DNA of 64,000 nucleotides, taken from Clostridia bacterium (lineage in GTDB: Bacteria; Bacillota; Clostridia; Oscillospirales; Acutalibacteraceae). Each line of letters begins with the position of its first letter. Position 1 is the stretch's first letter. Positions 1-64,000 of this stretch are shown here, piece by piece. Under the pieces are notes generated by a model. It searched no databases and was not told where the DNA came from. It saw only the letters and a list, made by a program, of their open reading frames with translations. The stretch spans positions 124,001 through 188,000 of the forward strand of contig JAFWYP010000001.1 in assembly GCA_017517665.1 (NCBI GenBank), given 5' to 3'. Position numbers and translations under genes: made by a program.

Positions 1-74
1 TTTTGTCCTGCCATTGTCAGCGTCATAATGATGAATGCTTTATAAAAAGCTTTGTCCGAAATTCTCTTTCCCAT
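1..74 (-). CDS. Probable MATE-type efflux transporter, N-terminal fragment
   Basis: Only the first 24 codons lie in the window; the gene runs off the left edge. An ATG at 74 is preceded by a good ribosome binding site (GGAGAG) 6-8 bases upstream. The peptide starts MGKRISDKAFYKAF and then becomes hydrophobic and ends in MAGQ, which resembles the start of multidrug/oligosaccharide/polysaccharide (MATE) flippases, where a short basic stretch precedes the first helix. The family call rests on this short similarity alone; another multi-pass membrane protein is possible. It diverges from the HAD phosphatase at 251. Confidence 0.4.
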   Translation of the reverse strand, partial: MGKRISDKAFYKAFIIMTLTMAGQ

Positions 75-146
75 ATTCTCTCTCCAACTCAAAAGTTATA
101 TAAAGTATATCACCGCAAAATAGGAAACACAAGAAAAAATTAGGGA

Positions 147-158
147 TTTCTTAAGAAA
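147..158. promoter_or_regulatory. TTTCTTAAGAAA palindrome upstream of the HAD gene
   Basis: A perfect 12-bp palindrome lies in the divergent intergenic region, followed by another AAGAAA half-site. A TATAAT box at 209-214 lies downstream with no convincing -35. A similar inverted repeat (TTAAGAAGTTCTTAA) occurs upstream of the dikinase gene at 10270-10284. It could be a shared operator; AT-rich palindromes also arise by chance. Confidence 0.25.
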
Positions 159-250
159 ATGCTAAGAAATATATTCCAAATAAGAATAATGCGGAAGTGT
201 TCGGATGATATAATTCAAACAGGGACAAAAGATAATAAGGAGTTGGAAAA

Positions 251-817
251 ATGAACGTTTATGATTTTGATAATACTATTTATAAAGGCGAATCGGGAGT
301 AGATCTGTTTCTTTATTTCCTCAGACGTGACCCGAAGCTTGTGACTGCTTTGCCGTGGGCTATAAGCTGCATTGCAGAATATAAGGCAACCAAAATGACT
401 CTTGATGATGTGCTTGATAAGTACGCGGGAGTTATTGAGGAGTATGCGGCAAAGATTGATGACATTGAAGGCAATGTAATAAAATTCTGGGATAAGAATA
501 TCAAAAAAATAAAGCCTTTTTATTATGAACAAAGGCAGGATGATGATATAATTATTTCGGCATGTGTGGATGTTGTGCTTGAAGAAATCTGCAAAAGAAT
601 AGGCATAAAAAATTATGTGGGGTCGGAGGTTGACCTTGAAAACAGAAAGCTTATCAATTTCTGCTACAGAGAAAACAAGGTCAAGGCTTTTAAGGAAAAA
701 TTTCCTGATGCGGTTATAGATAATTTTTATACCGATTCCTATAACGATAAACCGATGATAGACCTTGCAAGGAATGCCTATCTTGTAAAAGGTGATAAAA
801 TAGTGAAAATCAAATAA
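251..817 (+). CDS. HAD-superfamily phosphatase (SerB-like, IB class)
   Basis: A 188-residue cytosolic hydrolase of the haloacid dehalogenase superfamily, predicted to remove phosphate from a small phosphomonoester. Motif I is at the N-terminus (YDFDNT, nucleophile D5 and acid D7), motif II is the Ser in the IISACVD stretch, and motifs III/IV are a Lys followed by the acidic YTDSYNDKP loop near residue 160. The helical cap between motifs I and II is typical of HAD-IB enzymes. The start is set by AAGGAG 8 bases upstream of the ATG. The gene is alone, between a divergent transporter and a convergent ABC pair. The substrate cannot be told from the sequence. Confidence 0.85.
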   Translation: MNVYDFDNTIYKGESGVDLFLYFLRRDPKLVTALPWAISCIAEYKATKMTLDDVLDKYAGVIEEYAAKIDDIEGNVIKFWDKNIKKIKPFYYEQRQDDDIIISACVDVVLEEICKRIGIKNYVGSEVDLENRKLINFCYRENKVKAFKEKFPDAVIDNFYTDSYNDKPMIDLARNAYLVKGDKIVKIK

Positions 818-823
818 AAATAT

Positions 824-862
824 AACCTCCTCAAAAATCAGAAGCGGTTTTCGGGGAGGTAA
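824..862. terminator. Bidirectional terminator between convergent genes
   Basis: AACCTCC and GGAGGT arms enclose an inner AAAA/TTTT pairing and a short loop. The hairpin lies between the HAD phosphatase and the end of the ABC transporter gene and would serve both strands. Confidence 0.6.
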
Positions 863-865
863 TGT

Positions 866-2656
866 TTATTCTTGCTGATATTTTTCTGCCTGAAGATTGA
901 ACATATAGGCATATTTTCCGCCGAGTGCCATGAGTTCATCGTGTGAACCGCTTTCAACTATTTCGCCGTTTTCAAGCATATAAATAACGTCTGCCATAAC
1001 GGTTGTTGAAAGTCTGTGGGAAATGAAGATAACGGTTTTGTCTTCCGCTGCCCTTGACATGGCTTCGTTGAGTGCATATTCGGAAACGGGGTCAAGGTTT
1101 GCGCTGGGTTCATCAAGAATTGCAAACGGGCATTTCTTATAAAATGCTCTTGCAACCGCAACCTTCTGACCTTCACCGCCCGAAAGCGAAAGACCGCTGT
1201 CATCAAATTCACGCAGAAGCATTGTGTCCGTGCCGTTTTTGAGTTCTTTGCCGAAACTGCTTTCTCTGAGTGCGGCGAGGACTTTATCTTTGTCGGGATG
1301 GTCATTCATAGCAACGTTTTCGCCGATTGTTGCGCCGAAAAGCGAGAAATCCTGGAAAACAGCGGCATAGTTTTCGTGATAAGAGGGGATATCCCATTCT
1401 CTTATATCCGTGCCGTCAACCGTGATTTTACCTTCACTAACATCATAAAGTCTTAAAAGAAGGTTGGTAAGAGTTGTTTTGCCTGCGCCGTTATATCCGA
1501 CGAGAGCGATTTTCTGATAAGGCTTGATTTCAAGATTTATGTTCTTGAGAGTCGGCTTTTCATTGCCCGGATATGTAAAGGAAACATTCTCAAACTTGAT
1601 TGTTGCAGGCTTTTCAAAAACCTTTTCTACATCGCCGCCGATGATTTTTTCCTTTGCGCTCATGAACTTTCTGAATTTTTCAATATAAAGGCCGTTTTCG
1701 CGAAGATTAATCGAAAACCAGCTTGTCAGGTCAAAAACACATCTGCTGACAGCGTTTGCGCCGTTGAAGGTTGCGGCGAATTCACCGAGAGTGATTTCTT
1801 TGGTGACGATTGCTTTATAACCCATATAAAGAGCTATTCCGAGATAAACAAGCAGCGTCATCGGCAATGCTTCCTGAGAGAAATAAAGCTGCCACTGTTT
1901 TCTTAAAAACGGCGCAATTGTAACAATTCTGTCGGTAACATTTTTGTTATATCTTCTTTCAACCATTTCGCCTGCGGGATTGAGTCTTAATTCCTTCGCA
2001 TAGTCCTGAAGATAGAAAACTCTGCTGAAATAAAGATTCTTTCTGTCAAGCGGAGTCATGGCTTCGGTGCGTTTAACGTTGACCTTAGCAATGAGTCTGC
2101 CGATGGGTATCATAATTCCTACACAGAGGAAAATAAAAACAAGGCAGAGAGGGTCGATTGTTGCAATAACTGCAGTTATAGAAATGATTGAGGTGAGGAG
2201 TCTTGTGATGTCCTGCGCATCGGAAAGCACTCTGTCAACTCTTTCATTCATTGATGTCATCGCAAGAACAAGGTCGTTATAATATGCAGGGTTATCGTAT
2301 GCCTCAAAATCCATTTTTGCGGCTTTGTCATAAATCTGTGAATAGAGCTTATAGTTGAGCTTTTCACGCTGTTTGGGAAGGAATATTTCATAGAAAACCG
2401 TGTTTCCGATTGTACCGATAATGACAATTATTGCAAAGATTCCGCAAGCAATGCCTGCTCTGTAAAAATCAACTCCCGATGTCACAACGTCAATGATATA
2501 CTTGAGAAGAACAACGTTTGAGAGAATCCACGGGACATCGGACAGAACATTAAAGAAAATATAGAAGAAAAGAAGTCCGGGAGCGTTTTTGGCAATAAAG
2601 CCAAGCATATAAAGATTATTGCTGATTGTACCGTAGCTTTTTTCTTTCTTACTCAT
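866..2656 (-). CDS. ABC exporter half-transporter, second subunit (membrane plus ATPase domains)
   Basis: A 596-residue half-transporter. Residues about 20-320 hold six membrane segments of the type I exporter fold; residues about 350-590 are the ATPase. Visible motifs are Walker A (GYNGAGKTT), the ABC signature (LSLSGGEGQ), Walker B with catalytic Glu (AILDEPSANLDP) and the H-loop (ISHRLST). The start has a strong GGAGGAGG upstream and overlaps the end of the preceding subunit gene by 8 bp, so the two are translationally coupled and probably form a heterodimer. Substrate is unknown; this class exports peptides, lipids or drugs. No peptidase domain or precursor peptide gene is seen. Confidence 0.93.
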   Translation of the reverse strand: MSKKEKSYGTISNNLYMLGFIAKNAPGLLFFYIFFNVLSDVPWILSNVVLLKYIIDVVTSGVDFYRAGIACGIFAIIVIIGTIGNTVFYEIFLPKQREKLNYKLYSQIYDKAAKMDFEAYDNPAYYNDLVLAMTSMNERVDRVLSDAQDITRLLTSIISITAVIATIDPLCLVFIFLCVGIMIPIGRLIAKVNVKRTEAMTPLDRKNLYFSRVFYLQDYAKELRLNPAGEMVERRYNKNVTDRIVTIAPFLRKQWQLYFSQEALPMTLLVYLGIALYMGYKAIVTKEITLGEFAATFNGANAVSRCVFDLTSWFSINLRENGLYIEKFRKFMSAKEKIIGGDVEKVFEKPATIKFENVSFTYPGNEKPTLKNINLEIKPYQKIALVGYNGAGKTTLTNLLLRLYDVSEGKITVDGTDIREWDIPSYHENYAAVFQDFSLFGATIGENVAMNDHPDKDKVLAALRESSFGKELKNGTDTMLLREFDDSGLSLSGGEGQKVAVARAFYKKCPFAILDEPSANLDPVSEYALNEAMSRAAEDKTVIFISHRLSTTVMADVIYMLENGEIVESGSHDELMALGGKYAYMFNLQAEKYQQE

Positions 2657-4469
2657 TCTCCGACACCTCCTCCTTGTAGCCCGATGCCTGAAGGGTGAAC
2701 ATCTCGCAATATTCTCCGCCGAGGTTCATGAGTTCGTCATGAGTGCCCGATTCGGCAAGCCTTCCTTTTGAAAAAACAAGAATTCTGTCTGAACGGGTTG
2801 CGCTGGAAAGACGGTGGGAAATATAGAAAACGGTTTTGCCTTTTGTACCCTCCATAAGAGAATCATACATCCTGCTTTCTGCAACGGGGTCAAGTGCCGA
2901 TGAAGGCTCGTCGAGAATTGCAACATCGAATTTCTTTGCAAACAATCTTGCTATCGTAACCTTCTGGGACTCACCGCCCGAGAGAAGCGCACCCTGATTG
3001 TCGAATTCTCTTGTGAGCAGGGTGTTTTCTTTTTCGGGAAGTGACTGTATTTTTTCAAAAACGCCGCTTTGCATAAGAGCTTTGTTTGCGCGGTCAATAT
3101 TGCTGTCATCAACCTCTTCAATAAGCACATTTTCCGCAACGGTCATTGCAAAGATTCTGTAATCCTGAAAAACGCTTGCGAATTTCTCACGGTATTTAAG
3201 AAGGTCGTATTCTTTTATGTTGATTCCATTATATAGAATTTCGCCTTCCGTAACGTCATAAAGGCGCATAATAAGCTTTGAAAGTGTCGTTTTTCCTGCA
3301 CCGTTGTGACCGACTACCGCAAAGGTTTCGCCCTTGTTGATTTTGAATGAAACATTGTTGAGAGTATTTTTGTCATTACCCTCATATCTGAAAGAAACGT
3401 TTCTGAATTCAAGGCTTTCAAAGTCGCCGGGTTCAATACCGCCTCCGACAATTTTTGTTTCATAATCAAGAAAATCTCTCATGTTCTGAACCCATAAGCA
3501 GTGCTTCTGCTGCATTGTGAAATAGCGTGCAAGCTGATTTAACTTGTTTCTTGTTGTTGTGATTGCCGAAATAAGAACGGAGAAATCGGCAATTTCAAGG
3601 TTGTGAAGCACCATCAGTCTGTAGCAGCCGTAGCCGAATCCGCCGCCTACGGGTATGATTTCACCGAGAAAATCCGCAAGCGACTCGATAAGAGCAACTC
3701 TCCAGCCGTATTTTCTGATAACGCCGATTTTACCTTCAACAGCGCTGCGGAATCTGTTTTTGACAACGTCAAAGATTCCCGTTGTTTTGATTTCTTTGGC
3801 AAAATCCTTGAGGAGAATTGTTCTTTTCGTGTATTCCTTCTGTCTTTCAAAAGGAGTCCATTCCTTTTCCTCTTCAAGCTCAAGATTATTCTTTTTGACT
3901 CTGAGAGCGATAACAAGAATGGGGCAGAGAATAAAGAAAAGAAGAAACGGGTCAATCGAAATGAGATAAAACACAAGGAAAACAATGCTCACCACCGAAC
4001 CGATTGTCCATGCCGAGCCTTCGATTATTCTTTTGAAACCGCCTTTTTCAACAACCCATGTTGCTCTGTTATAGTTATCGAAGAATTCGGGATTTTCATA
4101 GCAGCCAAGCTCAACCTCCTGAGCTTTTTTGAAAATGAGGCTGTTTATGTAGCTTTCGCATTTGATTTCAAATTTTGTTCTGACCGTATACATATCAATA
4201 TATGCAAAAAGGTCAACAAACACCTTGCCGAAAACAATAACGCACATACTGATTGCAAATTCCTTGAATGTGCCGTTGCCTTCAATAATCGAAAGTGCAG
4301 TCTGCAGAAACATGATGTTTATGACAACGGAATAGTAAACATTTTCAAGAATATATGCAAGGTATATTATTATCAGCGACAGGGGAGCGCTTTTCCATGC
4401 GCATTTGAGCATAAAGGCGGTATTTCTGAAAATATGTGCCTTCTGCTTTTGATTTTTTTCTTTTTTCAT
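2649..4469 (-). CDS. ABC exporter half-transporter, first subunit
   Basis: A 606-residue type I exporter with six predicted membrane helices (about 20-330) and a C-terminal ATPase carrying Walker A (GHNGAGKTT), signature (LSGGESQKV), Walker B (AILDEPSSALDP) and ISHRLS. Both ATPase sites of the pair keep the catalytic Glu, so neither subunit is obviously degenerate. I place the start at 4469 (MKKEKNQKQ), where GGAGG lies 5-6 bases upstream; an in-frame ATG at 4538 is upstream of the likely transcription start and has no ribosome binding site. It is the first gene of a two-gene operon driven by the promoter at 4498-4526. Confidence 0.92.
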   Translation of the reverse strand: MKKEKNQKQKAHIFRNTAFMLKCAWKSAPLSLIIIYLAYILENVYYSVVINIMFLQTALSIIEGNGTFKEFAISMCVIVFGKVFVDLFAYIDMYTVRTKFEIKCESYINSLIFKKAQEVELGCYENPEFFDNYNRATWVVEKGGFKRIIEGSAWTIGSVVSIVFLVFYLISIDPFLLFFILCPILVIALRVKKNNLELEEEKEWTPFERQKEYTKRTILLKDFAKEIKTTGIFDVVKNRFRSAVEGKIGVIRKYGWRVALIESLADFLGEIIPVGGGFGYGCYRLMVLHNLEIADFSVLISAITTTRNKLNQLARYFTMQQKHCLWVQNMRDFLDYETKIVGGGIEPGDFESLEFRNVSFRYEGNDKNTLNNVSFKINKGETFAVVGHNGAGKTTLSKLIMRLYDVTEGEILYNGINIKEYDLLKYREKFASVFQDYRIFAMTVAENVLIEEVDDSNIDRANKALMQSGVFEKIQSLPEKENTLLTREFDNQGALLSGGESQKVTIARLFAKKFDVAILDEPSSALDPVAESRMYDSLMEGTKGKTVFYISHRLSSATRSDRILVFSKGRLAESGTHDELMNLGGEYCEMFTLQASGYKEEVSENE

Positions 4470-4497
4470 ATTTCCTCCAAAATCCGCAGATACAAAA

Positions 4498-4526
4498 ATT
4501 TTACTCCACAGATTTCCGGTTGTCAA
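4498..4526 (-). promoter_or_regulatory. Sigma-A promoter for the ABC exporter pair
   Basis: On the minus strand, TTGACA (4526-4521), a 17-base spacer and TAAAAT (4503-4498), with the GGAGGAAAT ribosome binding site and ATG close downstream. Confidence 0.8.
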
Positions 4527-4560
4527 GAGCATATACATTAGTATAATGTTTAATTAAATA

Positions 4561-4589
4561 TTGACACGGATTTGATTTTGTTTTATCCT
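4561..4589 (+). promoter_or_regulatory. Sigma-A promoter for the 4622-8718 operon
   Basis: TTGACA at 4561-4566, a 17-base spacer and TATCCT at 4584-4589; AGGAG follows before the ATG at 4622. It is back to back with the ABC exporter promoter. Confidence 0.65.
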
Positions 4590-4621
4590 ATTAATATATT
4601 ATAAAATCTAGGAGAAATAAC

Positions 4622-6796
4622 ATGAAAAAACCTAATTTTTATTTCGGCGAATTCAAACAGTATGACAAAGTGTTTATTACAGCGGAAAACGGTGTTGATA
4701 TTGAAAATGTGACTTCCGTTGCATTTGAGGGCGAAACCCTCTATATCGCACAGCCCGACTGTCTTATCGAATATGCCGACGGAAAATATAAAAAGCATAA
4801 TGCAAGCGTATCAAAGCTTTTCACAAGAAGCGGAAAGCTTTATGCAGCTGTCGGCAATTCTCTTGCGGAAATCAAAAAAGGCAAAATCAAGAAGCTTGCC
4901 GATTTTGATTCACCCGTAATTGATATTTCCGTTGCTCTTGATAATTCCGTATGGCTTATTACCGAAAAGAATCTTTATCTTATGAATGACAGCGAATTCA
5001 ACGCTGTTGTTGACCTTCCCGATAACACAGTATGCCTTGCCGCACTTGATAACAAATCAAAATACGGCGAAACGGTATATATCGGCTGCACCGAAGAGGG
5101 TCTTCTCTCAATGAAGGGCAAGCGCCGTCATTGGGCAGAGCTTACTCCCGATATGTCGGGCGTGCTCAGCAAGAAAATCAACTGCGCTGCAATCGACGGT
5201 CTCGGTCATCTCTGGGTAGGCTCGGATGAGGGTCTCAATATCTATGACGGCAGAAATTATTGGTTTAACGGCAACGATTTCTATTCCGTGCCCGACGGCT
5301 CATTCAACGATATGCATTTTGCCGCAGACGGAAAGAAATATTTTGCAACAAATACAGGCATCATCACTCTTATCGAAGGTAAAATTTCATATTTCTCATA
5401 CGGTGTATGGCTCATGCATCCCACAGTAACAAAGCTTGCTGTTTCCGATAACGGCACTATCGCTGCAGTTACTCCCAGAGGCATCAGCCTTATTACTTCA
5501 AAGTATATGACTCTTGAAGAAAAAGCAAAGCACTATGACGATTATGCCGTTAAATATTACACAAGAAACGAAGGTTATCAGGTCTCAAGAGAGCTTCGCA
5601 AATACGGTGATATCGAATCAGGCTGGCTTCCCAATTCGGATAACGACGGTCTGTTTACGGGCCTTTACTGTGCAAGCCAGTGCTTCCGTTATGCCGTAAC
5701 GGGCGATGCCGAAGCAAAGGCAAACGCAAAGAGAGCTGTTGAAGCCATGATTAAGCTTACAGAAGTAACAGGCAAAAAAGGCTTCACCGCAAGAGCAACA
5801 AGATATTCCCACGAAGAAAACTTCGGTACTGGCAACAGAGAAGAATGGCATTATTGCGAAAATAATCCCGACTGCGAATGGCTCGGCGAAACCTCAAGCG
5901 ATGAAATGACGGGTCACTATTTTGCTTACGGAATCTATTTTGACCTTGTTGCCGATAAGAAAGAAAAGAAGAAAATCGCAGAGGTTGTCAAAACAATCAC
6001 CGACCATATTATTGAAAATAATTTCCATCTTACCGATGTTGACGGTGTACCCACCACATGGGCAAACTGGGAACCCGACCTTCTCAATAACGATGACAGA
6101 TGGTATTTTGAAAGAGGAACAAACTCTCTCGAAATCCTCTCGTTCCTCAAGACTACATATCATGTAACGGGCGATGAAAAGTATAATGATGTTTTCGATA
6201 TGCTTATCAGGAAGCATCATTATGCAATGAACTGCATGCAGTACAAGGTTGAAGACGGCCATGTTGCTCATATCGACGACCAGCTTGACTTTACAAACAT
6301 TTATCCTCTTATTGTTTACACCGAAAACGAAGCACACAAGGAAATCTTCAAGATGGGTCTTACCCACCATTGGGAATATGAAAGAACAGAGCGTTCACCC
6401 ATGTTCAATGTTGTTTACGGTGCACTCACAAACAATTGCTGTGACATCGAGAATGCCGTAAAATCTCTTTCCGAAATGACTCTTGACCTTATCAGATGGC
6501 CCGTTTTCAACAGCTACAGAAAGGATATAGTTTGGGATACGGAGCAGGAAGCTATGGGTATTCCCGCACAGCTTAAATATCCCGTTGAATATTCATCAAG
6601 AGTTCTTGTTCACTATAACGGCAATCAGTTCGTTTGCGACTCGGGCGCGGAAGAATTTGTTAATATCAATAAAAAAGAGGTTAACCGCACCTTGACTCTT
6701 CCCGGAACAAATGCGAACGGCATGAGAGGCGAAATGCCCTATATCTATCTTCTTCCTTACTGGATGGGCAGATACCACGGTCTTATCGGCGATTAA
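4622..6796 (+). CDS. Beta-propeller plus (alpha/alpha)6-barrel protein, putative glycan-active enzyme
   Basis: A 724-residue protein with no signal peptide, so probably cytosolic. The N-terminal ~310 residues show repeating short beta units, one of which (LGHLWVGSDEGLNIYDG, near 197-213) is a clear regulator-propeller (Reg_prop) blade. The C-terminal ~400 residues (from about 325) are helical with paired W/Y/D-rich hairpins typical of six-hairpin glycosidase-like folds. Reg_prop blades are known mainly from extracellular sensors of hybrid two-component proteins; here there is no kinase or membrane segment. It is the first gene of a three-gene operon with a lipoprotein and a glycerophosphodiesterase. 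Substrate and activity are not established. Confidence 0.6.
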   Translation: MKKPNFYFGEFKQYDKVFITAENGVDIENVTSVAFEGETLYIAQPDCLIEYADGKYKKHNASVSKLFTRSGKLYAAVGNSLAEIKKGKIKKLADFDSPVIDISVALDNSVWLITEKNLYLMNDSEFNAVVDLPDNTVCLAALDNKSKYGETVYIGCTEEGLLSMKGKRRHWAELTPDMSGVLSKKINCAAIDGLGHLWVGSDEGLNIYDGRNYWFNGNDFYSVPDGSFNDMHFAADGKKYFATNTGIITLIEGKISYFSYGVWLMHPTVTKLAVSDNGTIAAVTPRGISLITSKYMTLEEKAKHYDDYAVKYYTRNEGYQVSRELRKYGDIESGWLPNSDNDGLFTGLYCASQCFRYAVTGDAEAKANAKRAVEAMIKLTEVTGKKGFTARATRYSHEENFGTGNREEWHYCENNPDCEWLGETSSDEMTGHYFAYGIYFDLVADKKEKKKIAEVVKTITDHIIENNFHLTDVDGVPTTWANWEPDLLNNDDRWYFERGTNSLEILSFLKTTYHVTGDEKYNDVFDMLIRKHHYAMNCMQYKVEDGHVAHIDDQLDFTNIYPLIVYTENEAHKEIFKMGLTHHWEYERTERSPMFNVVYGALTNNCCDIENAVKSLSEMTLDLIRWPVFNSYRKDIVWDTEQEAMGIPAQLKYPVEYSSRVLVHYNGNQFVCDSGAEEFVNINKKEVNRTLTLPGTNANGMRGEMPYIYLLPYWMGRYHGLIGD

Positions 6797-6828
6797 TCCC
6801 GAATGAAAATTTATAAAGGGGTATAAAA

Positions 6829-7689
6829 ATGAAAACGAGAATTTTTGCGGCAATTTTCTCTTTGGTTCTTGCAATGTCCGTTCTGACATCATGCGGTGAA
6901 AAGCAACCCGTGTCATCAATTCCTGACGGAACTGCTTTAAATACTGAAACTACCGCAGAAGAAGTTACTGAATTTGTTGATATAACAGTTGTGAATTCCG
7001 AAAATGAGACAACGACGGTTTTACAGAATACAACCGAAACGGTTTCACAGACTGCAGCTGAAGTAACAACCGGGGTTTTTGTTCCTTCAACGGTTGAAGA
7101 AATCGTTACATATTTCAATACAAGCGCAAACAAGATAAAACCCACCGCAAAAAAGGTTGTCAAGAATTACGAAAAACGAATCGTAAACGAAGATAAGCTT
7201 GTTTTTCCTGAAATGCTCAGATCGGCTGCAAGCAGTCTGATTGATACGTTTATGAAGGATGATACCGAGCCTATCGTTTACGAAACGAGAGAAGATATAA
7301 CCAATGAGTTCCTTGTTCCGAATCAGAACTATGTAAGCAGACTGAAGCCCGAGTGGGTAAAAAGTGCAGCCTGTACCGAAAACGGTCAGAACTACATAAT
7401 CAACATAAAGCTCAAGGATGAGAAAAATTCAGTTTCGGGCAAGGGAGTCGGCTCTGTATGTGATGTCATAGAAACCTCCGAAGTTGCGGAAAAAGCTCCG
7501 TTTGTTGAAAAATTCACAACGGAATACTATGACTGCGAGGTTGTTGCAACCGTTGACAAGGAAAGCGGAAATGTTATTCATATAAAATATATTGTTTCGG
7601 TTGAACTTGAGCTGACGGTTGAAATGTTCGGAACACATGATGTTGCGGCAGGTTTGACATTTGAAAAAGACTACACTATAACTTATTAA
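6829..7689 (+). CDS. Putative lipoprotein of unknown function
   Basis: A 286-residue exported protein. The N-terminus has two basic residues, a hydrophobic stretch and a lipobox (LTSC) with the modified cysteine at C22, so it should be anchored to the outer face of the membrane. A Thr/Glu/Val-rich linker (about 30-85) precedes a folded domain (about 85-286) that I do not recognise. It lies 32 bases after the propeller gene and 9 bases before the glycerophosphodiesterase, with good ribosome binding sites, so the three are probably cotranscribed. Confidence 0.75.
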   Translation: MKTRIFAAIFSLVLAMSVLTSCGEKQPVSSIPDGTALNTETTAEEVTEFVDITVVNSENETTTVLQNTTETVSQTAAEVTTGVFVPSTVEEIVTYFNTSANKIKPTAKKVVKNYEKRIVNEDKLVFPEMLRSAASSLIDTFMKDDTEPIVYETREDITNEFLVPNQNYVSRLKPEWVKSAACTENGQNYIINIKLKDEKNSVSGKGVGSVCDVIETSEVAEKAPFVEKFTTEYYDCEVVATVDKESGNVIHIKYIVSVELELTVEMFGTHDVAAGLTFEKDYTITY

Positions 7690-7698
7690 GGTGATTTT

Positions 7699-8718
7699 AT
7701 GTCGGCATTATTTCTTGCAATAAAAAATATTTTTAACGGCGTTCTTGCAGTTTTTATGCTCGTTCCCATTCTGATTACTATGGGTGATGCAGGCGACCCG
7801 AACACTCCCGTTGAAACATATCCCGAGTCAACCAACCCCTACATAACAGAATATCTTGACCCCGATATTGCCGCCCACCGTTCAGGCGCGGGTCTTGCAC
7901 CGCAGAACACTCTTATGGCGTTTGAGAATATCCTTGCAAATTCTGAAACTCTCGGAGTTGACACGCTGGAATTTGATGTTCAGATAACCAAAGACGGTGA
8001 ACTTGTGCTTCTGCACGATCTCACCTATGACGGCACAACAAATGCGGAAGAACTGTTCGGCAGAAAGAACGTTACGCCCTCATCAATAACACTTGAAGAG
8101 GCGCAGAAACTCAACCTCGGCGAAAATTTTAAAGGGAACGGTGACTATCCTTACAGAGGCTTAAGAGGGGATGATATTCCCTATAATCTCAGGGTTGTGA
8201 CCTGCGATGAAATAATTGATTACGTTGAAGCGAACAGCAACGGCAGAAAATATAATTATTGTATTGAAATAAAGAGTATCAGCATCAACAGCTACAAGGC
8301 GGTTGACAGACTCTATTCGATTATTACCGAAAGAAATCTTCAGGACAGAGTTATCTGGTCAACCTTTGCCCCCGATACATCAGCCTATATGAAGATGAAA
8401 TATCCCGGAATTTCAAGAACGGCAGATGCTATTGAAGCAATTCAGTTTTATTTCTATTTCAGAATGAATCTTGATTTGCAGGACGTAAGTCCCTCTTATG
8501 CTGCCTTGCAGATTCCTTACGGTTCAAGTGCGCTTGATAATCTTATCAATCTCGGCACAAGAGAAATGCTCAATTATGCCCATAAAAACGATATTGCCGT
8601 TCAGTATTGGACAATCAATGATGCAGATGAAGTGAAGCTTCTTGCAGAAAACGGTGCTGACTGTATATTGACGGATTATCCGCAGATGGCATACGAAACA
8701 GTAAATTCAATTCAATAA
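7699..8718 (+). CDS. Membrane-anchored glycerophosphodiester phosphodiesterase
   Basis: A 339-residue GDPD-family enzyme that hydrolyses glycerophosphodiesters to an alcohol and glycerol phosphate. The family signature is complete: H60-R61 (AAHRSGAGLAPQNT), E91-x-D93 (LEFDVQ) and H106 (LLHDLTYDG), with later barrel residues such as EIKS. Residues 7-27 are hydrophobic and lack an obvious cleavage site, suggesting an N-terminal anchor with the catalytic domain outside. Possible substrates are deacylated phospholipids or teichoic-acid-like polymers. Last gene of the operon; a strong terminator follows. Confidence 0.9.
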   Translation: MSALFLAIKNIFNGVLAVFMLVPILITMGDAGDPNTPVETYPESTNPYITEYLDPDIAAHRSGAGLAPQNTLMAFENILANSETLGVDTLEFDVQITKDGELVLLHDLTYDGTTNAEELFGRKNVTPSSITLEEAQKLNLGENFKGNGDYPYRGLRGDDIPYNLRVVTCDEIIDYVEANSNGRKYNYCIEIKSISINSYKAVDRLYSIITERNLQDRVIWSTFAPDTSAYMKMKYPGISRTADAIEAIQFYFYFRMNLDLQDVSPSYAALQIPYGSSALDNLINLGTREMLNYAHKNDIAVQYWTINDADEVKLLAENGADCILTDYPQMAYETVNSIQ

Positions 8719-8723
8719 ACAGC

Positions 8724-8752
8724 AAAAGACCTCCCGATTCGGGAGGTCTTTT
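8724..8752. terminator. Strong bidirectional terminator
   Basis: AAAAGACCTCCC and GGGAGGTCTTTT arms pair perfectly around a short loop between the convergent GDPD and oxidoreductase genes. Confidence 0.85.
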
Positions 8753-8764
8753 ACTGTTGTCTGT

Positions 8765-10123
8765 TTATTTAATCATGCTTTTGAAATCCGGTTTGATTCC
8801 GAGAACCTTATTGTAAGGCATGAGCATCCCTTCATTCATCATATTGCCCATTTTTGCCTTGAGCTTTTTGGATGAAGCCATTCCTCCGACAAGATACATG
8901 GCAAGCATCTTTCCTCTCTGCTTTTGCGGGAAATCGTACTGACCGTGAGCCTTGTAAAATTTGTGGTCAGCCTTCATCATGCCCTGCATAAGCCAGATAA
9001 GGTCACGGAAAATTTTTGTTCCTCCGACACCGTAAAAATTCTGAGGTGGAACATAGCCTGCATTGAGCGCATAGTCAAGTGAAGAAGCGAGCTTGTCAAT
9101 TTCACCGTCGGGATCGGTTTCGTCTGTTGCAACGCCTGCAAGGAAGTTTCCGCCAACCTGCGCACGACCTTCAACAATCATCTGCAGATTGAATTCGTCG
9201 GCATAGTTTCCGCTGATAAGATAACCCATAGGCATACCCATGGTAACGGCTCGGTGACCGTTGCAGAACTGTCTGTCGTCATAAAGCTTGAACGATGCGC
9301 CCATTGAATGGTCTTTGATTGAGAATGCAATAACAATTGCCTGTGCGGACTGAATATTATTGCGGAGGAAATCGTCGAATCCGTCTTTATAAACGCACTT
9401 GCCCGAAACGGCACAGTTAAGGCAGCCGAGACATCCGCCCTTGAAAGGATATTCGCCGATGTTGACTGTTCTTGTTTTTCTCGGCATAACAGCGGAAAAT
9501 CTCGCTATCATTTTTTCGAGCTGTTCGTCATTGTCTTTGCAGTTCGTGAGAATAACAATATCGCCCTGCTTATCTCCGCTGCTTTCGGGAACGGTGACGG
9601 GTTTGTGTTTCGGTTCGGAAACAATGACCGAGGGTTTTTCATATATATCATTTTTTATGCAGAACAAAACATATTCAAAGAAATCTCTTGCTTCTTTCTG
9701 ACCCTTTTCCGTTAAAAGGTCGTCCATATCTGCGGACAACCCTCTGATATATTTCATGCCCATGTCGCAGCAGTTATCCTGAATGTATCTGTGTGCGGTA
9801 ACGTCATAGAAATGCTTTGAGGTTGAAATCTGCGTTGCATATTTTCCGCCCAAATCAATTCCCGATTCTTTCATCAGCTCTATAAAACGGTGAAGCTGAT
9901 AAGGTGCAATGAAAGTATAGACGGGATATGAGAAAAGTATCAGGTCTGCCTTTGCTAAGCTCTCTGCGGCAGAGGAAAAATCCTTTTCAAATGTTCTGAT
10001 TTTCTGACCGACGTTGAGAACTTCAAAATTCTCATCGGGATATTTCTGCATAAGATAGTTTGTTGTTTGGAGAGTAATGCTGTATTTTCCTTTGGGGCTT
10101 CCGTTAAGAATAAGAATATTCAT
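8765..10123 (-). CDS. Tandem flavodoxin-like NAD(P)H-dependent oxidoreductase
   Basis: A 452-residue protein with two consecutive flavodoxin-fold domains. The first begins with the FMN phosphate loop (ILILNGSPKGKYS, residues 3-15). The second (from about 190) has the iron-sulfur-flavoprotein-like motif GGCLGCLNC followed by GKCVYKDG, as in NADPH-dependent FMN reductases. Such proteins transfer electrons from NAD(P)H or ferredoxin to quinones or other acceptors. The fusion of two domains in one chain is less common than single-domain members. The start follows AAGGAGAAG. It is a single gene with the terminator at its 3' side; no partner gene is evident. Confidence 0.75.
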   Translation of the reverse strand: MNILILNGSPKGKYSITLQTTNYLMQKYPDENFEVLNVGQKIRTFEKDFSSAAESLAKADLILFSYPVYTFIAPYQLHRFIELMKESGIDLGGKYATQISTSKHFYDVTAHRYIQDNCCDMGMKYIRGLSADMDDLLTEKGQKEARDFFEYVLFCIKNDIYEKPSVIVSEPKHKPVTVPESSGDKQGDIVILTNCKDNDEQLEKMIARFSAVMPRKTRTVNIGEYPFKGGCLGCLNCAVSGKCVYKDGFDDFLRNNIQSAQAIVIAFSIKDHSMGASFKLYDDRQFCNGHRAVTMGMPMGYLISGNYADEFNLQMIVEGRAQVGGNFLAGVATDETDPDGEIDKLASSLDYALNAGYVPPQNFYGVGGTKIFRDLIWLMQGMMKADHKFYKAHGQYDFPQKQRGKMLAMYLVGGMASSKKLKAKMGNMMNEGMLMPYNKVLGIKPDFKSMIK

Positions 10124-10269
10124 TTCGCTTCTCCTTATTTATTTGTTACGTTATATAATCTATCACAAATCACCTCACTTTTCAATAATTTTAAACAGAT
10201 TTAATTAATGTTGTTATGGCACGCCGTTTTAAGATATAATTTAATCCGAGTAAAAAGTTTTGTCCAAAA

Positions 10270-10284
10270 TTAAGAAGTTCTTAA
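10270..10284. promoter_or_regulatory. TTAAGAAGTTCTTAA inverted repeat upstream of the dikinase gene
   Basis: Seven-base arms (TTAAGAA/TTCTTAA) around one base, with another TTCTTAA at 10288-10294, lie just upstream of the -35 box. This is a plausible operator; compare the palindrome at 147-158. Confidence 0.3.
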
Positions 10285-10305
10285 TAATTCTTAAGGGATT
10301 TTTAA

Positions 10306-10334
10306 TTGAAAGTTAATTTTTATATCAATATAAT
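10306..10334 (+). promoter_or_regulatory. Sigma-A promoter for the dikinase gene
   Basis: TTGAAA (10306-10311), a 17-base spacer and TATAAT (10329-10334). The GGGGAC ribosome binding region and ATG follow. Confidence 0.75.
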
Positions 10335-10373
10335 GAAATTAAGGTCAGAATAATTTAAAAGGGGACAAAAAAT

Positions 10374-12734
10374 ATGAAACTCGGAAGTAAGATTGAAAAT
10401 CTGAAAATTATGAAAAACGCAGGAATATCCGTGCCGGAATTTGAAACATTTTCGTTTGATGAACTTGTCGTTTCTGAGGAGGAAATCAAGAAGGCACTTA
10501 AAATCTGCGAGGGCAAATCCGCTTCTGAAAAAAGCGGAATACTTAAGGAGGCTGTGAAAAAATCTGTCAGGGTAAAGAAAAAAATAAAACTGGAGGGAGA
10601 AAGATTTTCTGTGCGGTCGTCATCATGTGTTGAGGATTCGGCAGAAAACAGCTTTGCGGGTCAGTTTGATACTTTTCTCGATGTTGAAAAGAGTGAAATT
10701 GCACAGAAGATAACGGAATGTGTATGTTCGCTTTATAATGAAAATGTTCTTGTTTATATGGAAAAAGCAGGTTTTGATATCGGAATGCTGAAAATGAATG
10801 TTATTGTTCAGAAAATGATTGATTCCGATGTTTCGGGAATTGTTTTCACTGCAAATCCGCAGGGTATTCTCAATGAAACGGTAATAGTTGCAGGCAGGGG
10901 ACTCGGAGAAAATGTTGTTTCGGATAAAATCGACACAACCTCATATTACTACTCATTGACCGATAACATCTATTATTACGACGGAAAAGAGAATCTTCTG
11001 AGCGATGAAAAAGTTCATGAAATAATAGAAGCTTCAAAGATAATCTGTAAATATATCGGCAAACATACGGATATTGAATTTGCGATTGAAAACAATAAAC
11101 TGTATATTCTTCAGGCACGACCCATAACAACTCTGTCGGATAAAAACCCGATAATATTTGATAACAGCAATATTGTTGAAAGTTATCCGGGGTTAAGTCT
11201 GCCGCTGACGGTTTCGTTTGTTGAAACTGTTTTTGCAGGTGTGTTCAAAGATGCGGGACGTAGACTTCTCAAAAACAAAAAAGAGCTGGAAAAAAGATAT
11301 GATATTCTTGAAAACACCGTAGGCACGGCAAACGGCAGATTATACTATAATCTTAACAGCTGGTATTCGGCAATAAAATTCCTGCCGTTCAGCAAAAAAA
11401 TCATTGCGGTCTGGCAGGAACTTGTCGGTGTAAAATACAAAGAATATGATGAGAGCAAAAACGAAATAAGTCCTTTTATAAAAGCTTCTGTATATTTCAA
11501 CACTTTAACAGAGCTTCTGGCAACTCCGCGCAACATGAAAAAGCTCAATGAGCGTTTTATCAACATCAAAAATTATGTTTATAAAAGATTTGAAGAAGAA
11601 ATGTCTGCAAAGGAAATACTTGAATTATATGATAAAATTCAGGAGCAGTTGCTTTCGTGCTGGGGAATCACGCTTCTTAACGATACCTATGCATTTATTT
11701 TTACAGGCCTTCTCAAGGCGCGCCTCAAAAAGAAATACGATGATCATGAGGAGCTTGCAAATTCATATATTTCGGGAATTACCGACATTGAAAGCATGAT
11801 GCCCGTCAGAGAGATGGTTCGCATTGCAGTTGAAAAAGACGGAATGACAAAGGATGAATATAACCGCCGTGTTTCGGAATATCTTGATGTTTACGGCGAC
11901 AGATGCCTTGAAGAGCTGAAGCTTGAAACCGAAACATTCAGAACGAATCCTGCAATGTTTGATGCTAAAATCAGGGAGTTTGCAGAAAATAAAGAAAAAC
12001 TTGTTCAGCTTCTTGAAGATAAGATACAAGATACGGACGAAATTATAAAGCGTGATGCGATTACCCGTTTTTTAAGCAAAAAATCCATTCTCGGAATAGG
12101 CAACCGTGAAATTCAGCGCCTGAACAGAAGCCGTATTTTCGGTATGGTGAGGGAAGCGGTGCTCCGCATGGGTGAAATATATGCAAAGCAGAACTGCATA
12201 GAAACAAAACGCGATGTTTTTTATCTCACGCTTGATGAGCTGCGCAGTCTTGCGGATAAACCTTGTGACATGAGAGAAACGGTTTATGTAAGAAAGAAAA
12301 AATATGAAATGTATTCCCTTCTTCCGGCTTATTCAAGAATTATTTTCAGCGAAAAAGCCTTTGATAAGAATCACAGGAATATAAATATGGCGACTTTGCA
12401 GTCATCAAAGGATGAAATGGTTGGTGTGCCTTGTTCAAACGGAATCGTTGAGGGAGAGGCTTACATAGTAATGGATGTAAAAAAGGTTGAAAGTGTTAAA
12501 GATAAAATTCTTATTACCAAAACAACAGACCCCGGCTGGGTATTTCTTCTTGCAGAAGCTAAAGGAGTCGTAAGCGAAAAAGGCTCGCTGCTTTCTCACA
12601 CGGCAATAATCTCCAGAGAGCTTGGTATTCCCGCCGTTGTAGGTATAGAAAATCTTTTGTCAACTCTGAAAAACGGTGACATAATCCGTATTGACGGCTC
12701 AACGGGGGTTGTTAAATTAATTAAAAAAGCATAG
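10374..12734 (+). CDS. PEP-synthase/rifampin-phosphotransferase-like dikinase
   Basis: A 786-residue cytosolic enzyme of the PEP-utilising family. Residues 1 to about 265 form the ATP-grasp domain seen in PEP synthase and pyruvate phosphate dikinase (FSVRSSSCVEDSAENSFAGQ near 78-97; FAIENNKLYILQARPI at its end). The middle is a long helical region. The C-terminus is the swivelling phosphohistidine domain with KGSLLSHTAIISRELGIPAV, catalytic H742. There is no C-terminal PEP/pyruvate TIM barrel. ATP domain, middle domain and C-terminal His domain in this order is the layout of rifampin phosphotransferases rather than PEP synthase, so the acceptor may be a small molecule other than pyruvate. Single gene with its own promoter and terminator. 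Confidence 0.75.
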   Translation: MKLGSKIENLKIMKNAGISVPEFETFSFDELVVSEEEIKKALKICEGKSASEKSGILKEAVKKSVRVKKKIKLEGERFSVRSSSCVEDSAENSFAGQFDTFLDVEKSEIAQKITECVCSLYNENVLVYMEKAGFDIGMLKMNVIVQKMIDSDVSGIVFTANPQGILNETVIVAGRGLGENVVSDKIDTTSYYYSLTDNIYYYDGKENLLSDEKVHEIIEASKIICKYIGKHTDIEFAIENNKLYILQARPITTLSDKNPIIFDNSNIVESYPGLSLPLTVSFVETVFAGVFKDAGRRLLKNKKELEKRYDILENTVGTANGRLYYNLNSWYSAIKFLPFSKKIIAVWQELVGVKYKEYDESKNEISPFIKASVYFNTLTELLATPRNMKKLNERFINIKNYVYKRFEEEMSAKEILELYDKIQEQLLSCWGITLLNDTYAFIFTGLLKARLKKKYDDHEELANSYISGITDIESMMPVREMVRIAVEKDGMTKDEYNRRVSEYLDVYGDRCLEELKLETETFRTNPAMFDAKIREFAENKEKLVQLLEDKIQDTDEIIKRDAITRFLSKKSILGIGNREIQRLNRSRIFGMVREAVLRMGEIYAKQNCIETKRDVFYLTLDELRSLADKPCDMRETVYVRKKKYEMYSLLPAYSRIIFSEKAFDKNHRNINMATLQSSKDEMVGVPCSNGIVEGEAYIVMDVKKVESVKDKILITKTTDPGWVFLLAEAKGVVSEKGSLLSHTAIISRELGIPAVVGIENLLSTLKNGDIIRIDGSTGVVKLIKKA

Positions 12735-12745
12735 GAATAATAAGG

Positions 12746-12778
12746 AAATCACCGCGGTTTGTAATACTGCGGTGATTT
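12746..12778. terminator. Terminator between convergent dikinase and Tad operon
   Basis: AAATCACCGC and GCGGTGATTT arms with a 13-base loop, flanked by T-rich sequence on the plus strand and A-rich on the other, so it can serve both directions. Confidence 0.75.
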
Positions 12779-12804
12779 GTTTGTCTTTGAAATTTAAAAT
12801 GCAA

Positions 12805-14556
12805 TCATTCAATCAGAACTGCTGCTTTAACTGTTTTTGAATAGGGGAGCTGCCTGTCGTTATATGTCATGTTCAGCCCGCCCGGATTGCATGAGATTGT
12901 GTTGCCGATTATGCTTCCGTGAATATCGAAATCACCCGATGCCAGAGCAACATTTCCCTTTGGCGCATAAACAATACCCCATAAGTCAAAACCGCCCTGC
13001 TGTGAATAAAGCGTTATATCTCCGTTTCTTGAATATATCGAAAGAGTTGCGCCTGCTTCGTTATATGTGTGAGTGCTGCCACCGATCGAAATATCGTCCT
13101 CGGCAATCATACATCCGCTGAGAGTGATGCTGCATGAGCCCTGATTGGTTGCAAGCCTTCCTCCGCTGTAAAGCACGCCTTTCATATTATAATCGCCCTG
13201 ACCCGAAAGCCGTAATTCGCCTTTCCTGCTGTATAAGTCACCGTTGAGAGTGAAAGGTCCTGCGATTTCCGTTACGGTATCGGATTGCAATGCGCTGTTC
13301 CCCCAAACGAAAACATCTCCGTTAACGGTTGTTCCTCCGCTTTGAAGCTTAAGCGTTTCATATGCATAGATATTTCCGTTGACCGCCATTGATATGCTGC
13401 CTTGTTTATCCAAAATACCCATGCAGTAAACCGCGCCGTTGAATGTTGAAGAACCGTTGAGAGTCATGTCTCCGCCGACATATGTTTCGCAGTCGGCCTG
13501 AAGCGTGTATGTTGATCCTCTCGCAAGGTCGCCGCCCGTATAGAAATAATTTCCGTTTATGGTTGCATTGCCGTTGAAGGTGGTTTTTCCTTCAACATAC
13601 AAATCACCGCCGACAGTGAAGGATTTATCCCATGTTGTTGTGAGGTTACCGCCTATATAAACATTTCCCCTTACGTAAACGGGACATTGAGGATTGAAAT
13701 CTTCGCAGACATATAAATCTCCGTAAATAATCAGCACATCGGAGTTATAGCTTGTTGAAAGTGTACCCGCGCAGTAGGTGTTGCCGTTGATTGAAACAGA
13801 TGAATTTATAACGTGCCCTGCAGGATAACGGTTGAGATAGAATCCCGTGCGGCTTATCGGCGAATATGCTTTTTCATACATACCTTGATTTGCTACGGGT
13901 GCGACGGACATTATTGTTTCATCGAAATCGGGCATTTTCTGGTTTTTTACATAGCTTTCAACGTGATTAACCGTAACGCTGTAGGAGTTGAAACCTGCAT
14001 TGCCTGCCGAAAAAACAGTACCTGTTACCGTGCTTCCGCCGCCGTCGGCATATACGTTTCCGTTTCCGAAAATACTTCCGCCGATATTATAATGACCGTT
14101 CAGCGTAAACTGAGAATTATCGCCGTGAAACATAAGATATTCAAAATCTATCGCCATGTTTTTGTTAACATATTTTGCGGCGGCTTTTGCATTAATCTGA
14201 ACGGAATCGACCTTGAAAAGGCTTGCGAAAACCGTTTTGCCTTCAACCGAATCGCTGACCCTTATAACTTCGTCCGACGGAAATTCTATAATAACACTGT
14301 CTGCCGAAAAACCGTTCTTTTCAACATATTCGAGTGCAACATTTTTGGCTGTCTGTTCATCGGGCATATATCTTACCGCCGCAAGCGCCGCAGCATCCAT
14401 TGCGCTTTGCAGCTTGCTTTTCTGATGATATTTAAGCCCCATATCGGTGACAAGAGAAACAACCGACAGGAATGCAACAAGACTGAGTGCCGCAATGACC
14501 ATTACGGCACCGTCTTCTTTTTTGCGAAAATTACGGAATCTGTTTTTATTCCACAT
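12805..14556 (-). CDS. TadG-like pilus protein with long beta-helix (candidate tip adhesin)
   Basis: A 583-residue protein, last in the Tad operon. The N-terminus is the TadE/G pattern: basic residues, EDGAVMVIAAL and a membrane helix (about 17-37), then an Ala-rich helix (SAMDAAALAAVRYM) typical of TadG N-terminal domains. Residues about 125-565 are many short repeats of the type NGDLYV/GGNVYI, alternating Gly-Asn turns and beta strands, predicted to form a right-handed beta-helix as in polymer-forming or adhesin proteins. No von Willebrand domain is seen, unlike many TadG proteins. The start at 14556 (MWNKNRF) has GGGGTG upstream; an earlier in-frame start at 14679 would overlap the previous gene. 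Confidence 0.75.
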   Translation of the reverse strand: MWNKNRFRNFRKKEDGAVMVIAALSLVAFLSVVSLVTDMGLKYHQKSKLQSAMDAAALAAVRYMPDEQTAKNVALEYVEKNGFSADSVIIEFPSDEVIRVSDSVEGKTVFASLFKVDSVQINAKAAAKYVNKNMAIDFEYLMFHGDNSQFTLNGHYNIGGSIFGNGNVYADGGGSTVTGTVFSAGNAGFNSYSVTVNHVESYVKNQKMPDFDETIMSVAPVANQGMYEKAYSPISRTGFYLNRYPAGHVINSSVSINGNTYCAGTLSTSYNSDVLIIYGDLYVCEDFNPQCPVYVRGNVYIGGNLTTTWDKSFTVGGDLYVEGKTTFNGNATINGNYFYTGGDLARGSTYTLQADCETYVGGDMTLNGSSTFNGAVYCMGILDKQGSISMAVNGNIYAYETLKLQSGGTTVNGDVFVWGNSALQSDTVTEIAGPFTLNGDLYSRKGELRLSGQGDYNMKGVLYSGGRLATNQGSCSITLSGCMIAEDDISIGGSTHTYNEAGATLSIYSRNGDITLYSQQGGFDLWGIVYAPKGNVALASGDFDIHGSIIGNTISCNPGGLNMTYNDRQLPYSKTVKAAVLIE

Positions 14557-14593
14557 TGATAACTGCACCCCTTTCCCTAAAAGGAAATGCGTT

Positions 14594-15556
14594 TTATATT
14601 TCTGTGTTTTCAATGGACTGCCTGATTTGTTCCATCTGCTTTGTAAGCTCTGCCACGGTAAGCTCTGCTCTGTCAACATAATAGCGGTAAAGCTTTATTT
14701 CTTTCTGGACAGCGAGCTTGTTTTTAGAATATTCGTTTTCAAGAGTATTGATTTTTTCTGCATTTTCAAATACGAGGCTTTTGTTTGTTTCTTTAAGAGT
14801 TGCGACTTCTTTTTCAGCCTCGGCAATATGCTGAGTGAGAATGCTGTTTCTGATTTCGCATTCCGAAAGCTTCTTTTCGGCTTCTTCTTTTTCAAGTGTT
14901 ATAACAGAAATCATTTCGGTTTTTTTGTTCAGCACAGCCTGCTTTTCCTTAAGTTCTTTTTGTGTCGCTTCAAGGTGAAGCTTTGTTTCTTCCGATTGTA
15001 TAATAATTGCTTTGTATTCGTTATGCAATTCTTCATATTTTGCGGCTTGCTGAGAAAGACGAAGATTTTCATTTTTCGCATAAGCAAGCTTCTCTTCAAG
15101 CTCTGCTGTCTTTTTGATATAAATTTCTTTAGATTCTTCCTCGACAGGTTTGTTTTTTAAAAATTTGTTTTCGCTTTCAAGAGAGGAAATCTTATCTTTA
15201 AGCTGAGCGATAATTGCTTCAAGCTCACCGCTTTTGTCCGAAACAGTTACGGGTTCATTCTTTGCTTTTCTGCATTTTTCTATGTAGTAGTCCCTTTCTC
15301 TGTTTGCAAGCGCAAGCTCTTCCTTAAGCGATGAAAGCTTGGATTCGTTAAGGCTGAGAGATGCTTCATATGTTTTGCTCATTTCGCTCACAAATGAAGT
15401 TACTTCTTCGGGACTGTAGCCGTAAAGCACCTTTTTAAACGGAAATTCTTTTTCTTCAATGCTTTCTTCACGGATTTTTTCTGAGGGAATATCATTAATG
15501 ATGACCGATTCTTTCTTTGCTTCGGCTTTTGGTTTTTCATTTTTATTCTTTTTCAT
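14594..15556 (-). CDS. DivIVA-like coiled-coil protein of the Tad locus
   Basis: A 320-residue cytosolic protein. A charged N-terminal tail (1-35) is followed by a DivIVA-like motif (FKKVLYGYSPEEVTSFV, roughly residues 41-57): the F-x-x-V-x-x-G-Y-x-x-x-x-V-x-x-F pattern that in DivIVA/GpsB binds curved membrane. The rest is almost pure heptad coiled coil rich in Glu, Lys and Leu. The start is ATG 15556, with GAGGG 7 bases upstream; a TTG two codons earlier is also possible. It follows the DUF192 gene with almost no gap. Its place in the operon suggests a scaffold that positions the pilus machine, perhaps at poles or septa; this role is inferred. Confidence 0.65.
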   Translation of the reverse strand: MKKNKNEKPKAEAKKESVIINDIPSEKIREESIEEKEFPFKKVLYGYSPEEVTSFVSEMSKTYEASLSLNESKLSSLKEELALANRERDYYIEKCRKAKNEPVTVSDKSGELEAIIAQLKDKISSLESENKFLKNKPVEEESKEIYIKKTAELEEKLAYAKNENLRLSQQAAKYEELHNEYKAIIIQSEETKLHLEATQKELKEKQAVLNKKTEMISVITLEKEEAEKKLSECEIRNSILTQHIAEAEKEVATLKETNKSLVFENAEKINTLENEYSKNKLAVQKEIKLYRYYVDRAELTVAELTKQMEQIRQSIENTEI

Positions 15557-15558
15557 AT

Positions 15559-15912
15559 TCAATCCCTCACAGTGATTTTTATTTTATCGCCTTCGGATAT
15601 GCCGAATTTTTCAGCCGCAAAGCTTTTCATTTCCAGAACGCTCTTTGCGCCTTTTACGGTTTTGCAGATTTTGCCCGGTTGAACATTTTTATCTGTTTTT
15701 ATAACTTCACCCGTTTCGGAAAGATAAACAACGTCAATTGCAAACCTCATGTTCAGCATATGAATCTGGTTGCACGGAGTTATGTGAAGCACATAATCGT
15801 CATCAATTGCTTTGCGGAACATCAGACCTCTGAAACGGCTGAAAAAATTATCGGCACTTTCCGCGTTGCGTGTTATTACATTATTATTATTTATAACTGA
15901 AATCTTTTTCAT
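15559..15912 (-). CDS. DUF192 family protein
   Basis: A 117-residue small beta-barrel protein. Family hallmarks are RFRGLMFRKAIDDDYVL near 27-43 and the central NQIHMLNMRFAIDVVYL stretch, ending in a conserved acidic GDKIKI. The biochemical role of DUF192 proteins is not settled. It sits between tadC (7-base gap) and the coiled-coil gene. DUF192 genes are seen near Tad and other export loci in other bacteria, so a link to pilus biogenesis is plausible but unproven. Confidence 0.85.
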   Translation of the reverse strand: MKKISVINNNNVITRNAESADNFFSRFRGLMFRKAIDDDYVLHITPCNQIHMLNMRFAIDVVYLSETGEVIKTDKNVQPGKICKTVKGAKSVLEMKSFAAEKFGISEGDKIKITVRD

Positions 15913-15919
15913 TGTCTTT

Positions 15920-16852
15920 TCAAAATGTTTCCATAATATTCATAACTGTCGGACCCATAAGGATAATAAAAACAACGGGGAAGATGAAAATCAGCATGGG
16001 AATAAGCATTTTGATTGATGCCTTCATGCCTTTTTCCTTTGCCTGCTGGCTTCTTTCTGTTCGCAGCTGTTCCGATTGCGCGCGCATTACGTTATTTATG
16101 GGAATGCCGAGCTGTTCCGCCTGAACAAGTGCCGAAGCAAAGGTTTTAAGTTCGTCAAGATTTGTTGCGTCGCAGAGATTCTGCAAGGCTTCTCTTCTTG
16201 TTCTTCCCATCTGTATTTCTCTGTAAACTATCAGAAGCTCATCAATGAAAGGACCGCTGAGCTTCTGCGAAACCTTGAGCAGTGCCGCATCAAAGCCGAG
16301 ACCTGCTTCAATGCAGACGCAGAGCAAATCCATGGCATCGGGGAGCTGCTTTTTTATACCCGTCTGATGGCTTGATACGCGCGAGCGCAGATACATCGTC
16401 GGTCCCATGACTCCTATGGCTATACCCACTATTAAAATAAGAAGGGTAATCAGCGCTTCAGCTTTTATAACAAGAATAACTACCAGTGTTACGAAAACTG
16501 CACCGATGAGAAATGCTTTTTTGATGAACTGGAAATCCGATGCTTCCATGAATATTCCTGCATATCGAAGCTCTTTTCTGATGGCTTCAAGAGCTTTTGT
16601 TTTGTTGGTGTTTTTCTTTTTCGGTGTAAATCTTCCCAGTTTTTCGGAAGCTTTTTTAACACCCTTTGCAATGAATCTGTCATAAAATGAAAGTTGCAAT
16701 TCCTGAAATGCAGGCTGACCGACAGAATTGTTGATTTTGTCGATACGGCTTTGTTTTTTATCGTTTTTCATGCCCCACGGGGTAGCAATGAGAACAAAAA
16801 GTATAAATGCAAGAAATGAATAAGCAATAACGAGAAATTCCAAAAAGCTCAC
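15920..16852 (-). CDS. tadC: Tad pilus inner-membrane platform protein TadC
   Basis: A 310-residue type II secretion F-domain protein. It has membrane segments near residues 5-25, two close together around 110-155 and one at the C-terminus (about 280-305), with the cytosolic F domain (LPDAMDLLCVCIEAGLGFDAAL) between. With TadB it forms the platform through which the ATPase TadA drives pilin polymerisation. It lies 12 bases downstream of tadB. The Cys-rich LLCVCIEAG helix is usual for TadC. Confidence 0.9.
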   Translation of the reverse strand: MSFLEFLVIAYSFLAFILFVLIATPWGMKNDKKQSRIDKINNSVGQPAFQELQLSFYDRFIAKGVKKASEKLGRFTPKKKNTNKTKALEAIRKELRYAGIFMEASDFQFIKKAFLIGAVFVTLVVILVIKAEALITLLILIVGIAIGVMGPTMYLRSRVSSHQTGIKKQLPDAMDLLCVCIEAGLGFDAALLKVSQKLSGPFIDELLIVYREIQMGRTRREALQNLCDATNLDELKTFASALVQAEQLGIPINNVMRAQSEQLRTERSQQAKEKGMKASIKMLIPMLIFIFPVVFIILMGPTVMNIMETF

Positions 16853-16864
16853 CTCCGTAACAGT

Positions 16865-17854
16865 TTAATACTCTATGGAAACTACCTTTCTTATTGCAAA
16901 GAATCCGAGAATTTCCATAACAACGGAAACAATAAGCATGATGTTGCCTGCCGTTGTGGTGAAAAAGGTTGACATATATTCTGGATTGGCTACCATGAGA
17001 ATTGCCGCCATGGCGACGGGCAGAGAGCCGATAATAAGTCCCGATGTTCTTCCCTGTGCGGTTATCGAGCTTATTTCGCCCTTGATTTTTATTCTTTCGC
17101 GGATAGTGTTTGAAATCGTTGAGAGTATTTCGGAAAGATTGCCGCCCGTTGTTCTTTGTATAAGAACAGCGGAAACAACCAGCATAAGGTCGGGACTTTT
17201 TACTCTGTCAACCATATTGTTGAGAGCCTCTTCCATTGTTGCGCCGTAACGGATTTCATTGCATACTCTGCCGAATTCCATTCCTATCGGTGCCGGCATA
17301 TCATTTGCAACATTTTCCATTGTCTGCTGAAACGAAAATCCCGAACGCAAGCCGTTGCACATCATAATGAGTGTGTCCCCGAGCTGTGCTTCAAATGCTT
17401 TTGTGCGTTTTCCTTTTTTTATTTTGATGAAAATAATCGGCATAAAAGCGCCTGTTGCCGCAAGGGTGGCGGCAGGCATCATTCCGAGTCCGAAAAGTGC
17501 CGCAAGACCTGCGGGAACAAATGTGAGAACGACCCATATCAGGCTGAATTCTTCGGGCTTCATCATTATATCTGCGAGAATAAGCTCATTAAAAATTGTT
17601 TCCATAAGCTTTTTACGCTTTACGGAATTCTTTCCGCCGTTCATTGCACGGTTGACGAGCAAAGATTTTCTGTTCTTCTTTTTCTCCTGAATCTGAAGAG
17701 TCAGACCGCTTTTTTTGCTTGAAATCTTATTAATACGTTTTTCGATCTTACGCTTATCCTGCGTTACTGTGCCCATGATGCTGACCATCAGAAAGAAGCT
17801 GAACAAACCGAAGGTGACAGAAAGAATAACTATGCTAATTTGTAAACCATTCAT
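16865..17854 (-). CDS. tadB: Tad pilus inner-membrane platform protein TadB
   Basis: A 329-residue F-domain protein, partner of TadC. An N-terminal membrane helix (about 5-28) is followed by a basic loop, two further helices (about 105-145), the F domain (LGDTLIMMCNGLRSGFSFQQ) and C-terminal helices (about 265-320). The gene begins 20 bases inside the end of tadA, indicating translational coupling; GGAG lies upstream of the ATG. Confidence 0.9.
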   Translation of the reverse strand: MNGLQISIVILSVTFGLFSFFLMVSIMGTVTQDKRKIEKRINKISSKKSGLTLQIQEKKKNRKSLLVNRAMNGGKNSVKRKKLMETIFNELILADIMMKPEEFSLIWVVLTFVPAGLAALFGLGMMPAATLAATGAFMPIIFIKIKKGKRTKAFEAQLGDTLIMMCNGLRSGFSFQQTMENVANDMPAPIGMEFGRVCNEIRYGATMEEALNNMVDRVKSPDLMLVVSAVLIQRTTGGNLSEILSTISNTIRERIKIKGEISSITAQGRTSGLIIGSLPVAMAAILMVANPEYMSTFFTTTAGNIMLIVSVVMEILGFFAIRKVVSIEY

Positions 17855-19193
17855 TATTGACCGTCACTCCGTTTCCTTTGATTTTTTCAAGGCAATTCGG
17901 TCTTACTCCCGTTGCATGGAATTTGCCCACGAATTTTCCGCTTGTATCAACGGTACCGTCCGTTTCGTAAACAAATATATCCTGCATGCTTACTATATCT
18001 CCCTCCATGCCGATAATTTCGGTTATGGAGGTTATTTTTCTTGTGCCGTCACGCAGACGGCTTTGCTGAACGATAATATCTATTGCCGAAGATATCTGGT
18101 CCCTTATGGCTCTCAGAGGAAGCTCCATGCCGCTCATGAGAACCATCGTTTCAAGTCTTGCAACGGTATCTCTCGGTGAGTTTGCGTGGGTTGTTGTGAG
18201 CGAACCGTCGTGACCCGTGTTCATCGCCTGCAGCATATCGAGCGTTTCTTCCGAACGTACTTCGCCGACGATTATTCTGTCGGGTCTCATACGAAGTGCG
18301 TTCTTAACAAGATTTCTGATTGTTACCGCGCCCTTACCTTCAAGGTTTGCGGGTCTTGCTTCAAGAGTGATGACGTGCTCCTGCTTGAGCTGAACTTCTG
18401 CTGCATCCTCGATTGTGACGATGCGTTCATCCTCGGGAATATATGACGAAAGAACATTCAGAAGCGTAGTTTTACCGCTGCCCGTACCGCCTGCAACAAC
18501 GATATTCAGCTTCCCTTTGACGCAGGCTTCAAGAAACTGAAGCATATGCGGAGTAAGTGAGCCGAATTTCAGAAGCTGCTGCGCGGTAATCGGTTTTTTC
18601 CCGAATTTACGGATTGTGAGAACGGGTCCGATAAGTGAAAGGGGAGGGATGATTGCATTGACACGCGAGCCGTCTGCAAGTCTTGCATCAACCATGGGAC
18701 TTGCTTCGTCAACATGTCTGCCGACGTTTGAAACTATGCGGTTGATTATGTTCATCAGATGCTCTTCATCCCTGAATTTGAGGTCCGTGAGTTTGAGCTT
18801 ACCCTTGTCTTCAACATAGATTTTATCGGGACCGTTGACCATGATTTCGCTTATTGAAGAGTCCTGAACAAGCACTTCAATCGGACCGTAACCCATGATA
18901 TCGTTGAAAAGCTCGTTTGCAACCTTTTCTCTGTCCATTCTCGGAATGAGAAATTCGTCGTCATTTACCTTATCATCAACGACCTTATACATCACATCTC
19001 GGTCGGTTATTGTTTTGCCGCTTTTGTTCATTTCGTCGATAATCGCCGTGTGGATGCGTCGTTTGACTTCAAGATACGGGTCTTCAACCGGCTCTTCGGC
19101 AGCTTTTTTTTCAAGTATTTCTTCAGCTTCGGAAACTGCTTCGTTTTTTTGCTGAAGCTTTTTTTGTCCGTCTATTCTGTCTAAAAGTCCCAT
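17835..19193 (-). CDS. tadA: Tad secretion ATPase TadA/CpaF
   Basis: A 452-residue hexameric ATPase of the type II/IV secretion family that powers pilin export and assembly. Visible motifs are Walker A (VVAGGTGSGKTTLLNVL), the Asp box (IVTIEDAAEVQL), Walker B region (RIIVGEVRSEETLDML) and the His box (GSLTTTHANSPRD). The N-terminal domain (1-170) contains the CpaF-type IMGYGPIEVLVQDSSISEIMVNG segment, here split by description only. Length is usual for CpaF. It is preceded by tadZ with an 18-base gap. Confidence 0.95.
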   Translation of the reverse strand: MGLLDRIDGQKKLQQKNEAVSEAEEILEKKAAEEPVEDPYLEVKRRIHTAIIDEMNKSGKTITDRDVMYKVVDDKVNDDEFLIPRMDREKVANELFNDIMGYGPIEVLVQDSSISEIMVNGPDKIYVEDKGKLKLTDLKFRDEEHLMNIINRIVSNVGRHVDEASPMVDARLADGSRVNAIIPPLSLIGPVLTIRKFGKKPITAQQLLKFGSLTPHMLQFLEACVKGKLNIVVAGGTGSGKTTLLNVLSSYIPEDERIVTIEDAAEVQLKQEHVITLEARPANLEGKGAVTIRNLVKNALRMRPDRIIVGEVRSEETLDMLQAMNTGHDGSLTTTHANSPRDTVARLETMVLMSGMELPLRAIRDQISSAIDIIVQQSRLRDGTRKITSITEIIGMEGDIVSMQDIFVYETDGTVDTSGKFVGKFHATGVRPNCLEKIKGNGVTVNNEWFTN

Positions 19194-19211
19194 AACCGCA
19201 CCTCACAATGC

Positions 19212-20408
19212 TTATGATTTTTTGAAAAACAGTTTTTTCTTTTCGGGTTTATCTTTTACAGGCTCGATTCCCGTGTGAATTGAAATGATTTTTTCTGCCA
19301 TACGGGCAATTTCTTTTGCTGCTGTTGATTTCGGCTGTGCAACCGTTATCGCCTGACCTTTGTTGATGCTCAGCAATGCCGCGGAATAATCCGCAGGTAC
19401 GGTTGCAAACACGGGCATCTGAAACATTTCTTCAAAGTCCTCGGATTTAACCAGACTCTTTTCCGCCTTGTTGATGACTATTCTTATTTTTTCTCTCTGG
19501 TGAAGTTGGTCAAGAATTGTGTAGCAAACCTTTGCGTTGTTGAGAGAAAGCATTTCGTTATTATATATAAGGAATATCTCTTCGCAGTTTTCGCAGGCTG
19601 TTATGGTTGTGTCGTTGAAAGAAGAAGGTAGATCTATAATGATGTATTCATAATAGGGACGCATGATATCAATGATTTTTTCAACGTGTTCAGCCGTAAC
19701 AAAATCTGCGTATTCCGAGCTTTTCGGTGCACAGAGAACGCTCATTCCTGTGCTGTGTTCAACCGAAAAACCGTTGATGTTCTCAATCGTAATTCCGCCT
19801 CTGTCCTGAACAAGGTCAACAATTGAGTTCTTTGTGTCGAGGTCAAGAGCCATGAGCACATCGCCGAACTGCAGGTCAAGGTCAAGAAGCATAACTCTTT
19901 TTCCTGCTCTTGCCAGCTGTGCGGCAACTCCCGTTGCAAGAGTTGTTTTTCCCGTACCGCCTTTTCCTCCGAAGAATCCGATTGCTTTGCAGCGAACCTT
20001 TTTTCCTTCGTTTGTATCAAGAACTCTCTGCCGTTCAAGCTCATAAACCGTTTTTATACTTTGTGAAAATTCTTCCTGACCTATGCCGTCAATCGGGAGA
20101 ACCTTTCTTATTCCGTACTGTGCCGCTTTGTTGACAAGCTCAACATTTATTTTGTCATTTGCAAGAATCGCTATCATTCCTCTTGCAACCGTGAGCAAAT
20201 CCTGAACGAACGAGAAAACCGTATCGGGAACATCTCCTCTGATTGCGCAGAGGACAATTTCGGGATATTTATTGACTGTTTTGGTCTTTCCTTCTGCAGT
20301 AAATCCTGAATAGCCGCTGATTGCAAAATCTTCATCGGCTACGAGATTTTTTATCTCTATCCTTAAATCAAGGTCATCGGACAAAACAAGTAAATTCAGT
20401 TTCTCCAT
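19212..20408 (-). CDS. cpaE: Tad locus MinD-like ATPase TadZ/CpaE
   Basis: A 398-residue protein. Residues about 1-130 form an atypical receiver-like domain; residues about 140-370 are a ParA/MinD-family ATPase with deviant Walker A (FFGGKGGTGKTTLATG) and the switch region DLDLQFGDVLMALD. CpaE/TadZ places the pilus machinery at a specific cell site. Together with the DivIVA-like protein in the same operon this suggests regulated localisation. The C-terminus is basic (KKKLFFKKS), which may aid membrane contact. Confidence 0.9.
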   Translation of the reverse strand: MEKLNLLVLSDDLDLRIEIKNLVADEDFAISGYSGFTAEGKTKTVNKYPEIVLCAIRGDVPDTVFSFVQDLLTVARGMIAILANDKINVELVNKAAQYGIRKVLPIDGIGQEEFSQSIKTVYELERQRVLDTNEGKKVRCKAIGFFGGKGGTGKTTLATGVAAQLARAGKRVMLLDLDLQFGDVLMALDLDTKNSIVDLVQDRGGITIENINGFSVEHSTGMSVLCAPKSSEYADFVTAEHVEKIIDIMRPYYEYIIIDLPSSFNDTTITACENCEEIFLIYNNEMLSLNNAKVCYTILDQLHQREKIRIVINKAEKSLVKSEDFEEMFQMPVFATVPADYSAALLSINKGQAITVAQPKSTAAKEIARMAEKIISIHTGIEPVKDKPEKKKLFFKKS

Positions 20409-20423
20409 ATCCGGTTCATCTCC

Positions 20424-21209
20424 TTAAGATGCTTTTGTTGTCGGGGGAGAGGTTGTTATTTCACCCATTCCGAAGTTTGTCTGCGGAACTTTGTTTCTGT
20501 CATCGGGAACGGAAACCTTTTCAAGCTCGTTTGTGATGCCGTGGCTTTCTGCGTGAGAAACAAGGACTATTCTGAAGTTTTCGGGGCTGCCTTGTGCGTC
20601 GGGAGCTTCAACAGACATGAGTTTCGGAATCTGTTCCTTTGTCAGCGCAAGGGTGACGATGGTGTATGATGTTATTTCAACACCTGTTTCTTGCTGGATA
20701 TTTGAAACATAGTCGCTTATTCTGATTACCTGAACCTTTTCAAGAAGCGGTTCGTTTGACGGTGAAAGAGTGCTGTAGATGTTAACATAATCATATTCTT
20801 TCAGGAAATATGAAACCGCATTTTCGGAATTTATGAAAACAGAATAGCCGTACATTCCGTTTGAAAGCTCATATGATAAACGGTTCTGCGGTGCTCCGTT
20901 TCCCACCTCTGCAATTTTGCGCGCCATAAGCTGTTCGCCCTTGAAAATTTTATCTGTTGCCATATAACCGATTATATCGTTAACATTGCATACCGTGCCG
21001 TAGGAAACCGCTGTGACCGGCAGTTTTACAACCTGAAACATTGTTTCGGTAAGCACCGTATTTTCGTCTATATCCTCGAGCGCGATAAGCACCGATGCTT
21101 CATTAACGCCCGTAACTATCTTGCTTGTTTTCAGCTCATTTGCAAAAAAGTAAGTTGCAAGGCCTGCTGCCAGAGCGATAACAACCGCTATAAGATAAAT
21201 TTTTTTCAT
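20424..21209 (-). CDS. cpaB: Pilus assembly protein CpaB/RcpC (SAF domain)
   Basis: A 261-residue protein with an N-terminal membrane helix (about 3-23) and an extracellular SAF domain (about 40-105; DIDENTVLTETMFQVVKLP and GEQLMARKI), then a second beta-rich domain. In diderms CpaB contacts the secretin; in monoderms without a secretin it may interact with cell wall glycan or the pilus base. It precedes cpaE by 15 bases. The last ~20 residues are a Thr/Pro-rich tail. Confidence 0.85.
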   Translation of the reverse strand: MKKIYLIAVVIALAAGLATYFFANELKTSKIVTGVNEASVLIALEDIDENTVLTETMFQVVKLPVTAVSYGTVCNVNDIIGYMATDKIFKGEQLMARKIAEVGNGAPQNRLSYELSNGMYGYSVFINSENAVSYFLKEYDYVNIYSTLSPSNEPLLEKVQVIRISDYVSNIQQETGVEITSYTIVTLALTKEQIPKLMSVEAPDAQGSPENFRIVLVSHAESHGITNELEKVSVPDDRNKVPQTNFGMGEITTSPPTTKAS

Positions 21210-21226
21210 AACAGACAGTCACCTTC

Positions 21227-21649
21227 CTATGATTCAACTTTCATTATAACCGTAGAGGTTATTGTTTTTTCTTTTCCGAGAACCGTGCTGAGCACGGGAG
21301 TGAAAAATGATATATCCGCTTCCAGACTGACGGCGATATCGCCCGAGGTCGGGTCTGACGGTGCGGAATATGTAACTGTGATATCAACTCCGTCATTGGC
21401 AAAAACCGTGGTGGTTGTGTTTTCAATGTGGGTTATTATTGCCTGAGTATCGGCGTTTTCCGCAGTATGAACAACAGCATATCTTGCGCCTTCACGGCAG
21501 GCATTGTTGAGCGAAAGCTGATTGTAGAACAGCCAGCCGAAGTCAATTATCCCGCAAAGTATAAGCAGAAATATCGGAAGAATAAGGGCAAATTCAACCA
21601 TTGACTGTCCATCCTCTTCCCTGCATTTTTTTCTGAAACGCTTTTTCAT
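21227..21649 (-). CDS. tadE: TadE-like minor pilin
   Basis: A 140-residue pseudopilin. Basic N-terminus, then EEDGQSMVEFALILPIFLLIL, here spanning the leader-peptidase site (cleavage after G in DGQSMVEF, with the conserved Glu at +5) and the hydrophobic helix. The remainder is a small beta-rich exported domain. TadE proteins are minor subunits processed by TadV. It follows flp across a stable stem-loop and has a GGAGGTGACAG ribosome binding site. Confidence 0.88.
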   Translation of the reverse strand: MKKRFRKKCREEDGQSMVEFALILPIFLLILCGIIDFGWLFYNQLSLNNACREGARYAVVHTAENADTQAIITHIENTTTTVFANDGVDITVTYSAPSDPTSGDIAVSLEADISFFTPVLSTVLGKEKTITSTVIMKVES

Positions 21650-21681
21650 TTGCTGTCACCTCCGTACCGCTTTTAAACATT

Positions 21682-21718
21682 AACGGGTAAGCTCGCTCGG
21701 CGAGCGAACCTACCCGTT
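21682..21718 (-). other. Intercistronic stem-loop between flp and tadE
   Basis: Arms AACGGGTA/TACCCGTT enclose a further CGCTCG/CGAGCG pairing, giving a nearly 18-bp stem. No T-run follows in the direction of transcription, so it is more likely a processing or mRNA-stabilising element, or a partial terminator, that raises flp transcript level over the downstream machinery. Confidence 0.65.
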
Positions 21719-21766
21719 GGGGGATTATTTATTCAGCTTTGATTAATCATTGAAATTAAGCAGCTA

Positions 21767-21958
21767 TCAGGTTGTTGCGCCGCCGCCTGCACCGCCGCCG
21801 ACTGCATCGAGTTCATCGTTGACCTTCTCAAACATTTCGCTGATCTTCGGTCCGAGCAGTGAAAGAGCAAGTATTACGGCAAGTGCGATAAGTCCGATGA
21901 TGAGACCGTATTCAACCATGCCCTGACCTTCTTCGTCTTTGAACCATTTTCTTAACAT
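21767..21958 (-). CDS. flp: Flp family type IVb major pilin
   Basis: A 63-residue prepilin. The leader MLRKWFKDEEG is followed by QGMVEYGLIIGLIALAV: cleavage is predicted after G11, leaving the conserved Glu at +5 and Tyr at +6 that define Flp pilins. The hydrophobic helix ends near residue 40, and the tail is short, ending in a Gly/Ala run (GGGAGGGATT). AAAGGAGG precedes the ATG. Only one pilin gene is present. It lies directly downstream of the prepilin peptidase gene. Confidence 0.95.
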   Translation of the reverse strand: MLRKWFKDEEGQGMVEYGLIIGLIALAVILALSLLGPKISEMFEKVNDELDAVGGGAGGGATT

Positions 21959-22005
21959 AATATTTGCCTCCTTTTATTTTTTTACCCGCACATGGGGTAT
22001 TATTG

Positions 22006-22689
22006 CTAAAATAACTGTGAGAAGATTTTGTCGGAGAGTTCTCCGAATACCGGATATAAAACCGTTGCCATAACTCCGAGTGAAAGGTAAGGTCCCATCG
22101 GAACTGCCGTTTTGAGAGAACCCTTTTTTGTTACTACAAGATAAATCAGATAAACTATAAGCCCTGCTGCCATTATGAGTGATGCCTGAAGATATCCGAA
22201 AGCACCGAGGCAATAACCTATAGCCGCACTGTATTTGACATCGCCTGTTCCTATCGGTATTCCGATAAGCATCGGGAGCTGGTACAGAATGAATCCTGCT
22301 GCAAGACCGATGAGCGAGGGGATAAGAGTTTCTTTCACGGGAACACCGGTTACAATTGCATATATAATTGAAACCGTTCTGATTATCAGAAGTGCAAGCA
22401 CTGAGGAATTAGGAATTTTCTTGATGTCCAGATCAACAATTCCGATTGAAATTGCAATTGAAATGTAAGCAATTGCCTCAAGCCTTGCCGCTGTATTCTT
22501 AAATATTGCGAATGCTGCTGCGAATAACGTTCCCGAAAGAATAACCCAGGCAACTATCACTGCCGTGTTTCCTACCGCTTCGATTTTTGCGTTTTCATCG
22601 GTTCTGCGTTTAATCTGGAAAATCGCTATACGGTTGAATGCCAATGCCGCGAGTATTCCGAGCAATCCGCCGTAAACAATCTCAACCAT
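22006..22689 (-). CDS. tadV: Prepilin peptidase TadV/CpaA
   Basis: A 227-residue polytopic aspartyl protease (type IV leader peptidase, A24) that cleaves the Flp and TadE leaders. About six hydrophobic segments are seen. The two catalytic Asp residues are in IGIVDLDIKKIPN and in the GxGD motif PIGTGDVKYS. It lacks the N-terminal methylase-type Cys domain of PilD, as expected of TadV. First gene of the Tad operon, with promoter at 22741-22769 and ribosome binding site GGAGGTG. Confidence 0.9.
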   Translation of the reverse strand: MVEIVYGGLLGILAALAFNRIAIFQIKRRTDENAKIEAVGNTAVIVAWVILSGTLFAAAFAIFKNTAARLEAIAYISIAISIGIVDLDIKKIPNSSVLALLIIRTVSIIYAIVTGVPVKETLIPSLIGLAAGFILYQLPMLIGIPIGTGDVKYSAAIGYCLGAFGYLQASLIMAAGLIVYLIYLVVTKKGSLKTAVPMGPYLSLGVMATVLYPVFGELSDKIFSQLF

Positions 22690-22712
22690 AAGTGCTCACC
22701 TCCGATTTTTTC

Positions 22713-22727
22713 GGAACCGTCGGTTCC
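22713..22727. promoter_or_regulatory. GGAACC-gtc-GGTTCC palindrome in the Tad leader
   Basis: A perfect six-base inverted repeat lies between the predicted transcription start and the tadV ribosome binding site. It could be an operator or a small RNA hairpin close to the start codon. Confidence 0.35.
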
Positions 22728-22740
22728 TTGTTGCAACTAC

Positions 22741-22769
22741 ATCCTATACCTTGCGGTTGTAAAAGTCAA
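22741..22769 (-). promoter_or_regulatory. Predicted promoter of the Tad operon
   Basis: On the minus strand TTGACT (22769-22764), a 17-base spacer and TAGGAT (22746-22741). The -10 box is a weak match, which fits an activator-dependent promoter. Confidence 0.6.
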
Positions 22770-22799
22770 ACAGTAGTTTTTTTGAATGTGGAAAACTTT

Positions 22800-22814
22800 T
22801 GTGCAAATTGCACA
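22800..22814. promoter_or_regulatory. TGTGCAA-a-TTGCACA palindrome upstream of the Tad promoter
   Basis: Seven-base arms centred at 22807, about 73 bases upstream of the predicted Tad transcription start. This position suits an activator site. It lies in the 484-bp divergent region, which also has a GTTTTTGCCTCAA direct repeat at 22830-22842 and 22849-22861. Confidence 0.4.
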
Positions 22815-23092
22815 TACGAATTAAGGCGCGTTTTTGCCTCAAAAAGCCGTTTTTGCCTCAAGAACATATTTTACAAATTATTATAAGTATTACTATAAAG
22901 AAAACCCGAAAAATGCTTTTTTTCTTCTCTGTTTTGCACAAAAAAACACGTAAAAACGCGTTTTTTAACGTTTTATGCACCGGATTTGTATATGCCTTTA
23001 TAATTACAAATGGACATTGCATAAAATTGAAATTCTGTGAATAAACTTGCGGATAATTCGTTGAAAACATTGACTTTTTTGAAAAAAAATAC

Positions 23093-23121
23093 TTGCATTT
23101 GTCGCGAAAACGCTGTATAAT
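23093..23121 (+). promoter_or_regulatory. Sigma-A promoter of the divergent regulator
   Basis: TTGCAT (23093-23098), a 17-base spacer and a perfect TATAAT (23116-23121), leading to GGAGGT and the ATG at 23174. Confidence 0.75.
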
Positions 23122-23173
23122 ACAAGCGTAGTTGTCGCAAGGACGAAGGATATTTTTGGCTTTGGAGGTAATT

Positions 23174-24412
23174 ATGAATAAACTGACTGTTCAACAGATG
23201 GCTGAAAGATGGAATATTTCGGTCAGAAGAGTGCAGGATTATTGCAGACAAGGCAAGATTCCGGGTGCACAAAGGATAGGTACAAACTGGCTTATACCTG
23301 CTGATGCGGTCCGACCCATGGACGGAAGGCGAAAGGCTGCGAGAGATGAGGCGGAAAGGGATGTTCCCATGCCGAGAAAGTGTCCGTTTCTTTATATGAC
23401 GGACTTGTATCCGGAAGCTGGGACGGCTGATAAATGTATAATGTCCTTGTCGGGCAATCCCGAAGCTCAGGCGCTTTTTGCCGCTGAAATTGCTTACAGC
23501 AGGGGAGAAATAGATAAAGTATACAGATATGCAACATATTTTCTCGAAAAGCATTCAGGCTTCTATGCTGTTCTTGCAGGCGGTATGCTTCTGGCGCAGT
23601 GCGCCTTGTGGGCAGGCGATATAAATATGTGGCAGCTTGCAAGAAAACACATCTGCGAAGCCCGTGCAAGGAGCAACACGGACCGTGATATCATTGCTCT
23701 TTCTCTCGGTGTTATTGACAGCGCAATACGTTCAACGCAGGATTTCCCGAATTGGTTTAAAAGCGGACGCTTTGAAAATCTTCCCGTTGATGCTCATTAT
23801 GCCGCTAAGATATATTATGTAAAACATCTTATAGTATCTGCGCAGCAGCTTGCTTCGGGTGAAATGAAATACCCCGATTTAAGAGGTTTGTCACTCATGA
23901 GATGTATACCTTATGTTGTTGAACCGATGATAGCCGATGCGGTTGCGGATAAGGTTATTCTTGTTGAGATATATCTGCGTTTGCTTTGTGCAATTGCCTG
24001 CCATCAGGTCGGAAACACCGACAGAGCGATTTTCCATATTGATAAAGCGATTGATGACTGTCTTGAGGACGGACTTTACGGTCCGCTTGTTGAACACAGA
24101 AGGCAGCTTGGCGGTATTCTGGATGACAGACTTAATGCCGCTGACCCTCAGGCTTTTAAAAAGGTTAAAGAGCTTTATAAAAGAATGCAGACAGGCTGGA
24201 CAACCATACATAACGCTGTTCTTGAAAGAACGGTTTCCGCTTCGCTCACAATCCGTGAAAGAGAAATTGCACGTCTTGCTGTTTTCGGACTTAACGATAA
24301 ACAGATTGCAGCCCGATTTAATATAACAGAAAATGCGGTTAAAAATATTCTTGATTCCGCTATGGAAAAAACAGGAGTAACCAAACGCGGTGAGCTTGCA
24401 TTTTATATTTAA
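23174..24412 (+). CDS. Transcriptional regulator with excisionase-type and LuxR-type HTH domains
   Basis: A 412-residue cytosolic regulator with two DNA-binding domains. The N-terminus (1-45) is a helix-turn-helix of the excisionase/MerR-like type (LTVQQMAERWNISVRRVQDY ... IGTNWLIPADA). The middle (about 80-340) is helical and TPR-like, as in MalT-type regulators, and may sense a ligand or partner. The C-terminus (about 355-412) is a LuxR/GerE domain (LTIREREIARLAVFGLNDKQ). I choose ATG 23174 because GGAGGT lies 7 bases upstream and the promoter predicts a start near 23128. It is divergent from the Tad operon and is its most likely regulator; this is inference. Confidence 0.75.
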   Translation: MNKLTVQQMAERWNISVRRVQDYCRQGKIPGAQRIGTNWLIPADAVRPMDGRRKAARDEAERDVPMPRKCPFLYMTDLYPEAGTADKCIMSLSGNPEAQALFAAEIAYSRGEIDKVYRYATYFLEKHSGFYAVLAGGMLLAQCALWAGDINMWQLARKHICEARARSNTDRDIIALSLGVIDSAIRSTQDFPNWFKSGRFENLPVDAHYAAKIYYVKHLIVSAQQLASGEMKYPDLRGLSLMRCIPYVVEPMIADAVADKVILVEIYLRLLCAIACHQVGNTDRAIFHIDKAIDDCLEDGLYGPLVEHRRQLGGILDDRLNAADPQAFKKVKELYKRMQTGWTTIHNAVLERTVSASLTIREREIARLAVFGLNDKQIAARFNITENAVKNILDSAMEKTGVTKRGELAFYI

Positions 24413-24443
24413 AGACGGCGATGCTGACTGCAGCCTTTTTATA

Positions 24444-24472
24444 TTGCTATCCATAAACATATATGATACAAT
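24444..24472 (+). promoter_or_regulatory. Promoter of the transporter-glycosidase operon
   Basis: TTGCTA (24444-24449), 17 bases and TACAAT (24467-24472), upstream of the AAGGAG site for the gene at 24504. Confidence 0.55.
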
Positions 24473-24503
24473 GAATATATAAGAAATGTTAAGGAGAAGT
24501 GTT

Positions 24504-25922
24504 ATGAGCGTTAAAGCGTCACAGTCCGAAAATAAGCTTAAGTTAAAAGCTGAAAGAGAAATACGCAAATGGGAAAAGCAGAAAAAAGGCTCTGATAAAA
24601 AGACCTATTTTGCATATCTTGTTTTCATAATTACGCTTATCTATGCAACCGATGAAATTGCATCGCAGATAGGTATGCTCATGAAGAGCGAAATTGCCTC
24701 CGACCTTTTTGCAAAGCACGGCGACAGTTCGGTGGGTATGCTCGACCTTGTTTCTGCGCTCGCGATTCCGTTTCAGGCGGTAGGTCTGCTTTACAGACCT
24801 CTTGCCGACCGCTGGGGCAGAAAAAAATTCCTCATTATAAATACTTTCGGAATGAGCTTCTCCCTGCTTCTGATATTCCTTTCAAATAATCTTGCGCTTT
24901 ATTTTATCGGCGCTTGCTTCATTCAGTTCTTTGTTCCGCATGATATGCACGTTGTTTATATCATGGAATCCTCGCCTGCAAAACACAGGGCGCGCGTTTA
25001 TTCAACAATCAAATTTTTCGCCAACATGGGCGTTATGCTTGTGCCTCTGCTAAGACGCTGGCTGATAAGTGCCGCGGGTGACTCCTACGGCTGGAGAATG
25101 GTTTATTTCATTCCCGCAATTGTCGGTCTTGTTGTCAGCTTTATCGCACTTCTCGGTGCAAAAGAAACCCCCTCATTTGTTGAGTCAAGACTCAATTATC
25201 TGCGTATGACTGATGAAGAAAAGCTTGCTCTCAAAAACAGTAAGAAAGCGGAAAGCAAGCAGGGTGGTCTTATACCTGCGTTTAAATTTGCGCTCGGTCA
25301 CAAGCAGCTTCGCTGGCTTTATGTTGTTTCGGCGCTTGCAAATGTCGGATTCTATGCAAGCATCAATTATGAGCCTGTTCTTACCTACGGTTATGAGGAC
25401 AGCGGGATTTTATCTTCGGGCGATGCGGTTATAACGGCACTTGTTCTCTTTCCGATAGGCTCCGCCATAGCGCAGGTTGTTATGGGATTTATCTCGGACT
25501 GGAAGGGCAGAAAAACTGCGGCAATAATCACCGCATTCAATTGCCTTGTCGGTTTCCTCGGGTTCTCGCTCGGTGCAAAAAACGGTCTTAACCCCTCGGT
25601 TGCCGGCTTCCTTTGCGGTGTGTTCGTAGGCAGCTATTATTCAATCAACGATGTGCTTATCATGATGATAGGCGAATCCGCGCCCACAAATCTCCGTTCA
25701 TCCGCTATTTCCGCGCAGTATATCGTTACCGCAATCGGCTACGGAATTTCGCTCGGTGTCGGAACACTTTGCGCAATTAAGCTCGGCAACGGTCTTATCG
25801 GCACGGCAACTCTCTGTATGCTTGTTCCCGGTTTTGTTTCAGCGCTTGTTGTACTCTTTAAAAATGTCGGTGAAACAAAAGGCATTGATATGGATACCGT
25901 TACAGGCGCAGAATGGGATTAA
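24504..25922 (+). CDS. Major facilitator superfamily transporter
   Basis: A 472-residue transporter with about 12 hydrophobic segments. The loop between helices 2 and 3 has the MFS signature (YRPLADRWGRKKF), repeated after helix 8 (GFISDWKGRKTA). A charged, probably cytosolic, N-terminal tail of ~30 residues is notable. MFS members of this type carry sugars or other organic solutes. It is followed after 75 bases by a second transporter and then by a glycosidase, so an oligosaccharide or glycoside substrate is likely. The start follows AAGGAGAAG. Confidence 0.85.
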   Translation: MSVKASQSENKLKLKAEREIRKWEKQKKGSDKKTYFAYLVFIITLIYATDEIASQIGMLMKSEIASDLFAKHGDSSVGMLDLVSALAIPFQAVGLLYRPLADRWGRKKFLIINTFGMSFSLLLIFLSNNLALYFIGACFIQFFVPHDMHVVYIMESSPAKHRARVYSTIKFFANMGVMLVPLLRRWLISAAGDSYGWRMVYFIPAIVGLVVSFIALLGAKETPSFVESRLNYLRMTDEEKLALKNSKKAESKQGGLIPAFKFALGHKQLRWLYVVSALANVGFYASINYEPVLTYGYEDSGILSSGDAVITALVLFPIGSAIAQVVMGFISDWKGRKTAAIITAFNCLVGFLGFSLGAKNGLNPSVAGFLCGVFVGSYYSINDVLIMMIGESAPTNLRSSAISAQYIVTAIGYGISLGVGTLCAIKLGNGLIGTATLCMLVPGFVSALVVLFKNVGETKGIDMDTVTGAEWD

Positions 25923-25969
25923 AATATGTATAAAAAATATAAAATTATCATCCGAAAGGAGGCTGTGAT

Positions 25970-25984
25970 TGCCGTCTGACGGCA
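25970..25984 (+). promoter_or_regulatory. Hairpin between Shine-Dalgarno and start codon
   Basis: TGCCGT-ctg-ACGGCA forms a six-pair stem. The strong AAAGGAGG (25955-25962) is 35 bases before the ATG at 25998, with the stem in between; folding would shorten the effective distance. No in-frame start closer to the ribosome binding site is usable (a GTG at 25965 meets a stop after four codons). Confidence 0.4.
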
Positions 25985-25997
25985 GTTACCATTTGCT

Positions 25998-27440
25998 ATG
26001 AATTATATCAGTAAAAAAGAAAGAAACAGCTTTATGGCAGGCTTGGCGGGTCAGAACATCGTTTATTGCATGGTCGGTGCATCGTTCTTTACATATTTTA
26101 TGACCGATATCGCCATGTTTCCGCCCGCAGTTGTTACCGTGCTTCTTCTGTTAATGAAAATCTGGGACGGTGTCAATGACCCCATTATCGGTGCACTTGT
26201 TGACCGCCGACGTTTCAAAAGCGGAGAAAAGCTCAGACCTCTGCTCAGATACACACCTGTTCCCGTCGGTGTTTTCACGATTCTTTTGTTTATTGTCTTT
26301 TCAACTGCCGAAAGCCTTTTATGGCTTCGTGTTTCATATTTTGTAATCATGTATCTCTGCTGGGATATTACTTACACTTTGCAGGATGTTGCAATATGGG
26401 GTATGACCTCGGTTGTTTCCCCTAATTCCGATGAAAGAGATAAATTCGTTCAGTGGGCAAGAACAATAGGTTCGATTTTCTACGGCGTTTTCAGCGCATT
26501 GATTCCTATGGTAATGGAATCCGTTGCCCTTGCTTCGGGCAATTCTCTTGCATTGATGACTTTTGTTTTTGCGGTGATTTTCGGTCTCGGCGGTGCTCTT
26601 ATAAGTGCAAAATGCTATAAGGCACAGGAAAGAGTCCGTATTGTTCAGCCTGAACAGCAGCAAACATCATTGACGGAATGCTTCAGGCTTCTTTTTCAGA
26701 ATAAGATGCTTCTTCTTCTTACGCTGGCAAGCATTTTCGGCTCGCTCGCATTCGGTAATAATCTGATTACCTATTTCTTTAAATATATGCTTCCCGACGG
26801 TCAGTTCGGCGGATTTATCGGCGCGCTCGGTATTACCACAATATATTCGGCATTGACTTATGCACCGAGCTTTATCGGCATGATTTTTGCAACAAAGCTC
26901 AGGGATATCTGCAGAGGCTACAGAAATCTTATCATTGTTGTTCAGGTATGCACAATCATTGGCAGAGTTGCGGCATTTCTTATCGGATTTGAAGGCAAGA
27001 ATATGCTTATCGGTATCGCTGTTATGGCGATTCTCAATATTCCTTCGGGTGCGGTAAGTATAGCTCAGACCTCGCTTTTCTGCGACAGCGTTGACTATAT
27101 GGAATGGAAAACAGGAAAGCGCACCGAGGGTGTTACCTTTGCAATGCAGACTTTCTTCACAAAGGTTTCAAGCGGTATTACCGGCGGACTTGCCACAATG
27201 TCGCTTGGTCTTATCGGCTATCAGGCTGTTGCAGATGTTCCGGGGGCGGTTTATTACGGTACACAGAGCGCAACCTTTGAAAGCTGGATTTGGCCGCTTG
27301 TAATGCTCACACCCGCAATTGCCGCGTTACTTTACATTATTCCGCTTCTCTTCATCAGGTATACTCCCGAACAGAAGGCTCAGGTTGAAAGAGAGCTTGC
27401 AGAACGCAGAAAGCTTAAGCAAGAGGTTGGAGAAATATAA
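25998..27440 (+). CDS. GPH-family glycoside transporter (MelB-like MFS)
   Basis: A 480-residue polytopic protein of the glycoside-pentoside-hexuronide:cation symporter family. The diagnostic loop after helix 2 (WDGVNDPIIGALVDRRRFKSG) and the later DYMEWKTGKRTEG motif are both present; the same pair is found in the transporter at 58028. It imports a glycoside with a cation. Its stop codon overlaps the start of the glycosidase gene by one base (TAATG), so the two are coupled. The ribosome binding site is unusually far from the start, with a hairpin between. Confidence 0.88.
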   Translation: MNYISKKERNSFMAGLAGQNIVYCMVGASFFTYFMTDIAMFPPAVVTVLLLLMKIWDGVNDPIIGALVDRRRFKSGEKLRPLLRYTPVPVGVFTILLFIVFSTAESLLWLRVSYFVIMYLCWDITYTLQDVAIWGMTSVVSPNSDERDKFVQWARTIGSIFYGVFSALIPMVMESVALASGNSLALMTFVFAVIFGLGGALISAKCYKAQERVRIVQPEQQQTSLTECFRLLFQNKMLLLLTLASIFGSLAFGNNLITYFFKYMLPDGQFGGFIGALGITTIYSALTYAPSFIGMIFATKLRDICRGYRNLIIVVQVCTIIGRVAAFLIGFEGKNMLIGIAVMAILNIPSGAVSIAQTSLFCDSVDYMEWKTGKRTEGVTFAMQTFFTKVSSGITGGLATMSLGLIGYQAVADVPGAVYYGTQSATFESWIWPLVMLTPAIAALLYIIPLLFIRYTPEQKAQVERELAERRKLKQEVGEI

Positions 27441-29533
27441 TGAATACTTATTTTAATGAAATTACGTCAACGCCCGTTAATACAGACGGCGGAAAAACGG
27501 TATACAAAATACCTGCAGGTGCGTTTTGCAGTAACGGCGACCTCGGGGTTGTTTTCGATAACGATGAAAAAGGACTTCTTCTTCATCTTTCAAAATGTGA
27601 TTTCTGGAAATTTACTCCGGGTGCACATAAAGACGGTGGAATAAAAACCGCAGGCAGTCTGAGAATCGGTAATGTGGATTTGTCGGAATACAATATTAAA
27701 CAGTATTTTGACAAGGGGCTTCTTGAATGCAGATTCGCAAACACGGAAACTGAGTTGTTTATTGCACCTGAAAACATCGTTTATATTCAGATAAAAGCAC
27801 CCGATACGGAAGCATTCCCGACAGTTGATATTGAGCTTCCCGATACCTGCGGTTCGGATAATTCCGAATTTGAAAAGAACGGAGTAAAGTGCTTTGTCAG
27901 AAAATTTGACGGTGATGAGGTTGAACGTGAAACGGCGGTTGTTCTTTGCTGCCGCAAGATTGACGAGAGCACATCCGACAGCTTTAATAGCGTGCGTTAT
28001 TGCATTTCGGCTGTCACGAATTTTGATGATGCCGACTATACCGACAAAGGTATATCCATGGCGATGAATTGCGATTATGAAGCCGACAAGGCAAGAACGG
28101 AAGAAAAATGGAAAAAATTCTTCTCCGCTTCAAAGGTTACCATTGAGGATAAAGAAATCGAAAGCTTTTATAATTCAAGCCTTTATCACCTTGCAGGCTG
28201 TATGGGCAACAAGGAATTTCCGCCCGGACTTTTCGGCAACTTCATAACTGATGATTTTTTTCCGTGGGCAGGGGATTATCACATGAATTATAACTATGAA
28301 GCGCCGTATTACTGTGTGTTTTCTTCAAATCACCCCGAGCTTTTTGACGGCTACATGGCTCCCGTTAACGATATGGCTGAAAATGCAAAAGAATTTGCAA
28401 AGCTTTTCGGCTGCAGAGGCTATGCATTTCCCGTAAGCTTCGGACCGAAGGCGCTTGATGTTTATACTCAGAAGGACTGCAAGGAACACGGCATACTTTT
28501 CCTCGGTCAGAAAAGCCATGCCGCATATGCCTGCGTAATTCCGATTATGCATTGGTTTTCAACCTATGACAAAGAATATGCGCTTGAAAATTATTATGAT
28601 TTTGTATTGAACACAGCCGCTTTCTGGGAAGATTATCTTGTCAAAGAAAAGGGCAGATATGTTATCAAAAACGATGCGGCGCATGAAATTCCTTATTACC
28701 GCGGCGAAAAATTCAGATATATCACTCATAAGGGACAGATTGAAGCCGTAAATGCAATTAACTCTCTCGGACTTGTCAAACTTCTGTTCAAAGCAGTTTA
28801 TGATATGGCAAAGGAACTGGGTCTTAATTCCGAAAAATATCCCGTATGGCAGGATATCAATGAGAACTTAAGCGATTTCCCGACCTTCATAAAGCACGGC
28901 AAAAAATGCTTCCGTTATTCAAAAAGAGGCATACGCTGGAGAGATGATAATACCGTAGGGCTTCAGCATATTTATCCTGCTTCTCAGATTGGACTTTCAT
29001 CGGGCGAAAAGCTGCTGAAAATTGCAAAGAATACATATTTTATCAATGACAGACGCCTTGATGATAACGGCTCGAATTCATATCTTCCCGCGGGTGCAAG
29101 AATCGGAGTTGACCCCGGATTTCTCATTGAAGGCATAAAGCAGAACATCAGGGAATTCGGACTCCCGAACAGACTTTTCCGCCATCATGGCGGCGGAATC
29201 GAACATCTTACTATGGTTCCTGCAACGGTTAACGAAATGCTCATGCAAAGCCATGAGGGCGTTATCAGGCTCTTCCCTTGCTGGAACAAAAACAGTTCTG
29301 CATCTTTTGAAAATCTGCGTGCAGACGGCGCGTTTCTTGTTTCTTCCGAGCTTAAAAATAAACAGATAACCTCTCTGAAAATCAAAAGTCTCAAAGGAAG
29401 AATATGCAATGTTGAATGCTCCGATATAAAGAGTGTTGTGAGAGAATCGGATAAAAAGGAAGTTCCTTTCAAAAAAGACGGCTACACCGTTTCTTTCGAA
29501 ACAAAAGCAGGTGAAAAATATATTCTGATATAA
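27440..29533 (+). CDS. GH95-like (alpha/alpha)6 glycoside hydrolase, cytosolic
   Basis: A 697-residue protein without a signal peptide. The N-terminal ~220 residues are a beta-sandwich with NGDLGVVFDNDEKG, like the super-sandwich domain of GH95/GH65 enzymes. From about 225 a helical barrel follows, with FPPGLFGNFITDDFFPWAGD and YHMNYNYEAPYY closely resembling the GH95 active-site region (WNGDYHLNIN in known members). GH95 acts on alpha-L-fucosides or alpha-L-galactosides; the true substrate here is not known and other GH65-related activities are possible. It is coupled to the GPH transporter, which suggests that the imported glycoside is cleaved inside the cell. Confidence 0.7.
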   Translation: MNTYFNEITSTPVNTDGGKTVYKIPAGAFCSNGDLGVVFDNDEKGLLLHLSKCDFWKFTPGAHKDGGIKTAGSLRIGNVDLSEYNIKQYFDKGLLECRFANTETELFIAPENIVYIQIKAPDTEAFPTVDIELPDTCGSDNSEFEKNGVKCFVRKFDGDEVERETAVVLCCRKIDESTSDSFNSVRYCISAVTNFDDADYTDKGISMAMNCDYEADKARTEEKWKKFFSASKVTIEDKEIESFYNSSLYHLAGCMGNKEFPPGLFGNFITDDFFPWAGDYHMNYNYEAPYYCVFSSNHPELFDGYMAPVNDMAENAKEFAKLFGCRGYAFPVSFGPKALDVYTQKDCKEHGILFLGQKSHAAYACVIPIMHWFSTYDKEYALENYYDFVLNTAAFWEDYLVKEKGRYVIKNDAAHEIPYYRGEKFRYITHKGQIEAVNAINSLGLVKLLFKAVYDMAKELGLNSEKYPVWQDINENLSDFPTFIKHGKKCFRYSKRGIRWRDDNTVGLQHIYPASQIGLSSGEKLLKIAKNTYFINDRRLDDNGSNSYLPAGARIGVDPGFLIEGIKQNIREFGLPNRLFRHHGGGIEHLTMVPATVNEMLMQSHEGVIRLFPCWNKNSSASFENLRADGAFLVSSELKNKQITSLKIKSLKGRICNVECSDIKSVVRESDKKEVPFKKDGYTVSFETKAGEKYILI

Positions 29534-29548
29534 ATTTTATATAAGCAC

Positions 29549-29593
29549 AAACCACCGTGTTTTTTGCGAGAAAGCAGGAAAATCGGTGGTTTT
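29549..29593 (+). terminator. Terminator after the glycosidase gene
   Basis: AAACCACCG and CGGTGGTTT arms followed by a run of T (29590-29594), with a 26-base loop region. Confidence 0.65.
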
Positions 29594-29722
29594 TATGTGT
29601 CAGCCCTGTGGTGAAAATTTTTGCAAAAAATCCGTTGCCAAATGTTTACATTTATGTTCAATTATTCTTTTTGTTGCGTTGATGAGATGTTGCCCGGTGC
29701 TTCACGATAGTAATTAATATCC

Positions 29723-29751
29723 TTGAAAATATTGTACAGTAATGTTATAAT
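29723..29751 (+). promoter_or_regulatory. Sigma-A promoter of the dehydratase-type operon
   Basis: TTGAAA (29723-29728), 17 bases, TATAAT (29746-29751); the transcript starts about 25 bases before the CooC-like gene. Confidence 0.8.
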
Positions 29752-29782
29752 ATATATATTATCAACTTGGGAGTGACACTTA

Positions 29783-30550
29783 ATGAAAGAAAACGCAACT
29801 ATAATTGCTCTTTCGGGCAAAGGCGGAGTGGGAAAAACATCAATTTCCGCCGCAATAGTCAAGCTTCTTGTGCAGGTTTATCCCGATAAAAAGATTCTTG
29901 CCATTGATGCTGACCCTGCGGTAGGTCTTTCAACCGCACTTGGAATCAATGTTAAAATGACGATTGATGATATACGCAAGGAAATTGTAGAAACCGTTGA
30001 GGACGGTCAGACGAGGGCGGCGATTGAGCTTCTCGGTGATGCACGCTATAAGATTTTTGATGCTCTTGTTGAAACGGACGGCTTTGCATTTATCGCCGTC
30101 GGCAGACCTGAAAGCGCAGGCTGTTACTGCAAAATCAACACCTACCTTAAAGAAGTAATCAGCATTCTTTCAAATGAATTTGACTATGTTGTTATTGACG
30201 GTGAGGCGGGTATTGAGCAGATAAACCGCCGCGTTATGGAAAAGGTTTCACATCTTCTTCTTATTACCGATGCAAGCAAAAAAGGTACTCAGGTTATTTC
30301 AACAATCAAGAGCGTTGCTGATGAGCTTGTAATGTATAAAAAAATCGGTGCAATTGTTAACAGAATTCCCGATGAAAGTGTTATTCCTTATATTGATACA
30401 AACGGAATACCTGTTTTATCGTATATCCCCACGGATTCAAACCTTGCGATTTACGATATTGAAGGTAAGGATATCACGAAGTTGCCCGATGATTCAAATG
30501 TTGTTGAGGGCGCAAGAAAAGCCCTTGTTGAAATGGAGATTTTAAAGTGA
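29783..30550 (+). CDS. CooC-like nickel/iron-sulfur enzyme maturation ATPase
   Basis: A 255-residue MinD/ParA-type ATPase. Deviant Walker A is SGKGGVGKTS (11-20), switch I/II regions include AIDADPAVGLSTALG and YVVIDGEAGIEQINRR, which match CooC/AcsF, the ATPases that insert nickel into CO dehydrogenase or acetyl-CoA synthase. Here no CO dehydrogenase catalytic subunit is present; instead the gene opens an operon of two HgdB-like proteins, an activase and an acetyl-CoA-synthase-like domain. It may mature a metal site in one of these. The gene overlaps the next by four bases (GTGA). Confidence 0.85.
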   Translation: MKENATIIALSGKGGVGKTSISAAIVKLLVQVYPDKKILAIDADPAVGLSTALGINVKMTIDDIRKEIVETVEDGQTRAAIELLGDARYKIFDALVETDGFAFIAVGRPESAGCYCKINTYLKEVISILSNEFDYVVIDGEAGIEQINRRVMEKVSHLLLITDASKKGTQVISTIKSVADELVMYKKIGAIVNRIPDESVIPYIDTNGIPVLSYIPTDSNLAIYDIEGKDITKLPDDSNVVEGARKALVEMEILK

Positions 30551-31752
30551 GAGATTTAAAGCATCTTTATGAATTCGAAAATTTGCTTCAGGAAGCAAAT
30601 AATGCACTTGTCCGGAAAGCAAAGGCAGACGGCGGAATAGCTCTGGGTTATACCTGCTATCATATTCCCGAGGTTTTGCTTAATTGCGGAAACTGTTTTT
30701 CCGTAAGACTCCGCGCACCGCGCACAGGCTCGATGGATATTGCAACTTATTATATGAGCAACTTCCTTTGCGGCTATTCAAAGGCGATATTGGAGCGCGC
30801 AATTGAAGGGGGATACAACTTCCTCGATGCTCTTCTTGCAAGCGAAACCTGCTCGGAAATGAACAGAGCCGCTGAGCATTTTGAACTGCTCAATCTTGTT
30901 GAAAACGATAAGTTTTTTCTGACTTTTCTTGATATGCCGTTTAAGATTGCTGACCACACGGTTAAACACTATGTAACGCAGACGAGAAACAAAATCCTCA
31001 ATAAAATGGCAGAGGTTTATGGCGTTGATACATCGGATGCGGCTCTTCTCAAAGCAGTTGAAGAGCATAACGAAGTTTGCCGCATTATGACTGAAATCGG
31101 CAATTACAGAAAAGAAGATAATCCGAGAATAACAGGCTATGAATACCATATTCTAAGCCTTATTACATATTGTTGCCCGAAGTCTCTTATTCTTCCCATG
31201 CTTCGCGAAACTGCAGAGGAGCTCAAAACCCGCGAACCCGATGCAAAAAAGAATTTCAGAGCAAAAATCGTTGTTGTCGGCTCGGAAATGGATGACCCCG
31301 ATTTCACTGCCCTTATCGAAGACAGCGGTGCACTCGTTGTTGCGGACAGATATTGTTTCGGCTCCATGCCCGGCAGAGAAGAAATTAAAATCAATCCCGA
31401 TGAGGATGTTTTAACGCAGATTTGTCTGCATTATCTCAGAACAAGTCAGTGCCCCCGATATATGAGCCACGAAAAGGTGCAGGAACGCAGAGATTTTGTT
31501 AAGCATCTTGTTGATGAATATCATGCAGACGGTGTTATGTATGAGCAGCTCAAATTCTGCGAATACTGGGGCTATGAAAGAGCTCTTGCTTCTTATGTTA
31601 TGAGCAACGATTACGGAGTGCCCACTGCGGCGGTTGACAGGCAGTACACCGCTTCGGCTTCGGGACAGTTGCGCACCCGCGTTCAGGCTTTTGTTGAAAG
31701 TCTTGAAATCAAGAAAATCCAGAAGGAAAGGCAGGCGAAAGGAAATGGCTGA
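30547..31752 (+). CDS. 2-Hydroxyacyl-CoA dehydratase-type subunit (HgdB/BcrB family), 401 residues
   Basis: The protein has the full HgdB-type pattern: TCYHIPEVLL near 36-45, cluster cysteines C75 (FLCGYSKA) and C102 (ASETCSEMNR) and a third, C338 (LKFCEYWGYE), the positions that bind a [4Fe-4S] or double-cubane cluster. The family includes 2-hydroxyacyl-CoA dehydratases, benzoyl-CoA reductase subunits and double-cubane cluster reductases. All need an ATP-driven activase, which is encoded two genes downstream. Start is GTG 30547, overlapping the CooC-like stop; the next gene overlaps its end by 8 bases. The substrate is unknown. Confidence 0.85.
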   Translation: MRDLKHLYEFENLLQEANNALVRKAKADGGIALGYTCYHIPEVLLNCGNCFSVRLRAPRTGSMDIATYYMSNFLCGYSKAILERAIEGGYNFLDALLASETCSEMNRAAEHFELLNLVENDKFFLTFLDMPFKIADHTVKHYVTQTRNKILNKMAEVYGVDTSDAALLKAVEEHNEVCRIMTEIGNYRKEDNPRITGYEYHILSLITYCCPKSLILPMLRETAEELKTREPDAKKNFRAKIVVVGSEMDDPDFTALIEDSGALVVADRYCFGSMPGREEIKINPDEDVLTQICLHYLRTSQCPRYMSHEKVQERRDFVKHLVDEYHADGVMYEQLKFCEYWGYERALASYVMSNDYGVPTAAVDRQYTASASGQLRTRVQAFVESLEIKKIQKERQAKGNG

Positions 31753-33277
31753 TCTTGGTAAGCTTTATACCGATGACCGCAAAGCGATTCTCAAACACAG
31801 AGAATGGCGCGGATTCAAGGATACAATGTATGATTATTACCGCTGGCTTGTCACATGGAAAGATATGATTGTTATGGTACTTAAAGCTCCGATATCAACG
31901 GTCAGGGGTCTTTGGAAGTATCGCTGGATGGCATCTTATCTTTCGACTCCATCTTTTATTGACAGGCATACCGCAGGTCTCAGAGGCACGCATCTTCGCA
32001 TTGTTCACCTTCATTTCAATATGATTGTAAAACACGCAACGGGGCTTATTCACACCTCTTTTGTTGCGGATGAAAAAATTAACCCCAAAAACAAACTTTC
32101 AAAGAAAATAGTTCTTACGGATGAAATTATTCCGAATGAAATTTTTTCAGGATTCCCGAATCTTACGGTTATTCCGCTTCAGACAATCCCCATCATCCTC
32201 ACGTCAATGGTTGACCAGCAGATAACTCCGCCTTACCTTGAGGTTACTGAAAGCTTTGGTGTACCCGCTGATGTTTGTCCTCTTCCGAGTGCGGAAGCAG
32301 GCGTTGCAATTGATGACGATTATCCCAAAATGGGTTGTTGCATGGTTGCAACCAATATGCCTTGCGACGGCTCTGTTATGAACTCAACTTTTCTTGACAG
32401 ACGCCTTAAGCTTCCCGTTCATCTTTTCAACATTCCGCTTCGTTATAACGACGAGGATGTTCAGGAATATGCTGTTGAAGAAGTCAAGGAATTAATAAAA
32501 TTTATTGAAGAACAGACAGGGGAAAAGTTTGACTGGGATGTCTTCTTTGAGGCACTTGAAAATTCGAATAAACAGCTTGAATACGAGCTCGAAAAATGGG
32601 ATATCAATAAAACAAAATATCCGCAGATGACGGGCGCAGCTTTCTGGCTTTACAGAATTTATTATTTTAACCTCTCGGGCGGTGTTGATAAACGGTTCCT
32701 TAAAGTGGATAAAAAAGTCAATAAACTCATGATGAAGGGCTATGAGAATAAAGAACCCGTTTCGAAAGAAATGCGTCACCGTGCAGTTGTCTGGAGTTGC
32801 CCCGCTAACTATTACACAAGTTTTGCGAACTGGCTTGAAAACTGCTGGGGCATGAATGTTGTTATGGATATGGAAACGATGATTTCTTATATCAAATATG
32901 ATACCGAAGATAAAGAACGGGCTCTCAGGGATGTTGCAAAAACATATCAGCGTTCAATCATGCGTAAGCATACCAAAGGCGGCTACAGAAATGTTGTTGA
33001 TGAGCTCTGGAGAATTGTAGAGGAATACGATGCCGATACGGTTATTATGTATGACCAGATTTCATGCAAGGGCATGGACGGTCTCGCAGGCATCTTTGAT
33101 GACCAGGCAAGAGAGCGCAATATCAATTTTATCTGGGTCAAGCAGGATCTGATGGACCCCAGAACAATTTCAAGGCGCGATATGCGTGAGCAGGTTAATA
33201 AATATATGCAGACCGTTCTTCAGGAGGAGCCTCTTGACCCCTCTCTCATGGATTTTGAAGACGATTTGGCTTGGTAA
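31745..33277 (+). CDS. 2-Hydroxyacyl-CoA dehydratase-type subunit, long form, 510 residues
   Basis: A second HgdB-like protein, longer than usual because of an extra N-terminal region of ~110 residues (basic and aromatic, including WLVTWKDMIVMVLKAP). Candidate cluster cysteines are in PADVCPLPSAEAG, TNMPCDGSVMNS and DQISCKGMDG, spaced like those of the other subunit. The pair probably forms a heterodimer, as in HgdAB. The start is ATG 31745 with AAAGGA just upstream; an in-frame start at 31634 lies inside the previous gene and is unlikely. Followed by the activase after 12 bases. Confidence 0.8.
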   Translation: MADLGKLYTDDRKAILKHREWRGFKDTMYDYYRWLVTWKDMIVMVLKAPISTVRGLWKYRWMASYLSTPSFIDRHTAGLRGTHLRIVHLHFNMIVKHATGLIHTSFVADEKINPKNKLSKKIVLTDEIIPNEIFSGFPNLTVIPLQTIPIILTSMVDQQITPPYLEVTESFGVPADVCPLPSAEAGVAIDDDYPKMGCCMVATNMPCDGSVMNSTFLDRRLKLPVHLFNIPLRYNDEDVQEYAVEEVKELIKFIEEQTGEKFDWDVFFEALENSNKQLEYELEKWDINKTKYPQMTGAAFWLYRIYYFNLSGGVDKRFLKVDKKVNKLMMKGYENKEPVSKEMRHRAVVWSCPANYYTSFANWLENCWGMNVVMDMETMISYIKYDTEDKERALRDVAKTYQRSIMRKHTKGGYRNVVDELWRIVEEYDADTVIMYDQISCKGMDGLAGIFDDQARERNINFIWVKQDLMDPRTISRRDMREQVNKYMQTVLQEEPLDPSLMDFEDDLAW

Positions 33278-33289
33278 AGGAGTAATATT

Positions 33290-34084
33290 ATGAAATATTT
33301 CGGCGGATGTGACGTCGGTTCAACATATACAAAATGCGTTATTCTTGATGAAAACGGAAAAATTGTTGCCGCCGTTACAAACAGAAGCAAAATTAATCCC
33401 GTTGCAAGTGCTGAAATCGCTCTGAATGATGCGGTTGCGCAGGTTGACGGACTCGGCTCAGCAGAAGAGCTTACATACCTTATCGGCACCGGTTACGGCA
33501 GAAACAAAGTTCCCTTTGCAGATGAAAACATCTCGGAAATCAGCTGCCACGCTATGGGCGTTCATGTCACAAACCCCGAGGTCAAGGCTATCATTGATAT
33601 CGGCGGACAGGATGTCAAGGGTATTTCAATTGATACCGACGGCACCGTTAAAAACTTTGCAATGAACGATAAGTGCGCTGCGGGTACGGGCAGATTCTAT
33701 GAAGCAATGGCTAATGCTTTTGAAATGACTCTTCCCGAATTCTCAAAGCTTTCACTTGAGGCAAAGAATACAATTCCCATCACAGCGCAGTGCACCGTTT
33801 TTGCTGAAAGTGAAGTTATTTCACTCGTCGGTGAAGGCAAACCCATGGATGAAATTGCCGCAGGTATTCAGCTTGCCGTTGCAAAAAGATGTTTTGTTAT
33901 GGCTAAAAAAGCAGGCGCGTCCGACAGTATAACCCTCACAGGCGGCTGTGCAAAGAATGACGGCCTCAAGAAAGCTATCGAAAAGGTGCTTAAAATCAAG
34001 GTCGTTGAGCTTTCAACTGACCCCCAGCTCATGGGTGCACTTGGTGCGGCTGAATATGCACGTCAGAAAGGTCTGGATAAATAA
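33290..34084 (+). CDS. ATP-dependent activase of the dehydratase-type enzyme (HgdC/BadF family)
   Basis: A 264-residue ASKHA-fold protein that donates one low-potential electron per round of ATP hydrolysis (archerase). ATP-binding segments are GGCDVGSTYTK (5-15) and IIDIGGQDVKG (101-111). The cysteines that bridge the dimer [4Fe-4S] cluster are C129 (NDKCAAGTGRF) and C168 (TAQCTVFAESE), at almost the same positions as in HgdC. The length is standard. Its presence makes it likely that the two HgdB-like subunits are active redox enzymes. Confidence 0.93.
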   Translation: MKYFGGCDVGSTYTKCVILDENGKIVAAVTNRSKINPVASAEIALNDAVAQVDGLGSAEELTYLIGTGYGRNKVPFADENISEISCHAMGVHVTNPEVKAIIDIGGQDVKGISIDTDGTVKNFAMNDKCAAGTGRFYEAMANAFEMTLPEFSKLSLEAKNTIPITAQCTVFAESEVISLVGEGKPMDEIAAGIQLAVAKRCFVMAKKAGASDSITLTGGCAKNDGLKKAIEKVLKIKVVELSTDPQLMGALGAAEYARQKGLDK

Positions 34085-34085
34085 T

Positions 34086-34241
34086 ATGGAAATTGTTTTA
34101 ATAATTCTCGGTGTTGTTCTTGCCCTTTTTGTTGTAACTTTCACGATCTACTTCTTCAACCTTGATATGAAGCTTATCCGCAAGGTTTATGACTTTCTCG
34201 GCAAGCATTATGACACTATGAAAAGGGATAGAAAACTCTGA
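34086..34241 (+). CDS. 51-residue single-pass membrane protein
   Basis: It starts one base after the activase stop and ends overlapping the next start (TGATG), so it is firmly embedded in the operon. Residues about 3-25 form one hydrophobic helix (IVLIILGVVLALFVV), followed by a basic cytosolic tail (KLIRKVYDFL ... MKRDRKL). No family is recognised. It may tether the operon's complex to the membrane. The ribosome binding site is inside the end of the activase gene. Confidence 0.65.
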   Translation: MEIVLIILGVVLALFVVTFTIYFFNLDMKLIRKVYDFLGKHYDTMKRDRKL

Positions 34242-34924
34242 TGAATTTTTTTGATTCTTTGATTTTTGAAACCGAAAAACTGACATCGGATTTTTTGGGA
34301 AATGAATTTCCAAAAGGCACACCTTGGAAGGATTGCGGTGAGAGTCAGATAATAATGAGGCGGGATACAGCTTTTGAACTTGAGGGAGTCGGCTTCAATC
34401 TTGTTACCTCGTCAGATGTTTCTGACGGTATAATTCTGATCGGAGATGACCTTGATAAAATCAAAGATAACCGAAGATTTGCGCGCATCACTCTTGTGCA
34501 GATTGATAATATCGGCGATGAACAAAAGGAATATAACCTGATAAAAAAGATTGATTATGTGAAATATCATACTTTCCCCGACGGATATATGATGCGAAGC
34601 ACCTCCCGATCACATAAAGAAGCTGTCCGTGTTTCAAAAAAAGCAATTGCAGACGGCGCTGATTTTTGCGGAATCGGCTCGTTGCTGATTGATAAATATA
34701 AAGAAATTCCTGAGGTAAAGGCTGTAAAGGTGATATTCATAACCGCATCTGAAGCTGATTATCCCGAAACAGAAAGAATTGCTGAAAAGAATTATGCTAT
34801 TGCAGAAACGCTCAATCATGTTATGAATAACATAGTTTTTGATTGCAAGACATGCAACCTCAAAGCGATTTGCGATGAAGTTGAGGGCATGAAAGAGCTT
34901 CACTTTAACAAGGCAGATAAATAA
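34241..34924 (+). CDS. Stand-alone acetyl-CoA synthase beta-subunit-like domain
   Basis: A 227-residue protein resembling part of the CODH/ACS beta subunit (AcsB/CdhC): RRDTAFELEGVGFNLVTSSD corresponds to the region where the beta subunit has an NTAYELG...FNLVTT-type sequence, followed by an IGDDLDKI segment and the KVIFITASEAD strand. The C-terminus has CKTCNLKAIC followed by DEVEGMKELH, like the end of ACS. The A-cluster Cys motif in the middle of the full-length enzyme is absent, so acetyl-CoA synthase activity is not expected. Its role beside an activase and two HgdB-like subunits is unknown; it may be a metal-binding or CoA-binding accessory. Confidence 0.6.
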   Translation: MNFFDSLIFETEKLTSDFLGNEFPKGTPWKDCGESQIIMRRDTAFELEGVGFNLVTSSDVSDGIILIGDDLDKIKDNRRFARITLVQIDNIGDEQKEYNLIKKIDYVKYHTFPDGYMMRSTSRSHKEAVRVSKKAIADGADFCGIGSLLIDKYKEIPEVKAVKVIFITASEADYPETERIAEKNYAIAETLNHVMNNIVFDCKTCNLKAICDEVEGMKELHFNKADK

Positions 34925-34928
34925 AAAC

Positions 34929-34953
34929 AACCACTTCACGGATGTGAAGTGGT
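34929..34953. terminator. Bidirectional terminator
   Basis: AACCACTTCAC and GTGAAGTGGTT arms with a short loop, then a T-rich run; located between the operon end and the convergent methyltransferase. Confidence 0.8.
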
Positions 34954-34960
34954 TTCTTTC

Positions 34961-35551
34961 TTATATGTTTTTTCTGCCTGAAACAATGTATATTTCATCT
35001 GTTGAAATTTTTGTGTCAATGTTAAAATAAGGTTTCATTATTTCTGCCAATTCATCAGCTTCTGGAAGAACAGAGGATATTTTTTGTGCTTTACCCGAAT
35101 GGTGTTTTATGAGAGCTTCTCTGCTCATTCCGTGGGCAACGGTTATTCTGCCGTCTTCTTTAAGATGTTCCGATAGATTTTTAAATAGCAGCTTTCGGTT
35201 TGCGAAGTGTGGAAATGCGTTGTAAATAACTATGCAGTCGAATTTTTCGCCTGGTTCGTAAGTTTCTGCATCGGCACACAAAAAAACAATATTTTCATAT
35301 TCCGAAAACTTGCTTTTTGCAATTTTAATCATATTCTCAGAAATATCAACGGCGATGCATTTCCTGACTTTTCTGCTTATATAATCGGGAATAAGAACAC
35401 CCGTTCCGCAGCCTGTGTCAAGAACGGTTTTTCCTTCCGTAACACAGGCTGTGTCAAGTATTTTATCAATTTTCCATTGAATTTTACTCATATCCGAATC
35501 CCACGAACCCGCAAAAGAATCAAAGAAAGCGGCAATCTCTTTTTTATCCAT
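34961..35551 (-). CDS. Class I SAM-dependent methyltransferase
   Basis: A 196-residue Rossmann-fold methyltransferase. Motif I is VLDTGCGTGVLIP (about 43-55), motif II acidic residue in CIAVDIS, and motif IV region is FDCIVIYNAFPHF. The first 30 residues resemble UbiE/COQ5-like small methyltransferases (FFDSFAGSWD). The gene is alone and convergent with the dehydratase-type operon. Substrate unknown. Confidence 0.8.
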   Translation of the reverse strand: MDKKEIAAFFDSFAGSWDSDMSKIQWKIDKILDTACVTEGKTVLDTGCGTGVLIPDYISRKVRKCIAVDISENMIKIAKSKFSEYENIVFLCADAETYEPGEKFDCIVIYNAFPHFANRKLLFKNLSEHLKEDGRITVAHGMSREALIKHHSGKAQKISSVLPEADELAEIMKPYFNIDTKISTDEIYIVSGRKNI

Positions 35552-35613
35552 ATTATCCTCTCGAAAATTGTTTGATCAATGAAATAAAACAGTTACCTGA
35601 CGTTATCTGCTTT

Positions 35614-35681
35614 TTGGTACAGGTACTTATAAGGGGCATGGCAAAACTATTATATATCAAGGCTTACAGTCAACAGCAATG
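35614..35681 (+). repeat. Interspersed ~68-bp repeat, copy 1
   Basis: Begins TTGGTACAGGTACTTATAAG and ends ACAGTCAACAGCAATG. It aligns with the copies at 44191-44260 and 46130-46196 over its whole length, in the same orientation. This copy has the most degraded inverted repeat. It lies just downstream of the methyltransferase promoter region and before the 3' end of namZ. Confidence 0.75.
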
Positions 35682-35709
35682 AAACGCAATTTTGATTTTG
35701 ATGTCAATA

Positions 35710-36831
35710 TCAATACAGATGCCATTTTTTTGAGATTGCTTGCCAAGTATTAACTTTTTGTTGTTCCTCTGCAATGAAAGCATCGGGGTTAAAGTCGGGT
35801 CTGAAGATGTTATCTGTGCCGATGAGTTTTGCAACAGACGGTTCAATTTCAAGCTCGGAATGTATTTTTTTAATTGTATCGAGCAGTTTTATTCCAACTG
35901 CAAAAGGCGAAAAGGTTTCTCTGTCGGTAACATGGAGTTGTATGCCGTGGCAGAAGTTGTCTTTATAGTCTGAAAATGTCGGTGTAAATGAACATTCCCT
36001 AAAAATAACGCCTTCTTGTTGTCTCATTTTTTCGATAACCGCTTTGCTGTCAAGCCAAGGTGCGCCTATCATTTCAAAAGGTTTTGTTGTGCCTCTGCCT
36101 TCGGAAAGATTTGTTTCTTCAAAAATGCAGGTTCCGATATAGACAAAAGCCGTATCAACAGTCGGAATATTTGGCGACGGCTGAATAAAAACAAGGTCAG
36201 TATCATCGTAGTACATATCCCTTTTCCAGCCTTCCATCGGAATAATATTCAGGTCACAGCCGATGTTTTCCGTTTCGTTCATCATAAGAGCAAATTCACC
36301 GATGGTAAGACCGCAACGGGTCGGCGTGGGAAACCTTCCGACAAATGAGGAAAACTGTCTGTCGAGTATAGCTCCTTCTGCTTTTACTCCGCCCAAAGGA
36401 TTCGGACGGTCAAGAACAACAAATTTCAAACCATGTTCGGCACAAATTTTCATTGTGTCTGTCATGGTATAAGCATAGGTGTAAAACCTTGCACCAACAT
36501 CCTGAATATCGAAAATCACGGTATCAAGAGATGCAATCTTTTTTTTGCTTTCCGATATATCGTCACCGTATAAACTGAACACAGGAAGTCCGGTTTTTTT
36601 ATCGTCATATGAAACTATATTCTGCCCTGCCTGCACATCTCCCCTGACTCCGTGCTCGGGTCCGAAAAGAGCTGTCAGGTTACACTTTTCTTTCAACATA
36701 TCTACAGTTGATGAAAGGTCACGGAGAACACCGGTATGATTAGTAATAAGTCCGCATTCTCCTTGAAAATCAAAGCCGTTTTTTGCAACAACATCTGCGC
36801 CGCACAGAACTTTTTGTTTTGCTGCTTTCAT
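35710..36831 (-). CDS. namZ: Exo-beta-N-acetylmuramidase NamZ (DUF1343)
   Basis: A 373-residue enzyme of the GH171/DUF1343 family, which removes terminal MurNAc from peptidoglycan fragments. Family features are CGLITNHTGVL near 26-36, LFGPEHGVRGD near 55-65 and DVGARFYTYAYTM. Characterised NamZ from Bacillus is secreted; this one starts MKAAKQKVLCGADV with no signal peptide, so it should act on imported disaccharides in the cytosol. It is divergent from the murK-murQ genes, and the three enzymes form a continuous route from MurNAc-GlcNAc to GlcNAc-6-phosphate. Confidence 0.88.
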   Translation of the reverse strand: MKAAKQKVLCGADVVAKNGFDFQGECGLITNHTGVLRDLSSTVDMLKEKCNLTALFGPEHGVRGDVQAGQNIVSYDDKKTGLPVFSLYGDDISESKKKIASLDTVIFDIQDVGARFYTYAYTMTDTMKICAEHGLKFVVLDRPNPLGGVKAEGAILDRQFSSFVGRFPTPTRCGLTIGEFALMMNETENIGCDLNIIPMEGWKRDMYYDDTDLVFIQPSPNIPTVDTAFVYIGTCIFEETNLSEGRGTTKPFEMIGAPWLDSKAVIEKMRQQEGVIFRECSFTPTFSDYKDNFCHGIQLHVTDRETFSPFAVGIKLLDTIKKIHSELEIEPSVAKLIGTDNIFRPDFNPDAFIAEEQQKVNTWQAISKKWHLY

Positions 36832-36899
36832 ATTTTACCTTCCTTGCACATTTTTAATATTCCGTAATCATCGTGTCATAAACGCTTATTCTGTTTTAT

Positions 36900-36929
36900 A
36901 TTCTACATCAATCAGAGTATAGAGGTCAA
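36900..36929 (-). promoter_or_regulatory. Predicted promoter of namZ
   Basis: On the minus strand TTGACC (36929-36924), an 18-base spacer and TAGAAT (36905-36900). Confidence 0.5.
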
Positions 36930-37000
36930 TATCTGAAACTTATTTCAACAATGTTTTTAGCATATTAAAAAACAGTAATGTAAAACAGATAAACCGTAAA

Positions 37001-37029
37001 TTGACATAATATGGTTTTGCAGATATAAT
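37001..37029 (+). promoter_or_regulatory. Consensus sigma-A promoter of murK-murQ
   Basis: TTGACA (37001-37006), 17 bases and TATAAT (37024-37029): a perfect match in both boxes. Confidence 0.85.
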
Positions 37030-37091
37030 AAATTTGCAACAACGGTGCTTCGACGCGCAAACAAATAAAAGACGGTATAAGGATGAATCTG

Positions 37092-37994
37092 ATGATCGGA
37101 AAAAATATAAAATATCTTTTAGGCATTGACGGCGGCGGAACAAAAACCGAGTTTCTGCTGACGGATTCAGTCGGAAAAGAAATCAGAAGAATTACTCTCG
37201 GCGGTTCAAATCCCGTCAATATCGGCATTGAAAATACCTGTGCTGTTCTTAATGAAGGTATAATAAAAATATGTGAAGGATTCGATATCGGCAAAACGTC
37301 TGTTTTTACAGGTGTTGCAGGTGGGAAAACAGGAGAAAACCAGCAACTTATCAGCAACTTTTTGTCACAGTTTGGCTTTGCTTCATCTGATTGCGGGAGT
37401 GATATTGATCTTGCGCTTGAGGTTGCATTAAAGGGTGAAAACGGAGTGGCTGTTATAATGGGAACGGGCATTGTTGCTTATGCACGTTCAGGTGGAAAAC
37501 TTCACCGCACAGGCGGACGGGGATATATGATTGACAAGGGCGGGAGCGGATTCCATCTGGGCTCGGATGCTCTCAATTCGGCATTTGAATTCATTGACGG
37601 CAGAGGCGGAAGCAAAACAATTCTGAAACTTATTGAAAACAAGCTTGGTAAAAAGCTTGAAGATTCAGTTGCCGAAATATACAGCGGCGGTGCAGAATAT
37701 ATCGCTTCTTTCGCTCCTCTTGTTTTTGAGGCATTTAATCTCGGTGATTCAACCGCTTCGGAAATCATTGACCGTAATGCTTATGAGGCAGCAAAAATCA
37801 TCAATGGCGCACGAATATTGTTTGAAAAATCCGATGGTAAAATTGTTGCCTGTGGCGGATTATGCAAGCAAAAAGAAATATTATATCCGTTCCTGATGAA
37901 TTATCTTGAAGGAGAAGCTTTGCTCACATTTCTTGATGAACCTATGGTAAACGGTGCAATTTCAATTGCGGCAAGGAGGACAGAAATATGTTGA
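37092..37994 (+). CDS. murK: BadF/BadG-type sugar kinase, probable MurNAc/GlcNAc kinase MurK
   Basis: A 300-residue ASKHA-fold kinase. The phosphate loop is LGIDGGGTKTEFLLTD, and GVAGGKTGENQ, IMGTGIVAYARSGG and GGRGYMIDKGGSGF follow as in N-acetylglucosamine kinases. In Clostridium, MurK phosphorylates MurNAc and GlcNAc at position 6. Direct coupling to murQ (7-base overlap) makes MurNAc the natural substrate. Two ATGs compete: 37083 directly abuts the AAGG, while 37092 has proper spacing, so I choose 37092. Confidence 0.83.
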   Translation: MIGKNIKYLLGIDGGGTKTEFLLTDSVGKEIRRITLGGSNPVNIGIENTCAVLNEGIIKICEGFDIGKTSVFTGVAGGKTGENQQLISNFLSQFGFASSDCGSDIDLALEVALKGENGVAVIMGTGIVAYARSGGKLHRTGGRGYMIDKGGSGFHLGSDALNSAFEFIDGRGGSKTILKLIENKLGKKLEDSVAEIYSGGAEYIASFAPLVFEAFNLGDSTASEIIDRNAYEAAKIINGARILFEKSDGKIVACGGLCKQKEILYPFLMNYLEGEALLTFLDEPMVNGAISIAARRTEIC

Positions 37995-38785
37995 AAACCG
38001 AAATGCGTAATCCCGATACATACAGCATAGATAAAATGTCAACTCGTGAAATGCTTGAAACAATAAACAACGAAAACACCAAGGTGACTCTTGCTGTTGA
38101 AGCTGCTTTGCCGCAGATTTCAATTGTGTGCGATGAGGTTGCTGATGCCATAAAAGCAGGCGGCAGGATTTTTTATATAGGAAGCGGAACTTCGGGCAGG
38201 CTTGCCGTGTGCGATGCGGCGGAATGTCCGCCAACCTTCGGCGTGCCTTATGACCTTTTCAACGGAATTATCGCGGGCGGTGAAAAATGTATGTTCAAGG
38301 CGGCAGAGAATGCAGAAGATAATCCCGTGGCAGGCATTGATGACCTTAAAAACCGTGATTTCTGCAACAAAGATATATTAATCGGAATTTCAGCTTCGGG
38401 ATCGGCGGCTTATGTTGTTTCTGCTGTAAATTATGCAAAGAGCCTTGGCGCAAAGGCTTTTTCAATCACAAATAACCCCGATACCGAACTGGGTAAAGTT
38501 GCAGATATTGACATCTGCGCCGATACCGGTCCCGAGGTTATCACGGGTTCAACCCGAATGAAGGCAGGAACGGCACAAAAAATAATCCTGAATATGATTT
38601 CAACCGCTTCCATGGTAAAATGCGGCTGTGTTTATGAAAACATGATGATTAATCTTAAACCCACAAACCAAAAACTTCGAAGAAGAATGATAGGAATTGT
38701 TACCGAAATTCTCGGCTGTACAACCGAAAAATCTGAGAAACTTCTTGAAGAAAACGGCTGGAACATTCGCTCTGCTGTTAAGTAA
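37988..38785 (+). CDS. murQ: N-acetylmuramic acid 6-phosphate etherase MurQ
   Basis: A 265-residue SIS-domain enzyme that removes the lactyl ether from MurNAc-6-phosphate to give GlcNAc-6-phosphate and D-lactate. Motifs are FYIGSGTSGRLAV (62-74), the catalytic E79 (DAAECPPTFG), second acidic E110 (AENAEDNPVAG) and GSTRMKAGTAQK. It is somewhat shorter than the usual ~300 residues, ending soon after the helical domain. GGAGG precedes the ATG inside murK. No MurP PTS permease is present, which fits the use of a kinase. Confidence 0.93.
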   Translation: MLKTEMRNPDTYSIDKMSTREMLETINNENTKVTLAVEAALPQISIVCDEVADAIKAGGRIFYIGSGTSGRLAVCDAAECPPTFGVPYDLFNGIIAGGEKCMFKAAENAEDNPVAGIDDLKNRDFCNKDILIGISASGSAAYVVSAVNYAKSLGAKAFSITNNPDTELGKVADIDICADTGPEVITGSTRMKAGTAQKIILNMISTASMVKCGCVYENMMINLKPTNQKLRRRMIGIVTEILGCTTEKSEKLLEENGWNIRSAVK

Positions 38786-38792
38786 CACTGCA

Positions 38793-38835
38793 AAAAACCG
38801 ACAGACCTCGATTCTGAGATTTGTCGGTGATTTTT
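38793..38835. terminator. Terminator between murQ and the GNAT gene
   Basis: ACCGACA and TGTCGGT arms with an imperfect inner pairing, followed by ATTTTTAT on the plus strand; the opposite strand has A-rich flanks as well. Confidence 0.6.
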
Positions 38836-39391
38836 ATTTAAGCTTCAATCCGTAGACGGCACAGTTTTTCATCTCTTCAAGCAGAGTGAAGCCGTATTTA
38901 TCGTAAAACCCTCTGCCTTTTTCATTTTTTATCCATGTTGTGAGCATAATACCCTTCACCCCTTTTTCTTTCAGGTGTTCAAGAAGGGCATCCGTCATTT
39001 TGTGTCCAAGTCCCATGCGCTGATATTCGGGAAGAACATCAATGTGAAGATGTGCAGGATAATCCTTTTTATATTTTTCGTGAGGAACAATTGACCTCAA
39101 TGCCGATTTTCTGCGGCGGAATTCCCAGTTTTTGATTTTGGGATAATACAGTTTCACAAACCGTTCCTTGAAAACATCAAAATTCTCCGTGCAGATAACA
39201 TAACCTATCGCTTTATCGTTTTCATCGGCGGCAACAAAGCAGTTTTCGGGTTCGTTTTCAATATAATAGTCACAGTAAACGGATAGTGTGAAATTTTTTG
39301 CTTTTTTTGAGCTTTTGCAGGGTCCGTCGCTGTTAAGGCATACAAAACGCACATTTTCTTTATCTTTTGCTTTATATGGTCTTATCTTCAT
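38834..39391 (-). CDS. GNAT-family N-acetyltransferase
   Basis: A 185-residue acetyltransferase. The acetyl-CoA pyrophosphate loop is seen as LPEYQRMGLGHKMTDALL near 120-137, and the C-terminus has GRGFYDKYGFTLLEE, the usual strand-helix. The N-terminal part (about 10-45) has a Cys/Lys-rich stretch (SDGPCKSSKKAKN). Single gene, convergent with murQ. It resembles proteins related to glucosamine or hexosaminide acetyltransferases only in fold; substrate unknown. Confidence 0.8.
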   Translation of the reverse strand: MKIRPYKAKDKENVRFVCLNSDGPCKSSKKAKNFTLSVYCDYYIENEPENCFVAADENDKAIGYVICTENFDVFKERFVKLYYPKIKNWEFRRRKSALRSIVPHEKYKKDYPAHLHIDVLPEYQRMGLGHKMTDALLEHLKEKGVKGIMLTTWIKNEKGRGFYDKYGFTLLEEMKNCAVYGLKLK

Positions 39392-39470
39392 TTAATCACA
39401 TCCCTTTTTCAAGGAAAGTTTATCATTAAAATGCATAAAAATCAAGGCGCAATATGTACCGATTTGATAA

Positions 39471-39499
39471 TTGTAAAACATTATAAAATATTGTATTAT
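39471..39499 (+). promoter_or_regulatory. Promoter of the GH84-ceramidase operon
   Basis: TTGTAA (39471-39476), 17 bases and TATTAT (39494-39499); AGGAGG then ATG at 39520. Confidence 0.55.
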
Positions 39500-39519
39500 T
39501 AATATCAGGAGGGATTAAT

Positions 39520-41094
39520 ATGAATGGCAAATCAAATCCCGCAGCTGTTTTTTATAAGCTTTTCGGAGATACGGCAGACAAATTCAACATTGAAATTATT
39601 TATGAGAATTCAAAGCGTGTTGTTTATTGCGAAAAGACTCACAGAGTTGCCGACGAAAAATATATTCTTTCCGTTTCGGGTAAAGAAGTGAAAATTTATT
39701 GCTCCTGCGAAAAGGGTGCGTTTTATGCTCTCTGCGACCTTGCAAAGCGTATTGATGAAAACACCGTTTCCGACGGAGAATTTATATGCTCACCGTCTTT
39801 TTCCGTAAGAGGTTATATTGAGGGATTTTACGGTACACCGTGGAGTCATGAAAACCGAAAATCCGTTATGAAGCTTATGGCAAAGAACAGAATGAATACG
39901 GTTTATTACGCACCTAAAGATGATTTGTATCATCGGGAGAAATGGCGTGAGAATTATCCCGAAGATGAACTTGAAAGACTGAAAGCACTTGTTGACTGCG
40001 CAAAAGAATACTATATGAATTTCTACTGGTGCATTGCTCCCGGTCTTTCAATGAAATATTCCGACGATGCCGAATTTGACACTCTTATCAATAAAACAAA
40101 ACAGCTTTATTCAATCGGAATACGCTGCTTCGGTCTTCTGCTCGATGATATTGATGAGGAACTTGTATTTGAAGAAGATAAGGCAGTTTTCGGCGAAACG
40201 GTCAATGCACATATTGAATTGATAAACAGATATTACTCCGCTTTGAAAAAAATTGATTCTTCAATACATCTTACCGTTTGTCCCACTCTTTATCACGGAA
40301 AAGGCAGTGAATATTACATTTCAAAACTCGGCAAAAATATTCCGACGCTTGTTTCCGTTTTCTGGACGGGCAGAGATATCTGCTCCCGTGAATTAACAAG
40401 TCCTGAAGCGGTAAGGTTCATTGAGAATACATTTCACAAACCGCTTTATTGGGATAATTATCCCGTAAACGATTGCTCCATGTTTAACGAGATGCACATT
40501 TCTCCCATTATCGGGCGTGACCCCGATTTGTATAAATACTCCGAGGGTATCATTTCAAACTGCATGGAATATGCCGAATGCTCGAAAATCCCGCTGATTA
40601 CCTTTGCGGATTATCTGTGGGACAGCGAAAATTACGACCCGCAGAAATCATGGGAAAGCGCAATAAGGCAGGTTGTCGGAAAAGAAAATGCAGATAATTT
40701 CATTATCTTTGCCGATCATCTTTACACCTCATGTCTTAAAGATGCAAATTCAAGGCGTATGTATGAAGCGTTTGACGAAATTGAAACTGCATTCAAATCA
40801 GGCAATCCGGAAAAAGCTCTTGCTCTTGCAGAAAACTATCTCGGCAAAATGAATGCGTGCAGAGATTATCTCAAACAGGATTTACCCATTTGCCGCGAAC
40901 TTTCAAAATGGTCGGAAAAATATTTTGTTTCGTGTGAAATCATAAACAAGATATTTGAATATATAAAAACAAAGAATGAAGAGTTGATTTCAGAAATATC
41001 TTTACTCGCAGAAAAATACGAGTCAATGCCTGCAAAGCTTTCAAACGATGTCAATATCCATGCAGAACTCAAAAATCTGCAAAAATTCATTTAA
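39520..41094 (+). CDS. GH84 beta-N-acetylglucosaminidase, apparently cytosolic
   Basis: A 524-residue member of GH84 (NagJ, O-GlcNAcase, mu-toxin type). After a ~90-residue N-terminal alpha/beta domain comes the barrel with RGYIEGFYGTPWSHENR (97-113), NTVYYAPKDDLYHREKW (126-142) and the catalytic Asp pair D209-D210 (LLLDDIDEE), which drive substrate-assisted cleavage of terminal beta-GlcNAc. Many clostridial homologues are large secreted proteins with binding modules; this one lacks both a signal peptide and extra modules. It opens an operon with two neutral-ceramidase-like genes (15-base gap). It may process imported GlcNAc glycans or muropeptide sugars. Confidence 0.88.
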   Translation: MNGKSNPAAVFYKLFGDTADKFNIEIIYENSKRVVYCEKTHRVADEKYILSVSGKEVKIYCSCEKGAFYALCDLAKRIDENTVSDGEFICSPSFSVRGYIEGFYGTPWSHENRKSVMKLMAKNRMNTVYYAPKDDLYHREKWRENYPEDELERLKALVDCAKEYYMNFYWCIAPGLSMKYSDDAEFDTLINKTKQLYSIGIRCFGLLLDDIDEELVFEEDKAVFGETVNAHIELINRYYSALKKIDSSIHLTVCPTLYHGKGSEYYISKLGKNIPTLVSVFWTGRDICSRELTSPEAVRFIENTFHKPLYWDNYPVNDCSMFNEMHISPIIGRDPDLYKYSEGIISNCMEYAECSKIPLITFADYLWDSENYDPQKSWESAIRQVVGKENADNFIIFADHLYTSCLKDANSRRMYEAFDEIETAFKSGNPEKALALAENYLGKMNACRDYLKQDLPICRELSKWSEKYFVSCEIINKIFEYIKTKNEELISEISLLAEKYESMPAKLSNDVNIHAELKNLQKFI

Positions 41095-41109
41095 AAAGGA
41101 GAAATTAAA

Positions 41110-42573
41110 ATGGCAGTTGTTATCAGATGGATTTCAGCAATTATGGCGGTGCTTGTCGGTTTACCGACTCTTCTCGGTGCGGTTTTTCAAAGCCTTACCA
41201 AAATCGGCTATGACGAAAGACCCGTTACGGCAATTTCGGAAAATTTCATTGAAGGAAACAAAGAGTTTATTGATGAAGCAAGTGCCGAATACTGGTCGGC
41301 AGGCTTTGCACGCAGAGTGCTGACTCCCGAAGATATCGATGAAACAAGATATTTTCTCGGCGGATTCCTCAAATTCCCTGCTCAGGAAGCAACGGGCGTT
41401 GTTGACGATTTGTGCGTAAGAGCAGTTGTGCTTGACGATAATTCAGGCAGAGGTGCCGCAGCGTTTGCGTGGATTGACGGCGTCGGCTTTATGAATGCCG
41501 ATATCAAGGATATCCGTGAAAAACTTGCCGATATAACAGGTAACGGCAAGCTTATCAGCATCGACGTCGGATCAACTCATAACCACAGCGCAATTGATAC
41601 TCAGGGTCTTTGGGGCAATATTCCCAAAAGCGGCAGAAATCAGAAATATATTGATTCCGTTGTTCAGAAAACAGCCGATGCAATCAGAGAAGCTTATAAT
41701 AACAGAAGCGAAGGCACGCTTTATTATGCGTCAAAGGCCTGTCCGGAAATGTTCTCCGACGGCAGAGCCCCGTATTCAATTGATGAAAAAATACACCTTT
41801 TCCGTTTCGTTCCCAATTCAGAAGGCAAAAAAGAAATATATATTGCAAATTTCGGTGCTCATCCCATCAGCTTAGGATGGAGCAACACAGAGCTTTCGGG
41901 CGACTTTCCGTATTACATCGAGAAAGAAGTAACAACCGAAAAGAACGCAGACTTCATCTTTATACAGGGTGCAATCGGCGGTGCAATTCACGCGGATATG
42001 GGTGTTGAAAACGGTATTCCCGAAGAACTCACCTCATTTGAAAAAATGAAGGAATACAGCAATATTGTTGCAGATATTCTTTATGAGCTTGCAGAAAAAG
42101 GCGAGGCTGTTGAGCCTGTTCTCAACGTTAAACACGCTCAGGTTGATTTTGAAGTCAACAACTTCATTTTCCTCCTTGCGGAAAGTGCAGAGCTTTGCAA
42201 CGTCAAGGCATTCAAGGAAGACGGAAAGATATATCTCACAAGCGAAATCGGTTATGTTGAAATAGGTAAAAACATAAAGATTATTGAAGCTCCCGGTGAA
42301 GTTCTGCCCGAGCTTGTTTACGGTGGATTCTATTCGGCTGATGAAGCATACAACGGCACGGAATATCCTTATGAAGGCATCGCTGCCTGCTTTGATGAAG
42401 ATGATGAAGTTCTTGTTTTCGGACTTTGCAACGATGCTGTAGGCTATATTGTTCCCGATAATGATTATTCTGCTTCAAACGAAGAAGGCCATTACGAAGA
42501 AACCGTTTCAACCGGTTCAAGAAGTGCAACCGCATTTTCAAAAGCATTCTTTGAACTTTTGGAGGTTAAATAA
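41110..42573 (+). CDS. Neutral/alkaline ceramidase-like hydrolase, first copy
   Basis: A 487-residue protein of the neutral ceramidase superfamily, which cleaves the amide bond of ceramides. Hallmarks are GFARRVLTPEDID (where known enzymes have G.G..DITGP), LGGFLKF, and the zinc-binding THNHSAIDTQG motif, followed by NFGAHPISLGWSN and GAIGGAIHAD. An N-terminal hydrophobic segment (about 5-27) without a clear cleavage site suggests an exported, membrane-anchored enzyme. The substrate could be a ceramide or another N-acyl compound; many bacterial members are untested. Confidence 0.75.
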   Translation: MAVVIRWISAIMAVLVGLPTLLGAVFQSLTKIGYDERPVTAISENFIEGNKEFIDEASAEYWSAGFARRVLTPEDIDETRYFLGGFLKFPAQEATGVVDDLCVRAVVLDDNSGRGAAAFAWIDGVGFMNADIKDIREKLADITGNGKLISIDVGSTHNHSAIDTQGLWGNIPKSGRNQKYIDSVVQKTADAIREAYNNRSEGTLYYASKACPEMFSDGRAPYSIDEKIHLFRFVPNSEGKKEIYIANFGAHPISLGWSNTELSGDFPYYIEKEVTTEKNADFIFIQGAIGGAIHADMGVENGIPEELTSFEKMKEYSNIVADILYELAEKGEAVEPVLNVKHAQVDFEVNNFIFLLAESAELCNVKAFKEDGKIYLTSEIGYVEIGKNIKIIEAPGEVLPELVYGGFYSADEAYNGTEYPYEGIAACFDEDDEVLVFGLCNDAVGYIVPDNDYSASNEEGHYEETVSTGSRSATAFSKAFFELLEVK

Positions 42574-44057
42574 ATGAAATTTCTGCGTTTTCTGAAGCTT
42601 CCCGAATTGGTCAGAGGTATTATTTCGGGATTACTTTCCCTGATAATTCTGTTTGTTCCGAATTCAACTTACACAACAATTGAAGAAACATCAAAATATA
42701 TGCTTACGGGCGATGAGTTTTTTTCTTATAACGGCGAAAAATGGACTGTCGGCTTTGCAAAGGAAGTTCTTACTCCCGATGATATCACCGAAGAAGATTA
42801 TTATATCGCCGGTTACAACACAAACAATCCCGCAAAATCAGTGCTTGATGATATGCATGCCAAGGCGGTTTATCTTGACGATAACAGCGGGAGAGGCGGA
42901 GTTGTTATTTGTGCTGTCGACTGTGTCGGCATCAGCCGCAAGGATATCAACGATATCAGAAAAGCCGTTATCGAAAGCGGCAAAATTCCCGATATCAAAT
43001 CAATCAACATCTGCGCAACCCACACTCATTCCGCAATTGATACGCAAGGACTTTGGGGCAAGAATTTCTTCTCGGACGGCAAAAACGAGGAGTTTATGAA
43101 CCGTCTCAAAGACCTGACGCACAAGCGATTATTGATTCATACAACGCAAGAAAAGACGGCAGCCTTTATTTCGGCACAGCTGAAACGGAAGGGCTTCTGA
43201 CCGATACAAGAACCCCCGTTGATTACGATGCAACAATCACAAGAATCCGTTTTGACCCTGAAGACGGCAGCAACGATACTTATATAGTAAATATGGCATG
43301 CCACGCCGAATGTCTCGGTGCAAGAACAACCGTTGTCAGCGCTGATTTTCCTGCTTATATGGAAAAGGAAATGATTGAACAGACTGGCGGCGCAAACGTT
43401 GTTTTCATAAACGGCGCTATCGGCGGACTTATCACCTGCGAAAAACTCGATGATGTTCTGCGTAACTTTGAGCTCGGTCTTGAATATGTCAAGGAATTCG
43501 GCGAGGATGTCGGTGAAGCTGTTATGAGCATAAACAACGAAATTTCGCTTGAGTCTGCAATCAACATCAAAACCGAAGCGATGGAAATAAAATGCGATAA
43601 CACAGCACTTCTGCTTGTGCGTTTTCTCGGAGTTCTCAACAATGATGTTGCCAAAGACAAAGACAGAAACATCTCAATCATCACGGAAGTTTCATATATG
43701 GAACTCGGCAACAGACAGATAGGTGTCTATATGATTCCGGGCGAGCTTTCTCCCGAACTCGAAAGCGGCAACTTCCTTTCTGCTGAAGAAGCTGCAAACG
43801 GCACGGAAGCTGAATACAAGTCGCTTTCTGAAATGTCACGCTGTGAGCATAATTTTGTTCTCGGTCTTTGCAACGATGAATTGGGATATATAATCCCCGA
43901 AAACGATTTTTATCTTCATGAGTGGCTGCCCTATTTCAACAACGCAATTGATGAGTCGGGCAGAGAGCATTATGAAGAAACAAACTCTCTCGGACCCGAA
44001 GCGGCAGGAGCAATTCTTGATGCTATGGATGAACTTATAGCTTTACTTAACAAATAA
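42574..44057 (+). pseudogene. Neutral ceramidase-like hydrolase, second copy, frameshifted
   Basis: A paralogue of the preceding gene that begins at the base after its stop. Frame 1 (42574-43200) encodes the N-terminal anchor (about 9-29), GFAKEVLTPDDIT and the zinc motif ATHTHSAIDTQG, and then reads out of homology after NRLKDL. Homology resumes in another frame with DAQAIIDSYNARKDG and continues to 44057 with NMACHAECLGART, NGAIGGLIT and LCNDELGYIIP. A single-base deletion near 43111-43117 explains the shift. It could be true gene decay or a sequencing error; every other part is intact and similar in length to its neighbour. Confidence 0.8.
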
Positions 44058-44058
44058 G

Positions 44059-44097
44059 AAAAACGCCAGCCATCCGTCAGGATGGCTGGCGTTTTTT
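44059..44097 (+). terminator. Strong terminator after the ceramidase genes
   Basis: AACGCCAGCCATCC and GGATGGCTGGCGTT arms with a GTCA loop and TTTTTT tail. Confidence 0.9.
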
Positions 44098-44122
44098 GTG
44101 CGGATAACAAACAGGATTTGAT

Positions 44123-44192
44123 TCGCTCGTCCTTCAGGTTCTGCCCTGAAAAAGAAAAATCACAGATTATATTACGATGACCTGTGATTATT
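44123..44192 (-). repeat. Diverged copy of a tRNA-terminator-associated repeat
   Basis: The sequence TCGCTCGTCCTTCAGG...CTGCCCTGAAAAAG and the following hairpin (AATCACAGG on one arm, CTGTGATT on the other) match 47015-47085, where they continue into the tRNA fragment. Here, after TTGGT, the sequence passes into the ~68-bp repeat instead of tRNA. Part of a 333-bp intergenic stretch. Confidence 0.6.
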
Positions 44193-44260
44193 GGTACGGG
44201 TGCTTATATAAGGGGTGTAATAAACTCCTTATATGTCAATGCTTGCAGTCATCAGCAATG
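44191..44260 (+). repeat. Interspersed ~68-bp repeat, copy 2
   Basis: Runs from TTGGTACGGGTGCTTATATA to CATCAGCAATG. It contains a good inverted repeat (ATATAAGG / CCTTATAT with a 12-13-base centre). Together with copy 3 it brackets the lipase-like gene in direct orientation. Confidence 0.8.
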
Positions 44261-44269
44261 TTATGTCTG

Positions 44270-44297
44270 TTGACAGAATTTTTATTTTGATTACAAT
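44270..44297 (+). promoter_or_regulatory. Promoter of the lipase-like gene
   Basis: TTGACA (44270-44275), 16 bases and TACAAT (44292-44297). It lies within 10 bases of the end of repeat copy 2. Confidence 0.5.
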
Positions 44298-44390
44298 AAA
44301 TATAATCTGAAAAATAAAAAATAATCGTTTTTATGCGATTACTTTTATTCCGATTTAAATTTTAACAATTGCTTTAAGGAAGTTTATGTT

Positions 44391-46049
44391 ATGAAAAGAT
44401 TTATCTCGTTATTTCTTTCGGTTGTGATTGTGTTCAGCCTCATGGCACCTGCATTTTCATGGGTTGATGTAAATGAAAGCAAAAGCCAGATTCCGGTTAT
44501 CCGCATTTCGGGCGACGGTGAAGCACTTTATGATGCAGAAGGCAATAAGATTTTTCATTATCGCGATATAGCAAAACTTGTGTCGGGAAATAATGAAGGC
44601 GGTACAGACAACAGCGAATTATACAAATCCATGGCAGAAAGCTTGCTTCCGGCAATTGCCAAGGGTTTGGCAACAGATAACTGGGATGACCTTTACGCCG
44701 GTCTTGAAACAGAAATCAGTAAAATTTTTGCAAATTCTTTGCTTGATGAAAACGGCAATGTAACCAACAATTCCGGTTTATCTCAAAGCCGTAAAAAGCA
44801 GATGGAAAACAAAAGAAATAACAATCAGATGGGTAATAAAGGGTATTTCTCGTGGAATGACTATTGGTTCCATTATGACTGGAGATTGGATCCCATGGAA
44901 ACTGCCGATGAATTCAACTCATTTATAAAGGATATCAAAAGAACAACAGGCTGCGAAAAGGTTGGCATTGCGGCAACCTGTCTCGGCACCAACATCGTAA
45001 TGGCTTATGTTTCAAAATACGGTGTTGAAGATATTCAGGGCATCGGAATGGACGGCAGTGTTGTTGGCGGGGCAGAAATTCTGAGCGAGGTTATTTGCGC
45101 AAAATTTGATGTTGATCCACCTGCTCTTATGCGAATTCTGCAAGATGTTGAAGGGCTCGGCTTGTTCAGCATTGACGAATTTATAACGGAAACTATTGAT
45201 ATGCTGGTTCAGACAGGTATTCTTGAAGGCGTTATCAGTACAACTGAAAATATTTTTTATGACAAACTTGTTGAAGGTACAACCTCAGCTCTTGCTCTTT
45301 CAACTTTCTATACATGGCCTAACTATTGGGGATGCGTATCGCCCGAGGATTACGAATTGGCAAAATATTATGTTTTTGGTGAAGAAGGCAGCGAAAAAAG
45401 AATAAAATATGCAGGACTCATTGAAAAACTTGACAATTATGACAAAGAGGTTCGTCAAAGAGTTCCGGAACTCATTCAAAAGATTAAGGATGGCGGAGCA
45501 AATTTCGGCGTCATTTCAAAATACGGATATCAGATAATACCTATCTGTGCAAGTTCAGATATGGTCGCTGATCAATTCGCTTCTGTTAAGCGTTCATCCT
45601 TCGGTGCGACAACATCAGACGTTTATGAAACACTTTCTGACGAATATATCGCTCAAAGAACCGCTGAAGGTAAGGAACACTACATTTCTCCCGACAAACT
45701 TATTGATGCTTCTACATGCTTAACCCCAGACAGCACATGGTTCATTAAAGGCTCAAGCCATTCAAATTGGACTACTTATGAGATGAAAATTCTTTATGAG
45801 GTTGCATCCGCTGACAGACAGCTGACTATTAATGATTTCCCATACAGTCAGTTTATGGTATATGACACTAAAGCTGATTTGCTTTACCCCATGACTGAAG
45901 AAAACTGCCACACCGAAAATTGGAATTCTAATCCTGATGTTTATAAACCCTCATCGTTTTTCGATAAGCTCAATGTCGCCATTAACGCATTTTTACGCTG
46001 GTTCAAGCTTTTGGTTGAATTTATTGTCGAAAATATAAAGAACGGCTGA
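44391..46049 (+). CDS. Secreted LCAT-like alpha/beta hydrolase with Cys at the nucleophile position
   Basis: A 552-residue exported protein; residues 1-23 are a signal peptide (MKRFISLFLSVVIVF ... APAFS). HYDWRLDPMETADEFNSFI (161-179) and the following TTGCEKVGIAATCLGTNIV match the lecithin:cholesterol acyltransferase/lipase fold, where the YDWR motif precedes the G-x-S-x-G elbow. Here the elbow reads A-T-C-L-G, so C197 stands where the catalytic Ser is expected. The centre and C-terminus are otherwise unremarkable and end in a hydrophobic segment (FLRWFKLLVEFIVENI). The gene is alone, with its own promoter and terminator, between two direct repeats. Confidence 0.65.
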   Translation: MKRFISLFLSVVIVFSLMAPAFSWVDVNESKSQIPVIRISGDGEALYDAEGNKIFHYRDIAKLVSGNNEGGTDNSELYKSMAESLLPAIAKGLATDNWDDLYAGLETEISKIFANSLLDENGNVTNNSGLSQSRKKQMENKRNNNQMGNKGYFSWNDYWFHYDWRLDPMETADEFNSFIKDIKRTTGCEKVGIAATCLGTNIVMAYVSKYGVEDIQGIGMDGSVVGGAEILSEVICAKFDVDPPALMRILQDVEGLGLFSIDEFITETIDMLVQTGILEGVISTTENIFYDKLVEGTTSALALSTFYTWPNYWGCVSPEDYELAKYYVFGEEGSEKRIKYAGLIEKLDNYDKEVRQRVPELIQKIKDGGANFGVISKYGYQIIPICASSDMVADQFASVKRSSFGATTSDVYETLSDEYIAQRTAEGKEHYISPDKLIDASTCLTPDSTWFIKGSSHSNWTTYEMKILYEVASADRQLTINDFPYSQFMVYDTKADLLYPMTEENCHTENWNSNPDVYKPSSFFDKLNVAINAFLRWFKLLVEFIVENIKNG

Positions 46050-46084
46050 CAAGAACAAAAATCTTATCAACTCATTAAAGAACT

Positions 46085-46131
46085 AAAAACGGCTTGCATA
46101 GGTTCATTCATTACCATGCAAGCCGTTTTTT
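46085..46131 (+). terminator. Terminator after the lipase-like gene
   Basis: AAAAACGGCTTGCAT and ATGCAAGCCGTTTTTT arms around a 16-base loop. It abuts repeat copy 3. Confidence 0.88.
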
Positions 46132-46196
46132 GGTACGGTTACCCATAAGGAACTTGTGAAATTCCTTATATATCAAGGCATGCAGTCAGCGCAATG
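46130..46196 (+). repeat. Interspersed ~68-bp repeat, copy 3
   Basis: From TTGGTACGGTTACCCATAAG to AGTCAGCGCAATG; its inverted repeat is ATAAGGAA / TTCCTTAT with a 9-base centre. It begins within the T-run of the terminator above. Confidence 0.8.
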
Positions 46197-46262
46197 TAAA
46201 TAAAATTAAATACTTTGATGCAATTCAGTATTCAAACACCGAGCGTTGCAGTTTTATAAAAA

Positions 46263-46293
46263 AACAGGACAGAGAACTGTCCTCTGTCCTGTT
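46263..46293. terminator. Hairpin at the 3' end of the YgjV-like gene
   Basis: AACAGGACAGAG and CTCTGTCCTGTT arms with a short loop; A-rich sequence on the plus-strand left side gives a T-run for minus-strand transcription. Confidence 0.7.
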
Positions 46294-46318
46294 TGCAAGA
46301 TTGCAATGTTGAAATTTA

Positions 46319-46864
46319 TTAAGCCGCAATTGTTTTCTTGGTTTCCATCGGTTGTTGTGTGTTTCTGTAGCGGATGATTCCGATTATAACCGAAACAAGT
46401 GATATGGATTCACTTAAAATGCCGCTATATGAGGAAGCAAAAATATTATAAATAAGAATCAGTGACGATGAGATGAGTATTGTTTTGCGGAATTTTTTTG
46501 CATCGAATATACCCATACATATAGTATTAACAACAAGTCCCAGCGTTATCAGCAGTGAGTGGATCCCTTCCCATGAAAAAAAGCTTACTACTGCCATGCA
46601 CAAAGCAAAAAGAATAGGTGATGCCAAGTCTGTACCTTGCTTTTTATCACGGTAATAGAATGTAAAATTACGGATAATACACACAATGTTTAAAGCAAAA
46701 CCCGATAAAGCACCTATAAGCAGATACTGTACACAACTCAATGCTGTTGCAACAGTCTGAATAATCATTATTTTCCTTTTTTGAGTGCGCTGATAAGAAT
46801 AAAAAAACAAACCTACTGAAACAAAACCTAACATGTGGCCGATTAATGTGACAAAATTCTGCAT
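46319..46864 (-). CDS. YgjV-like inner-membrane protein
   Basis: A 181-residue polytopic protein with six or so short hydrophobic helices. GHMLGFVSVGLFFYSYQRTQ followed by LSCVQYLLIGALSGFALN resembles the Imp-YgjV family, distantly related to SWEET/PQ-loop transporters; function unknown. I choose ATG 46864 (MQNFVTLIG), which has GAGGT 5-8 bases upstream; a start at 46915 would add a polar tail with no ribosome binding site. A short basic tail ends the protein. Confidence 0.7.
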   Translation of the reverse strand: MQNFVTLIGHMLGFVSVGLFFYSYQRTQKRKIMIIQTVATALSCVQYLLIGALSGFALNIVCIIRNFTFYYRDKKQGTDLASPILFALCMAVVSFFSWEGIHSLLITLGLVVNTICMGIFDAKKFRKTILISSSLILIYNIFASSYSGILSESISLVSVIIGIIRYRNTQQPMETKKTIAA

Positions 46865-47040
46865 ATATACCTCTGAACTATCCGTGTTTAAAATATTTTC
46901 GTTACCGTCAGACAATTATACTTATTTTTAAGTTGATGTCAAGGAATGAATTTGCAGATATTGCACAAAGCAACGGATGATATTTTGGTGAAATTGCTGA
47001 AATGTTGTTCTGTATCGCTCGTCCTTCAAGTCCTGCCCTG

Positions 47041-47128
47041 AAAAAGAAAAAACACAAGACATCTGACGATGACTTGTGTTTTTTGGTTGCGGAGACAGGA
47101 CTTGAACCTGCGACCTCCGGGTTATGAG
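47041..47128 (-). repeat. 88-bp direct repeat of tRNA-fMet 3' half and terminator, left copy (putative attachment site)
   Basis: It aligns without gaps with 57671-57758, about 10.6 kb away and in the same orientation. It includes the tRNA terminator hairpin (AACACAAG/CTTGTGTT) and the tRNA 3' part down to the anticodon loop. It sits in a 613-bp stretch between genes (46865-47477). Confidence 0.75.
47084..47128 (-). pseudogene. tRNA-fMet 3' fragment (truncated at the anticodon loop)
   Basis: On the minus strand the fragment reads from CTCATAACCCGGAGG through a T-arm (GCAGG-TTCAAGT-CCTGT) to CTCCGCAACCA. Upstream of the anticodon loop the sequence is unrelated, so the D-arm and 5' acceptor are missing. 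T-arm bases differ from the intact gene but still pair. Confidence 0.85.
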
Positions 47129-47176
47129 TTGCAGAGTCATTTTTTATACCGCAAAAATCGAATAATTTCATCTAAT

Positions 47177-47260
47177 AACCACCTGATAAACCGCATTTTA
47201 AGCGGAAATATCAGGTGGTTCATTATTTTTCATGCGTACCGTTAAAATGAAATGTTGACA
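47177..47260 (+). repeat. Hairpin repeat of ~83 bp, copy A
   Basis: AACCACCTGATA and TATCAGGTGGTT arms with an inner CCGC/GCGG stem, then a conserved tail (TACCGTTAAAAT, AATGTTGACA). The copy at 55475-55556 shares the arms and tail; the loop differs. It may act as a terminator on either strand. Confidence 0.75.
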
Positions 47261-47415
47261 AAAAGTTGACACCGATAGTTGTTTTGAACAGGTATTTATC
47301 AGTCTGAATGTTTGTGTGTTATTTATCAGCGTTTATATATTTCGCTGACTGAAAATTTGTTTGCACAATAAAATCGGATAAACTAATAGTTGATTAATAA
47401 ACAATGAATTGATTA

Positions 47416-47444
47416 TTGAATTATCTGTTGAGTGTCGCTATAAT
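47416..47444 (+). promoter_or_regulatory. Sigma-A promoter of the XRE-TPR regulator
   Basis: TTGAAT (47416-47421), 17 bases, TATAAT (47439-47444). Confidence 0.65.
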
Positions 47445-47477
47445 GAAATTGAAAACAAAACAACGGAGGGATGCACC

Positions 47478-48629
47478 GTGAATATAAAAATAGGCAATAT
47501 AATCCGTGAACTCAGGCGCAGAGATTCAAGAAAGCAGGAAGATCTGGCAAATGCACTGGGAGTTACCTGCCAGGCAGTTTCACGATGGGAGGCAAACAAA
47601 GGATATCCTGATATAGAAATGATTCCTGCAATCGCAAATTTCTTTCACGTTTCCATTGACGAGCTTTTCGGTTATGACGGAGACCGTGAAACCAAAATCA
47701 GTGAAATACTCGAAAAATCGCAAAGAGCGATAAATTCAAATGAAGACTTGACAGAATGCGTTGAAATGCTCCGTGAAGCAGTTGAAGAATTCCCGACGGA
47801 ACACCGACTGTTGATTAACCTCGGATTTGCACTTCACACACACGGCTGGAAGATGCACGGTCTGAAGGGCTGGACGAGCGAAAACTCCGATTACGGCTCG
47901 ATCGACACCGAGTATGCTTCCAGTAATTATTTCTGGCAGGAAGCGATGTCTGTTTTTGAAAAATTGCTTAAACTGAAAGACTCTTTTCCCGAAAAAAATG
48001 CCGTGATACTCATTATGGTTGCAGATTATTCGAAAATGGGTCAGTTTGATAAGGCAAAGGCTCTTGCCGAAAAGCAGAACTCGGTTTTTGTCAGCCGTGA
48101 ATGCCTTATGCCCCATGCTACGGTAGATGAGGAGCGTGACCGTTATCTCGGCGAAGCGATAATTTCCGTTATGAATGAGCTGAAAAATCTTATCCAGACA
48201 GCGGTTACAACAAAAAAGCCTCTTGTTAAAGAGGGCATAAGCGTTCAGAAAATGATTGCGCTTGCTGAGTTTTATGAAAAACTGTTTGATGACGGTAGAC
48301 TGGGAATTGCTCATACAAATGTGCGCGACCTCTATGTTTGCAGTGCGATATTTGAAGCAAGCTGCGGTGATATTGAAAAGGCTATGGAATATTTCGACAA
48401 AGGCTTTGACCATCATCAGACATATAAAGTAATCCGTAAGCTTGATGAATACAGCTATTCTTCACCGCTGTTTTCAAAGGTTGTTTCTCACGGAGGATTT
48501 CCCAAAATAGCGGAAGACGGTCTTAAAGATTTTCTTTCCGCGTCCGCACCCGAAAATCTCCGTAACGAAATATTGAAAAACGAAAAATATTCAGAATGTT
48601 TTGAATATATAACAAAACAGGAGGGTTAA
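47478..48629 (+). CDS. XRE-family regulator with helical repeat domain
   Basis: A 383-residue cytosolic regulator. The N-terminal ~60 residues form an XRE helix-turn-helix (DLANALGVTCQAVSRWEANK) ending in SIDELFGYDGD. The rest is helical, with TPR-like pairs and a central AMEYFDKGFDHHQTYK, likely for peptide or protein sensing. The start is GTG 47478 with GGAGGG 7-11 bases upstream; an ATG at 47471 is out of frame. Its stop is followed after two bases by a membrane protein gene, so the pair is probably one operon. Confidence 0.78.
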   Translation: MNIKIGNIIRELRRRDSRKQEDLANALGVTCQAVSRWEANKGYPDIEMIPAIANFFHVSIDELFGYDGDRETKISEILEKSQRAINSNEDLTECVEMLREAVEEFPTEHRLLINLGFALHTHGWKMHGLKGWTSENSDYGSIDTEYASSNYFWQEAMSVFEKLLKLKDSFPEKNAVILIMVADYSKMGQFDKAKALAEKQNSVFVSRECLMPHATVDEERDRYLGEAIISVMNELKNLIQTAVTTKKPLVKEGISVQKMIALAEFYEKLFDDGRLGIAHTNVRDLYVCSAIFEASCGDIEKAMEYFDKGFDHHQTYKVIRKLDEYSYSSPLFSKVVSHGGFPKIAEDGLKDFLSASAPENLRNEILKNEKYSECFEYITKQEG

Positions 48630-48631
48630 AT

Positions 48632-49219
48632 ATGAAATATTCAAAGAATGCAACATACGATTATGAAACCAACGGTATCAGCGTAGAAAACGGTTATACC
48701 AAATGGTATGACAAAGAAATCATCGGAAAGAAGCTTCGCCTTGCAGGCACATATTCTCAGGCTTTTATGGTTGCCGTATTGATTGGCGTTTCAAGAGTTT
48801 TTGCCGAAGATATCAAGGCTTTTGGCATCCCCAAAATAATATTGCTTCTTGCTTTAAATGCAATTATTCTTATGTTAATAATTGCTCCGATGAGAGAATT
48901 TCTTCATCTGATTCCCGTTTCAAAGGGCAGACTTGACAGAAAATGTATTATATCTTTCAGAAATCATTTTTCGGTTTATAACGGTAGCGTTAATCGTTCA
49001 CAAATACTTATAAGTCTTGCACTTCCTTTGATTGTTTTTATTCCTGTCTTCGGTCTGTTTTCTTTTCTTACAAGTGGAATTGTCAGACTTTGTGCAGTAT
49101 TCTTGCTTATTGATTCTTGTTTTATGTGCCATTCAGATATTTATATGCTCTTTTTCTGCATCAAGAATATTGGTAAAAACGATACTGTTTTCGGTGAATA
49201 CAAGAAAGCAAAAAAATAA
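48632..49219 (+). CDS. Membrane protein resembling DUF3267 with a degenerate zinc motif
   Basis: A 195-residue protein with about four hydrophobic segments (near 42-60, 68-87, 127-150, 155-180). APMREFLHLIPVSKGRL occupies the place of the HExxH site of DUF3267 proteins but has Arg for the first His, so it is unlikely to be a metalloprotease. The YNGSVNRSQILISLALPLIV segment also fits that family. It follows the XRE-TPR regulator in the same operon. The family link is tentative. Confidence 0.5.
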   Translation: MKYSKNATYDYETNGISVENGYTKWYDKEIIGKKLRLAGTYSQAFMVAVLIGVSRVFAEDIKAFGIPKIILLLALNAIILMLIIAPMREFLHLIPVSKGRLDRKCIISFRNHFSVYNGSVNRSQILISLALPLIVFIPVFGLFSFLTSGIVRLCAVFLLIDSCFMCHSDIYMLFFCIKNIGKNDTVFGEYKKAKK

Positions 49220-49231
49220 TTCAAAAATATT

Positions 49232-49261
49232 CCAACCTTTTTTCGGAATGCATCACTATAT
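49232..49261 (+). promoter_or_regulatory. ECF-type promoter-like element upstream of the GH5 gene
   Basis: CCAACCTTTTTTC at 49232-49244 and CATCACTATAT at 49251-49261. The same two blocks, at the same spacing of 20 bases between their starts, lie before the sigma-factor gene (50930-50960). A sigma-A promoter lies further downstream at 49281-49309. Confidence 0.55.
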
Positions 49262-49280
49262 AATCAAAAAACACAAAAAC

Positions 49281-49309
49281 TTTACAATAATGTCAATTTG
49301 GAATATAAT
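49281..49309 (+). promoter_or_regulatory. Sigma-A promoter of the GH5 gene
   Basis: TTTACA (49281-49286), 17 bases, TATAAT (49304-49309), with GGAGG and ATG 49336 downstream. Confidence 0.7.
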
Positions 49310-49335
49310 TGAATTATATGGTTTCGGAGGTTGCT

Positions 49336-50808
49336 ATGGACAGGATATCAGTTAACGGAAAACGTTTTGTTGATGAATATGGCAGACACAGAATTTTTAA
49401 CGGTATAAACTATACCGATAAAAACGTGAAGTATTGCTTTATAAACCCAAACGAATACACAGAACTCAACCTGCGTAAATTGAGCGAATGCGGCTTTAAT
49501 ATCATAAGACTTGGTGTAACCTGGGAAGCAATCGAACCCGAACCGTGCAAATACAATGAGGAATATATCGACAAAATTGTGAATTTTATGGATGTGTGCC
49601 ATAAATACGGAATGTATGTTTTTATTGATATGCATCAGGATTTGTACGGACCCGTCGGCGGTTCGGACGGTGCACCTGAATGGGCTTCTCTTACTGACGG
49701 CGCAAAGTTAAAAAAGAACAAGCTTGTATGGGCAACGGGATATTTCTGGGGCAAGGTTGTTCACAATTGTTTTGACAACTTCTGGGCAAACAAAGAGGTA
49801 AACGGAGTCGGTTTGCAGACATATTTTATCAATATGTGGAAGCATGTTGCAGAAAGAGTCAAAGACCATCCTGCTCTTTTCGGATTTGACCTTTTCAACG
49901 AGCCTTTCCCCGGAAGCGACGGCGGCAAGATGTTCAGAACGCTTATTATGAGTCTTGCCAAAACGATAATTACGGATAAGCGCTGCCCAAAAATGAAAAT
50001 GCTCAAGCATTTGCTGAAAAAAGATATGCCGGCTGTTCTTGAGCCATTTGAAGATCCCGACCTTTTCAGGAAGGTCACAAGAGCAGGCCTTCCGCTTGAA
50101 AAGAAGTTCGACGAGGGCGTTTATTACGATTTCATCAACAAACTTTCAAAAGGAATAAGAGAAGTTACCGATAACGGCGTTATAATCGTTGAAAGCTGCT
50201 ATTATACCAACATCAGCATTCCGTTCAGTATGCCTGCCGTAAACTATGACGGCAAGCGTGAAGAAAAGCTTTGCTATTCTCCTCACGGATATGACCTTAT
50301 GGTTGATACTCCCGCATATGATTTCCCGAGCGATGCGAGAGTGCAGACAATTTTTGATGAAAAGAAAAACACTCAGGAAGCATGGAATGTTCCGATTCTT
50401 GTTGGTGAATGGGGCGCTATTTCGAATAGTGAGAATTATTTTAAACATATTGATTTTCTGCTTGATTATTTTGACAAAAATCAATGGAGTCAGGCATTTT
50501 ATACATTTTTTATGGATATGTTTATATTTGACATGCCGTTTTTCAAGCATCTCACAAGACCGTTCCCCGTTGCTGTTTGCGGCGATATCGTAAAATACCG
50601 TCACGACAGAGAGAACAACAGTTTTATGCTTGAATTCAATCAGGATAAAGAATATGATGTTCCTACTGTTGTTTTTGCTCATAAAGAGATTGAAAGCATT
50701 GAAACCGACGGTGAATATAAGTTAATTCCTCTCGGAGAAACAGGCAGAAGCCATATCGAAATCAAAACAGGCACAGGTAACCATAAAATCACAGTGAAAT
50801 TCAAGTGA
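49336..50808 (+). CDS. GH5 glycosidase, endoglycoceramidase-like
   Basis: A 490-residue GH5 enzyme. FNGINYTDKN at the N-terminus, FIDMHQDLYGP (96-106), the acid/base E189 in GFDLFNEPF and the nucleophile E358 in PILVGEWGA match endoglycoceramidases (EGCase), which release whole glycans from glycosphingolipids; the C-terminal ~75 residues form a small beta domain as in EGCase. No signal peptide is visible, which is unusual for an enzyme acting on extracellular lipids. Start ATG 49336 follows GGAGG; the in-frame ATG at 49309 overlaps the -10 box. The nearby ceramidase-like genes could act on its product. Confidence 0.78.
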   Translation: MDRISVNGKRFVDEYGRHRIFNGINYTDKNVKYCFINPNEYTELNLRKLSECGFNIIRLGVTWEAIEPEPCKYNEEYIDKIVNFMDVCHKYGMYVFIDMHQDLYGPVGGSDGAPEWASLTDGAKLKKNKLVWATGYFWGKVVHNCFDNFWANKEVNGVGLQTYFINMWKHVAERVKDHPALFGFDLFNEPFPGSDGGKMFRTLIMSLAKTIITDKRCPKMKMLKHLLKKDMPAVLEPFEDPDLFRKVTRAGLPLEKKFDEGVYYDFINKLSKGIREVTDNGVIIVESCYYTNISIPFSMPAVNYDGKREEKLCYSPHGYDLMVDTPAYDFPSDARVQTIFDEKKNTQEAWNVPILVGEWGAISNSENYFKHIDFLLDYFDKNQWSQAFYTFFMDMFIFDMPFFKHLTRPFPVAVCGDIVKYRHDRENNSFMLEFNQDKEYDVPTVVFAHKEIESIETDGEYKLIPLGETGRSHIEIKTGTGNHKITVKFK

Positions 50809-50929
50809 AAGATTTAATCGGGGCTGCTTCTTGTTTGGAGCAGCTCCTTTGTTATTTCTTATAATGAAAAACATTGCTTTTGATTATCATATCTTGTAAA
50901 ATATATTCAGAAAAGTTTTTATATTTTTT

Positions 50930-50960
50930 CCAACCTTTTTTCAAACTGTATCACTATATA
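50930..50960 (+). promoter_or_regulatory. ECF-type promoter-like element upstream of the sigma factor gene
   Basis: CCAACCTTTTTTC (50930-50942) and ATCACTATATA (50950-50960). A CCAACC/AAC -35 followed at fixed distance by a conserved -10 is the general form of ECF sigma promoters, which often drive their own sigma gene. Confidence 0.6.
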
Positions 50961-50989
50961 TTCGAAAACGCTCAGAGAGGATGCGTAAA

Positions 50990-52603
50990 ATGGAAAAATC
51001 AAGAGCCGACAAAATTATCACCGAATATTACAAAAAGCTTTACGGCTTTGCTCTTTCGAAAATGACAGACATTGATAAAGCAGAGGAGCTTGCTTCGAGA
51101 ATAACGCTTGAGGTTTATTCCTCACTGCTGAAAGCGGATGAGATAGCAAACGTTAACGGCTATATTTACCGCATTGCCTGCAACGTTTTTGCAAGATATA
51201 TCGGCGAACGCAAGGAGAGTGCACACCTTGCAATTGATTCGGTGTTTCTGCCTGACAGCGTTGATTATGAAAAGAATTTAATCGATGCAGAAGAAGCGAA
51301 AAATCTCAGACGTGAGATTGCTTATCTTTCGGAAACTCAGCGCAGAATCGTTGTCATGCATTATTATGATAATCTGAAGCTCGGCGATATTGCGGAAAAG
51401 CTTTCCATCCCTCTCGGAACGGTCAAATGGCATCTTTATGAAGCAAAAAACAGCTTGAAAGAAGGAATCGAAATGAAAAGAACTCCCGGCACACTCGGAA
51501 TTAATCCCGTTAAATTTATAAACATGGGTCACAGCGGATTTGTAGGCAGCAAGGGTGACACATCAGATTTTCTTCGCAACAGCCTTACCCAGAATATTGC
51601 CTATGCGGCATATCATTCCCCCAAAACCGTCAATGAAATTGCACAAGAGCTCGGTGTTTCACCGATATTCATTGAAGATGAAGTACGCAATCTTGAAGAA
51701 TACGGCTTTATGGACAGACTCGGCGGCGGAAAATACAGAACAAATATCTATATCACCGAAACCACGGATGAAATCGACAGGAAAAAGCAGCTTCTCAACG
51801 AAGAATACGCAAGAATTCTCTGTGAAGAATATATTCCTTCTGTTTTTGAAGCGGTTAAAAAGCTTGATATGAGCAAAATCTACATTCCCGATAACGACAT
51901 CAATCTTCTTCTGTGGACTGCGGTTATTCTTGCCGTCGGCAAAAAATCAATGGATATCGAAATATGGAAAGAATTTAATAAATACAGCGTAAAAAGAAAA
52001 GACGGCGGAGATTTTGTTGCCGTTGCCGAGGTTGAGCCTGATTTCGACCTGAGCCGTAACCGGCATTACAACACTTGCGGAGACATGACGAGGACGAATG
52101 AGAAATACTCAACCGGTGCATGGCAGTTTGATACATATTATGACAGCCGTACAGGCGGATGGCGTGACAGTCTTGAAAGCGATTTTGACAGTCTGTATGA
52201 ACACATTTCAGGCAGAATAAGCAAGAATGACGTGTCTCTTGAAAAATATCAGCGACTTTATGAAAAAGGTTATCTTGTTAATGACGGCGGCAAGGATAAG
52301 GTCACGATGATAGTTTCCACTTACGGCGGTGATGAATTTATGAGTCTTATTCCCGACCCCGACGAAAAGCTTGAAAAGAAGCTTGAAAAATACTGCAAAG
52401 AATATTATGAACTCACAAAAGACTGCGTTGCAGGACATATGCTTCCGCTTCATAAAACAGCCTGCAAAGCAAAGTGGACAAACGGCAGAATGAGAATGAC
52501 CGTTATTGAGCAGCTTCTCAAGTCGGAAGTGCTCGCTCTCCCGACCGAAGAACAAAAGGCGGCACTCACAACAATGCTTTTCTGCGATAAACTTCCCGAA
52601 TAA
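50990..52603 (+). CDS. ECF-like sigma factor with a ~370-residue C-terminal extension
   Basis: A 537-residue protein. Residues about 5-75 are sigma region 2 (KLYGFALSKMTDIDKAEELA) and about 105-165 sigma region 4 (TQRRIVVMHYYDNLKLGDIA ... GTVKWHLYEAK). A normal ECF factor ends there. Then comes a linker, a winged-helix-like segment (TVNEIAQELGVSPIFIEDEV, about 208-227) and ~290 residues of unrecognised sequence rich in aromatic and charged residues. No membrane helix or anti-sigma gene is seen, so the extension may replace an anti-sigma factor. I choose ATG 50990, properly spaced from AGAGAGG; an ATG at 50981 abuts it. Confidence 0.78.
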   Translation: MEKSRADKIITEYYKKLYGFALSKMTDIDKAEELASRITLEVYSSLLKADEIANVNGYIYRIACNVFARYIGERKESAHLAIDSVFLPDSVDYEKNLIDAEEAKNLRREIAYLSETQRRIVVMHYYDNLKLGDIAEKLSIPLGTVKWHLYEAKNSLKEGIEMKRTPGTLGINPVKFINMGHSGFVGSKGDTSDFLRNSLTQNIAYAAYHSPKTVNEIAQELGVSPIFIEDEVRNLEEYGFMDRLGGGKYRTNIYITETTDEIDRKKQLLNEEYARILCEEYIPSVFEAVKKLDMSKIYIPDNDINLLLWTAVILAVGKKSMDIEIWKEFNKYSVKRKDGGDFVAVAEVEPDFDLSRNRHYNTCGDMTRTNEKYSTGAWQFDTYYDSRTGGWRDSLESDFDSLYEHISGRISKNDVSLEKYQRLYEKGYLVNDGGKDKVTMIVSTYGGDEFMSLIPDPDEKLEKKLEKYCKEYYELTKDCVAGHMLPLHKTACKAKWTNGRMRMTVIEQLLKSEVLALPTEEQKAALTTMLFCDKLPE

Positions 52604-52665
52604 AAAACATTATAAAAAAGCAGACCAACCCCATTTATTATTCGTCTTGTAAGTGAAAGGGTAAG

Positions 52666-52911
52666 GTGAATGATGTGGAGCAAAATAAAAAACAATTTAT
52701 ATTAAATGTTTTCTGCTGTGTTCTGCATTTTATAAATTTCGTAATAATGACCTATATTGTGGTTTCATCGAAAAATTATATTTATCTTCTTCCTGCTGCT
52801 CTGTTTTTGCTGTGTTTTGTTTTATACATATTGAATACCGTGAAAAGCTATAAGAAAATCAGGGCGCAAAACGCCAAAAAGCTCGGGAAAGAGCAGTCAA
52901 CCAACGGTTGA
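52666..52911 (+). CDS. Small two-helix membrane protein
   Basis: An 81-residue protein with two hydrophobic segments (about 11-33 and 38-58) and a basic tail (KSYKKIRAQNAKKLGKEQ). The start is a GTG at 52666 preceded by AAAGGG; a second in-frame GTG at 52675 is possible. No family recognised. It lies 62 bases after the sigma factor gene and could be its membrane partner, but the two sequences give no direct evidence of that. Confidence 0.5.
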   Translation: MNDVEQNKKQFILNVFCCVLHFINFVIMTYIVVSSKNYIYLLPAALFLLCFVLYILNTVKSYKKIRAQNAKKLGKEQSTNG

Positions 52912-53033
52912 TACCCCGAAAACAACCATTAGTTTATCGGCTTCAACGTTTCGTTTGTTGACTCAACCGAAGGGATTTGCAACAATGAAATCGGCGAAAG
53001 CAAGCCGAATCAAAATTTGAAGGAGAATGAATC

Positions 53034-53534
53034 ATGAATCTCGGAAACAATATTTCAGAAAAAAGAAAAGCAAAAGGAATGACTCAGGAGGAACTTGCAG
53101 CGAACCTTGGAGTATCACCTCAGGCTGTATCGAAATGGGAAAATAATTTATCCTGCCCCGATATTTCACTTTTGCCCGCAATTGCAAAGATTTTCGGAAT
53201 GAGCGTTGATGAATTGCTCGGCGCCGCTTCCGCAACCGAAAATGTTGGAGAGGAAAAAACATTTGCCGAACCCGAAACTGCATATGAGGAACCTGTTTTT
53301 ACCGGCAAGAAGGCAACAACCTTGCTTATCACAACCGATAAAAACGGTAAAGTTTCAAACGTCAGAATACCGCTTACCGTTATGCGTTTCGGTCTGAATT
53401 TAGGCAGTGCATTCGGCGGCATTACAGGCGCTCAGGCAAACACAATCGAAAACGCTGTCAAAACGGGGCTTTCAGGAGAAATCCTTTCCGTTGACGGCGA
53501 AAACGGAGAAAAGGTTACAATCAGTCTTGTGTAA
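53034..53534 (+). CDS. XRE-family regulator with C-terminal beta domain
   Basis: A 166-residue protein. Residues 1-65 are an XRE helix-turn-helix (TQEELAANLGVSPQAVSKWE) ending MSVDELLGAA. A Glu-rich linker leads to a small domain (about 95-166) with VSNVRIPLTVMRFGLNLGS, also seen attached to SHOCT-like or adhesion-type regulators. AAGGAG precedes the ATG. Upstream at 52897-52911 and 52957-52967 are TCAACC/GGTTGA-type inverted repeats that could be its operators. It is followed by an esterase gene after 31 bases. Confidence 0.72.
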   Translation: MNLGNNISEKRKAKGMTQEELAANLGVSPQAVSKWENNLSCPDISLLPAIAKIFGMSVDELLGAASATENVGEEKTFAEPETAYEEPVFTGKKATTLLITTDKNGKVSNVRIPLTVMRFGLNLGSAFGGITGAQANTIENAVKTGLSGEILSVDGENGEKVTISLV

Positions 53535-53565
53535 CATATGAAGATTTGACAATACGGGTGATATT

Positions 53566-54495
53566 ATGCAATCTCTGATTTCAAAAATATTTATGTCAAC
53601 CTTGCGCTTGATTTTTCATTCGCCGTTGTCCGACAGTTCAAAGCTGTCCGACAATGCGGCAAAGCTGACGAAAGATAAAAAATCAAAATACAAGCCCTCA
53701 AAAAACTTTATCCATTCAAAACATACAACCGACGATGTGAAATATGAAAAGCTCATAAACCGTAATTGCAAAACAGAAAAAGTTATACTTATGATTCACG
53801 GCGGTGGATTTAAAATCGAACTGAATGATTTTTACCGCAGGCTCGCCGAAAAATACAGCAAAATGTTTTGCGGTGCAACGGTTATAAATGTTGATTACGG
53901 AAGATTCCCCGAACATCAGCTCCCGTCGCAGATGCACGATGTTGTAAAGATTTATCTTCATCTGCTTGATGAAGGTGTCAAAAATTCCGATATTGTTTTT
54001 ATCGGCGACAGCGCAGGTGCAACCCTTGCAATGACATCATCTTTGTGGCTTCGTGATAACGGCTATCCCATGCCGAATCACATCGTCTGTTTTTCGCTGT
54101 GGGCGGATGCAACATCAAGCGGTGATTCAAGAATCACAAATGCATACACAGACCCGTTTTACGGAATTGCAAAACATAAAAAGATTGAAGATAGTCTTCA
54201 CTTGCTCAGAAGAATATCAAAGTATGTTCTGAATGTTGACAGAACCGATCCGTATATCTCACCGTTGTTCGGAAGTTTTGAAAAATTTCCGAAAGTCACT
54301 CTGATATGCGGAACTGCGGAGCTTGATGAAAGCGACAGCGACAGAGTTTATAAAAAACTGAAAACCGTTGGCGTTGATGCCGAGCTTCATAAATTTGAGG
54401 GTATGTGCCATTGCTTCCAACTGTTTTCGTTTTTACCCGAAAGCAAAACGGCATATAACCTTGTCAAAAGCAGAATTATGGAGGAACAGCGATGA
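53566..54495 (+). CDS. Alpha/beta hydrolase of the hormone-sensitive-lipase family
   Basis: A 309-residue esterase. The oxyanion motif HGGGF is at 78-82, the nucleophile S149 is in GDSAG, the acid is probably an Asp in CGTAELDESDSD and the His is in GMCHCFQLF near the C-terminus. The N-terminal ~50 residues form the cap. Short-chain acyl esters are typical substrates. The gene overlaps the following kinase gene by four bases (ATGA). Confidence 0.85.
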   Translation: MQSLISKIFMSTLRLIFHSPLSDSSKLSDNAAKLTKDKKSKYKPSKNFIHSKHTTDDVKYEKLINRNCKTEKVILMIHGGGFKIELNDFYRRLAEKYSKMFCGATVINVDYGRFPEHQLPSQMHDVVKIYLHLLDEGVKNSDIVFIGDSAGATLAMTSSLWLRDNGYPMPNHIVCFSLWADATSSGDSRITNAYTDPFYGIAKHKKIEDSLHLLRRISKYVLNVDRTDPYISPLFGSFEKFPKVTLICGTAELDESDSDRVYKKLKTVGVDAELHKFEGMCHCFQLFSFLPESKTAYNLVKSRIMEEQR

Positions 54496-55424
54496 AAATT
54501 CTTGATAACAGCGATAAATATTTAATGCCCGTTTTACTTCAGATTATTTCTAAAAAGCTTGATAAGAAAGCGGATAATATAAAATTCATCGGCGGCGGCA
54601 GCTTCGGCAGAGTTTATAAAACAGTCCTTTCAGACGGCAAAACAATTGCCGTTAAAGCATACAGAGTTCAGGGCTCGCAGTATGAAGAAGCAGAGCAGCT
54701 CAATCTTCTTTCCGCAAACACAAGCGTAAAAATGCCGAAGGTACTTTTTACTCATGAAGATAATGAAACGGCAATAATGGCTATGACTTTTGTTGAAGGA
54801 CAGAATGTGCTAAACCCTGCATTTTTATTAAAAAGCAAAAGTCAGAAACAGAAATTTGCCGACGATGTTATTTCGGGCATGCTTGAGTGGCACAGTGTTA
54901 CTAATGATAAATTCGGTTCATTGTCAGATCCCGTTTATGACACTTGGCTTGAATACTATAAAAAAGAAAAGCAGGAGCCTTGGCTCGCTGCTCTGAAAGA
55001 ATTATCCGAAAACGGAAAGTTCAGCAAGAAAAAGCTGAAGCTGCTTTATGATGCAACAGAACTTTTTAACTCTCTCCCCGAAGAAAAAACAAATCCCGTA
55101 CTCATACACGGCGACCTCAATATAATGAACATAATAGCTAACCCCAAAACTTTGGAACTCACAGCTTTTATTGACCCTTGCGGCAGTCTTTGGTCAGACA
55201 GAGAATATGATTTGTTTCAGCTTCGCAATATGTGGGGCGATGCTTACGGTCTGTATGAAACCTACAAACAGAAATGCAAATTATCCGAATATGCGGATTT
55301 CAGAGTTGCTTATTACGCTTCCATGCACGAAGCTGCAATGAGACTAAAAGGCGGTTTGATTATGCCGCTGTGGGAAGATTTGAATAATGCCCGACTGAAA
55401 AAAGAAATGAAATTGTTAAAGTGA
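54492..55424 (+). CDS. Aminoglycoside-phosphotransferase-like kinase
   Basis: A 310-residue protein-kinase-fold enzyme. GGGSFGRVYKTVL (about 35-47) is the nucleotide loop, K near TIAVKAYR the ATP-binding Lys, HGDLNIMNII the catalytic loop (Brenner motif) and FIDPCG the metal-binding Asp equivalent of DFG. Substrates in this superfamily range from antibiotics to sugars, choline and fructosamines; resistance cannot be inferred. Translationally coupled to the esterase. A hairpin repeat follows at 55475. Confidence 0.8.
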   Translation: MKILDNSDKYLMPVLLQIISKKLDKKADNIKFIGGGSFGRVYKTVLSDGKTIAVKAYRVQGSQYEEAEQLNLLSANTSVKMPKVLFTHEDNETAIMAMTFVEGQNVLNPAFLLKSKSQKQKFADDVISGMLEWHSVTNDKFGSLSDPVYDTWLEYYKKEKQEPWLAALKELSENGKFSKKKLKLLYDATELFNSLPEEKTNPVLIHGDLNIMNIIANPKTLELTAFIDPCGSLWSDREYDLFQLRNMWGDAYGLYETYKQKCKLSEYADFRVAYYASMHEAAMRLKGGLIMPLWEDLNNARLKKEMKLLK

Positions 55425-55474
55425 TATTATTTTTAATTGCAATGATACTTAAAAACTTGAAGATTTCATGCAAA

Positions 55475-55556
55475 AACCACCTGATAATTCGTATTTCCAG
55501 CGAAAAAACAGGTGGTTCATCCATTTTGTGCATACCGTTAAAATAAAATGTTGACA
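55475..55556 (+). repeat. Hairpin repeat of ~83 bp, copy B
   Basis: AACCACCTG and CAGGTGGTT arms and the same tail as copy A (TACCGTTAAAAT, AATGTTGACA). It follows the kinase gene and can act as its terminator. Confidence 0.75.
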
Positions 55557-55644
55557 ACTTTTTGTAGCTACACTTTAATGTTCAGTTGATTTTTGGTTTG
55601 TGAATGATATTATAAATCAAAATAATTATGAGTCTGACCTGAAA

Positions 55645-55673
55645 TTGACAAATATGAACAGTTAAATTATAAT
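55645..55673 (+). promoter_or_regulatory. Consensus sigma-A promoter of the GH71/GH99-like gene
   Basis: TTGACA (55645-55650), 17 bases and TATAAT (55668-55673). Confidence 0.85.
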
Positions 55674-55710
55674 ACTGGTAACACTTGATTTTCTGGTGGG
55701 AGGTTTTGCT

Positions 55711-57585
55711 ATGTCAACAGTGTTAAAGGCGATAATTTCTGTGTTCACAACAATTTTTATGTTGCCATCGATGATAGGTATCGGCCTTTTCGGTACTGAT
55801 AATATAAATGAAAATTACTATGGAGAAGTGCGCCCTGACACTTGGGTGGCTGTTGACGGTCTCGGCAGAAGTCTGCCAACATATGAGGAAGTCGGGGAAC
55901 GCGATGGTGAAAAGTTTGTAGGTCTTTTTTATTGGATATGGCATACGAATTTTGCTTCCGGCTTTGAGGCTGAAAATGCAACCGAAATTCTTTCTGAAAA
56001 TCCCGAAGCTCTCAACGATTATAACCATCCTGCGTGGGGAGAGAGACCGGACGGCAAGCCGTATTACTGGAACGAGCCGCTTTACGGTTATTATCAGAAC
56101 CTTGACGAATATGTGGTCAGAAAACACGCTGAAATGATTGCTGATGCAGGTGTTGATGTAATTATCTTTGACTGTACTAACGGCACGGATACATGGGATT
56201 CGGCTTATGAAGCACTTTTCAGAGTTTTTGACGAGGCAATCAAAGACGGTGTTAATGTTCCGCAGATTGCGTTTATGCTGCCTTTCGGCACGGATGACAA
56301 TTCAAGAATATCTCTCCATAATCTCTATGAGAGAATATATTCAAAAGGCAGATACAAGCACCTTTGGTTTATGTGGGACGATAAGCCTCTTATAATGGCA
56401 CACAAGGATTCGCTTGATAAGATTGATGATTATGACAAGGAAATTCTTGACTTCTTCACCTTCAGAAAAAACAAACCGACGTATTTTGATGGCAACTATC
56501 CGATAACTGACAAAACATGGGGATGGTGCAGTGACTATGCTCAGACAAAGTTCGGCACGTCACTTTTCGGCGGTGTTGAGCAGATGTGTGTTTCTGTTGC
56601 ACAGAATGCTGCAGACGGTGAGCTTGTTGCGATGAACAGCGGTAAAAACGTTCAGGGAAGAAGCTTTACTCACGGTGATTATTCATACAGTTTTAAAAAA
56701 GGCGATGAAATTATAACTGTAGATTCTTCAACAGAGAACTGTATGCTCTACGGTCTTAATTTCCAACAGCAGTGGGATTATGCAATTGAATGTGACCCCG
56801 ATTTTATATTTGTAACAGGTTGGAATGAATGGATTGCCGGCAGATGGAAAGAGTGGGAGGGAACAAAAAATGCCTTTCCCGATCAGTTCAGCGATGAATA
56901 CAGCCGTGACATTGAACCTGCGGCGGGTATACTCAAGGATCATTATTATTATCAGCTCTGTGCAAATATCCGCAGATTCAAGGGTGTTACAGAGCCGATG
57001 AAAACCGAAGGCGGTCAGACGATAAACATATTTGGTTCGGACACACAGTGGCAGGGTGTAAAGAATGAATATGTTCACTATACCGGTAGTACAAAGAAAC
57101 GCGATGCAGACGGTTGGATAGGACTTCACTATGAAAGCGATACGATGCGTAATGATTTCAGAAGTGTAAAGGTGACGTACGACCGTCAGAATATCTACTT
57201 CAGGATTGAAACGGTTGATGCAATTACTTCTTACGATGATCCGTCGTGGATGAGAATTCTCATGGATACGGACTCCACCGGTAAAACAGAAAATTGGGAA
57301 GGCTTTGAGTACATAATCAACCGTGACAGCGCAACTGAAAATACGGTGAGTGTTGAGCGTTCAACCGGTGGGTGGAGTTTTGAAAATACAGGGACAGCGC
57401 AGTACATCGTTGACGGAAATGTTATGAAGATATCTGTGCCGAGAGAGGCACTCGGACTCGGAAAAGGAACGGAAATTCATTTTAATTTCAAGCTTTCCGA
57501 CAATATGCAGATCGACGGAGATATTATGGATTTTTATAAATACGGAGACGTTGCTCCCGGCGGAAGATTTATGTTTGCTTTCTGA
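55711..57585 (+). CDS. Membrane-anchored GH71/GH99-like glycosidase with C-terminal CBM9-like domain
   Basis: A 624-residue exported protein. Residues 4-26 form an uncleaved-looking hydrophobic anchor. VGLFYWIWH (about 68-76), RKHAEMIADAGVDVIIFDCT (137-156), WFMWDDKPL and VTGWNEWIAGRW match TIM-barrel enzymes of the GH71/GH99 type found on bacterial surfaces. The C-terminal ~155 residues (VKVTYDRQNIYFRIET ... WMRILMDTDSTG) look like a carbohydrate-binding family 9/DOMON-type beta sandwich. Start ATG 55711 has GGGAGG upstream. The catalytic pair and substrate cannot be assigned with certainty. Confidence 0.65.
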   Translation: MSTVLKAIISVFTTIFMLPSMIGIGLFGTDNINENYYGEVRPDTWVAVDGLGRSLPTYEEVGERDGEKFVGLFYWIWHTNFASGFEAENATEILSENPEALNDYNHPAWGERPDGKPYYWNEPLYGYYQNLDEYVVRKHAEMIADAGVDVIIFDCTNGTDTWDSAYEALFRVFDEAIKDGVNVPQIAFMLPFGTDDNSRISLHNLYERIYSKGRYKHLWFMWDDKPLIMAHKDSLDKIDDYDKEILDFFTFRKNKPTYFDGNYPITDKTWGWCSDYAQTKFGTSLFGGVEQMCVSVAQNAADGELVAMNSGKNVQGRSFTHGDYSYSFKKGDEIITVDSSTENCMLYGLNFQQQWDYAIECDPDFIFVTGWNEWIAGRWKEWEGTKNAFPDQFSDEYSRDIEPAAGILKDHYYYQLCANIRRFKGVTEPMKTEGGQTINIFGSDTQWQGVKNEYVHYTGSTKKRDADGWIGLHYESDTMRNDFRSVKVTYDRQNIYFRIETVDAITSYDDPSWMRILMDTDSTGKTENWEGFEYIINRDSATENTVSVERSTGGWSFENTGTAQYIVDGNVMKISVPREALGLGKGTEIHFNFKLSDNMQIDGDIMDFYKYGDVAPGGRFMFAF

Positions 57586-57670
57586 TAATCGGACTGTTAC
57601 CGTAATCTGACAAATCCATACAAGATAAATGAAAAAAGTCTCCATGCATTGGAGGCTTTTGATATATTAC

Positions 57671-57758
57671 AAAAAGAAAAATCACAGACCATCTGACGAT
57701 GACCTGTGATTATTGGTTGCGGAGAGAGGACTTGAACCTCTGGCCTCCGGGTTATGAG
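57671..57758 (-). repeat. 88-bp direct repeat, right copy (tRNA-fMet 3' half and terminator)
   Basis: Same span as 47041-47128. Here it is continuous with the intact tRNA gene, as expected for the original attachment site end. Confidence 0.75.
57674..57712 (-). terminator. Terminator of the tRNA-fMet gene
   Basis: On the minus strand, AATCACAG and CTGTGATT arms with an inner CATC/GATG pairing, followed by TTTTTCTTTTT. Confidence 0.75.
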
Positions 57759-57789
57759 CCCGACGAGCTACCAACTGCTCTACTCCGCG
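57714..57789 (-). tRNA. Initiator tRNA-Met (fMet, CAT)
   Basis: Reads CGCGGAGTAGAGCAG at the 5' end, anticodon arm GGG-CTCATAA-CCC, T-loop TTCAAGT and CTCCGCAACCA at the 3' end; CCA is encoded. The three consecutive G-C pairs in the anticodon stem and the unpaired C1-A72 at the acceptor end identify it as the initiator rather than elongator tRNA. It is single and transcribed leftward, away from the GPH transporter. Confidence 0.95.
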
Positions 57790-57948
57790 ATATCTGTTTT
57801 TGAAGTGCTTTATAATTATACACGAATCTGTCAGAATGTCAATACTTTTTTTAAAAAATTTTTAAAACAATATTATTATACTGCATTTTGCATAAAAATA
57901 TTAGTTCGTTTTTGTAAGTAATTGAAATCATTTTTACATTGATTGACT

Positions 57949-57977
57949 TTGACAAAATTTATATGTTATTATTTAAT
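57949..57977 (+). promoter_or_regulatory. Promoter of the 58028-63060 operon
   Basis: TTGACA (57949-57954), 17 bases, TTTAAT (57972-57977). Confidence 0.6.
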
Positions 57978-58027
57978 AAGAATATATATTACTTGGTTAA
58001 ATAATATCAGGAAAGAGAGATGATTTG

Positions 58028-59539
58028 ATGTCGCACGAAACAAATACTGCTCAGATTATTGAAGAGCAGGCTTTGAATCGCGAAGAGAAAAAATATGTCC
58101 GACCGAGGGAAATTGCTGCTTTTGCTCTGACTTCGTACGGACTGAATAACCTGACAAGCTTTATCGGTTCAACAAAACAGTATTTTATGATGAGCTTTCT
58201 CGGTCTTACAGGTAAACAGTTTGGTTTGCTCGGAACTGTTTCAACCATCTGGGATGCTCTTGACGATCCGATTTCGGGAATTGTTATCGACCGATGCAGG
58301 ACGAGATGGGGCAGACTCCGTCCGTTTCTGATTTTTCCCATGCCGTTCTGGGCAATTTCATCAATTCTTTTCTATATGGTACCCGGTGATTTTTCGGGTA
58401 CGCAGAAATTCATTTATGCTCTTGTCACAACTATTATTTACGGTATCGGTTTTTCATATCTCAGCGGCTGGGAATTGTTGCTTTATAACATAACTCCGAA
58501 CACGAATGAACGAGGCACGCTCATTGCAACGCAGAAGTTTGTCAATCTTTTTACGTGGCTTCCGTCACTTGTGCCTGTTTTTGTTGACTTTGTGCCGGGT
58601 GTAACAAAAAATGCAGTAACACAGCCGGAGGTTTATTCGGGATTTTCGGTTTTCTTTGTCCTTGTTGCTGTTGCAGGCGCACTTTTCGGATTTTTTGTTA
58701 TGCGAGAAAGAGTTTCCATTGCAACAAAAGAAGAAATGCAGAACTCAGGCATTCTTAAATCGCTCAAATCAATTCTGACCTGCAGACCGCTTGCTGTTTT
58801 GCTCCTTTCAGGATTTTTCGGAGGTATCAAGAGCGTTGGCGGCGCATCCGAGGACTTCTTCTGGCTTAACTGCACGGGCAAGCTTTCCAACAGACTTCTC
58901 TGCAGCCTTTTTACGGGTATTCCGAACTATGTAATCACTCCCGTTGCCCCTTCAATTATTAAAAAATTCGGACTCAGAACAACTGCTGTTTCCGCAGGTG
59001 TATTCAGCGGCGTTGCTTATACACTTCTCTATTTTATAGGATACAAACCCACGGGCAATTATTGGCTTGATTTTGTTATTGTTACCGTAGGACTCACCGT
59101 TGCAGGACTTCCCAATCATATTATGGGTGTTTGTGATCCTCTTCTTAAAGGTGATATGTATGACTATCTTGAATGGAAAACGGGCATACGCAACGAAGGC
59201 ATCGTAAATGCGGCGATGGGTTACGTAAACAAGCTTTCTTCAAGCATTCATGCTCTTCTTTCGGGTGTTGTTTTTGACTGGATTAAGTTCACTCCGCAGA
59301 AGGATATTTATGGTAATATCGTTCCTCATAAAGACCCGAAAGTGCTTCAGGGTATCTGGGGCATCTTCTGTCTTGCGCCTGCCGCGGCAAGATTCGGCTA
59401 CGGTTTGTCGCTTCTTCTTTTCAATGTTCACGGCAAAACAAAAGACAGAATGCTTGTTGAACTTGAACAGCACAGAAACTCAAGGTCTGAAGCGAAAAAA
59501 CAGGAATTGATTGCAGATACGGAGAATAACAATGATTGA
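58028..59539 (+). CDS. GPH-family glycoside transporter (MelB-like)
   Basis: A 503-residue symporter with about 12 hydrophobic segments. The family loop WDALDDPISGIVIDRCRTRW after helix 2 and DYLEWKTGIRNEGI late in the protein are both present, as in the transporter at 25998. It imports a glycoside, probably with Na+ or H+. The next gene starts 8 bases before its stop, so import and hydrolysis are coupled. Start ATG 58028 (MSHETN) is preferred to a TTG one codon earlier; GGAAAGAG precedes. Confidence 0.9.
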   Translation: MSHETNTAQIIEEQALNREEKKYVRPREIAAFALTSYGLNNLTSFIGSTKQYFMMSFLGLTGKQFGLLGTVSTIWDALDDPISGIVIDRCRTRWGRLRPFLIFPMPFWAISSILFYMVPGDFSGTQKFIYALVTTIIYGIGFSYLSGWELLLYNITPNTNERGTLIATQKFVNLFTWLPSLVPVFVDFVPGVTKNAVTQPEVYSGFSVFFVLVAVAGALFGFFVMRERVSIATKEEMQNSGILKSLKSILTCRPLAVLLLSGFFGGIKSVGGASEDFFWLNCTGKLSNRLLCSLFTGIPNYVITPVAPSIIKKFGLRTTAVSAGVFSGVAYTLLYFIGYKPTGNYWLDFVIVTVGLTVAGLPNHIMGVCDPLLKGDMYDYLEWKTGIRNEGIVNAAMGYVNKLSSSIHALLSGVVFDWIKFTPQKDIYGNIVPHKDPKVLQGIWGIFCLAPAAARFGYGLSLLLFNVHGKTKDRMLVELEQHRNSRSEAKKQELIADTENNND

Positions 59540-61748
59540 TTTCAAGAAGATAAATATTTATCCTGATACAGCCGAGGCGCATAAGGCGGCAGAGCTCTTT
59601 TCGGAAGAAATAAGAATAAGAACAAATGAAGTTCCTGATATTGTTACCGAAAAAGACTCAGCGAATTTCAGACTTCTGACAGATTCTGAAATTCACAGAG
59701 ACGGCTTTGATATCGTTGTTGACAATACTGCAGTTACCGTTTGTGCAAGCGGTATCAGAGGCTTTATTTACGGCTTCGGAATGTTCCTGCGCAAGCTTGT
59801 TCCGGTTTGCGGAGTTCCGACCCTTGCGGAGGATATTACGGGAAAATACCGCGCAGACAAGCTCATAAGAGGTCATCAGGTAGGCTACAGAACAACTCCC
59901 AACACCTATGACGCATGGACATATGACGATTACCGCAGATATTATCTTGATATGATGTTTTTCGGTTCGAATACCGTTGAACACATCCCTTATGAAAAGG
60001 GTGTTTCAAGGAGAAACAGACTCATGAAGTATGACGAGGAGGAGTTTCTTGTCAAAGCAACGGAAATGGCGGATGAATTCGACCTTGATGTTTCTCTCTG
60101 GCATCCGAATAATGACGGTGAAACCGTGGCAGAAGCGGCTGAAAGAAGGGGAAGGCTTTATGAAACAGTCCCCAGACTTGATGTTGTTTTTCCGCCCGGA
60201 GGCGACCCCGGTGAATTTTATCCCGATGAATTCATCAAGAGATGTAAGGCGATATCCAAGGCACTCAAAAAATCTCACCCGAACGCTCAGATGTGGCCCT
60301 CTGCACAGCAGCCACATTCGATTCCGACATGGGGTGAAGAATTTATTGAAGAAATGGAAAAGTTACCCGAGGAGATTGACGGCGTAATCCACGGTCCGAA
60401 TCATGCGTTTGACCTTGAAACCCTCCGCCGCAGACTTCCTTCAAAGTATCCGATAAGACTTTACCCCGATATCACTCATAATGTCAGATGTGAATATCCC
60501 GTGCATTTTGACAGGGATGACTGGCATTTTGCTTTAACAACGGGACTCAGCCGTGAATGCACAAATCCCAGACCCCGCGAATACCGTCAGATTCACCGTC
60601 TTACACGCAGATATGTGGTGGGTTCTGTCAGCTATTCCGAGGGTATAACGGATGATGTGAACAAAGCCGTGTGGGCAGATATGGACTATAATCCCGATTG
60701 TGATTTGCGAACAACTCTGCTTGACTACGGCAGACTGTTTTTCTACGGTGCGGATGCCGAAAGAATTGCCGACGGTATTTTTGCTCTTGAACTCAACTGG
60801 CAGTGTGACCCTGCCGAAAATCCGACCATCGACAGAACCCTCGAAACATTTGAGGAACTTTCTTCGGATTATCCTTTCCTCAATGAAAACTGGAGATTTC
60901 TCCAGCTTCTCATGCGTGCAAAATGCGATTGGGTTATCCGCAGAAGAAGAATTTTTGAGCTTGACCTCATTAAGCTTGCCGAAAAAGAAATCAATAACGG
61001 CAGACTTGATACCGCAAGGGTAATTCTTGAAACGGATTTTGATGCGGAATATAAAAAACAGCGTGATGATATAACTCTCCTTGCAAAGAAGCTGTTTGAG
61101 CTTATCGGCTTGCAGAGCGATATTGAAAATTACTGTGCCGATAACTGGGAGAGAGGCGCAATCCTTGAAACCATGGATTTGCCCGTAACGGACAGAAAAT
61201 GGCTTCTCGGAAGAATTGATTATGTGTCGGATAAGGAAAATCCCGAGGGAACAATGAAGGCTGTTATCAACCGCAACAAGGTTCGCAGTGACGAATATTA
61301 TTTCTCCGTTGCTTTGAACGGTCTTGATGAATGCGGAGTTGCCCAGACTGGTGAAATTTATATGAATTTTCAGGGCGACAGACCGAATGTGAACACGGGC
61401 GCGATGCCTACGGCTATGTTCAAGGTTTATGATAATCTTACCTTTAAGTGCAAGGTCGGCGGACTTGATTTTGACGACGATTACAAACTGAAAATCAGTT
61501 TTATGAGCAAGAAAAATGCCGCGCTCAAAGGTCATAAGATAACAGCGAACGGTGCTGTTATTTATGAAGGTGCTCAGTTCGGAGGCAGAACAGACGAAGA
61601 ATATGACCGTCTTATGCTTGCACCCGATTTTGAAACCGCAGAATATATTATTCCACGAGAGGTTATTCACAACGGTTGCGTTGACCTTGAATTCAGCGAA
61701 CCGATTATGGGCGTTATGTTCTGCGAATTCTGGCTCACGCATGAATGA
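59532..61748 (+). CDS. TIM-barrel glycoside-hydrolase-like protein, family not recognised
   Basis: A 738-residue cytosolic protein. The first ~110 residues have the GH20/GH67-like N-terminal beta-alpha domain (GFDIVVDNTAVTVCASGIRG, GFIYGFGMFLRKL). A barrel follows (RGHQVGYRTTPNTYDAWTYD, LDVSLWHPNNDG, ITHNVRCEYPV), then a helical region and a C-terminal beta domain (about 570-738). The barrel resembles alpha-glucuronidase/GH84-type folds in outline, but I cannot identify the catalytic pair. Coupling to a GPH transporter by an 8-base overlap supports a role in glycoside breakdown. Confidence 0.6.
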   Translation: MIDFKKINIYPDTAEAHKAAELFSEEIRIRTNEVPDIVTEKDSANFRLLTDSEIHRDGFDIVVDNTAVTVCASGIRGFIYGFGMFLRKLVPVCGVPTLAEDITGKYRADKLIRGHQVGYRTTPNTYDAWTYDDYRRYYLDMMFFGSNTVEHIPYEKGVSRRNRLMKYDEEEFLVKATEMADEFDLDVSLWHPNNDGETVAEAAERRGRLYETVPRLDVVFPPGGDPGEFYPDEFIKRCKAISKALKKSHPNAQMWPSAQQPHSIPTWGEEFIEEMEKLPEEIDGVIHGPNHAFDLETLRRRLPSKYPIRLYPDITHNVRCEYPVHFDRDDWHFALTTGLSRECTNPRPREYRQIHRLTRRYVVGSVSYSEGITDDVNKAVWADMDYNPDCDLRTTLLDYGRLFFYGADAERIADGIFALELNWQCDPAENPTIDRTLETFEELSSDYPFLNENWRFLQLLMRAKCDWVIRRRRIFELDLIKLAEKEINNGRLDTARVILETDFDAEYKKQRDDITLLAKKLFELIGLQSDIENYCADNWERGAILETMDLPVTDRKWLLGRIDYVSDKENPEGTMKAVINRNKVRSDEYYFSVALNGLDECGVAQTGEIYMNFQGDRPNVNTGAMPTAMFKVYDNLTFKCKVGGLDFDDDYKLKISFMSKKNAALKGHKITANGAVIYEGAQFGGRTDEEYDRLMLAPDFETAEYIIPREVIHNGCVDLEFSEPIMGVMFCEFWLTHE

Positions 61749-61771
61749 TATAAAAGAAAGGATGATTTAAT

Positions 61772-62758
61772 ATGTGGTTAGCGATCAAATCAGTAATAAC
61801 GCTTATTGTTTCCTTGCTTCTCACAGTATTCCCCAACAGCGAAATACTCAAAAGCATGGATATTCTTGAGCTTGCAACGCAGAGAGAGGACTGCCTTCTT
61901 AATGCGTCGATACTTTCCGATATTCACATCGACGTGGAATGGCCCATCGGCGAGTGGATATGGGCAAACGGTCTTAATGATATTGAGCGCTCGGTTGATA
62001 CCGTTGATGCTCTGATTGTGTCGGGTGACCTCACTAACTACGGTGACAGTGCTTCAATGACAAGCTTTTTTGAAATCATGGCTGACAGCGACGGCGCCGA
62101 AAACTGGGTTATCGCAATGGGCAACCACGATGTAGGTCATGTTGAAGATATCACTCAGGAAGAAGCAAGACAGCATTTCATCAAGACCTTCAATGAGCTT
62201 AATCCCAACGGAGAAACGATTGAGAAAGCTTATTATAAAACCGATATCAACGGTTACAGATTCGTTGTTCTCTGCGATGACGGCGACGATACATGGGATT
62301 GTCCCGATATGACTCCCGAGCAGATTCAGTTTCTTGACGATTCTCTTGCGGAAGCAGCCGACAGAGGTCTCCCGATGTTTGTTATCTGCCATGTACCCGT
62401 TGAAGGTGTGAACGGTCAGAGTATTATCTATCCCGACGGCGGACTTGATGACAACAGCGATGCTGTTCAGGCTATCCTTGAAAAATATGAAAACGTGTTC
62501 TTCATCAGCGGTCATGTTCATACGGGTATCAACGGACCTCTTGTTGAAAATGTTTTCGGCTTCTCATGCGTTGAAACGCATAACGGCGTTAATTATATCA
62601 ATCTTCCCACTTATATGATTATCAACCGTTACGGTGTGCCCTGGGGCGGTATGGGCTTCCAGATGGAAGTTTATGAGGATGAAGTTCTTTTCAGAGCAAG
62701 AAACTACGGTTCATCAAAGTGGTATCCCGTATATGACCACTCTGTTCCTTTGGTGTAA
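61772..62758 (+). CDS. Membrane-anchored calcineurin-like metallophosphoesterase
   Basis: A 328-residue phosphoesterase. Metal ligands are D50/H52 (SDIHID), D86 (SGDLTN), N118-H119 (MGNHDVG), a His in ICHVPV and SGHVHTG. Residues 5-21 form an N-terminal hydrophobic anchor, so the active site is probably outside the cell. This family hydrolyses phosphodiesters or monoesters; it could act on phosphorylated glycans, lipids or nucleotides. It lies 23 bases after the glycosidase-like gene and 2 bases before a small gene. Confidence 0.88.
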   Translation: MWLAIKSVITLIVSLLLTVFPNSEILKSMDILELATQREDCLLNASILSDIHIDVEWPIGEWIWANGLNDIERSVDTVDALIVSGDLTNYGDSASMTSFFEIMADSDGAENWVIAMGNHDVGHVEDITQEEARQHFIKTFNELNPNGETIEKAYYKTDINGYRFVVLCDDGDDTWDCPDMTPEQIQFLDDSLAEAADRGLPMFVICHVPVEGVNGQSIIYPDGGLDDNSDAVQAILEKYENVFFISGHVHTGINGPLVENVFGFSCVETHNGVNYINLPTYMIINRYGVPWGGMGFQMEVYEDEVLFRARNYGSSKWYPVYDHSVPLV

Positions 62759-62760
62759 TT

Positions 62761-63060
62761 ATGAGTGAGCTTCCGATTACCAAAGATTTTTATAACCGTT
62801 CCGAAAGATGCACTTATTTTTTGAAGGAATTAAAAAGCTTTTTTGAATCGAACGACAATATAACCGATATTCATTTTATTCCCGTAATAAAGGGCTATGA
62901 GGTTGAATATATAAATGGCGGTATATCGGAAAAGCTTTGCATAAACATAAGAAACAAATTTTATGACGGTATGATAATCAAAAAGTATGTTGACGGTAAG
63001 TTTAAAAAGATTTACTGTACTAAAGAAAATTTCGCAGAAACGGTGAACAGAATATTTTAA
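62761..63060 (+). CDS. Conserved-looking small protein of unknown function
   Basis: A 99-residue protein, mainly alternating strands with charged turns (IHFIPVIKGYEVEYINGG); no signal peptide or membrane helix. It begins two bases after the phosphoesterase stop and is last in the operon, before a strong terminator. The ribosome binding site lies weakly inside the preceding gene. No family recognised. Confidence 0.6.
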   Translation: MSELPITKDFYNRSERCTYFLKELKSFFESNDNITDIHFIPVIKGYEVEYINGGISEKLCINIRNKFYDGMIIKKYVDGKFKKIYCTKENFAETVNRIF

Positions 63061-63067
63061 AAATAAT

Positions 63068-63105
63068 AAGAAGGAGTTGCCTCAATAAAGAGGTAACTCC
63101 TTCTT
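63068..63105. terminator. Strong bidirectional terminator
   Basis: AAGAAGGAGTTGCCTC and GAGGTAACTCCTTCTT arms, one G-U pair, loop AATAAA, then TTTT; lies between convergent genes. Confidence 0.9.
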
Positions 63106-63118
63106 TTGATGTGTATAT

Positions 63119-64000
63119 TTATTTTTTGCTTCTTTCCAAAAATTCATTATAAAGCTTTTCTTTGTATTCGTCGGTATATTCATAGCTCCAGAGATTAAAA
63201 ATTCCGTTGAAATCTTCAAATGTTTCATCGGGCAAACCCTTTGTCTGTCCGTAAATATAGGGCAGGGGAATTTCAACCGTGCCGTTTGATGCGATATGAT
63301 ATTCTTTTGCAATATCCATTGCAACTCTGTTTGATTCCTGCCTCGGTAATTCTTCGTAGAATTTGATTTCCGTTATAGGGAATAAAACGCATTCCGCATC
63401 GGCAAGGCGGTAGAATTCGGGAGAGGTGCCCGAATGACCGTGGTGCGACATCTGAACAACATCGCATTTCAGATAATCGCCGTATCTGCCAACAAGAACT
63501 TTGTCGCTTTCTGCAGAGCAGTCACCTGGGAATAAAACCTTGCTTCCTTCTGCAAACATCATAATAGCCGTCGAGGAATTGTTGAAATCTCTGAACGAAT
63601 TTGGGTAAACATCCTCATGGGTGCAAAGAGTGACAAATTCAAGGTTGCGCACAAAGAAACGCTGACCCGTGTGAAGATTAATCTTCTTTATGTCAGGATT
63701 TTCGTTCATAACTCTTTCAAAGCGCAGTGCCATTCCGAGGTTGCATTCGCCCCAGAATTTATAATCTCTGTGGTAGGCATCAGGGAAGTTATAATAAACC
63801 GTTTCAATGTCGATTTCTTTTTTGTGATATTCGATAACATCAAGGAATTTTGCGATATGGTCTTCGTGAGCGTGGGATAAATACCAGCCTGCAACAACAG
63901 GTTTTTTACCGCCGTTTATTTTTGTGAGAAATTCAATGATTCTTATATCATCATTGACGGAATACATGTGCGCACTGTCGATAACAAAGAAACTGCCGTC
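63119..64000 (-). CDS. Metallo-beta-lactamase-fold hydrolase, 5' end beyond the window
   Basis: 293 codons are visible and the frame stays open to the right edge: upstream of the internal Met at 63967 the sequence reads DGSFFVIDSAH, the typical first strands of the MBL fold, so the start lies outside the window. The metal motif is LSHAHEDH, with LFPGDCSAES and QMSHHGHSGTSPEF further on, as in ComEC-type or late-competence/RNase-J-like soluble MBL proteins. The H-x-H-x-D-H pattern is intact. The function is not specified by context; it is convergent with the glycoside operon. Confidence 0.82.
   Translation of the reverse strand, partial: DGSFFVIDSAHMYSVNDDIRIIEFLTKINGGKKPVVAGWYLSHAHEDHIAKFLDVIEYHKKEIDIETVYYNFPDAYHRDYKFWGECNLGMALRFERVMNENPDIKKINLHTGQRFFVRNLEFVTLCTHEDVYPNSFRDFNNSSTAIMMFAEGSKVLFPGDCSAESDKVLVGRYGDYLKCDVVQMSHHGHSGTSPEFYRLADAECVLFPITEIKFYEELPRQESNRVAMDIAKEYHIASNGTVEIPLPYIYGQTKGLPDETFEDFNGIFNLWSYEYTDEYKEKLYNEFLERSKK

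Follow-up and report, generated by a model that had tools for sequence, protein, structure and literature searches.

A six-gene set conserved in many anaerobic gut bacteria resembles a strongly reducing iron-sulfur enzyme powered by ATP, with two acetyl-CoA-synthase-type helpers

Only a handful of double-cubane enzymes have been assigned a role. One of them, the benzoyl-CoA reductase protein BzdNO, was called in 2025 a first double-cubane example with a defined catabolic function, and that paper gives Cys36, Cys73, Cys100, Cys263, Cys293 and Cys327 of BzdN as the six double-cubane ligands of the reductase, gives His131 and Tyr97 as active-site residues of BzdO, and describes a BzdNO double-cubane protein that was made in E. 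coli (PMC11971306). Class I benzoyl-CoA reductases (BzdNOPQ, MbdNOPQ) include two different ATP-driven activase subunits, and two further relatives are DCCP (NF040772) and the (R)-2-hydroxyisocaproyl-CoA dehydratase HadBC, which also belongs to this fold family and has an activase. For a separate enzyme, the nickel acetyl-CoA synthase (ACS), nickel is loaded by AcsF.

Here we describe a locus with likenesses to both kinds of system. It lies in a 64,000-nucleotide stretch of DNA from a Clostridia bacterium (hereafter the window), in which all six open reading frames (ORFs) are found on the + strand between 29783 and 34924 (Table 1). Sequence searches against Pfam, NCBIfam and PDB bear out the family assignments. 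The set is conserved in many anaerobic gut bacteria and has the look of a strongly reducing iron-sulfur enzyme powered by ATP, accompanied by two ACS-type helpers. No description of this six-gene combination was found in open-licence papers, which is weak evidence of absence.

Table 1. Features of the locus, in window coordinates
Feature	Position	Strand	Basis
Promoter-like site, TTGAAA-17-TATAAT with TG	29723..29751	+	Consensus match only
CooC-like MinD/ParA-type ATPase, 255 aa, GKGGVGKT and C114-Y-C116	29783..30550	+	CooC 3kje is best PDB match, E 1.2e-15
HgdB1, BzdN/DCCP-like subunit, 401 aa	30547..31752	+	PF06050, E 1.6e-90
HgdB2, BzdO-like subunit with N-terminal extension, 510 aa	31745..33277	+	PF06050, E 1.3e-48, residues 156-488
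Activase (BcrAD/BadFG ATPase), 264 aa, C129 and C168	33290..34084	+	TIGR00241, 215.9 bits versus cut-off 125.4
Mini membrane protein, 51 aa, one hydrophobic span (residues 3-21)	34086..34241	+	Hydrophobicity, homologous loci
ACS-like protein (CdhC domain), 227 aa, C202-x2-C205-x5-C211	34241..34924	+	PF03598, 28.1 bits versus cut-off 24
Terminator-like hairpin, 11 pairs, usable in both directions	34929..34954	.	Hairpin search
Class I SAM methyltransferase, a candidate associate that is not universal	34961..35551	-	Flank clustering and look-ups

Layout and distribution of the gene set

Successive genes are joined by a 4-bp overlap, an 8-bp overlap, a 12-bp gap, a 1-bp gap and a TGATG junction, where the start of HgdB2 is taken to be the ATG at 31745 (the ORF listing opens at a TTG at 31634). 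An earlier note on this DNA had described the genes as a six-gene operon with these junctions behind one sigma-A promoter. Each ORF and junction was confirmed, and a promoter-like site is indeed present, but it is a consensus match (11 of 12 positions, the best among 17 sites found) from a class whose excess over shuffled sequences is not clear (17 versus 12.8, s.d. 2.9). Terminator-like hairpins number 7, compared with 5.3 (s.d. 2.2) in shuffles.

Related stretches were found 301 times in 84,980 species genomes, many of them named gut MAGs, and 80 homologous loci were examined. The same gene order is present in 54 of the 60 loci that have room for all six genes, so the order is not due to chance. 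The joint system proposed in the earlier note is supported, in that the CooC-like and ACS-like genes adjoin the dehydratase-type genes regularly rather than sporadically. Of 295 genomes from the order, five carry the ACS-like gene and the identical five carry HgdB2 (P 5.6e-11, computed on an assumption of independent genomes that does not hold). The CooC-like and ACS-like genes travel as a pair at loci L076, L078 and L079, and two genomes carry the pair elsewhere; at L050, neither a CooC-like nor an activase gene was found at the locus itself.

The HgdB1-HgdB2-mini core can be multiplied, and the ACS-like gene is mostly single. One genome (G286) carries four HgdB2 genes and another (G071) carries three, each with one ACS-like gene, and five extra loci contain HgdB1, HgdB2 and the mini gene without a CooC-like or ACS-like gene in the stretch looked at. 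Two observations count against a shared helper: locus L033 has two pairs of CooC-like and ACS-like genes for two cores, and two ACS-like matches occur in 2 of the 16 first-clade genomes searched.

A second, distant clade has the same parts joined to acyl-CoA dehydrogenases, and thus the earlier remark that acyl-CoA enzymes are missing is true of the six window genes and fails for this clade. Its loci L123, L145, L147, L148 and L149 each have two activases, versus one in the window. Carbon monoxide dehydrogenase (CODH) was sought in 30 operon-bearing genomes of the first clade, in three genomes of the second clade and in 20 genomes of the same family that lack an ACS-like match. It exceeded the cut-off in all three genomes of the second clade and nowhere else, and therefore in 0/30 of the first clade. 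A full-length corrinoid-protein match was likewise found in 0/30 first-clade genomes. Weak PF03599 matches were obtained in 16 of these 30 (five over the cut-off), all of them in frames of 772-941 aa that we read as methionine synthase.

The ACS-like and CooC-like proteins

The suggestion that the protein starting at 34241 is a relative of AcsB/CdhC held up at the level of sequence, given that the Pfam match is accompanied by an hhalign probability of 97.3 (E 2.2e-11). The two share a homologous central domain, in which C202, C205 and C211 align on three of the four A-cluster [4Fe-4S] cysteines, whereas AcsB/CdhC exceeds 700 aa and the fourth cysteine and the CGC nickel motif are missing from the aligned ACS-like protein. 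Its earlier description as a domain without the A-cluster motif is therefore right for these two missing elements and wrong for the three cysteines. Here and below, conservation counts refer to rows with a residue at the place concerned, and some include a sequence twice, because L010/L055 and L012/L063 are probably the same records. The three cysteines are conserved in 74/75, 75/75 and 75/75 sequences, of which 61 remain at 80% identity, and in 6/6 of the second clade. Arg130 (75/75) falls on the arginine within LRVSK, a motif of ACS; in ACS this residue, Arg429, is near the CoA site.

The CooC-like ATPase resembles CooC and AcsF in its P-loop GKGGVGKT (75/75), in its CxC motif (76/76, and 6/6 in the second clade) and in having a partner derived from ACS, but differs in that the window genome is without CODH. 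Among the NCBIfam families shown, no cut-off was reached, and the score against the Fe-S carriers of PF10609 (21.8 bits) is under the cut-off of 27.1. The CooC-like and ACS-like proteins are probably a shared metal-loading pair.

Two other roles for the pair were weighed. The ACS-like protein might be a third subunit that carries a Ni-[4Fe-4S]-type centre and either takes part in catalysis or binds the substrate. The ATP-driven complex would then transfer acyl groups, methyl groups or CO in the manner of ACS, as a sort of stand-in for CODH/ACS. The retained A-cluster cysteines, the invariant Arg130 and the CooC partner are compatible with this role, as are the acetate labelling and CO-dehydrogenase activity reported for a Lachnospiraceae organism without CODH/ACS genes (PMC7000372). 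However, the CGC nickel motif is absent, several cores have one ACS-like gene in common, and the first-clade genomes yielded neither CODH over the cut-off nor a full-length corrinoid-protein match, which makes such a function unlikely. Alternatively, the pair could serve Fe-S clusters or a metal other than nickel, as a delivery route of the Mrp/NUBPL type for this subfamily. In favour are a set of three cysteines that would fit a [4Fe-4S] cluster, the lack of a nickel-dithiolate motif and the sub-threshold similarity of the ATPase to Fe-S carriers. Yet the best solved relative of the ATPase is CooC, its CxC is invariant and its partner descends from a nickel enzyme; we regard this route as quite unlikely.

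The HgdB1-HgdB2 core and its activase

In HgdB1, C37, C75, C102, C270, C302 and C338 align with the six double-cubane ligands of BzdN and with six cysteines of DCCP. They are invariant in a 90-sequence alignment (87/87 to 89/89, according to the rows readable at each place), in the second clade (4/4) and in the extra cores (10/10, five of which are already among the 90). The earlier note had counted three cluster cysteines (C75, C102 and C338), which are kept, although the real number is six.

HgdB2 retains C178, C207 and C441 (91/91, 91/91 and 89/89; 4/4 in the second clade and 11/11 in the extra cores), which correspond, as read from the MbdO alignment, to the cysteines that serve the [4Fe-4S]-OH2 cluster of the O-type subunit. 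The previously suggested double cubane thus has residue-level support for HgdB1 and none for HgdB2. By places counted from the aligned cysteines, the active-site His131 and Tyr97 of BzdO are absent from HgdB2, where S210 (kept in 91/91) and L180 are found instead.

The activase, whose best PDB match is MbdQ, has both cluster cysteines, as had been noted from the sequence (C129 and C168, 78/78 each in homologues and 9/9 in the second clade). The mini protein matches no Pfam family, and its gene is present in homologous loci.

The BzdN-like and BzdO-like cysteines and the ATP-driven activase are thus shared with class I benzoyl-CoA reductases, as are the two activases in the second clade only. 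The differences are the substituted active-site residues, the single activase of the first clade, the added N-terminal extension, mini protein, CooC-like and ACS-like proteins, and family scores far under the cut-offs. DCCP has CPL and CDG motifs in common with HgdB2, but the present core consists of two different subunits, only three of the cysteines are invariant in HgdB2 of both clades, and the NF040772 scores (138.1 bits for HgdB1 and 60.3 for HgdB2) are below the cut-off of 350. The superfamily and the presence of one activase would also fit a plain 2-hydroxyacyl-CoA dehydratase accompanied by passenger genes, but this is very improbable given that HadC has Pro and Ala in place of C37 and C270, that the scores are far under the dehydratase cut-offs (82.5 versus 700 and 28.9 versus 750), and that both of the distant clades retain the supposed passengers.

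Proposed working and flanking genes

We give about an even chance to an ATP-driven reductase of the benzoyl-CoA reductase/DCCP type aided by a pair of proteins of nickel acetyl-CoA synthase origin. Once a ferredoxin-like donor has charged it, the activase would hydrolyse ATP to pass electrons of very low potential into HgdB1, which would store them on a double-cubane [8Fe-9S] cluster. From there the electrons would reach the three-cysteine [4Fe-4S] cluster of HgdB2, the predicted site of reduction of a substrate that, as a first guess, may be a CoA ester. The mini protein would anchor the core, so that the reductase is probably membrane-bound, although this step is weak because HgdB2 has no hydrophobic span above threshold and the second-clade locus L123 yielded no mini gene. 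Much as AcsF serves ACS, the CooC-like ATPase would supply the three-cysteine site of the ACS-like protein with a metal that is probably nickel, and the loaded protein may then act in trans on one or several cores, as a metallochaperone or activation partner. Because the BzdNO protein was made in E. coli, the double cubane as such seems not to need this pair.

A bolder version, which we put forward tentatively and consider somewhat unlikely, is a new Ni-Fe-S system, in which an ATP-charged double-cubane reductase, together with a Ni-[4Fe-4S] protein of ACS descent that a dedicated CooC loads, would perform chemistry below the ferredoxin potential in anaerobes that yielded no CODH, with one HgdB1-HgdB2-mini core for each substrate in a substrate family. 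The proposed reductase and helper pair would, in such genomes, link low-potential reduction driven by ATP with proteins recruited from nickel acetyl-CoA synthase, and would offer a client for an orphan CooC and a function for a truncated ACS. A family with the double-cubane cysteine signature is also a candidate for strongly reducing chemistry in the gut and rumen.

Clustering of 769 flank ORFs, together with look-ups, placed a SAM methyltransferase gene at 14 of the 80 loci and in the window, with an additional 31% match at L086; in eight loci other than the window it directly follows the ACS-like gene on the same strand. OYE-type reductases occur near a few divergent loci and are not universal.

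Composition and conservation of the six-gene set

In order, the set encodes a CooC-like ATPase, HgdB1 (401 aa), HgdB2 (510 aa), an activase, a 51-aa membrane protein (the mini protein) and a 227-aa protein (ACS-like); family searches assign HgdB1 and HgdB2 as the two PF06050 subunits and find in the last protein the CdhC domain of acetyl-CoA synthase (ACS). Among the NCBIfam families shown, the only cut-off passed is that of TIGR00241, by the activase (215.9 against 125.4), and none of the six proteins reaches an equivalog cut-off. The window's genome (2.77 Mb, 88.67% complete) has two PF06050 matches and one PF03598 match, all within the set.

The ACS-like protein has matches in five of 295 genomes of the order, and the four relatives among these five carry all six genes in the same arrangement. 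An HgdB2 alignment run against the same 295 gives strong matches in those five genomes (E below 1e-170) and weak ones in five others (E 3.7e-4 to 1.7e-11), the latter presumably through other HGD-D proteins. Scanning a species-genome collection with HgdB2 yielded 301 related stretches, of which the best 80 loci were examined. Their titles name mostly metagenome-assembled Clostridia, Oscillospiraceae, Lachnospiraceae, Ruminococcaceae or Eubacterium, many of ruminant origin, with one Spirochaetaceae and one Erysipelotrichaceae. In 60 of these 80 the sequence extends far enough to either side of HgdB2 for the whole set, and 54 of the 60 have the canonical order. The exceptions are three loci in which CooC and ACS-like genes form a pair placed behind all the other genes (L076, L078, L079), two that lack both genes locally but have the pair elsewhere in their genomes (L048, L075), and one where neither CooC nor activase was seen within the locus (L050). 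In the other 20 loci, which are truncated by contig ends, seven retain all six genes and 13 retain parts of the set in the same order.

Features of the window and of homologous loci (L-numbers)
Feature	Location	Coordinates	Strand
Six-gene set, promoter-like site to terminator-like hairpin	Window	29723-29751 to 34929-34954	+
MFS sugar transporter and GH95-like glycosidase, upstream of set	Window	25998-29533	+
Class I SAM methyltransferase, adjoining set	Window	34961-35551	-
OYE/enoate-reductase-type FMN enzyme, near set	L086	5351-7681	
OYE/enoate-reductase-type FMN enzyme, near set	L092	13342-15615	
OYE/enoate-reductase-type FMN enzyme, near set	L011	10485-12551	
OYE/enoate-reductase-type FMN enzyme, near set	L089, L090, L091		
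CrtI-like FAD enzyme and NADH:ferredoxin-type reductase, after extra core and past one opposite-strand gene	L192	11735-14460	
Heme-binding protein IsdE, upstream of extra core on the opposite strand	L190	705-1601	-
Protein without Pfam family, before HgdB genes	L123	14187-15971	-
Protein without Pfam family, before HgdB genes	L149	3506-4909	+
Protein without Pfam family, before HgdB genes (two ORFs)	L145	3665-5639	+
Full-length ACS, 732-aa frame	L169	G787:C18:1116-1586	

Predicted cluster ligands and the ACS-like protein

According to PMC11971306, BzdN residues Cys36/73/100/263/293/327 hold a double cubane and BzdO Cys95/128/380 an aqua-[4Fe-4S] cluster. HMMER alignments place HgdB1 C37, C75, C102, C270, C302 and C338 on these six BzdN ligands and also on six cysteines of DCCP, whereas in HadC two of the places are taken by Pro and Ala. 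None of the six varies in the readable rows of 90 HgdB1 sequences (87/87 to 89/89), and all are kept in each of 10 extra cores, of which five already belong to the 90. HgdB2 C178, C207 and C441 are likewise kept (91/91, 91/91 and 89/89; 11/11 in extra cores). Ser210 (91/91) and Leu180 of HgdB2 stand at the distances of His131 and Tyr97 in BzdO, as that source numbers this class I benzoyl-CoA reductase. By these residues, the two-subunit layout matches that of class I benzoyl-CoA reductase, though the pocket differs. Judged by scores and residue tests on sequence, the core is a member of a known superfamily that falls in none of its named families.

The ACS-like protein aligns with 15 full ACS sequences at an hhalign probability of 97.3 (E 2.2e-11), with C202-x2-C205-x5-C211 on the ACS motif C-x2-C-x8-C, residues 506, 509 and 518 in Moorella numbering. 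These cysteines are kept in 74, 75 and 75 of 75 sequences, across which residues of the window's protein are kept on average at 50% and its remaining two cysteines show no conservation. Arg130 (75/75) falls on the Arg of the ACS motif LRVSK. The fourth cysteine and the CGC, in contrast, are present in all 15 ACS compared and absent here. An earlier note had described this domain as lacking its A-cluster motif; given the alignment and conservation, the wording becomes three of the four cluster cysteines, without the nickel-dithiolate motif.

The CooC-like protein retains GKGGVGKT (75/75) and CxC (76/76). In acetogens, nickel is inserted into ACS by the CooC homologue AcsF, and a CooC next to an ACS-derived protein with three cysteines is the same partnership again. 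CODH over the cut-off was found in none of 30 first-clade genomes with the operon (relatives of the window's set), single absences being provisional because completeness is given for only 5 of the 30; one genome, G772, shows a weak match within a frame of 518 aa. Sixteen of the 30 have PF03599 matches, five over the cut-off, all in frames of 772-941 aa, which we read as methionine synthase.

A second, distant clade

A phylum-wide search of 398 genomes with the ACS-like profile matched 77. The small protein was found in two of these, the window's genome and one of another family (G453); the remaining matches fall in longer frames, of more than 700 aa in most cases and about 400 aa in a few, as ACS would be expected to. 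One full-length ACS (L169) scores better against the profile than the other full-length ones, at 59.3 bits. The small form occurs in six of 97 genomes of G453's class, and a search of its order (71 genomes) gave the same six. In L123, a locus of this clade, the ACS-like protein shares 26% identity with the window's.

An activase gene precedes and a CooC gene follows the ACS-like gene in all six. On contigs long enough to show it, the gene order is acyl-CoA dehydrogenase(s) (two in L145 and L149, one at the edge of the stretch in L123), an unknown protein, HgdB1-like, HgdB2-like, two activases, ACS-like and CooC. The predicted ligand cysteines of HgdB1 and HgdB2 are kept in four of four copies each, and the three ACS-like cysteines and the CxC of CooC in six of six. 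Four of the six genomes also have a full-length ACS match, which was not found in G714 and G715 (64% and 83% complete); CODH and corrinoid protein are present in all three genomes tested.

Probable division of labour, candidate substrate and neighbouring genes

One genome carries four HgdB2 genes (G286) and another three (G071), each with one ACS-like match. Five extra loci consist of HgdB1-HgdB2-mini, with an activase in one (L191) and no CooC or ACS-like gene in any of the five stretches fetched. L033 and L088-L091 also have a second core next to the full set, and L092 has a second HgdB2. ACS-like matches number one in 14 of 16 first-clade genomes and two in the other two (those of L033 and L088). 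From this copy-number pattern, core and mini protein look like the enzyme, and CooC with ACS-like like a shared service, which suggests a helper role for the pair. Against such a helper role speak the two CooC-ACS-like pairs of L033 and the production of BzdNO in E. coli (PMC11971306), by which the pair does not appear to be required for a double cubane as such. A hydrophobic span is present in 81 of 83 mini proteins, and HgdB2 has none above threshold; the mini protein was not found in the second-clade locus L123.

By analogy with benzoyl-CoA reductase and DCCP, electrons would be delivered at the expense of ATP through activase, HgdB1 and HgdB2, and the CooC-like ATPase would load metal into the ACS-like protein as AcsF does for ACS. 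For the substrate, our first guess is a CoA ester, since most characterised members of the family are CoA-ester enzymes and acyl-CoA dehydrogenases accompany the second clade. The literature searched yielded no description of such a core coupled to an ACS-derived protein and CooC, and it is a real possibility that the set, through its ACS-like part, is a new nickel-iron-sulfur system.

Several genes recur nearby. The SAM methyltransferase adjoins the set in 14 of the best 80 of 301 loci as well as in the window, and directly follows the ACS-like gene on the same strand in eight (L025, L027-L030, L038, L046, L087). OYE/enoate-reductase-type neighbours occur at several divergent loci, and members of the MFS sugar transporter family reappear around other loci, where their distance and strand vary.
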